Below, piece by piece: positions 1-25,754 of a stretch of DNA of 25,754 nt. Numbering within the stretch: position 1 is the first letter of the stretch; each line of letters starts with the position of its first letter. A program made the position numbers and the translations under genes. This DNA comes from Desulfobulbus sp. Its GTDB lineage: Bacteria > Desulfobacterota > Desulfobulbia > Desulfobulbales > Desulfobulbaceae. Below the pieces are notes generated by a model that worked only from the letters and a program-made list of their open reading frames with translations, was not told the DNA's origin and did no database searches. The stretch lies in the NCBI GenBank assembly GCA_028684915.1, contig JAQUEZ010000051.1:10399-36152 (forward strand). The letters are read 5' to 3'.

Positions 1-525
1 AGAATACGGAACTCGAAAAGGCTAAACTCGCTCAGGCAAAGCTCGCGAATGAACGGCTGGCGGCTATCGACGCCATCTCCAAGGAAAGGGATAATCTCCT
101 CGCACAGAATACGGAACTCGAAAAGGCTAGACTCGCTCAGGCAAAGCTCGCGAATGAACGACTGGCGGCTATCGACGCCATCTCCAAGGAAAGGGATAAT
201 CTCCTCGCACAGAATACAGAGCTCGAAAAGGCAAAACTAGCTCAGGCAAAGCTCGAGAATGAACGACTGGCGGCTATCGACGCCATCTCCAAGGAAAGGG
301 ATAATCTCCTCGCACAGAATACGGAACTCGAAAAAGCTAAACTCGCTCAGGCAAAGCTCGAGAATGAACGACTGGCAGCTTTGGACGCCATCTCCAAGGA
401 AAGGGATAATCTCCGCGGGCAGAATACAGAGCTCGAAAAAGCAAAACTAGCTCAGGCAAAGCTCGAGAATGAACGACTGGCGGCTTTGGACGCCATCTCC
501 AAGGAAAGGGATGCAGCAAAAACTC
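1..525 (+). repeat. Tandem 105-bp in-frame repeat, five units
   Basis: Units begin at 1, 106, 211, 316 and 421, each recognised by AGAATAC, giving an exact 105-bp period that keeps the frame. The last unit diverges near its end. Synonymous variants show sub-structure: units 3 and 5 share ACAGAGCTC and GCAAAACTA, whereas units 1, 2 and 4 have ACGGAACTC with GCT (or its AGA-type variant in unit 2). This pattern suggests duplication of two-unit (210-bp) blocks. The array probably continues upstream of the window. Confidence 0.92.
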
Positions 526-677
526 AGGTGCGCAACACTAATGAACGGATCGCCCAACTTGAAGCAGAGGCCACGGAAAGGGAGCACCGCCAACAGTTGC
601 AGCAAGAAGAGTTGATCAAGGCGGAAGCCCAGATCGAACTGATCAAGGATCTCTTCTTACGTGAACCAGGATTATAA
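1..677 (+). CDS. Coiled-coil repeat protein, 3' end only
   Basis: The reading frame is already open at base 1 (the first full codon starts at base 3) and ends with TAA at 675-677, so only the C-terminal ~224 residues are visible. Almost all of it is a charged Glu/Lys/Ala/Leu coiled coil. About five near-identical 35-residue units (each exactly five heptads) carry the pattern NTELEKAKLAQAKLENERLA followed by AISKERDN. They are followed by a non-repeated coiled-coil tail of ~50 residues ending REPGL. No catalytic motif or membrane segment is visible. It lies 60 bp upstream of another coiled-coil protein and a sulfotransferase, so a scaffold or spacer role in the polysaccharide locus is possible, but this is inference. 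The N-terminal part, outside the window, may carry an enzymatic domain. Confidence 0.8.
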   Translation, partial: NTELEKAKLAQAKLANERLAAIDAISKERDNLLAQNTELEKARLAQAKLANERLAAIDAISKERDNLLAQNTELEKAKLAQAKLENERLAAIDAISKERDNLLAQNTELEKAKLAQAKLENERLAALDAISKERDNLRGQNTELEKAKLAQAKLENERLAALDAISKERDAAKTQVRNTNERIAQLEAEATEREHRQQLQQEELIKAEAQIELIKDLFLREPGL

Positions 678-737
678 ATGGGGCGCATAATTTTTTTCTT
701 GCGTTGAACCAATGACACCGTGTACTGACAACTTGCT

Positions 738-2054
738 ATGAAATACTATTTTTCAGGATTCTACGAACAGGATGCCTTGGCTCAGGGCTATACCCTTGTC
801 GATAAAGCCGCCACCATCTGGCTCGAGCCCGATACCTTCGTCGACCGATGCCAAGAAGATGACAAGGGCCAGCCCGACCAACGATTAATTTGGCTGTACC
901 GCGCGCCTTGGTCTTTGGTGAGTTCTTGTCCGGATTTTTCCGGCGAACGATTTCCCGAATTGTGCCAACAATGGGCGAACTGGCAACGTACACTCCTTTC
1001 GCTTCGCCACCGCCCAATCTCAAACCTGCTACTGATAAATCGGGATAGCACATCAGCTCAAGATTTGATCGATTCGTTTGGATTGAGCAAACCTTCGGTC
1101 AACGCGGCAAGCCCTGTTCAGGATCAGACATTGACCACAATTCTGGGCAAGTTTTTCGAATGGCTCGACCCCTCCCTTTGGGATATTGTGGAAGCATTGG
1201 AAGCAACCGCCTATATACCTAAAGGTGAGGCAATATTTCGAAACAGCCTTGCCCCCCCTACACCTGACGGGATGCAGGCGCTGTTGCACCTGATCCAGGC
1301 AGGCCGAGTCCTACCAAAGACGGTGGAGGAACTGGCCGGATTGACCGAAACCGTGCAACAATTGATAGCCGAAAAGGAATCTCTGTTGTGCACAATGAAA
1401 GAGGCACAGACTCAACTTCAGCAGGCAAAAAAAAATTCGGCGAACGAACGACAGCAACTTGAGAACCGTTTGGCTGCCTTGCAACAAGAGATGGTTCTCT
1501 TCAAGGATGACTCCAAACAGTCGAGTCAATCCCTGCAGGAAGAAAATGAATTGCTCCTGCTGCAATTGCACCAAGTGCAGCAGGAATTGGAAAAGCTTTT
1601 CCTAGAAAACCGTGACAGTAGTGCCAAGTTGAAAGAGGAGAACAAAAAACTGACCGACAAGGTGGCACAAATTAAGGCTGAGTTAACCAAGACAAGTCAT
1701 GAGATTGCTGTCTTGAAAAAAAGTTCCGCTGATCTCTCAGCCAATGAGAAAAAACTTACCGTTGAGTTGAAGGCTGCGCAGCAAGCTAACGACACCCTGC
1801 TCACAGAAAAAAAAGAGCTATTAGCCCAGAAAAAGGCGACTGAGGAAAAATTGGCCCATGAGTTGAGGGGGCTGCAGGAAGAAAATGAATTGCTTTTGCT
1901 GCAATTGCACCAGGTACAGGAGGAATTGGAGAACTATTTTCTTTGCAACCAACAAATGCGGGCGTCTCTCAGTCGATCCCAGCAAACCATGGACCGGGCG
2001 CGAATTCTACTCAGTCGATTGGCTTACCATTCAAATCATACTTTCTCCATGTAG
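738..2054 (+). CDS. Coiled-coil protein with unknown N-terminal domain and duplicated LLLLQLHQVQ motif
   Basis: 438 residues, ATG start, TAG stop at 2052-2054. Residues 1 to ~190 are globular, containing RLIWLYRAPW (~49-58) and RHRPISNLLLINRD (~90-103). I do not recognise a characterised domain there. Residues ~195-405 form a long Gln/Glu/Lys/Leu-rich coiled coil. Inside it the motif LQEENELLLLQLHQVQ occurs twice, at ~266-281 and ~379-394, each followed by a QELE/EELE and an aromatic-rich end. There is no signal peptide and no membrane segment, so it is probably cytoplasmic. It sits between another coiled-coil gene and a sulfotransferase gene (33 bp downstream), probably in one transcript. 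From memory, similar motifs accompany glycosyl- and sulfotransferases in other polysaccharide loci, which hints at a scaffold role. The function is unknown. Confidence 0.85.
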   Translation: MKYYFSGFYEQDALAQGYTLVDKAATIWLEPDTFVDRCQEDDKGQPDQRLIWLYRAPWSLVSSCPDFSGERFPELCQQWANWQRTLLSLRHRPISNLLLINRDSTSAQDLIDSFGLSKPSVNAASPVQDQTLTTILGKFFEWLDPSLWDIVEALEATAYIPKGEAIFRNSLAPPTPDGMQALLHLIQAGRVLPKTVEELAGLTETVQQLIAEKESLLCTMKEAQTQLQQAKKNSANERQQLENRLAALQQEMVLFKDDSKQSSQSLQEENELLLLQLHQVQQELEKLFLENRDSSAKLKEENKKLTDKVAQIKAELTKTSHEIAVLKKSSADLSANEKKLTVELKAAQQANDTLLTEKKELLAQKKATEEKLAHELRGLQEENELLLLQLHQVQEELENYFLCNQQMRASLSRSQQTMDRARILLSRLAYHSNHTFSM

Positions 2055-2087
2055 CATTATAGAATCTTTTTTCCGGGCCAATAAAGT

Positions 2088-3476
2088 ATGAAAAAAAATC
2101 GAGTTCGATTGCAAAGGAAGCGTTTTTGGTCCACTAAACGCCAAATTAAAGTTCCAACACCTGCTATTCAAGTCGATGCGGAATTACCGCCAAAAGAGAA
2201 ACATTCCCAGAAAGAGCTTACTCGTCCCTACAATGAACACCTGCTCGAACGCTGTCGTATTCAATGGCAATTTGGTGATTGGAAGAGTTTAGTCAAAATT
2301 AAAAGAGAGGTCGTACAAGACCACCCGGATCATGGTCAGTTGGCGCTTTTTTTATCCTCAGGCTATGCTCAGCTTGGGGATATAGAAAAATCTAGACAAT
2401 TTATACAATTGGCTAAGGAATGGGGATGCGGAAAACTTTTGATCGGTCGAATTATCGCATCGGGAGTCTACAATAGCCTTGGTCGTGCCGCAGCTCTTGA
2501 TAGACAATATGATCGTGCCACCCACCACTTTAAATCTGCTATTGCCGTCAGTGTACCAAATGGTGATAAACTACTGCTCTCCAAGGCAAGAATCAGTGAA
2601 CAATTAGAACAACTCAACAACACCCTAATAACCAATGTTGGCCATCATTCAATAACGCATTATGGCTATTGGAACAGAGATTCAAAATTACATCTAAAAA
2701 AAACGATCACTGTTCGTTCTATTCATCATTTATCTTGTACAGGCGGAACTTTATTCGCAAAATGCATTGCAGCCTTACCTGGGGTAGTAGTTCTTAATGA
2801 AATTGATCCATACAGCAGCTTAGGAATTGATAAAAACGGCAAAGGAATTTTTAATCCAACCGATATCATTGCATTATTACACCAATCATTCTCTGACATT
2901 GATGAAAATCTAATTGAAGAAGTTTTTTTAAATGATATCGAAACAATTGCAATAAATATAAGCAAAAAGGGGAGACAACTTGTACTTCGAGATCATTCGC
3001 ATAGCGCTTATCTAGTTGGCGACAAAATACGAATGCAAAAAAATTTACACAAACTACTACGGCTGCGGTTTGATCTAAAATCAATTGTTACTGTACGCAA
3101 TCCTATTGACAGCTTTTTAAGTCTCAGACATAATAATTGGATTCACTATACCCCACAAACATTCGATGAATATTGTTATCGTTATATACATTTTTTACAA
3201 GACCATCACGAATTACCTATCGTCCGATATGAAGATTTCGTTTCTAATCCAGAAAAGACACTGAAATATATTTGCAGTATTTTAAATATAAGTTATTCTA
3301 CAAATTTTATTCATTTATTCTCAAAATTTAAATTTAGTGGAGACAGTGGTCGTTCTGGGGATATTATTGAACCACGTCAAAGACGAGAATATGATCAATA
3401 TTTTATCGATGAAGTGAACTCGTCTTACAATTACAGTAAAATTTTAGAGATACTCCGCTATCCACTTCTTCGTTAA
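2088..3476 (+). CDS. Sulfotransferase with N-terminal TPR-like region
   Basis: 462 residues. Residues ~50-180 look like TPR/HAT helices (RCRIQWQFGDWKSLVKIKRE, FLSSGYAQLGDIEKSRQF, ALDRQYDRATHHFKSAI). The C-terminal part is sulfotransferase-like. A 5'-phosphosulfate-binding-type loop, HHLSCTGGTLFAK (~213-225), follows a beta strand, and a 3'-phosphate-binding-type motif, IVTVRNPIDSFLSL (~333-346), follows later with the expected Arg and Ser residues (R337, S342, S345). YEDFVSNPEKTL near the C-terminus is typical of the family. It would move sulfate from PAPS to a hydroxyl of a glycan; the acceptor is unknown. The ATG lies 33 bp after the previous stop. The second half of the gene is much more AT-rich than the genes at 12-18 kb, a sign of separate origin. 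The family call is firm; the acceptor cannot be read. Confidence 0.85.
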   Translation: MKKNRVRLQRKRFWSTKRQIKVPTPAIQVDAELPPKEKHSQKELTRPYNEHLLERCRIQWQFGDWKSLVKIKREVVQDHPDHGQLALFLSSGYAQLGDIEKSRQFIQLAKEWGCGKLLIGRIIASGVYNSLGRAAALDRQYDRATHHFKSAIAVSVPNGDKLLLSKARISEQLEQLNNTLITNVGHHSITHYGYWNRDSKLHLKKTITVRSIHHLSCTGGTLFAKCIAALPGVVVLNEIDPYSSLGIDKNGKGIFNPTDIIALLHQSFSDIDENLIEEVFLNDIETIAINISKKGRQLVLRDHSHSAYLVGDKIRMQKNLHKLLRLRFDLKSIVTVRNPIDSFLSLRHNNWIHYTPQTFDEYCYRYIHFLQDHHELPIVRYEDFVSNPEKTLKYICSILNISYSTNFIHLFSKFKFSGDSGRSGDIIEPRQRREYDQYFIDEVNSSYNYSKILEILRYPLLR

Positions 3477-3487
3477 GGTCTTATAAC

Positions 3488-3503
3488 GTAACCGATCAGG
3501 GGG
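3488..3503 (+). repeat. Solo GTAA-type element end downstream of the first sulfotransferase
   Basis: GTAACCGATCAGGGGG begins 11 bp after the stop of the upstream gene. The same 16 bases form the far end of the 156-bp element at 11130-11285, read on the - strand. After these bases the two sequences diverge, and no second end is obvious before 3600. It may be a remnant of an IS66-like element or MITE. GATCAGGG at 3494-3501 also has a distant inverted partner CCCTGATC in the same spacer. Confidence 0.45.
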
Positions 3504-3612
3504 GGGACACACTCCACCTAAATCGCTGCCCTGATCCACTCCAAGTCTGCACTGTTACTAATAAACTTGTCTAGTGTTATTTGACCACATCACTCAATCG
3601 GGAATGCTTAAT

Positions 3613-4683
3613 ATGAAATGTTTTCTTCACATTGGAACTGAAAAAACAGCTACAACAACCTTGCAAAATTTTTTTGATATAAACAGGAATAGGCTCTTAA
3701 AAAAAGGGTTTATTTATACCAAAGCTGCAGGAAATAGCAATAATCGCCAATTACCTGTTGCAGCTTATGATTTACACAGACGCGATGATTTCACGAAAGG
3801 CATTGGTCTTGATACGGAAGATAAATTAGCATCCTTTCAAAGGAAAACTATAGATAGCCTCACAGAAGAGATTGAGTTAATAAAAAAAGGCAACCCAAAA
3901 ACTACGACAATAATATTTTCATCTGAACATATCCAATCCCGGCTCACTAACATCAAAGAGCTAGAGAGGTTAAAATATATTTTATTAAATTTTGGGATCA
4001 ATGATATTAGCGTTATTGTATATTTACGTCGCCCTGCTGAGATTGCAAATTCATTATACTCGACAGCAATTAAAGCTGGATCATGTGAAGATACTCCTCC
4101 TCTACCAATGAATCCATATTGGAATAATGTATGTAACCATAGACAAACTATAGAAAAATTCGGCTCCATTTTCGGAAAAGCTGCCATAATTCCTCGACTT
4201 TTCGATAAGAACCATTTTGTCAACGGTTCAGTTATAGATGACGTCTTGAATGTGATTGGCATACCAAATGACAATTACGTCATTCCAAATAATGCAAACG
4301 GAAGTCTTTCCCTAACTGGGGTTAACATACTCAGACGTCTTAACAAGACTGTTCCAGTGTGGGTTGGTAACAAGCCTAATCAAGTTAGAGCAAATCTTGT
4401 TTCATACATTCAGAAACATCTATCTGAAAACAAATATATTATGCCAGGTAATTTATACGAAGCATACGATTTAGAATTTCAAAAATCTAACGAATGGGTC
4501 AGGCTACAATACTTTCCAGACAAAAAAGTATTGTTTTCATCAGAAATACCTAAAGAGTCTAACCTGAATATTCCAGATTCAGAACTTGATAGAATAGTAG
4601 ATTTAATTACGAACATATGGATTGATAAGGAAAGAAAGATACTGGACCTAACGAATAAGGCCACGTCAGCAGAATGTGTGTAA
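3613..4683 (+). CDS. Sulfotransferase-family protein, C-terminus formed by inserted repeats
   Basis: 356 residues from the ATG at 3613. In-frame ATGs at 3574 and 3604 also exist, but family members start just before the first strand, as MKCFLHIGTEKT does here. The 5'-phosphosulfate loop is HIGTEKTATTTL (~6-17). The 3'-phosphate motif is VIVYLRRPAEIANSLYS (~134-150), with R139/R140, S147 and S150. IIFSSEH (~100-106) is also typical. Predicted role: PAPS-dependent sulfation of a polysaccharide sugar. The gene is AT-rich. The last codons (from ~4659, residues ATSAECV) lie in the terminal repeat of a ~350-bp element, and the TAA stop belongs to a 156-bp MITE end. The natural C-terminus has therefore been replaced, and activity is uncertain although both cofactor motifs are intact. 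The insertions lie directly downstream. Confidence 0.8.
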   Translation: MKCFLHIGTEKTATTTLQNFFDINRNRLLKKGFIYTKAAGNSNNRQLPVAAYDLHRRDDFTKGIGLDTEDKLASFQRKTIDSLTEEIELIKKGNPKTTTIIFSSEHIQSRLTNIKELERLKYILLNFGINDISVIVYLRRPAEIANSLYSTAIKAGSCEDTPPLPMNPYWNNVCNHRQTIEKFGSIFGKAAIIPRLFDKNHFVNGSVIDDVLNVIGIPNDNYVIPNNANGSLSLTGVNILRRLNKTVPVWVGNKPNQVRANLVSYIQKHLSENKYIMPGNLYEAYDLEFQKSNEWVRLQYFPDKKVLFSSEIPKESNLNIPDSELDRIVDLITNIWIDKERKILDLTNKATSAECV

Positions 4684-4710
4684 CCGATCACGGCGGAACC
4701 CCAAAGGCAC

Positions 4711-5812
4711 GGCGGATTCAACTCTGAAGTGCAACTTTTGTGAGAGGATTTAAGTGGCGAGTTGCGTTAAGATCGAAGCCACTTAAGCGATCAAGTAAAA
4801 GGAGCATTGATGAAGCCCTATAAGCAACTCGCCATTGAGCAACGATACCAGATCTACGGATTGAAACAAGCTGGTTTGGATCAAAGCCAGATCGCCTTCA
4901 ATCTTGGGGTCAACAAATCAACGATTTCACGGGAGTTGAGCCGCAATAGAGGCCAACGCGGCTGGCGTCCGAAACAGGCGCAGGCATTTCGGGACGAACG
5001 CAAACGAAGCTGCCTCAATGGCAAGTGCATCTCTTTGCATGAATGGGCTGAAGTCGAGCGGCTGGTCCGAGCGGACTTCAGTCCGGAACAGGTTGAACAT
5101 CGCCTTGCTTTGGAGGGCGGCTTGCGGATCAGCCACGAAACCGTCTACCGCCATATCTATGCCGACAAGAAAGCCGGCGGCGACCTGCACCAGCATCTAC
5201 GAAGCCAGAAACCCCATCGCAAGCGTTATGCAAGCGGTCAAGAAAGGCGCGGCGTGCTGAAAAACCGTGTCAGCATTGACGAACGTCCTGCAATTGTAGA
5301 GCAAAAAATCCGAGTGGGCGATTGGGAAGGAGATACTGTCATTGGCAAAAATCATAAAGGCGGCTTGGTCACCCTGGCCGACCGGACAACGCGCTATGTT
5401 CTAGCTGGGCATATTCGCAGCAAGCACGCCGATGGAGTGACCGCGGTGACAACGCGTTTGCTGGAGCCCCACAAAGACAGCTGCCACACCATCACCTTCG
5501 ACAACGGCAAAGAATTTGCCGGGCATCAACGCATCGCGGCGGCGCTTCAGGCCTCGATCTATTTTGCCCATCCCTATCACTCATGGGAGCGCGGCCTGAA
5601 CGAGAACAGCAACGGTCTCTTGCGGCAGTATTTCCCCAAACGTATGGACTTGAGCGATATAAGCGAGGAGCAGGTGCAGCGAGCGGTTGATCGACTCAAC
5701 CACCGCCCACGAAAAGTATTGGGATATCGTTCGCCGCATGAGGTGTTTTTCGCGACAAAAGTGAGCTATACTAAGCCACCGCTAGCTGTTGCACTTCAGA
5801 GTTGAATCCGCC
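4711..5812 (+). mobile_element. IS30-family insertion sequence, complete
   Basis: 1102 bp with perfect 25-bp terminal inverted repeats at 4711-4735 and 5788-5812. The outermost bases are GGCGGATTCAACTCTGAAGT. A 3-bp target duplication CAC flanks it (4708-4710 and 5813-5815). Size, repeat length and short duplication all fit the IS30 family. It carries one intact transposase gene whose stop codon lies inside the right repeat. It has inserted into a 156-bp MITE, so it is the youngest layer of the nested set. Confidence 0.95.
4810..5805 (+). CDS. IS30-family transposase
   Basis: 331 residues from the ATG at 4810, preceded by AAAAGGAG at a spacing of ~5 bases. An in-frame TTG at 4807 is less likely. 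The N-terminal helix-turn-helix spans ~LKQAGLDQSQIAFNLGVNKS (18-37) and continues TISREL. The catalytic DDE triad is visible: D175 in GDWEGDTVIGK, D231 in TFDNGKEF, and E265 in RGLNENSNG, with a D-E gap of 33 residues as expected for the family. The C-terminal LNHRPRKVLGYRSPHEVF is also typical. It would bind the 25-bp ends and carry out IS30 transposition. The frame is intact, so it is potentially active and could mobilise related elements elsewhere in the genome. Confidence 0.96.
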   Translation: MKPYKQLAIEQRYQIYGLKQAGLDQSQIAFNLGVNKSTISRELSRNRGQRGWRPKQAQAFRDERKRSCLNGKCISLHEWAEVERLVRADFSPEQVEHRLALEGGLRISHETVYRHIYADKKAGGDLHQHLRSQKPHRKRYASGQERRGVLKNRVSIDERPAIVEQKIRVGDWEGDTVIGKNHKGGLVTLADRTTRYVLAGHIRSKHADGVTAVTTRLLEPHKDSCHTITFDNGKEFAGHQRIAAALQASIYFAHPYHSWERGLNENSNGLLRQYFPKRMDLSDISEEQVQRAVDRLNHRPRKVLGYRSPHEVFFATKVSYTKPPLAVALQS

Positions 5813-6277
5813 CACCGTTTATCAACGGACCTGCAAGCGATTGCAGGGTGCCGGAGGTGCAAGGCATCGGCCTGTGCAGCGTACACCTGTACGTAAACAG
5901 GCCGATAACACCGCAGATTCGGTGCCCCGTGATCGCTTACGAATGTGTGGGTAACTCTTTGAAAATTAGCCCCAGAACCTGAGACCGCCGGAGGTGAGAG
6001 GGGTGGGCACCTGCCGCCCCGTCACCCTTGCCACTTTCAGGATGAGCGTGGAGGCTCGGCTCTGTCAAGGCTGTGCGCACAGCGCACACCCGCAGGGCTT
6101 GGCCTTGAGACGGGGCTCTATGCTACCTCCCGCGCCGTACTAAATAACGGTGCATAGGGTTGAGCCAACGACCGATCCCAATGCACCCGCTCGGATTGGG
6201 CAGCGTAAAACACGCTGAAACAATGCGTTACGGTTCAGAATGTTACCGGTCCACCCACACATTCTGCGGAGGAACCA

Positions 6278-6629
6278 GGCCTCGTCCGCAGAATTCGTGG
6301 GTTGATTCTTGATATTTAGCCCCAGAACCTGAGCCCCGCCGGAGGTGAAGGTGTGGGGCGCCTGCCGCCCCGTCACCCTTGCCACCTTCAGGTGGAGCGT
6401 GGAGGCTCGGCTCTGTCAAGGCTGTGCGCACAGCGCACACCCGCAGGGCTTGGCCTTGATAGAGTCGGGGCTCTATGCTACCGACCGCACCGTACTAAAA
6501 AACGGTGCATAGGGTTGAGCCAACGACCGATCCCAATACATCGGCTCGGATTTGACAGTGAAAAACACACTGGAACAGTACTTTGCGATTCAGAACGTTA
6601 CCGCAACCCACAGATTCTGCGGAAGAGCC
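6278..6629 (+). repeat. ~350-bp repeat element R2
   Basis: R2 is in direct orientation immediately after R1 (1 bp between them). The left end is GGCCTCGTCCGCAGAATTCG at 6278-6297. The right end, read on the - strand from 6629, is GGCTCTTCCGCAGAATCTGT. GG(C)TCTT-type ends resemble ISL3-family terminal repeats, so these could be ISL3-type MITEs; this is inference. The centre holds a 12-bp stem (6411-6422 with 6453-6464, one G-U pair) enclosing the near-palindrome GTGCGCACAGCGCAC. Short ORFs here are not conserved between copies in a protein-like way, and I do not call them genes. No clear target duplication was found. Confidence 0.8.
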
Positions 6630-6684
6630 TCTAAAATTTCTGGTTAGCGGTTAGGGTTACTCGCAGGAAGCATTTTATGGGACA

Positions 6685-6710
6685 AAGAACAATCCAATCG
6701 TTCTTTTTTT
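6685..6710 (+). terminator. Possible rho-independent terminator after R2
   Basis: AAGAAC (6685-6690) and GTTCTT (6700-6705) form a short stem with a 9-base loop, followed directly by a T run to 6710. The stem is AT-rich and weak. It could isolate the downstream glycosyltransferase genes from transcription reading out of the IS/repeat region. Confidence 0.35.
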
Positions 6711-7276
6711 GTAACTGATTACAGGGAGGTAATCCAGGTGATGTCTAGTGCGTGCCCTTGGCAATGCGCGGTCATGGCCTCAACGAGAACCTCGAAGGTT
6801 GGCTTGTTATGCAGGCCGCAGGTTTGTGAGTGTGAGTATCCTCTCCACCCAGCGGCTGCCTGAGCATGTATTTGGAGTGCAGACACAGAAGGCTGGCAAT
6901 CTGCTTGTTCGTACTGTTGGCCTGGCCCGAGCAACGAGATAAATCGGCTTGAGGAATTTGCTGTACAATATGGATCGACTCGGGACATTCTTAACCATTT
7001 AACAGGAGAGTTGAGCTTTCACTCCGGTGAGGCGTAAAAATTCGCACAAGAAATCAAAATTGGCCGCAAAAAAGCGGATAACGACGTTTAGGTCTGTTGG
7101 GTGCGATTGCCAGCCTTGCAGGATGATGCTGGTGTTTATACGCCGTTATGCTACGGCTATCTTAGCCGTCTTACCTTGACCTGAAAATCAAGCAGGATTT
7201 TTTTCTCCTGTTCCAACACTATGATAATACCCAATGTTTCTTAATGTTACACACTAAGAGAGGAGATTTAATTGGC
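6711..7276. other. Gene-poor spacer with a possible decayed coding fragment
   Basis: No convincing intact gene in ~565 bp. On the + strand, a stretch open from 6864 to the TAA at 7038 has no usable start and reads in part NRLEEFAVQYGSTRDILNHL, which looks protein-like; I do not recognise it. Overlapping - strand ORFs of 60-90 codons are present but lack recognisable motifs. Small hairpins occur at ACGGCT...AGCCGT (~7154-7170) and CCGC...GCGG (~7062-7076). The spacer probably contains the promoter for the gene at 7277, but I see no strong -35/-10 pair. Confidence 0.3.
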
Positions 7277-8554
7277 ATGAAGTCGCTCGTATTGACCAGT
7301 GTTAATCCATTCTCCAGACTAGATTACCAGAAGCTTTGCTTTGATGCATGGAATGCAACAGGGTACTCCGTTCGAACTGTAAACTGCGCCGATGAAGCTA
7401 AAAAACTAATTAATGCAGGTTTTAATTCACAAGATATTGACATCATCCCTGACAGCGAAACATCCTTAGGCCTATACGGCAAAGCAATCCCCCGCATTGT
7501 CCCGGTTATAAATCGCGCTAAAGATTACAACTACGACACGACCTTCTTAACCAACTCGGATATTTATCCCATTCACCAACGGCCGCTTTCACGTTTTTTA
7601 TCCAGCATTGGTGACGCCATAGCGCTGACTCGTAACGAGTGTGTTCGGATCGATGATAATCAATTCATCGATTCTTTCCCCTATCGGGGTGGCTTGGATA
7701 TTTTCTTTTTCACCCGTCAAGGAATTGAAGCAACGTATGATCTGCTCAAAACACGCCCAACTGCAGAACGAATGACCTATGGTATTCCCGGATGGGACTT
7801 TTACCTTGGATATCTGCTAATTAGCCAACTTAATGCAAAAATAATAGATGGCGAGGTATTTCTGCATCAGCGGCATAAGACCAGCTACAACCAAATCGAT
7901 GAGTTCTTCGAGCTGTACGCCAAAGAAATGAAAACCACGGGGTTTCTCCATAGCAACGACTCAAATACGCTTGCTGCCGAGTTTGCAGACCTCATCAGCA
8001 GGCACTGCGAAAATAACACCTTCATATCAAAAATCTTAAGAACCGCCTTCTATGTACCACTTCCGACACAGGTATCGCCACAGGCTGAGACGGTTTATGC
8101 CAGGATCAAAGCCGAAATTGCATTGAAAAAAATAGACCTAAGACCAAACCCAAAACGCTTTATCAAGTTTATCGATAGCCAGATTGAGGATTGCAACTGG
8201 TCATCGGTAGAATACTACCAAAAAAGTTATATGAAAATGTATCCGGCAGATACCTTGTACTTGTTGATGCTGGTTACTCAGTTAATGATCAAACAGCAGT
8301 TAGGCTGTTTCCACATTGCAACCAATTACCCGGAAAACAACGCACATGGTCTTGCGCTACGGCAAATCATCAACAACACCCGTGACCATGAAGAAGAGCG
8401 ACTGACGTATATCATTCGGCTATTCAGCTCCGAACTCATAGACTACGGAATTATCAATCCCATTCTATTCAAGTATATCGTCTGGTCTGCCAATAATGAC
8501 TACGTTCTCGGGCTGTGCAATATCGTTTATGAACTTTGCATGAAAGGTATGTAA
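7277..8554 (+). CDS. Putative glycosyltransferase-like protein
   Basis: 425 residues from the ATG at 7277. AGGAG at 7261-7265 lies 11 bases upstream, somewhat far; an ATT at 7271 or the ATG at 7244 are less likely alternatives. The N-terminal half looks like a nucleotide-diphospho-sugar transferase fold: MKSLVLTSVNPFSRLDYQKL at the start, then DTTFLTNSDIYP (~94-105) with a possible metal-binding S-D, and IPGWDFYLGYLLISQ further on. The C-terminal ~170 residues are helical and unrecognised. There is no signal peptide or clear membrane helix. It is the first gene of a tight cluster: its stop is 2 bp before the next start. It probably adds a sugar to the polysaccharide in the cytoplasm, but no specific family or substrate can be named. 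Confidence 0.7.
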   Translation: MKSLVLTSVNPFSRLDYQKLCFDAWNATGYSVRTVNCADEAKKLINAGFNSQDIDIIPDSETSLGLYGKAIPRIVPVINRAKDYNYDTTFLTNSDIYPIHQRPLSRFLSSIGDAIALTRNECVRIDDNQFIDSFPYRGGLDIFFFTRQGIEATYDLLKTRPTAERMTYGIPGWDFYLGYLLISQLNAKIIDGEVFLHQRHKTSYNQIDEFFELYAKEMKTTGFLHSNDSNTLAAEFADLISRHCENNTFISKILRTAFYVPLPTQVSPQAETVYARIKAEIALKKIDLRPNPKRFIKFIDSQIEDCNWSSVEYYQKSYMKMYPADTLYLLMLVTQLMIKQQLGCFHIATNYPENNAHGLALRQIINNTRDHEEERLTYIIRLFSSELIDYGIINPILFKYIVWSANNDYVLGLCNIVYELCMKGM

Positions 8555-8556
8555 CC

Positions 8557-9513
8557 ATGTCAAATCTTCCTATCCCTCGCAGTGAAGCCGCCACCCTACC
8601 TTGGGAACAAGGCCTAACCATCGAAAAAGAAACAAAGCAACTTCCTACGGTTTCTATCGTTATTCCGATATATAATGCTGGTCATTTTCTTGAGAAGACC
8701 CTGCGCAGCCTGTTGTGTAATGACCTAAACGGCGTAGAACTGCTGCTAATGGATGGTGGCAGCACCGACGACACTATGGAAATAGTTGAACACTACAGAA
8801 ACATGTTCACCTTCGTATTCAGCGGCAAAGATGAGGGACAGTCCGATGCCATAAACAATGGCTTCAAGAAAGCCACCGGGAAAATCCTGTACTGGCTGAA
8901 CGGCGATGACATCATTTTGCCCAACACGCTGAATCCGATCCGGCGTTACTTTGGAAAGCATTCTAAGTGTGAGGTTCTGGTCGGCAACGCCTTCATGACC
9001 GAGATAGATTTCACCCCGATCAATCACTTCGTATTCTCAGCGGAAAAACTTACTTTCAAGTATCTGCTTAATTATGCCAAGCACCACCTGATTCAACCTA
9101 GCGTCTTTTTTACCCGCAAGGCATGGGACACCTCTGGGCCATTGGATATTCATGACCATTACGCCATGGATGCCGACCTGTTTATCGGCATGGCTAAAGC
9201 GTTCACACTGAACCATATAGACCTAGACATCGCTTACAGCGTCTACCACGAAGCCTGTAAAACTCGCGGTGCCCGTGCCGAATCGATCACCTCTCTGGCG
9301 CTGGTGCAAGCCAAACACGGGGGGCTGCAAGAATGCAGGGAAACCCTGAATATTCTGGTCTCCCTTTATCGCCAGTTAGAGGAGGAATCGGAAAACGGTT
9401 CACGCAAAAATTCACAAATTAAGGTTTTAGAGGCCAAACTCTCTGCCCTGACAAAACACCAGCAAAAGCAGAAGGATCTGTTGCTGCAAACTGACCTGGA
9501 GATGCACCCATGA
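8557..9513 (+). CDS. Family 2 glycosyltransferase
   Basis: 318 residues from the ATG at 8557 (AAAGG at 8543-8547 upstream; a start at 8536 would overlap the previous gene). The GT-A core is clear: VSIVIPIYNAGHFLEKTLRS (~32-51), the nucleotide-binding MDGGSTDDT (~65-73), GKDEGQSDAINNGFKKATG (~90-108), and the metal-binding NGDD (~115-118). HHLIQPSVFFTRKAW and YAMDADLFIGMA belong to the acceptor half of the domain. The last ~55 residues form a charged coiled coil (LYRQLEEESENG...LEAKLSALTKHQQKQKDLL), which may bind a partner. It uses an unknown nucleotide sugar. The 3' end overlaps the next gene by 4 bp (ATGA), indicating translational coupling. Confidence 0.9.
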   Translation: MSNLPIPRSEAATLPWEQGLTIEKETKQLPTVSIVIPIYNAGHFLEKTLRSLLCNDLNGVELLLMDGGSTDDTMEIVEHYRNMFTFVFSGKDEGQSDAINNGFKKATGKILYWLNGDDIILPNTLNPIRRYFGKHSKCEVLVGNAFMTEIDFTPINHFVFSAEKLTFKYLLNYAKHHLIQPSVFFTRKAWDTSGPLDIHDHYAMDADLFIGMAKAFTLNHIDLDIAYSVYHEACKTRGARAESITSLALVQAKHGGLQECRETLNILVSLYRQLEEESENGSRKNSQIKVLEAKLSALTKHQQKQKDLLLQTDLEMHP

Positions 9514-10967
9514 AAGTAGCCATTTTTTCTAGTGCCTCGGCAGGTGGCGCCGGTATCGCGGCCTATCGCATTTATGAAGCTCTGTCTGAAGCTTCCGAAT
9601 TAGAGGTGGATTTCCTTGATATCGCCACTTTGGGACAGTTATCCCAGACCGTGTCACCCAATTACAGTGCCAGTAACGGTCGTATTACCAATACCCACTT
9701 TACCGTGGACTATGCGACCGAACCTCGCCGCTGGTTGGTCGACTTTTTAGCGGGCTACGATGTGCTGAATGTTCAATGGGCCAGTTACCTGATGTCACTC
9801 AGCGAAATTCTCGAACTGGCCAAGCGCGGCAAACAGATTCTCTTTACACTGCACGATTTCTATTATATTACCGGCGGCTGCCACTACCCAGCTGGGTGCC
9901 TGGGCTTTCTCGACAATTGTGTTGGCTGCCCGCAGGTGGATGAACGCAAATGCGATCAACATACAGTAATAAACACCCTCAAGCTGAAACGGAAAATCTT
10001 CTCCTACGATAATGTTCATCTGGCCGCCCCCAGTGCCTTTATTGTGAATTCGGCAATTCGCTCCGACATTATTCCAAAACATCGAGGGCATGTACTGCGC
10101 AACGCCTATCGACCGATCGAAAAATTTCAACCAATTGAATGGGGTAATAAGCGCAGCATTCTGTTGATTGCCGATTCTTTTGACGAGCGGCGCAAGGGCC
10201 TGCAACTTGCGGTCGATTCGCTCAAGTTAGTATTGGCCGATGAAGGGGTAAAGCCTTATAAAGTAGAACTACACTTGGTCGGCGGCATGGACAAAGAGGT
10301 TATCAGTCAACTCAATTCTTCACAGGTGCATATTGTTACGCATGGGCATATCAAGCAACATAAAAATTTGGTAGAAATTTTCAAAAAGTGCCAGTTTATT
10401 TTGACTTGTTCGTATGAAGATAACTGGCCTAATATTTTAGTCGAAGCGGGGTCTTATGGCTGTATCCCTATAGTCGGACGTTGGCACGGGAATGAGGAAT
10501 TTGTACGCACCCTTGATTTCGGAATTATTTCTGAAAATTACACAGCTCATAAATTTCACATCGCCATAAGGTCTGCTATAGACAACTTCAGCACAACAAA
10601 AAAAGATTTACCCAAAAAAGTAAAAAAAATTAGAGAAATGCATTCGTACAAAACAGCACGAACACAATACATCAACAATATAAAAAATACAGAAATCAAA
10701 GAAAATTTTATTAAAAACAATAAAGACGAGAACATTTTATCATCTAACTATTTAATAACAAAACTAAATAAAAAACACAAATATGAAATAGAGATAATAG
10801 ATACACCCTTTGGGATCCAAGGTGATAAGAAATCAATCGACTTTGATTCAAGCGATTTATCGAAAAATTTACCCCACGTATGGGGGAAAAATACATACGG
10901 AATAACTTGTTTTAGAATAAAAAACGTATCTTTGAAGAGGCTAAAATACAATGAAAAAATCAAATAA
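9510..10967 (+). CDS. Family 4 glycosyltransferase with atypical C-terminal tail
   Basis: 485 residues. The start overlaps the previous stop (ATGA). A GT-B, GT4-like enzyme: MKVAIFSSASAGGAGIAAYR at the start, LHDFYYITGGCHYPAGC with further cysteines in NCVGCPQVDERKC (~111-150, a cysteine-rich segment known in this group and possibly metal-binding), and the C-terminal donor-site region CSYEDNWPNILVEAGSYGCI (~308-327). After ~residue 380 composition changes sharply: the final ~100 residues are Lys/Asn/Ile-rich and the DNA is very AT-rich. This is not normal for the family and suggests an appended or replaced 3' end. The stop overlaps the start of the next, truncated, sulfotransferase by 17 bp. 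Donor and acceptor sugars are unknown. Confidence 0.88.
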   Translation: MKVAIFSSASAGGAGIAAYRIYEALSEASELEVDFLDIATLGQLSQTVSPNYSASNGRITNTHFTVDYATEPRRWLVDFLAGYDVLNVQWASYLMSLSEILELAKRGKQILFTLHDFYYITGGCHYPAGCLGFLDNCVGCPQVDERKCDQHTVINTLKLKRKIFSYDNVHLAAPSAFIVNSAIRSDIIPKHRGHVLRNAYRPIEKFQPIEWGNKRSILLIADSFDERRKGLQLAVDSLKLVLADEGVKPYKVELHLVGGMDKEVISQLNSSQVHIVTHGHIKQHKNLVEIFKKCQFILTCSYEDNWPNILVEAGSYGCIPIVGRWHGNEEFVRTLDFGIISENYTAHKFHIAIRSAIDNFSTTKKDLPKKVKKIREMHSYKTARTQYINNIKNTEIKENFIKNNKDENILSSNYLITKLNKKHKYEIEIIDTPFGIQGDKKSIDFDSSDLSKNLPHVWGKNTYGITCFRIKNVSLKRLKYNEKIK

Positions 10968-11133
10968 AGTTTACCTTTATATAGGAATTCACAAAACTGG
11001 TTCCAGCAGCATTCAAGAAACTTTATACTATCTGCCGAATAGAGATATTTTTTCATCACAAAATATCCATATAATCAACGCTCTCACTGTCAATCATTCT
11101 GAATTTTTCCAGGGTGCTTTCTCGAAAGGGTAA
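10951..11133 (+). pseudogene. Sulfotransferase 5' fragment, truncated by a MITE
   Basis: Only 60 residues remain. VYLYIGIHKTGSSSIQETLY (~8-27) is a clear 5'-phosphosulfate-binding loop of the sulfotransferase family, at the position expected for a gene start. The frame runs into the end of the 156-bp element at 11130, whose GTAAGCG supplies the TAA stop (11131-11133). The 3'-phosphate-binding motif and the rest of the enzyme are missing, and no continuation is seen after the repeats end at 11660. The fragment cannot be an active transferase. It overlaps the preceding glycosyltransferase by 17 bp, so it was once the fourth gene of that cluster. Confidence 0.85.
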
Positions 11134-11285
11134 GCGATCACGGGGCACCGAATCTACGGTGTTATTGACCTGTTTACGTACAGGTGTACGCTGAACAGGC
11201 CGAGCCCTTGCACCTCCGGCACCCTGCAATCGCTTACAAGTCCCTTGATAAACGATGCTTTTTTGAGCTCCCCCTGATCGGTTAC
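11130..11285 (-). mobile_element. 156-bp GTAA-ended MITE (copy B)
   Basis: Ends are GTAAGCGATCACGG at 11130-11143 and, on the - strand from 11285, GTAACCGATCAGGG. Length is exactly 156 bp. Its first 125 bp (11130-11254) match copy A (5816-5940) in inverted orientation with few differences. The internal CCTGTTTACGTACAGG region is a near-palindrome. Unlike copy A, the flanking 8 bases (TCGAAAGG and CTTCTGAT) do not match, so one flank was probably lost by deletion or rearrangement, along with the rest of the sulfotransferase gene it cut. Confidence 0.85.
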
Positions 11286-11307
11286 CTTCTGATCAATATT
11301 AAAAAGG

Positions 11308-11660
11308 GGTTCCTCCGCAGAATTTGTGGGTGGGCAGATGATCGCCCTGACGACAACACACTGATATATGACTATTTCAGCCGCTCTATCCGAGGGGAGG
11401 CGCTGGGATCGGTCATCAGTTCGTCTTTCGAACGTGTTTTAAAGAACAGCACAGCTTGTAGCATGGAGCCCCGGCTCTATCAAGGCCGAGCCCTGCGGGT
11501 GTGCGCTGTGCGCACAGCCTTGACAGAGCTGAGCCTCCACGCTCATCCTGAAAGTGGCAAGGGGACGGGGCGGCAGGCACCCCACACCATCACCTCCGGC
11601 GGGGCTCAGGTTCTGGGGCTAAATACCAAAGATCTACCCACAGATTCTGCGGACGAGGCG
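11308..11660 (-). repeat. ~350-bp repeat element R3, inverted copy
   Basis: 353 bp, opposite orientation to R1 and R2. Ends are GGTTCCTCCGCAGAATTTGT at 11308 and, on the - strand from 11660, CGCCTCGTCCGCAGAATCTG. The outer third containing CCCCAGAACCTGAG and the central hairpin region are closely shared with R1/R2. The part near 11340-11460 is clearly more divergent. The 12-bp stem (11475-11486 with 11517-11528) is kept, with a G-U pair when read on the - strand. A long ORF across copy B and R3 (11184-11729) is made of repeat sequence and is not called. Confidence 0.8.
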
Positions 11661-11948
11661 AAAACGGAAACGGAGTTCGTGCAAGCACATTGGAAAAAGT
11701 CAAGTGTCCTGTTATTTATTTTAGATTAGGCGCACTGGCTGTCCATCAAATTTCATAAATCCTGCCCCCTCTTTAGGTAAGAATATCGTTAAAAAAACTA
11801 ATAACACCTTCCGTTACTCTATAATCAGCAATTCCGGCACTGGGCCCGCATTATTCGGACCTACTATAAGATGTAACCTCGAGTGCTGTTCAACCGTTAT
11901 CTTTCGCGGTACTCCCTCGTCCGCATTCCCTAACTTAAAAATGAGCCT
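11661..11948 (+). promoter_or_regulatory. Spacer upstream of gmd, possible promoter region
   Basis: 288 bp without a gene, between the last repeat and gmd. TATAAT occurs at 11820-11825 and a TACTATAAG run near 11861-11869; either could be a -10 element, but neither has a good -35 at the right distance. The region is AT-rich in its middle. The large gmd-to-glycosyltransferase gene group starts here, so a promoter is expected. Confidence 0.3.
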
Positions 11949-13064
11949 ATGACAAAAGCAATCATCACCGGTATAACCGGCCAAGACGGATCCTATCTCG
12001 CTGAATTTCTTCTTAACAAAGGTTACGAGGTGCATGGCATAAAACGTCGCGCCTCCTCGTTCAACACTCAACGGATTGATCACCTCTATCAGGATCCTCA
12101 CGTTGATAATCAACGCTTTGTCCTTCACTATGGCGACCTGTCTGACGCCACCAACCTAATTCGTATTCTGCGAGAGGTGCAACCCGAGGAAGTCTACAAC
12201 CTCGGTGCACAGAGTCATGTGGCGGTTTCGTTTGATTCACCGGAGTACACCGCAGACGTGGTTGGACTGGGGACCCTGCGCCTGTTGGAGGCTATCCGCT
12301 TGCTGGGTTTGGAGAAGAAAACCCGATTTTACCAGGCATCAACCTCAGAACTGTACGGCCTTGTTCAGGAAATTCCTCAGACGGAAACCACTCCCTTTTA
12401 TCCCCGTTCGCCCTATGCTGCGGCCAAACTGTATTCCTACTGGATTACGGTCAACTATCGGGAGGCATACGGCATGTACGCCTGCAACGGCATCCTGTTT
12501 AACCACGAGAGTCCACGACGGGGGGAAACCTTTGTTACCCGAAAGATTACCCGCGGACTGTGCAACATTTCCCAAGGACTGGAAAAATGCCTCTATATGG
12601 GGAACCTCAACTCGTTGCGCGATTGGGGCCATGCCAAAGACTATGTCCGTATGCAGTGGATGATGCTCCAGCAGGAGCATCCGGAAGATTTTGTCATAGC
12701 CACCGGTGTGCAGCATTCGGTCCGACAGTTCATCCAGTGGACTGCCGAGGAGTTGGGGTTGGTGCTTCGTTTTGATGGAGAAGGTGTAAAGGAAACCGGC
12801 ACTGTGGTGGCCGTGCAGGGCGACAAGGCTCACGGTGTCAAGGTTGGGGATGTGATCGTGCGCATTGATCCCAGGTATTTCCGACCATCTGAGGTAGAAA
12901 CCTTGCTCGGTGACCCGTCTAAGGCCAAGAAAAAACTGGGTTGGGTGCCGGAAATCACGGTCCAAGAGATGTGTGCCGAGATGGTGGTCGAAGACCTAAA
13001 GATTGCCAAACGCAATGCCTTTCTGTTGGCAAATGGCCATGATATCTGCCTGTCCGTGGAGTGA
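11949..13064 (+). CDS. gmd: GDP-mannose 4,6-dehydratase
   Basis: 371 residues, full length for the family. It converts GDP-D-mannose to GDP-4-keto-6-deoxy-D-mannose in the cytoplasm, the first step to GDP-L-fucose and related deoxysugars. The NADP-binding loop is [14 protein letters not shown] (~8-21), and [15 protein letters not shown] follows as in known Gmd. Catalytic residues are visible at the classic positions: T132 and E134 in [10 protein letters not shown]156 and K160 in [29 protein letters not shown] and [10 protein letters not shown] are family signatures, and [20 protein letters not shown] is the C-terminal substrate region. It is followed after 3 bp by fcl, the next enzyme of the pathway. 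Confidence 0.98.
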
Positions 13065-13067
13065 GCC

Positions 13068-14036
13068 ATGAGCAATCAACCCCGCATCTTCGTTGCCGGC
13101 CACCGAGGCATGGTTGGCTCTGCTATTGTTCGCTGCCTCCAGCGTCGAGGTTGCACATCCATTCTCACTGCCACAAGAAACGAGGTGGATCTGACCAATC
13201 AGGCGATGGTCCAACAATTTTTTGGCGATCATGCCATTGATCAGGTCTACCTGGCTGCCGCCAAAGTTGGGGGTATCCATGCCAACAACACCTATCCGGC
13301 CCAGTTTATTTACGAAAACCTAATCATCGAGGCCAACATCATTCATGCGGCCCACTTGACCGGGGTAAAGAAGCTCCTTTTTCTCGGTTCCTCTTGTATC
13401 TACCCCAAACTGGCGCCTCAACCTATGCGCGAAGAATCCCTGCTGACAGGTGTTCTTGAGGATACCAATGAGCCCTATGCCGTGGCCAAGATCGCTGGCA
13501 TCAAATTGTGTGAAAGTTACAACCGCCAGTATGACCGCGATTATCGGTCGGTCATGCCCACCAATCTCTATGGTCCTGGCGATAATTTCCATCCGGAAAA
13601 CAGCCATGTAATTCCGGCCTTGATGCGACGCTTCCACGAAGCGGTGCAGCGAGGCGACACGGAGGTGGTGATTTGGGGCACAGGTAAGCCTATGCGTGAG
13701 TTTCTCCATGTGGATGATATGGCCGATGCCTCAGTTCATGTCATGAATCTTGATGTGGCCACGTATCAGCAGTTCACCCAACCAATGCTCTCGCACATCA
13801 ATGTAGGCACCGGCCAGGATTGCACCATTCACGAACTCGCCGAAGCCATGGCACGGGTGACAGGCTTTACCGGGAAGCTGTTTTTTGATTCCAACAAACC
13901 CGATGGCACCCCGCGCAAGCTACTTGATGTGAGCCGATTACACTCCTTGGGTTGGCAGGCTTCCATCGGTCTGGAAGAAGGTTTGCGCAACGCCTATACT
14001 TGGTTTGTCGAGCACCAGGGGGTCTTCCGGGGTTGA
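13068..14036 (+). CDS. fcl: GDP-L-fucose synthase
   Basis: 322 residues. A bifunctional epimerase/reductase of the SDR superfamily that converts GDP-4-keto-6-deoxymannose to GDP-L-fucose with NADPH. The N-terminal loop is [14 protein letters not shown] (~9-22). [20 protein letters not shown] is a family signature. Catalytic residues are S108 and C110 (GSSCIYPK), Y137 and K141 (PYAVAKIAG) and H180 (ENSHVIPAL), each one residue beyond the E. coli numbering. YGPGDNF and [16 protein letters not shown] complete the match. The start lies 3 bp after the gmd stop, so the two are co-translated. Together they supply fucose for the polysaccharide. Confidence 0.98.
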
Positions 14037-14092
14037 ATAAATCTGTTATTCTTTTTAACTCCTTCCGATCAGCAACATGGATACATCACCTT

Positions 14093-14124
14093 AGGCGATT
14101 CAAGGGCTCATCCTTGAATCGCCT
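14093..14124 (+). terminator. Perfect 13-bp hairpin between fcl and the phosphomannomutase
   Basis: AGGCGATTCAAGG (14093-14105) pairs perfectly with CCTTGAATCGCCT (14112-14124) around a 6-base loop. The following GGTTTGT is only weakly T-rich. It could be a partial terminator or attenuator splitting the sugar genes, or an mRNA-stabilising stem. Nothing suggests a ligand-binding riboswitch. Confidence 0.5.
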
Positions 14125-14179
14125 GGTTTGTATCCGCTAAACTCTCAAGCATTGCCAACGTCCTCTCCTGGAGATTTTC

Positions 14180-15631
14180 ATGCCACCCGTTTCCCTAGCT
14201 CGGCTCGCCCGGGAATGTAATGTTCATTTCGGTACCAGTGGGGCCCGTGGCCTTGCCGATGCAATGACCGACCAACTATGCTGGAGCTACACCACGGCTT
14301 TTCTACAGGAGGTGGTTTCTACTGCGACCCGGGTTCTCGTAGGCATGGACCTGCGGCCGAGCAGCCCGCGAATTGCCCGGGCCTGCTTGGCTGCTATCCG
14401 AGCACAAGGCATGGAGCCGTTGTATGCTGGCGCTCTCCCCACCCCGGCTTTGGCCTTGTATGCGTTGCAGGAGCGCATTCCGGGGGTAATGATCACCGGT
14501 AGTCACATTCCCTTTGATCGCAACGGCATTAAGTTTTATTCGCCAGCGGGCGAGATCACTAAGGACGAGGAAGTCATCATTTCTGCCGCTCAGGTACCTG
14601 AGGCAACCGATTTTACCATCCCATTAGGACCTGTGGATGAAAGCGCACTTGCCGTGTATCGAGAACGCTTTGTCAAATTTTTCCCAAACAGTTTTCTTGA
14701 CGGTTGGCGCATAGGCGTTTATCAGCATTCCGGCGTGGCCCGAGATTTGCTTTGTGAACTGCTGACTCTTTTCGGTGCCCAGGTGGTGCCGCTGGGACGT
14801 ACCGAGAATTTCGTGCCGGTTGACACCGAGGCCGTTGGCGAAGAAACAGCCCGTCAAGGACGCCTCTGGGCGGCGGAGCACAGGCTGGATGCCCTGGTGT
14901 CCACCGACGGCGATGCCGACAGGCCGTTGATCGGCGACGAACAAGGGCAATGGCTCCGAGGTGATGTGGCAGGCCTGCTCTGTGCCCGTTATCTTGGAGC
15001 TCGAACAGTCGTCACCCCGGTCAGCAGCAACACGGCCATTGAACGCTGCGGCTGTTTTGACCAGGTGATCCGGCCCCGTATCGGATCACCTTATGTGGTG
15101 GCAGGAATGGAAAATGCTCGACGATCGGGCCTGGATGGCGTGGTCGGCTTTGAGGCTAATGGTGGCTTTCTCCTTGCGAATGAAATGCAACGAAACAATG
15201 CCCTTATCCCGGCGCTGCCGACCCGAGACGCTGTACTACCTATTCTTTCCCTATTGGCCTTGGCCCAAGAAAAGAGCGTCCCTATGTCCGGTCTACTGGC
15301 TGATCTACCGCCACGCTGCACTGCCAGTGATCGAGTTCAGGATTTCCCTACCGCTACAAGCAAAGCTCTAATCAAAGAGTGGGCAAAGAATTCCCGGGCC
15401 CTGCTGCGAGACCTTGCCTTGGATGACAATCCAGCCCTGGAGATGGATTTGACTGATGGGCTGCGTCTGGCCCTGGCTGATGGCCGTATCATTCATATCC
15501 GCCCATCCGGCAATGCCCCAGAACTGCGGTGCTATGCCGAGGCGGACAGTGCGGAAGCCGCAACCCGGCTTGTCCGGGAAAGCATCCATCGCCTCCAATC
15601 CCTGCAGCGAAGTGTGGTTGCCTCCAATTAA
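14180..15631 (+). CDS. manB: Phosphomannomutase/phosphoglucomutase-family protein
   Basis: 483 residues of the alpha-D-phosphohexomutase superfamily. Expected role: mannose-6-phosphate to mannose-1-phosphate, feeding ManC. The four active-site elements are present but in variant form. The phosphoserine loop is TGSHIPFDRNGIKF (S108) in place of the usual TASHNP. The metal loop STDGDADRP (~241-249) is standard. The sugar-recognition loop is FEANGG (~324-329) rather than GEMSGH. The phosphate-binding loop is RPSGNAPELR (~441-450). I recall the same variant in NoeK-type phosphomannomutases of rhizobial nodulation-factor fucose pathways, which fits a neighbour of gmd/fcl. The ATG at 14180 is preceded by CTGGAGA (~14168). 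Substrate preference is inferred from context. Confidence 0.88.
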   Translation: MPPVSLARLARECNVHFGTSGARGLADAMTDQLCWSYTTAFLQEVVSTATRVLVGMDLRPSSPRIARACLAAIRAQGMEPLYAGALPTPALALYALQERIPGVMITGSHIPFDRNGIKFYSPAGEITKDEEVIISAAQVPEATDFTIPLGPVDESALAVYRERFVKFFPNSFLDGWRIGVYQHSGVARDLLCELLTLFGAQVVPLGRTENFVPVDTEAVGEETARQGRLWAAEHRLDALVSTDGDADRPLIGDEQGQWLRGDVAGLLCARYLGARTVVTPVSSNTAIERCGCFDQVIRPRIGSPYVVAGMENARRSGLDGVVGFEANGGFLLANEMQRNNALIPALPTRDAVLPILSLLALAQEKSVPMSGLLADLPPRCTASDRVQDFPTATSKALIKEWAKNSRALLRDLALDDNPALEMDLTDGLRLALADGRIIHIRPSGNAPELRCYAEADSAEAATRLVRESIHRLQSLQRSVVASN

Positions 15632-15724
15632 GGCAGGAGTCGACCACGCAGCAACCACAAGAATTTCTTTCATTTTTTATATTCGATTATTGACTTTTGC
15701 TAATCCAACTTGATTGGAGTTTCC

Positions 15725-17146
15725 ATGATCATTCCCGTTATTCTGGCCGGTGGTACCGGCACCCGACTTTGGCCCCTGTCGCGCAAATTGTATCCCAAAC
15801 AACTCATACCGCTGATGGATGAATTCACTCTCGTGCAGAACACGGTCCACCGCGTTGAAGGTATTGCGGGTGTAACCACGCCACTGATCATCTGCAACGA
15901 GGAACACCGTTTCATGGTCGCCGAGCAGATGCGTGCCATTGGCACGTCGCCCCAGGCCATCGTCCTTGAGCCTATAGGGAAAAACACGGCGCCGGCCGTA
16001 GCCATTGCCGCCCTTATCACACTACAGAAACATCCTGACGCAACACTACTGGTACTACCAGCCGACCATCTCATTCATGACCAGGACTCCTTTAACCAAG
16101 CCGTGCAGGCCGGTACACAACTTGCTGCCACTGGGCATCTGGTTACCTTCGGCATTGTACCGAACGCTCCGGAGACCGGCTATGGCTACATCTGTCAGGG
16201 TGCGAAACTTGCGGGCGATCCGACTGAGCCTATTGCCCACGCCATTGCCCGTTTTGAAGAAAAACCGGATTTGGACACAGCCCGATCATATGTTGAAAGT
16301 GGCGAATATTTCTGGAATTCCGGCATGTTTGTGTTCGGTGCGCGGGCGGTGCTAAACGAGATGGAACGCCTGGTACCGGACATTGTCAATGCCTGCCGTG
16401 AGGCTCTGGCAACGGCGGCCGAGGATTTGGACTTCATCCGCCTGGGAGTAGATGCCTTTACCCGATGCCCAGAGGATTCCATCGATTACGCTGTCATGGA
16501 GCAGACCGATAAGGGCGTCATCATCCCCCTGGCTTCAGGCTGGAGCGATTTGGGTTCCTGGGAGGCCCTGTGGCAAAATGGTGTCAAGGACCCAAACGGC
16601 AACGTAATCCATGGCGACGTTTTGCTGCACGATGTTCATAATTCTTTTTTTCATGCCGAAAACCGGTTACTGGCTGCTGTAGGCCTGGAAAATCATATTG
16701 TGGTCGAGACTGCTGACGCGGTCCTGGTCTCTCCCCGTGACCGGGTCCAGGATGTCAAGAAACTGGTGGACGAACTTAAGACGCGAAAACGGATCGAGAC
16801 GATTTCTCATACCACGGTGTACCGGCCCTGGGGCAACTATGAATCCATCGACGGTGGTACCCGTTACCAGGTGAAACGCATTGTGGTATATCCAGGCCAA
16901 ATCCTGTCCCTGCAAAAACATTTCCATCGAGCCGAACATTGGGTTGTGGTCCACGGTACGGCCGTTGTGACCCGCAATAAAGAGGAAATCCTGTTGCAGG
17001 AAAACGAATCCGTCTATCTACCACTGGGATCCGTACATCGATTGCACAATCCGGGAAAAATACCACTCGAACTCATTGAGGTGCAGGTAGGCAGCTATCT
17101 GGGCGAAGATGATATCGTCCGTTTTGAGGATGCCTACGGCCGATAG
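15725..17146 (+). CDS. manC: Mannose-1-phosphate guanylyltransferase / mannose-6-phosphate isomerase
   Basis: 473 residues from the ATG at 15725, with GGAG at 15716-15719 five bases upstream; a TTG at 15710 is in frame but lacks this signal. It is a type II bifunctional enzyme. The N-terminal nucleotidyltransferase domain has AGGTGTRLWPLSRKLYPKQ (~8-26) and RFEEKPDLDTA, and makes GDP-mannose from GTP and mannose-1-phosphate. The C-terminal cupin domain (~370-470) has LQKHFHRAEHWVVVHGTA and VYLPLGSVHRLHNPG, the isomerase part. The length is typical of the family. With the upstream mutase, gmd and fcl it completes the fructose-6-phosphate to GDP-fucose route in adjacent genes. Confidence 0.97.
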   Translation: MIIPVILAGGTGTRLWPLSRKLYPKQLIPLMDEFTLVQNTVHRVEGIAGVTTPLIICNEEHRFMVAEQMRAIGTSPQAIVLEPIGKNTAPAVAIAALITLQKHPDATLLVLPADHLIHDQDSFNQAVQAGTQLAATGHLVTFGIVPNAPETGYGYICQGAKLAGDPTEPIAHAIARFEEKPDLDTARSYVESGEYFWNSGMFVFGARAVLNEMERLVPDIVNACREALATAAEDLDFIRLGVDAFTRCPEDSIDYAVMEQTDKGVIIPLASGWSDLGSWEALWQNGVKDPNGNVIHGDVLLHDVHNSFFHAENRLLAAVGLENHIVVETADAVLVSPRDRVQDVKKLVDELKTRKRIETISHTTVYRPWGNYESIDGGTRYQVKRIVVYPGQILSLQKHFHRAEHWVVVHGTAVVTRNKEEILLQENESVYLPLGSVHRLHNPGKIPLELIEVQVGSYLGEDDIVRFEDAYGR

Positions 17147-17161
17147 AGCGAAGAACCTGCC

Positions 17162-18532
17162 ATGAATTTGCTGAACCGGGCAAATACAGCCTCCCGTCTG
17201 GGACAATTCGACCAAGCCATCCAACTGTACCAGGAGGCGATGCGTCGCTACCCGGACTTGGCGCACACCATCGGGTTTACCCGCGATCTGGTCGTACGCA
17301 AAGCCGCAGCCCAACATCTCCGGGAAGAGCAGCATGCCCTGTACGCATGGTGGGAAGACAAGGGGCTGTCGGTGCTTCGCCTTCTTTTTGTCCTGCCCGG
17401 CCCTGTGGACTGCAACAACGGCTACCATGTCCAGTTGCTGGTCCGCCTGCTTGAGGCGAGCGACCTGGTCCGCTGCACCATTGCTGTCCCGGATGCTGTT
17501 TATACGGCTGATAGTTTACACAGCCAACCTTATTCCACCCTTACCGCGCAGGGCTCAAACCTGGCCTTTGACCTGATCCACGCCTGGACTCCCCGGGAAA
17601 TGGTGCGAAAACTGTGTAAAACTCTGCTCCAGCGACATCAATGCCCGCTGTTGGTACATCTAGAGGACAACGAGGAATACCTCACCGCCACAATGGTGGG
17701 CCGCTCCTTTCGTGAACTGGCCGCACTGCCCGAGCCCGAGTTGGACCGGCTTATTCCCCAGCACTGTTACCACCCTCTCCGTGGATATCAATTCCTTCTA
17801 CAGGCCCAGGGGCTAACCCTTATCGTCGACACCTTGACCCGTTTCGGAGGGCCAGACATGCCACGCTTGGTGATAGCTCCGCCTGTGGATGAACATTTGT
17901 TCTATCCTCGGCCGCTGAACCTTGCCCTGCGCCGCAGTATGGACATTGCCGATGATCAGGTGGTCCTTGTCTATACAGGTAATGTCCATGCGGGCAACGT
18001 CGGTGAAGTCTGGGAACTTTATAAAGCCGTGAATCTTCTAAACAGGCAGGGAATATCTACCCTCCTGTTGCGTACCGGTAAAAATGCTTGTGGACTTAAC
18101 CTTAAGGACTGGAACAGGCAGGACATACGCCATTTGGGCTGGGTGGAGAGAGCGCAGGTTCCAGAAATCCTGGCCGCAGCCGACGTACTCGTCCAGCCCG
18201 GAGCCCCAGGCCCGTTCAATGATCAACGTATCCCCTGCAAATTGCCAGAATATTTTGCGATGGGACGACCGGTCATTCTACCCCGGACCAATCTGGGACT
18301 TCAAGTGGAGCATGCCCGGCAGGGCTATGTGGTTGAACAGGCTGATGCCGCCACGATTGCATCAGCTGTCCGAAAGATTGTCAGCGACAAACCTCTTCAC
18401 GCAATCTTGAGCAAGGGCGCGACGGAACTTTTTCGCAACCGATTGGCTTCGAGCCGTACACAAGTGGAACTTCTTCGCTTCCATGGTGCAATTGTCTCAC
18501 AATCAATCCGCAAGCAGATATCTCTGTCATAA
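17162..18532 (+). CDS. TPR-glycosyltransferase family 4 fusion
   Basis: 456 residues. Residues 1-35 form one TPR-like unit (NTASRLGQFDQAIQLYQEAM). A GT-B glycosyltransferase fold follows from ~70 (LRLLFVLPGPVDCNNGYHVQ). The donor-binding half has VVLVYTGNVHAGNVGEVWEL (~268-287), DIRHLGWVERAQVPEILAAA and DVLVQPGAPGPFNDQRIPCK (~341-360), ending LPEYFAMGRPVILP, which carries the conserved acidic/small-residue region of GT4 enzymes. No signal peptide. It starts 15 bp after manC and lies in the same transcript as the GDP-sugar genes, so GDP-mannose or GDP-fucose is a reasonable donor, though this is inference. It ends the group; 400 bp of repeat-rich spacer follows. Confidence 0.85.
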   Translation: MNLLNRANTASRLGQFDQAIQLYQEAMRRYPDLAHTIGFTRDLVVRKAAAQHLREEQHALYAWWEDKGLSVLRLLFVLPGPVDCNNGYHVQLLVRLLEASDLVRCTIAVPDAVYTADSLHSQPYSTLTAQGSNLAFDLIHAWTPREMVRKLCKTLLQRHQCPLLVHLEDNEEYLTATMVGRSFRELAALPEPELDRLIPQHCYHPLRGYQFLLQAQGLTLIVDTLTRFGGPDMPRLVIAPPVDEHLFYPRPLNLALRRSMDIADDQVVLVYTGNVHAGNVGEVWELYKAVNLLNRQGISTLLLRTGKNACGLNLKDWNRQDIRHLGWVERAQVPEILAAADVLVQPGAPGPFNDQRIPCKLPEYFAMGRPVILPRTNLGLQVEHARQGYVVEQADAATIASAVRKIVSDKPLHAILSKGATELFRNRLASSRTQVELLRFHGAIVSQSIRKQISLS

Positions 18533-18605
18533 ACAGACTAAGCCTTGATCTTGCCGACATTAACGATATTTTTTTCTAGACACCTTTTGGGAACAAGTTA
18601 ATATG

Positions 18606-18732
18606 GATGGCGTCGTAAAAACTTCGATCTCCTGCGTCGCAGCGTTTTTCTCGACACTCGACATACCTGATGTATGCCTTCGCGCCGAGAAAAACACTAC
18701 TCCTTGTATATCTATGTTTTTACCTAGCCATC
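18606..18732. repeat. 127-bp imperfect palindromic intergenic repeat
   Basis: Outer arms GATGGCGTCGTAAAAAC (18606-18622) and GTTTTTACCTAGCCATC (18716-18732) pair at 14 of 17 positions. Inner arms GCGTTTTTCTCG (18642-18653) and CGAGAAAAACAC (18686-18697) pair at 11 of 12, and GACATACCTGATGTATGCC adds a central stem. The whole unit would fold into one long hairpin. The short ORF across it (18603-18788) is an artefact of this structure. I have the impression of having seen similar GATGGCGTCGTAAAAAC units between genes of sulfate reducers, but cannot confirm it. Confidence 0.75.
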
Positions 18733-18743
18733 TCTTGGAGTGT

Positions 18744-18766
18744 GATGGACTTTTGTCGAGTCCATC
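18744..18766. other. Short hairpin next to the palindromic repeat
   Basis: GATGGAC (18744-18750) and GTCCATC (18760-18766) form a 7-bp stem with a 9-base loop. There is no T run, so a terminator role is doubtful. The rest of the spacer from 18533 to 18939 contains no gene I can support. Confidence 0.35.
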
Positions 18767-18939
18767 AATACTACATGTCGTCCTTTAATCCTTAAAAGAA
18801 GGGCAACTACCTATGGTAACCTTGCTCTATATTTTCGAAAACAAAATTTCATCTGGTCAATGGATCCGTTTGGATTATGATTCCAAACCTATCCGATGAA
18901 TTCAGAATCTAATAATTATATACAGAAGGCTCCGAGGCC

Positions 18940-19545
18940 ATGACAACAGCACCCATATCACCATACGCCATACGCCACCAAGGTACCATTTCCCAAGAAC
19001 AACGAGAACGCCTGCTGGGCCAAAAAGGTGTAGCCCTATGGCTCACCGGCCTTTCCGGCTCCGGAAAATCAACCATTGCCCATGCTGTCGAGGAGCGATT
19101 ACATGCATTAGGAAGGCTTACCTATGTTTTTGACGGTGACAATGTTCGCCATGGACTTTGCGGTGATCTCAGTTTTTCACCTGAGGCCAGGGCTGAAAAC
19201 AATCGGCGAATTGCTGAAATGCTCAAACTCTTCCTTGATGCGGGTGTAATCTGCTTGGCAGCTTTTATTTCTCCAATGAGGGCTGACCGCGAACGTGTTC
19301 GCACAATTGTTGGTGATGATAGACTGTTTGAAATCTATGTCCGCTGCACAATTGAAGAATGCGAACGGCGCGATGTAAAAGGATTATACAAACTAGCGCG
19401 TGAGGGAAAAATCAAAAATTACACGGGCATATCCTCACCCTATGAAGAACCGATGGATGCCGACATCGTACTGGATTCGGATGCCCAAAGTGTTAACGAT
19501 TGTGTACAGCAGGTGGTTGATTTTGTACTTTCCCACCAGAAATGA
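18940..19545 (+). CDS. cysC: Adenylyl-sulfate (APS) kinase
   Basis: 201 residues, the normal size of a stand-alone CysC. It phosphorylates APS with ATP to give PAPS. The P-loop is GLSGSGKS (~37-44). The APS-binding/lid signatures are FDGDNVRHGL (~64-73) and RAENNRRIAEM (~84-94), with the ISPMRADRERVR segment (~110-121) and GLYKLAREGKIKNYTGISSP (~147-166). The ATG follows CCGAGG. No sulfurylase or PAPS reductase is adjacent. In a polysaccharide locus with three sulfotransferase-type genes, its likely job is to supply PAPS for sulfation rather than assimilation. It is flanked on both sides by palindromic repeats and is probably its own transcription unit. Confidence 0.97.
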   Translation: MTTAPISPYAIRHQGTISQEQRERLLGQKGVALWLTGLSGSGKSTIAHAVEERLHALGRLTYVFDGDNVRHGLCGDLSFSPEARAENNRRIAEMLKLFLDAGVICLAAFISPMRADRERVRTIVGDDRLFEIYVRCTIEECERRDVKGLYKLAREGKIKNYTGISSPYEEPMDADIVLDSDAQSVNDCVQQVVDFVLSHQK

Positions 19546-19550
19546 TGGAT

Positions 19551-19637
19551 TCGTAAAAAGCCAAAATGCGAGAAGTGGCGCATCACGAAATCAATGAGTT
19601 ACGAAGCTCGAAACGTCGTTCTCGAGGCTTTTTACGA
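19551..19637. repeat. Palindromic repeat downstream of cysC
   Basis: TCGTAAAAAGCC (19551-19562) and GGCTTTTTACGA (19626-19637) are perfect 12-bp inverted repeats 87 bp apart overall. A smaller stem CGTTCTCG...CGAGAACG overlaps the right arm. It starts 5 bp after the cysC stop, so it may also act in transcription termination or mRNA stability. The spacer to 19897 otherwise shows no gene. Confidence 0.65.
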
Positions 19638-19897
19638 GAACGACAGAAATAAAACTCATCTCTTCTTGATGCACACAGCTGCTATCCGCAACTTTGGCTA
19701 AAGCTCGTTTTCGTGGTGCAAACAAATCAATACCGAGAAAAGATAGTTAATGATTACCTATACAGCGTAGGCCGAACAGGGTATATATTGAAGATACTTA
19801 TGAAAGGGGCTTTTGCGTCAATTGGCTCCGCTACGAATGCCCCATTGATGCGGCTTTGTCAAAGATAACCCACCTGCGTGAACTCTCTATAAAAAAA

Positions 19898-21082
19898 ATG
19901 GTCCCCACCAAATATCCCTTTTATTCATTTTTGTGGCTGTTGATTTTCTTTTTCACCTGCTGTTTGGCAGGCTGCGGTACTTTTCCCGGCTGGATGCCTT
20001 CCTCGGGCCCGAGTCGGGAACAAGTTCTCGACGCCTCAGCAGATTCATCAACCCTCCCGATTCAAGTTGTGGACGTTACCGAATCTATTGCCAGCGACTT
20101 GATCGCAAGGCAAAAAAAAGGTATCTTCTCTGAAACTCTAGGAAATTACACCCCGCATGGATACATTGTCGGCCCAGGAGACATGGTGGAAATCTCTATA
20201 TGGGAATCGCCACCGGCAGTCCTTTTCGGTTCGGGGTTGAATGAAGCAAGCGGTAGCTCTAAAGCTTCAAACGTTTCTGCCTTCCCGTCCCAGATGGTGA
20301 GTAGCGACGGTACGATCAATATTCCTTTCGCCGGGAGAATACCCGCTGCAGGCAAAACACCTCAACAGATTGAAGCTGACATAGTAGATCACCTCACTGG
20401 TAAGGCGAACCAGCCCCAGGTGCTGGTTCGCGTTGTCACCAATGCCACCTCAAATGTTACCGTTGTCGGTGAAGTAACCCAAAGTACCCGAGTTCCATTA
20501 ACTGCTAGAGGGGAACGGTTACTTGATGCCTTGGCCACTGCCGGAGGTGTGCGTCAGCCAGTAGGGAAAATTTCTTTGCAGATAACTCGAGGAAATCGAG
20601 TTCAGACAATGCCTTTGGATACTATCATTCGAGATCCTCTTCAAAACATTTACTTGCAACCCGGCGATGTGCTTACCGCCCTGTACCAATCTTCAAGTTT
20701 TACCGTCCTTGGTGCGACGGGTAAAAATGCGGAAATTGAGTTTGAAGCTAAAGGTATTACACTCTCCCAGGCTTTAGGCCGATCTGGGGGCCTTGTATCG
20801 AGCCAGGCAGATGCCCGTGCTGTCTTTATTTTTCGCAAAGAAAACCGTGATGCTCTTCATTGGAAAACATCGCCTAAAACCACGTTAGAAGGTCTTGTTC
20901 CTGTTATTTATCAAGTCAACCTGAAAGACCCCGCCAGCTTTTTCATCGCTCAAAGTTTCCCGATTCAGGATAAAGACATGCTTTACGTTTCCACTTCGCC
21001 GGTAATAGAACTCCAAAAATTCATGTCCATCCTCATCCAACCGGTGGGCGCCGCAAGACAGCTAGACCTCATGACGAAATAA
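19898..21082 (+). CDS. Outer-membrane polysaccharide export lipoprotein (Wza/KpsD/BexD type)
   Basis: 394 residues from the ATG at 19898. A TTG at 19856 is in frame but would place 14 residues before the signal peptide. The signal sequence has a hydrophobic core FLWLLIFFFTCCLAG and a lipobox LAGC with Cys26 as the lipidated residue. The polysaccharide export domain begins at VGPGDMVEISIWE and includes SSDGTINIPFAGRIPAAGKT. SLBB-type repeats follow (VTVVGEVTQSTRVPLTARGE, LLDALATAGGVRQP, YLQPGDVLT). It would form the multimeric outer-membrane channel for capsule or exopolysaccharide. A matching Wzc/KpsE-type inner-membrane partner is not in the window. The following glycosyltransferase starts 23 bp downstream. 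Confidence 0.92.
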   Translation: MVPTKYPFYSFLWLLIFFFTCCLAGCGTFPGWMPSSGPSREQVLDASADSSTLPIQVVDVTESIASDLIARQKKGIFSETLGNYTPHGYIVGPGDMVEISIWESPPAVLFGSGLNEASGSSKASNVSAFPSQMVSSDGTINIPFAGRIPAAGKTPQQIEADIVDHLTGKANQPQVLVRVVTNATSNVTVVGEVTQSTRVPLTARGERLLDALATAGGVRQPVGKISLQITRGNRVQTMPLDTIIRDPLQNIYLQPGDVLTALYQSSSFTVLGATGKNAEIEFEAKGITLSQALGRSGGLVSSQADARAVFIFRKENRDALHWKTSPKTTLEGLVPVIYQVNLKDPASFFIAQSFPIQDKDMLYVSTSPVIELQKFMSILIQPVGAARQLDLMTK

Positions 21083-21105
21083 AGCGATCATCTGGCATTC
21101 AACCC

Positions 21106-22266
21106 ATGCCTAACATGTTGATCGACATCACCCGTCTGCTTGATCGCCAGATGCAAGGCAGATTGCCCACCGGTATAGATCGGGTCAGCCTGGAATACGT
21201 GCGCTACTTTAAGCTGCGCGCCACCGGGTTGGTGCGTTACGCGGGTAGGTGGATTGAACTATCGCAGCCTGAATCTATTCGTGTTTTTGACGCGCTATTG
21301 GATCAACCCATCCATTTTAACCAACTGATACGACGTACGGTTGCCAGGGCTTTTCCGCGCAGCTTTGGCCGCCGCTTCAGCGAGCCAAAATTTCTCTTTA
21401 ACACGGGCCACAACGGGCTTGAACGTAAAGAATATTTAGAGCGACTGCGGAATTCACGACTGAAACCGATTTTTTTCTTCCACGATCTCATTCCATTATC
21501 CCATCCCGAATATTGTCGCTCCGGTGAAGCCAAACGACACAGGACACGCCTCCACACCATGCTGACCATTGGTCAGGGAATATTGGCCAATTCGGCTGCC
21601 TCTTTGGACCAATTGACTAGATATGCTGGGAAACAGAATCTTCCCATGCCGCCAGCAATAGTCGCCCCACTTGCGCCAGCAGATCTACCTCTTGTTGACG
21701 CCTGCCCTTTACTCAACACCCCCTATTTTGTTATTCTGGGAACCATTGAGCCCAGGAAAAATCACTGGATGTTGCTCCAATTATGGCGCCGCCTGATTGA
21801 AAAAATGGGTACACAGGCACCACGACTGGTGGTGATCGGCCAGCGTGGCTGGGAGTGCGAAAACGTGATTGATCTGTTGGAACGTTGCACCCAGTTGCAA
21901 GGTTTCGTCTTTGAATACTCCGACTGCACGGATACCGAGCTGGCAGCCTGGTTGAGCCATGCCCAGGCGCTGTTGTTTCCCTCGTTTACCGAAGGGTACG
22001 GCATGCCTCTGGTGGAAGCCCTGACGCTTGGCGTTCCGGTAATTGCCAGTGATCTTCCCGTATTTCACGAAATTGCCGGAGATATCCCCGATTATATTGA
22101 TCCACTTGATGGTCTAGGTTGGGCAGAGGCTATTACTGCTTACACCCACAACCTATCTCCAGATCGCAATGCGCAGCTGATGCGGATGAATAACTTTTCC
22201 CCACCAACCTGGGACATGCACTTTGCCCGGGTTGAAGAACTTCTGGAGCAGGTGCGTGCCTCCTAA
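21106..22266 (+). CDS. Family 4 glycosyltransferase
   Basis: 386 residues. The N-terminus MPNMLIDITRLLDRQMQGRL followed by PTGIDRVSLEYVRYF is typical of GT4 mannosyl-/rhamnosyltransferase-like enzymes of polysaccharide loci. FFHDLIPLSHPEYC (~124-137) and VILGTIEPRKNH (~207-218) mark the two Rossmann halves. The donor site is ALLFPSFTEGYGMPLVEALT (~286-305), with the two acidic residues of the E-x7-E motif. No membrane segment. The 3' end overlaps the kpsC-like gene by 11 bp if that gene starts at the GTG at 22256. The donor is unknown; mannose is a guess from family resemblance and from the nearby GDP-mannose genes. Confidence 0.9.
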   Translation: MPNMLIDITRLLDRQMQGRLPTGIDRVSLEYVRYFKLRATGLVRYAGRWIELSQPESIRVFDALLDQPIHFNQLIRRTVARAFPRSFGRRFSEPKFLFNTGHNGLERKEYLERLRNSRLKPIFFFHDLIPLSHPEYCRSGEAKRHRTRLHTMLTIGQGILANSAASLDQLTRYAGKQNLPMPPAIVAPLAPADLPLVDACPLLNTPYFVILGTIEPRKNHWMLLQLWRRLIEKMGTQAPRLVVIGQRGWECENVIDLLERCTQLQGFVFEYSDCTDTELAAWLSHAQALLFPSFTEGYGMPLVEALTLGVPVIASDLPVFHEIAGDIPDYIDPLDGLGWAEAITAYTHNLSPDRNAQLMRMNNFSPPTWDMHFARVEELLEQVRAS

Positions 22267-23296
22267 AACACCTGCTTCAACAAGAATTTACGCCCTTGAT
22301 TTCTCTTCGTGGAAACGGCCGATTGTCCGGCGCTGCTTTCCACAAGCCAAGGCCGTTTTCCTCTCCGAGGCATCACAAGTACCATCCGGAGAGACGGTTC
22401 TCATTTGGGGAATGCGCCCTTTTTCCGGCGAACTCCCTGAAGACGTCTCGATTATTCGTGTAGAAGACGGCTTTATTCGTTCAGTCGGCCTTGGCGCCGA
22501 CCTGATTCGTCCCATGTCGTGGGTGATTGACCGTCGGGGCATGTACTACGATGCCACCAAACCCTCTGATCTTGAGCATATTTTAGCACACACCGAATTT
22601 CAACCTGATCTGCTGCATCGCGCCGCCCTATTCCGCACCCAGATCGTCAACCAGAGGCTGACCAAGTACAATATCGGCGCAGGCCAATGGCAGAGGCCTG
22701 CTACTGACAAACGAGTGCTGCTCGTCCCCGGCCAGGTGGAAACTGATGCCTCCCTTGCCTACGGTGCACCGGGAATCCGCACCAACATGGAATTGTTGCA
22801 GGCAGTTCGCAGCAACAATCCCGATGCCTTTATCCTCTATAAGCCGCATCCGGACGTAATCGCTGGATTACGTGCCCAAGGATCGGATGAAAAGGATGCC
22901 GAAATATTGTGTGACCAACTAATCGTGGACGTAGCAATGTCCTCAATCCTACCGCTGGTGGATGAAGTGCATGTACTGACCTCGCTCGCTGGCTTCGAGG
23001 CACTGCTGCGCGATAAGCCGGTCACCTGTTATGGCCAGCCCTTTTATTCCGGCTGGGGCCTAACCAAAGATATCATCGTTAATGACCGTCGAATTCGGCG
23101 ACTTTCCATCGATGAACTCGTTGCGGGGGCGTTACTTTTGTATCCGCTCTACCTCAGTCGCAAAACTGATGCCCTCATCTCAGCTGAACACGCTCTGGAT
23201 GAACTTCTTGAATGGCGGGACCAAACCGGAGAATCGATTCCCTGGTGGCGCCACATCATGCGCTTTTTTATTCGGAGAGTTGTGGGTGTCCGATGA
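22256..23296 (+). CDS. kpsC: KpsC-like capsule Kdo transferase, single module
   Basis: 346 residues from the GTG at 22256, chosen because GGAG at 22245-22248 lies seven bases upstream; a TTG at 22223 is the alternative. Capsule-synthesis family signatures are dense: RVEDGFIRSVGLGADLIRPM (~68-87), YYDATKPSDLEHIL (~97-110), VPGQVETDASLAYG, LYKPHPDV, HVLTSLAGFEALLRDKPVTC and QPFYSGWGLTKD. Classical KpsC is about twice as long, with two glycosyltransferase modules that alternately add beta-Kdo residues to the lipid anchor. Only one module is present here. A separate second module elsewhere, or a shorter linker, is possible. The stop overlaps the kpsS start (ATGA). Confidence 0.88.
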   Translation: MPPKTPASTRIYALDFSSWKRPIVRRCFPQAKAVFLSEASQVPSGETVLIWGMRPFSGELPEDVSIIRVEDGFIRSVGLGADLIRPMSWVIDRRGMYYDATKPSDLEHILAHTEFQPDLLHRAALFRTQIVNQRLTKYNIGAGQWQRPATDKRVLLVPGQVETDASLAYGAPGIRTNMELLQAVRSNNPDAFILYKPHPDVIAGLRAQGSDEKDAEILCDQLIVDVAMSSILPLVDEVHVLTSLAGFEALLRDKPVTCYGQPFYSGWGLTKDIIVNDRRIRRLSIDELVAGALLLYPLYLSRKTDALISAEHALDELLEWRDQTGESIPWWRHIMRFFIRRVVGVR

Positions 23297-24522
23297 GCAG
23301 GCAACGAACCTTTCTCCTGTTGCAGGGTGTTTGCTCGCCATTTTTTTACCGACTTGGGCAAGCACTGCGTGCGGCTGGCCACCATGTCCATAAAATCAAT
23401 TTCAATGCCGGAGACTGGTTCTATTGGTTGGGCCGCTCCGCCTGGACGTTTCGGGGACCATCTGCCGAACTAGCCCCTTTTCTTGCAGAAAAATACCGCA
23501 ACCACGCCATCACCGATCAGGTATTGTTTGGTGATTGTCGTCCTATCCACCGGCCAGCAATAGAAATGGCCGCCAAATTTGGCATACGTACGCATGTTAT
23601 TGAAGAGGGATATTTTCGCCCCTATTGGGTGACGATTGAAAGAGACGGCGTCAACGGCTATTCCCGTTTACCCAAGGATCCGGCTTGGTACCGGGCCATG
23701 GCCAAAGAACTGCCGGAATATCGCCAGGGACAGCCCTTTTCCTCTTCTTTCAACATCCGCGCCTTCCATGATGTTGCTTACCATCTTGCCGGATTCTACA
23801 ATCCAGTATTCTTTCCCGGCTACCGTACCCATACACCGGTAACGGCTCCTGCTGAATATCTCGGATACATCAAGCGACTACCAATGCTTCGCTTTCATCG
23901 CAGACGCGATGACGAGCTGCTCTTGGCCGTATTGCGCAAAGGGATTCCCTACTATCTCTTCCCCCTCCAGCTCAGTAGTGACGCCCAAATTCGTCATCAC
24001 TCGACTTTTGCCGATATGACCGAGGCCATGGAGCATATCATGCAATCTTTTGCCCTCCATGCACCCAGCAACGCGGCTCTCATCATCAAAAACCATCCGC
24101 TTGATGCCGGCCTTGATCATTACCCCACGATTATTGACCGGCTGACCAGACAGTTTGCGCTGAAGAGTAGAATCTATTACATGGAGACCGGTGACTTGCC
24201 GGAGTTGCTCAATCATGCCGCCGGAACCGTGACCGTGAATAGTACAGTGGGCATGACCGCACTTGCACGCCATTGCCCGACAATTGCCTTAAGTAAACCG
24301 ATTTATAATATTCCCGGATTAACCTTCCAGGGGTCTCTGGACTCCTTTTGGGCCAATAAGGAAAAACCTATTGGACGACTGTTTCGCGTTTTTCGCAACA
24401 CCGTCATTCACACCACCCAGGTCAACGGCGGCCTCTATTCCAACCAGGGGATCGAAATGCTCGTGGCCAATGCGGTGCCGCGGCTTGAGGCAGAGCGGTC
24501 TCCTTTGGAGGAGTTGTTATGA
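23293..24522 (+). CDS. kpsS: KpsS-like capsule Kdo transferase
   Basis: 409 residues, the usual KpsS size. The ATG at 23293 overlaps the previous TGA. Signatures are FLLLQGVCSPFFYRLGQAL (~7-25), GHHVHKINFNAGDWFYW, VIEEGYFRPYWVTIERDGVN (~102-121), IIKNHPLDAG and GTVTVNSTVGMTAL. In ATP-binding-cassette-dependent capsule systems, KpsS adds the first beta-Kdo to phosphatidylglycerol and KpsC extends the linker. Together with the previous gene it shows that the polymer is probably anchored to a lipid through a Kdo linker and exported by an ABC transporter not seen here. It acts at the cytoplasmic face of the inner membrane. The 3' end overlaps the next gene by 4 bp. Confidence 0.92.
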   Translation: MSRQRTFLLLQGVCSPFFYRLGQALRAAGHHVHKINFNAGDWFYWLGRSAWTFRGPSAELAPFLAEKYRNHAITDQVLFGDCRPIHRPAIEMAAKFGIRTHVIEEGYFRPYWVTIERDGVNGYSRLPKDPAWYRAMAKELPEYRQGQPFSSSFNIRAFHDVAYHLAGFYNPVFFPGYRTHTPVTAPAEYLGYIKRLPMLRFHRRRDDELLLAVLRKGIPYYLFPLQLSSDAQIRHHSTFADMTEAMEHIMQSFALHAPSNAALIIKNHPLDAGLDHYPTIIDRLTRQFALKSRIYYMETGDLPELLNHAAGTVTVNSTVGMTALARHCPTIALSKPIYNIPGLTFQGSLDSFWANKEKPIGRLFRVFRNTVIHTTQVNGGLYSNQGIEMLVANAVPRLEAERSPLEELL

Positions 24523-25295
24523 GTAATTTATTTTCCCCCAAAACGGTGCTGATCACCGGGGCCACCGGGAGCATAGGCGGAGCGCTCGCTGAAGCCTATG
24601 CAGCACCAGAGCGAATCCTTATCTTGCAAGGAAGAAACGAGCAACGTTTAAAAGAAGTGGCCGATCTCTGCCGACAACGGGGAGCAAGAGTGAATACGCA
24701 AGCACTCGATGTCCAGGATATAGAGGCATTGCGTTGCTGGATTCGAGAACTATGTGATAAAGAGTCCATAGACCTGGCCATTCCGGCTGCAGGCATCAAC
24801 TCCAATATCGGTGCCAATGGTCAGGGAGAAACCTGGGAACAGATTTCCACCTTGGTTGAAATCAACGTGCTCGCCGCCATGGCTGTGGTGGATGCGGTGT
24901 TGCCTTCAATGCGAGATCGGCAGTGCGGCCAGATAGCCCTATTCAGCTCATTAGCCGCTTACTACGGGTTACCGCTTACGCCAAGCTACAGTGCCAGCAA
25001 AGCCGCCATCAAAGCCTATGGAGAAGCATTACGCGGTTGGTTGGCTCCGGAAGGAATCGGCGTTAACGTGATCATGCCAGGCTATGTGGAATCGAAAATG
25101 TGCCGGGAGATGCCTGGTCCTAAACCTTTCCTCTGGTCACCCGAACGAGCTGCAATGGTTATCAAACGTGGCTTAGCCAGCAATAAGGCCCGCATCAGCT
25201 TTCCCTTCCCCCTCAACCTCGGCACCTGGTACCTTTCTGTTTTGCCCGCTGCAATCTCTGAGCGCATACTGCATTTGCTGGGATATGACAGCTAA
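24519..25295 (+). CDS. Short-chain dehydrogenase/reductase
   Basis: 258 residues, classical SDR size. Cofactor-binding ITGATGSIGGALAEAY (~12-27) and the catalytic S143/S144 (ALFSSLAAYYG), Y157 and K161 (PSYSASKAAIKAY) are intact. The usual NNAG motif is replaced by PAAG (~89-92), and the structural Asn is N116 (EINVLAA). The substrate is not evident; it probably reduces or oxidises a sugar, lipid or linker intermediate. The start overlaps kpsS (ATGA), so it is co-translated with it. An SDR beside kpsC/kpsS and a sulfatase-like membrane protein looks like a conserved module, though I recall this only from general impression. Confidence 0.9.
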   Translation: MSNLFSPKTVLITGATGSIGGALAEAYAAPERILILQGRNEQRLKEVADLCRQRGARVNTQALDVQDIEALRCWIRELCDKESIDLAIPAAGINSNIGANGQGETWEQISTLVEINVLAAMAVVDAVLPSMRDRQCGQIALFSSLAAYYGLPLTPSYSASKAAIKAYGEALRGWLAPEGIGVNVIMPGYVESKMCREMPGPKPFLWSPERAAMVIKRGLASNKARISFPFPLNLGTWYLSVLPAAISERILHLLGYDS

Positions 25296-25754
25296 TTCCT
25301 TTCTCTCCGCCGTTTGGTTGCCCATCCTTGCCGGCCTAATCTGCTCTTTTCCCATCGAAACCCTGGTCAAACCCGGTGTGTCCCTGCCGTGGCAACGTTC
25401 CAGCTCCGCCCTGGCCTTGCATTGTGGCCTTTGGTTGACAGTCTTTTTCTTTGAGCTCGCCGTCTTTCAACGACCCTGGTTTGCCGCAACCGTAGTACTC
25501 TCGTTCCTGACCATACTGGTATTGGTCAACAATGCAAAATTTGCAAACCTACGGGAACCCTTTATAGCCCAGGATTTTGAATATTTTCTGGATACCATTC
25601 GCTTCCCCCGCCTATTCCTCCCGTTTTTCGGTATTGGTAAGACCATCCTCGCAACCATTGCCGTACTTTTTGCCATTGCCCTGGGCTTGTATATTGAACC
25701 ACCTCTCACGGCCTCCCTGCCCCTGACCGACTTTCTCAGTGGTCTCGGCGTAAT
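25285..25754 (+). CDS. LTA-synthase/sulfatase-like membrane protein, 5' end only
   Basis: The frame is open from the ATG at 25285 (GGATATG) to the end of the window, ~156 residues, overlapping the SDR stop by 11 bp. The visible part is mainly membrane: hydrophobic segments at ~8-25 (FLSAVWLPILAGLICSF), ~50-65 (LALHCGLWLTVFFFEL), ~70-88 (FAATVVLSFLTILVLV) and ~124-142 (ILATIAVLFAIALGLY). VNNAKFANLREPFIAQDFEY (~87-106) is a phrase I associate with sulfatase-like/LTA-synthase-like proteins, in which an alkaline-phosphatase-fold domain follows. That catalytic domain is outside the window, so the assignment is tentative. If right, it could add phosphoethanolamine or phosphoglycerol, or act on sulfate or phosphate groups. 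Confidence 0.65.
   Translation, partial: MTANSFLSAVWLPILAGLICSFPIETLVKPGVSLPWQRSSSALALHCGLWLTVFFFELAVFQRPWFAATVVLSFLTILVLVNNAKFANLREPFIAQDFEYFLDTIRFPRLFLPFFGIGKTILATIAVLFAIALGLYIEPPLTASLPLTDFLSGLGV

Follow-up and report, generated by a model that had tools for sequence, protein, structure and literature searches.

A nested IS30 insertion in two MITEs at the 3' end of a Desulfobulbus gene, with a probable structured RNA module in the outer MITE

Target duplications of the IS30 family are usually short, at 2–3 bp. IS66 elements with ends starting GTAAGCG and with 8-bp duplications have been described, in the portion of the source available to us (PMC11946415). The accessible part of PMC11109978 presents 250 mobile/repeat sequence candidates (MRSC), which are multicopy and covarying, take inconsistent orientation and often locate near transposases. 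In PMC2864571, of which a table was available, the Desulfotalea-1 motif is entered with no Rfam number.

Here we analyze a stretch of 25,754 nucleotides from Desulfobulbus sp. (contig JAQUEZ010000051.1; referred to as the window), in which an IS30 element lies within a MITE (M1), and M1 lies within the left end of another MITE (R1). The nested insertion was read from the sequence and recomputed, and it is real. In transposase, perfect inverted ends and 3-bp duplication, the IS30 element is like the rest of its family, and nothing about it is unusual. M shares with the IS66 family its GTAA ends, the 8-bp duplication and the end sequence of full elements in genome G146. In contrast to that family, M has no transposase; its 156 bp include, towards one side, a near-palindrome of 108 bp. 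R shares with the ISL3 family its end sequence and first ~200 bp, and 8-bp duplications are seen at several copies, though not at R1 or R2. It lacks a transposase, and about half of its length is a structured module.

The module displays the traits given for MRSC in the accessible part of PMC11109978, being multicopy, covarying, inconsistent in orientation and associated with transposases. MRSC-65-2 of that source forms one long stem containing UYCCGG repeats, whereas the module has a 5' hairpin and a long stem that branches at its tip; among the 250 motifs, the one from which the module is set apart here is MRSC-65-2. The Desulfotalea-1 motif, known here from its table entry only, could be related to the module, and since it has no Rfam number there, Rfam scans could not find it. 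A search of the literature and Rfam found no description of the module, which may still be published. Desulfotalea, the genus that names the motif, presumably belongs to the order of the module carriers.

The nest itself is an ordinary kind of event, and a module shared among IS families is the more interesting part. The nest documents, cleanly and legibly, how one transposition followed another, and it yields MITE families with defined ends and matched partners in one group of bacteria from the environment.

The nested layers and their order

The sequence-only reading placed an IS30 element with 25-bp perfect ends and a CAC duplication at 4711–5812, and all of this is borne out on recomputation (Table 1). 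Excising IS30 with one CAC leaves exactly 156 bp, as that reading held, the same length as the intact MITE M2. It further described M1 (4680–5940) as interrupting R1 with a perfect 8-bp duplication. We find GAATGTGT at 8/8 on the two sides of M1, a match expected by chance at ~1.5e-5 at fixed boundaries. Restored M1 is identical to M2 (11130–11285, reverse strand) in 140/157 columns, and restored R1 (348 bp) is identical to R2 (351 bp) in 304/354 columns, both with zero end gaps. Compared with R3, of which the stretch used lacked 4 bp on one side, restored R1 is identical in 273/357 columns. Failure of the restored repeats to align end to end had been named as the refuting outcome; we ran this comparison, and M1 and R1 both align.

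Table 1. Positions of the mobile elements, target duplications, module copies and genes in the window
Feature	Position	Strand	Remarks
Upstream gene, 356 aa, called a sulfotransferase in the sequence-only reading	3613–4683	+	last 7 codons and stop in R1/M1
R1, ISL3-type MITE	4660–6276 (4660–4679 + 5949–6276)	+	348 bp, without M1/IS30 and one GAATGTGT
Left GAATGTGT, 8-bp duplication made by M1	4672–4679		8/8 vs 5941–5948
M1, IS66-type MITE, split by IS30	4680–5940 (4680–4710 + 5816–5940)	+	156 bp, 140/157 columns vs M2
Left CAC, 3-bp duplication made by IS30	4708–4710		target duplication
IS30 family insertion sequence	4711–5812	+	1102 bp, 25/25 perfect inverted ends
IS30 transposase, 331 aa, uninterrupted	4810–5805	+	NCBIfam and Pfam matches
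Right CAC, 3-bp duplication made by IS30	5813–5815		target duplication
Right GAATGTGT, 8-bp duplication made by M1	5941–5948		8/8 vs 4672–4679
Module in R1	5980–6126	+	118.7 bits with model R2; 4-nt deletion in the long stem vs R2/R3
R2, ISL3-type MITE	6279–6629	+	351 bp; 2 bp behind R1, same orientation
Module in R2	6330–6481	+	146.6 bits
M2, uninterrupted IS66-type MITE	11130–11285	-	156 bp, no 8-bp repeat (0/8)
R3, ISL3-type MITE	11308–11659	-	352 bp; flanks TAAAAAGG / GAAAACGG, 6/8, decayed duplication
Module in R3	11458–11608	-	138.9 bits

Two independently fitting lengths had also been put forward as making the reconstruction strong. The reconstruction stands, but the lengths deserve only moderate weight. 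When the join of R1 is shifted by 4 or 8 bp, 301–306 columns are still identical, with 13–17 gap columns vs 9, so that length fit alone discriminates only moderately. Strong evidence for the entry of M1 into R1 is given by the target duplication, not by length.

The ends of R are fixed by a copy in another genome (L020 of G153), which is flanked by the perfect 8-bp repeat GATTTTAT and runs from GCCTCGTCC... to ...GGAAGAGCC. These ends give the boundaries of R1, R2 and R3 in Table 1. The start of R1 had been put at ~4659, in the last codons of the upstream gene; the corrected base is 4660. By the same ends, the start of R2 is corrected from 6278 to 6279. Restored R1, formerly taken as 349 bp, matches R2 end to end, but its length of 348 bp against 351 bp is close and inexact. 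The restoration gains separate support from the left end of restored R1, which is GCAGAATGTGTGGGT, the same 15 bases as its right end; the ends of R2 and R3 differ.

Together, the duplications and the full-length matches of the two repeats after restoration give the order R1, then M1, then IS30. Within the four-layer order proposed earlier, the two inner steps, M1 into R1 and IS30 into M1, are demonstrated by their duplications. The outermost step, R1 into the upstream gene, is less secure: R1 has no target duplication, so this layer rests on the R1 ends and the gene. The flanking 8 bp agree at 2/8 for R1, 2/8 for R2, 3/8 for R1 and R2 as a pair, and 6/8 for R3.

The native codons of the upstream gene end at 4659 (349 aa), and the seven codons that follow are contributed by R1 and M1, with the stop TAA (4681–4683) supplied by the GTAA end of M1. 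We fetched seven relatives of the protein, which have 351–368 aa and are 59–75% identical (the best, of 351 aa, at 75%). Across the eight proteins, Leu346 is the final position that all of them conserve. Conservation ends there, before R1, so the upstream protein seems barely altered; it is predicted to be intact and should be essentially whole despite its R1/M1 tail. Its naming as a sulfotransferase holds as a likeness, as the ORF at 3613–4683 matches no Pfam family at E <= 0.001. The upstream neighbor ORF (2088–3476) matches Pfam Sulfotransfer_3.

Among 249 genomes of the order to which the Desulfobulbus MAG L001 belongs, 11 contain a match to the upstream protein, the closest being 27% identical, and no empty site, that is, the locus without the insert, was found in the 249. 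The GDP-mannose dehydratase (gmd) of G146 is 89% identical to the window copy, and of 18 window ORFs compared, only gmd and its neighbor are common to the two loci. By the matches of R, M and gmd, the host would belong to the order of L001 (Desulfobulbus sp.). The phosphomannomutase, in contrast, has few named relatives, and most of these come from beta- and gammaproteobacteria.

The IS30 transposase matches the NCBIfam model transpos_IS30 (NF033563) at 300.9 bits, above the cut-off of 80, and contains the Pfam domains rve and HTH_38. Matches to it occur in 47 of 193 genomes of the order; the closest relatives among these genomes are ~50% identical along most of its length and 61% in one part. 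Viral contigs contain five relatives, 33–48% identical. The plasmid search returned 216 matching records, none of which covers 80% of the query. Among the 20 plasmid matches listed, identity is 68–70% over 13–14% of the query, in the IS30 part, and a further 18 records are 80–90% identical over pieces of it.

Two MITE families and their partner elements

By its ends and its first ~200 bp, both common to full ISL3 elements, R is classed as an ISL3-type MITE family. The first ~200 bp of R are the start of full elements with an ISL3 transposase in G146 and G113, and the R end sequences are found in the ISL3 loci L164–L166. The ISL3 transposase in L010 matches PF01610 at 4e-62, and NCBIfam NF033550 also matches the partner elements. 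The full elements of G146 (1561 bp) carry an 8/8 duplication in all three copies. So does the one G113 copy measured (1557 bp), in which the transposase frame is broken. Four copies of a related ISL3 element in G013 (1422 bp) score 8, 7, 8 and 1 of 8. For copies of R outside the window, the scores are 8/8 (L020), 7/8 (L041), 4/8 (L001) and 3/8 (L040). We infer that R would be mobilized by a transposase that full-length elements at other places in the genome encode. Among genome contigs the R pattern has two matches, one being the Desulfobulbus MAG L001; within the order, 25 of 193 genomes carry it, and a search of viral contigs gave no match.

M is likewise classed as an IS66-type MITE family, because its end sequence is common to full IS66 elements with a transposase. 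The M1 ends, GTAACCGATCA / GATCGCTTAC, resemble IS66 elements of G146. In that genome, the full IS66 elements (PF03050 loci) are bounded by GTAACCGATCAGGGG, which equals the first 15 bases of the M2 left end. Four of them were scored for duplication: two have 8/8, one has 4/8, and in one (L133) none is visible by eye. Ends starting GTAA combined with an 8-bp duplication are found for M1 (8/8), and M2 has 0/8. At a fixed offset, 5 of 29 distinct M copies reach 7/8 or 8/8 (L051, L053, L054, L082 and L084). The M pattern is present in 40 of the 193 genomes of the order, and the 108-bp near-palindrome is the only part of M common to many genomes. M, too, would depend for its movement on the transposase of complete elements at other genomic sites.

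A structured module inside R

The inner part of R has a strong tendency to fold, with z = -4.7 for the R2 region 6318–6495. The module spans ~150 nt and is predicted to form a 5' hairpin and a long stem whose tip is branched. In the long stem, pairing is kept while the sequence changes, and the branched tip is conserved. Copies in G362 and G295 retain the long hairpin and have a different 5' half.

To measure covariation we used 36 copies at E <= 1e-12 from 34 chosen sources, fitted to the model. In this alignment, 95.1% of cells pair vs 77.2% after shuffling. Double (compensatory) changes are found at 28 of 39 pairs, compared with a shuffled mean of 18.7 and with 13–20 for slid versions of the structure, and the covariation score reaches 0.532, compared with 0.189 after shuffling and 0.08–0.14 after sliding; fitting the alignment to the model favors these figures. 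In an earlier MAFFT alignment of 16 module sequences, double changes occur at 14 of 41 pairs.

The given strand folds better than the other. The alignment fold reaches -51.3 kcal/mol vs -23.1 kcal/mol (15 rows), and single-sequence folds are better on the given strand in 14 of 16 sequences. G-U cells number 144 vs 14 A-C cells, for a structure chosen on that strand; as the structure and the wobble counts were both made on one strand, the strand could be misjudged. On these data, the module is a conserved structured element, more probably RNA than folded DNA. Rfam 15 gave no family over the gathering threshold in the window, and relaxed scans of part of the window and eight loci gave sub-threshold hits only.

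The inner ~150 bp of R also matches places that have no R end sequence. With a model built from 15 sequences, hits at E <= 0.01 occur in 60 of 257 genomes of the order; many are full length, with up to at least 12 per genome, and some weak ones are the reverse strand of strong ones. With a second model, hits at E <= 0.001 occur in 21 of 395 genomes of the phylum. Of these carriers, 17 are taken to lie outside the order, as their handles are absent from its genomes. In the phylum of G002 (L002, titled Bacteroidia), the module is found in none of 198 genomes; G002 itself gives no module hit and has a fragment of R only.

We listed the ORFs near 52 module copies and checked 30 neighboring ORFs with Pfam, which provides examples of context, not a census. 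At two IS256 transposases, the module lies 14 nt after the end of the gene on the same strand (L182) or 187 nt away (L178). In an IS21 element it is located between istA and istB (L213); ORFs of equal lengths lie near the module at L224 of the same genome. Beside the 3' ends of IS110 transposases (L184, L199), it is on the opposite strand. Upstream of ISL3 transposases, it occurs on the same strand in G146 (L164) and at L202, where the distance is 87 nt, and on the opposite strand at L203. An ORF equal in length to the ISL3 transposase ORF of L203 is present at L217. A DDE_Tnp_1 transposase stands near the module on the opposite strand at L175, and by eye an ORF near the copy at L191 resembles a REP-type transposase. 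The module is also found beside ordinary genes, for example a lipid A acyltransferase (L185) and folE2 (L188).

Terminal repeats surround 5 of 30 module copies (L181, L183, L186, L195 and R2) in a test that missed R3, L040 and L041, which are known R copies, and so misses diverged ends. Of the eight copies in G212 (L267–L274) inspected by eye, six have both ends of another MITE type and two have one end. The ends of this MITE type are ISL3-like.

Explanations for the nest and the module

We consider it very probable that the window is best explained by successive transposition at the 3' end of a gene, with the module as an add-on spread by transposons. The site would be the 3' end of one gene in a polysaccharide locus. 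R1, non-autonomous and moved by an ISL3 transposase from elsewhere, would have reached the end of the upstream gene, as suggested by the R1 ends and by where the protein relatives stop. R2 would be a second copy of R, head to tail behind R1, and either of them could be the first. Subsequently, as the sequence shows, the non-autonomous IS66-type M1 entered the left end of R1, duplicating 8 bp, and IS30 entered M1, duplicating 3 bp. The lack of a target duplication at R1, R2 or M2 speaks against this explanation, as do the failure to find an empty site in the genomes searched, the two IS66 elements and the one G013 ISL3 copy that have no full duplication, and the small share of M copies (5 of 29) that reach 7/8 or 8/8. 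Part of the same observation, at R1 and R2, fits the idea that R1, R2 and R3 are what is left of a single, larger mobile unit, with R2 and R3 arranged as in a composite transposon and the upstream gene not a fresh target. R2 and R3 do lie in opposite orientation around three ORFs (7244–10967), but R3 has a decayed duplication of its own (6/8), and we regard a larger unit as improbable. An assembly artefact, in which repeats from different places were misjoined into a false nest, is far less probable still. Repeats do break assemblies, but misjoins are not expected to give two different duplications at exact ends together with restored lengths that match end to end.

As for the module, successive transposition with an add-on would make it a structured element that has settled again and again in the non-coding gaps of transposons, which then spread it. 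It seems to be an add-on to ISL3, because it is present in the leader of some ISL3 elements, missing from related ones, and also found in or beside other IS families. None of nine related ISL3 loci from six genomes has it, and a role across ISL3 as a whole is not supported. Since its position and strand vary between IS families, we lean towards a structured hitchhiker over a dedicated regulator. Hitchhiking appears the most likely reading of these examples, with the module-free comparison made within ISL3. Tentatively, and with rather less confidence than for the nest, we suggest that the interior of R may represent a phylum-wide structured RNA family that lodged independently in the gaps of at least three unrelated transposon families, ISL3, IS256 and IS21, and that is also found at the 3' ends of IS110 transposases, either as a shared RNA module or as an RNA-sized parasite. 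The nest would then have one more layer. If it recurs in unrelated IS families, such a strongly covarying module would either serve transposons widely as a control device or live on them as a parasite.

Because some copies in leaders and gaps lie on the same strand, a control role deserves consideration, though we think it doubtful. Here the module would block read-through, end transcription or protect the transposase mRNA, and would be selected in each IS family. The strong fold agrees with such a device, as do the same-strand copies upstream of ISL3 transposases (L164, L202), directly after the IS256 transposase (L182) and in the gap from istA to istB (L213). Opposite-strand copies at IS110 and at the ISL3 of L203, the copies beside ordinary genes and the absence from all nine related ISL3 loci argue against it. 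We also see as unlikely that the module works as folded single-stranded DNA, such as a recognition or target hairpin comparable to REP or attC. It is multicopy and near transposases, its long stem is free to change sequence, and the available part of PMC11109978 voices the same doubt for a comparable motif. On the other hand, the strand bias of the fold and the excess of G-U over A-C cells, within the limit given above, point to RNA. A REP/RAYT origin finds no support: none of 30 loci around REP-type transposases (PF01797) in 18 carrier genomes has the module nearby, which also counts against folded DNA.

Nested insertions in related genomes

Two further nested insertions were observed in related genomes. 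In the G146 genome, a 134-bp MITE with the same ends lies inside an IS66 element, and its repeat AGCGCATG matches at 8/8 positions. In the G113 genome, one copy of an ISL3 element has inserted into a second copy, within its leader, with the repeat AAAAACTC at 8/8.

Coordinates of the features described in this part
Sequence	Positions	Strand	Feature
L133 (G146 locus)	3787-3920		MITE inside IS66 element
L035 (G113 locus)	1502-3058		ISL3 element inside leader of another copy
Window	1-512		Tandem repeat
Window	6279-11659		Span of R2 and R3
Window	7244-10967		Three ORFs
Window	10952-11129		Truncated sulfotransferase-like ORF, start portion (by eye)
Window	11130-11237	reverse	Near-palindrome (M2 positions 49-156)
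Window	11949-14036		gmd and next gene

Near-palindrome of the IS66-type MITE and leader of the ISL3 elements

M2, the uninterrupted IS66-type MITE, contains a 108-bp near-palindrome with a fold of -55.5 kcal/mol. By itself, this part of the repeat family matches in many genomes, with up to 181 first-look candidates in a single 2.2-Mb genome, at most 4 candidates being scored per genome in most genomes.

Aligning the ISL3 leaders upstream of the transposase (L164 of G146, and L136-L141), we notice by eye that an inverted pair, GCATCC...GGATGC, is kept with compensating changes, and that its second arm includes the transposase start codon. The pair could mask the transposase start in read-through transcripts.

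Genes beside the MITEs

By eye, M2 truncates a second sulfotransferase-like ORF, leaving its start portion. Since M2 has no duplication, an adjoining deletion is possible. R3 follows 22 bp past M2. Three ORFs lie between the ISL3-type MITEs R2 and R3, which have opposite orientation; two of them match glycosyltransferases, by eye or by Pfam (Pfam for 9510-10967).

The GDP-mannose dehydratase gene (gmd) and the next gene share 88% and 76% protein identity, respectively, with neighbours in G146, and none of the 16 other window ORFs compared was found in the G146 stretch holding these relatives. At the window's contig edge, a 105-bp unit is repeated in tandem (4.9 copies, 94% matches).
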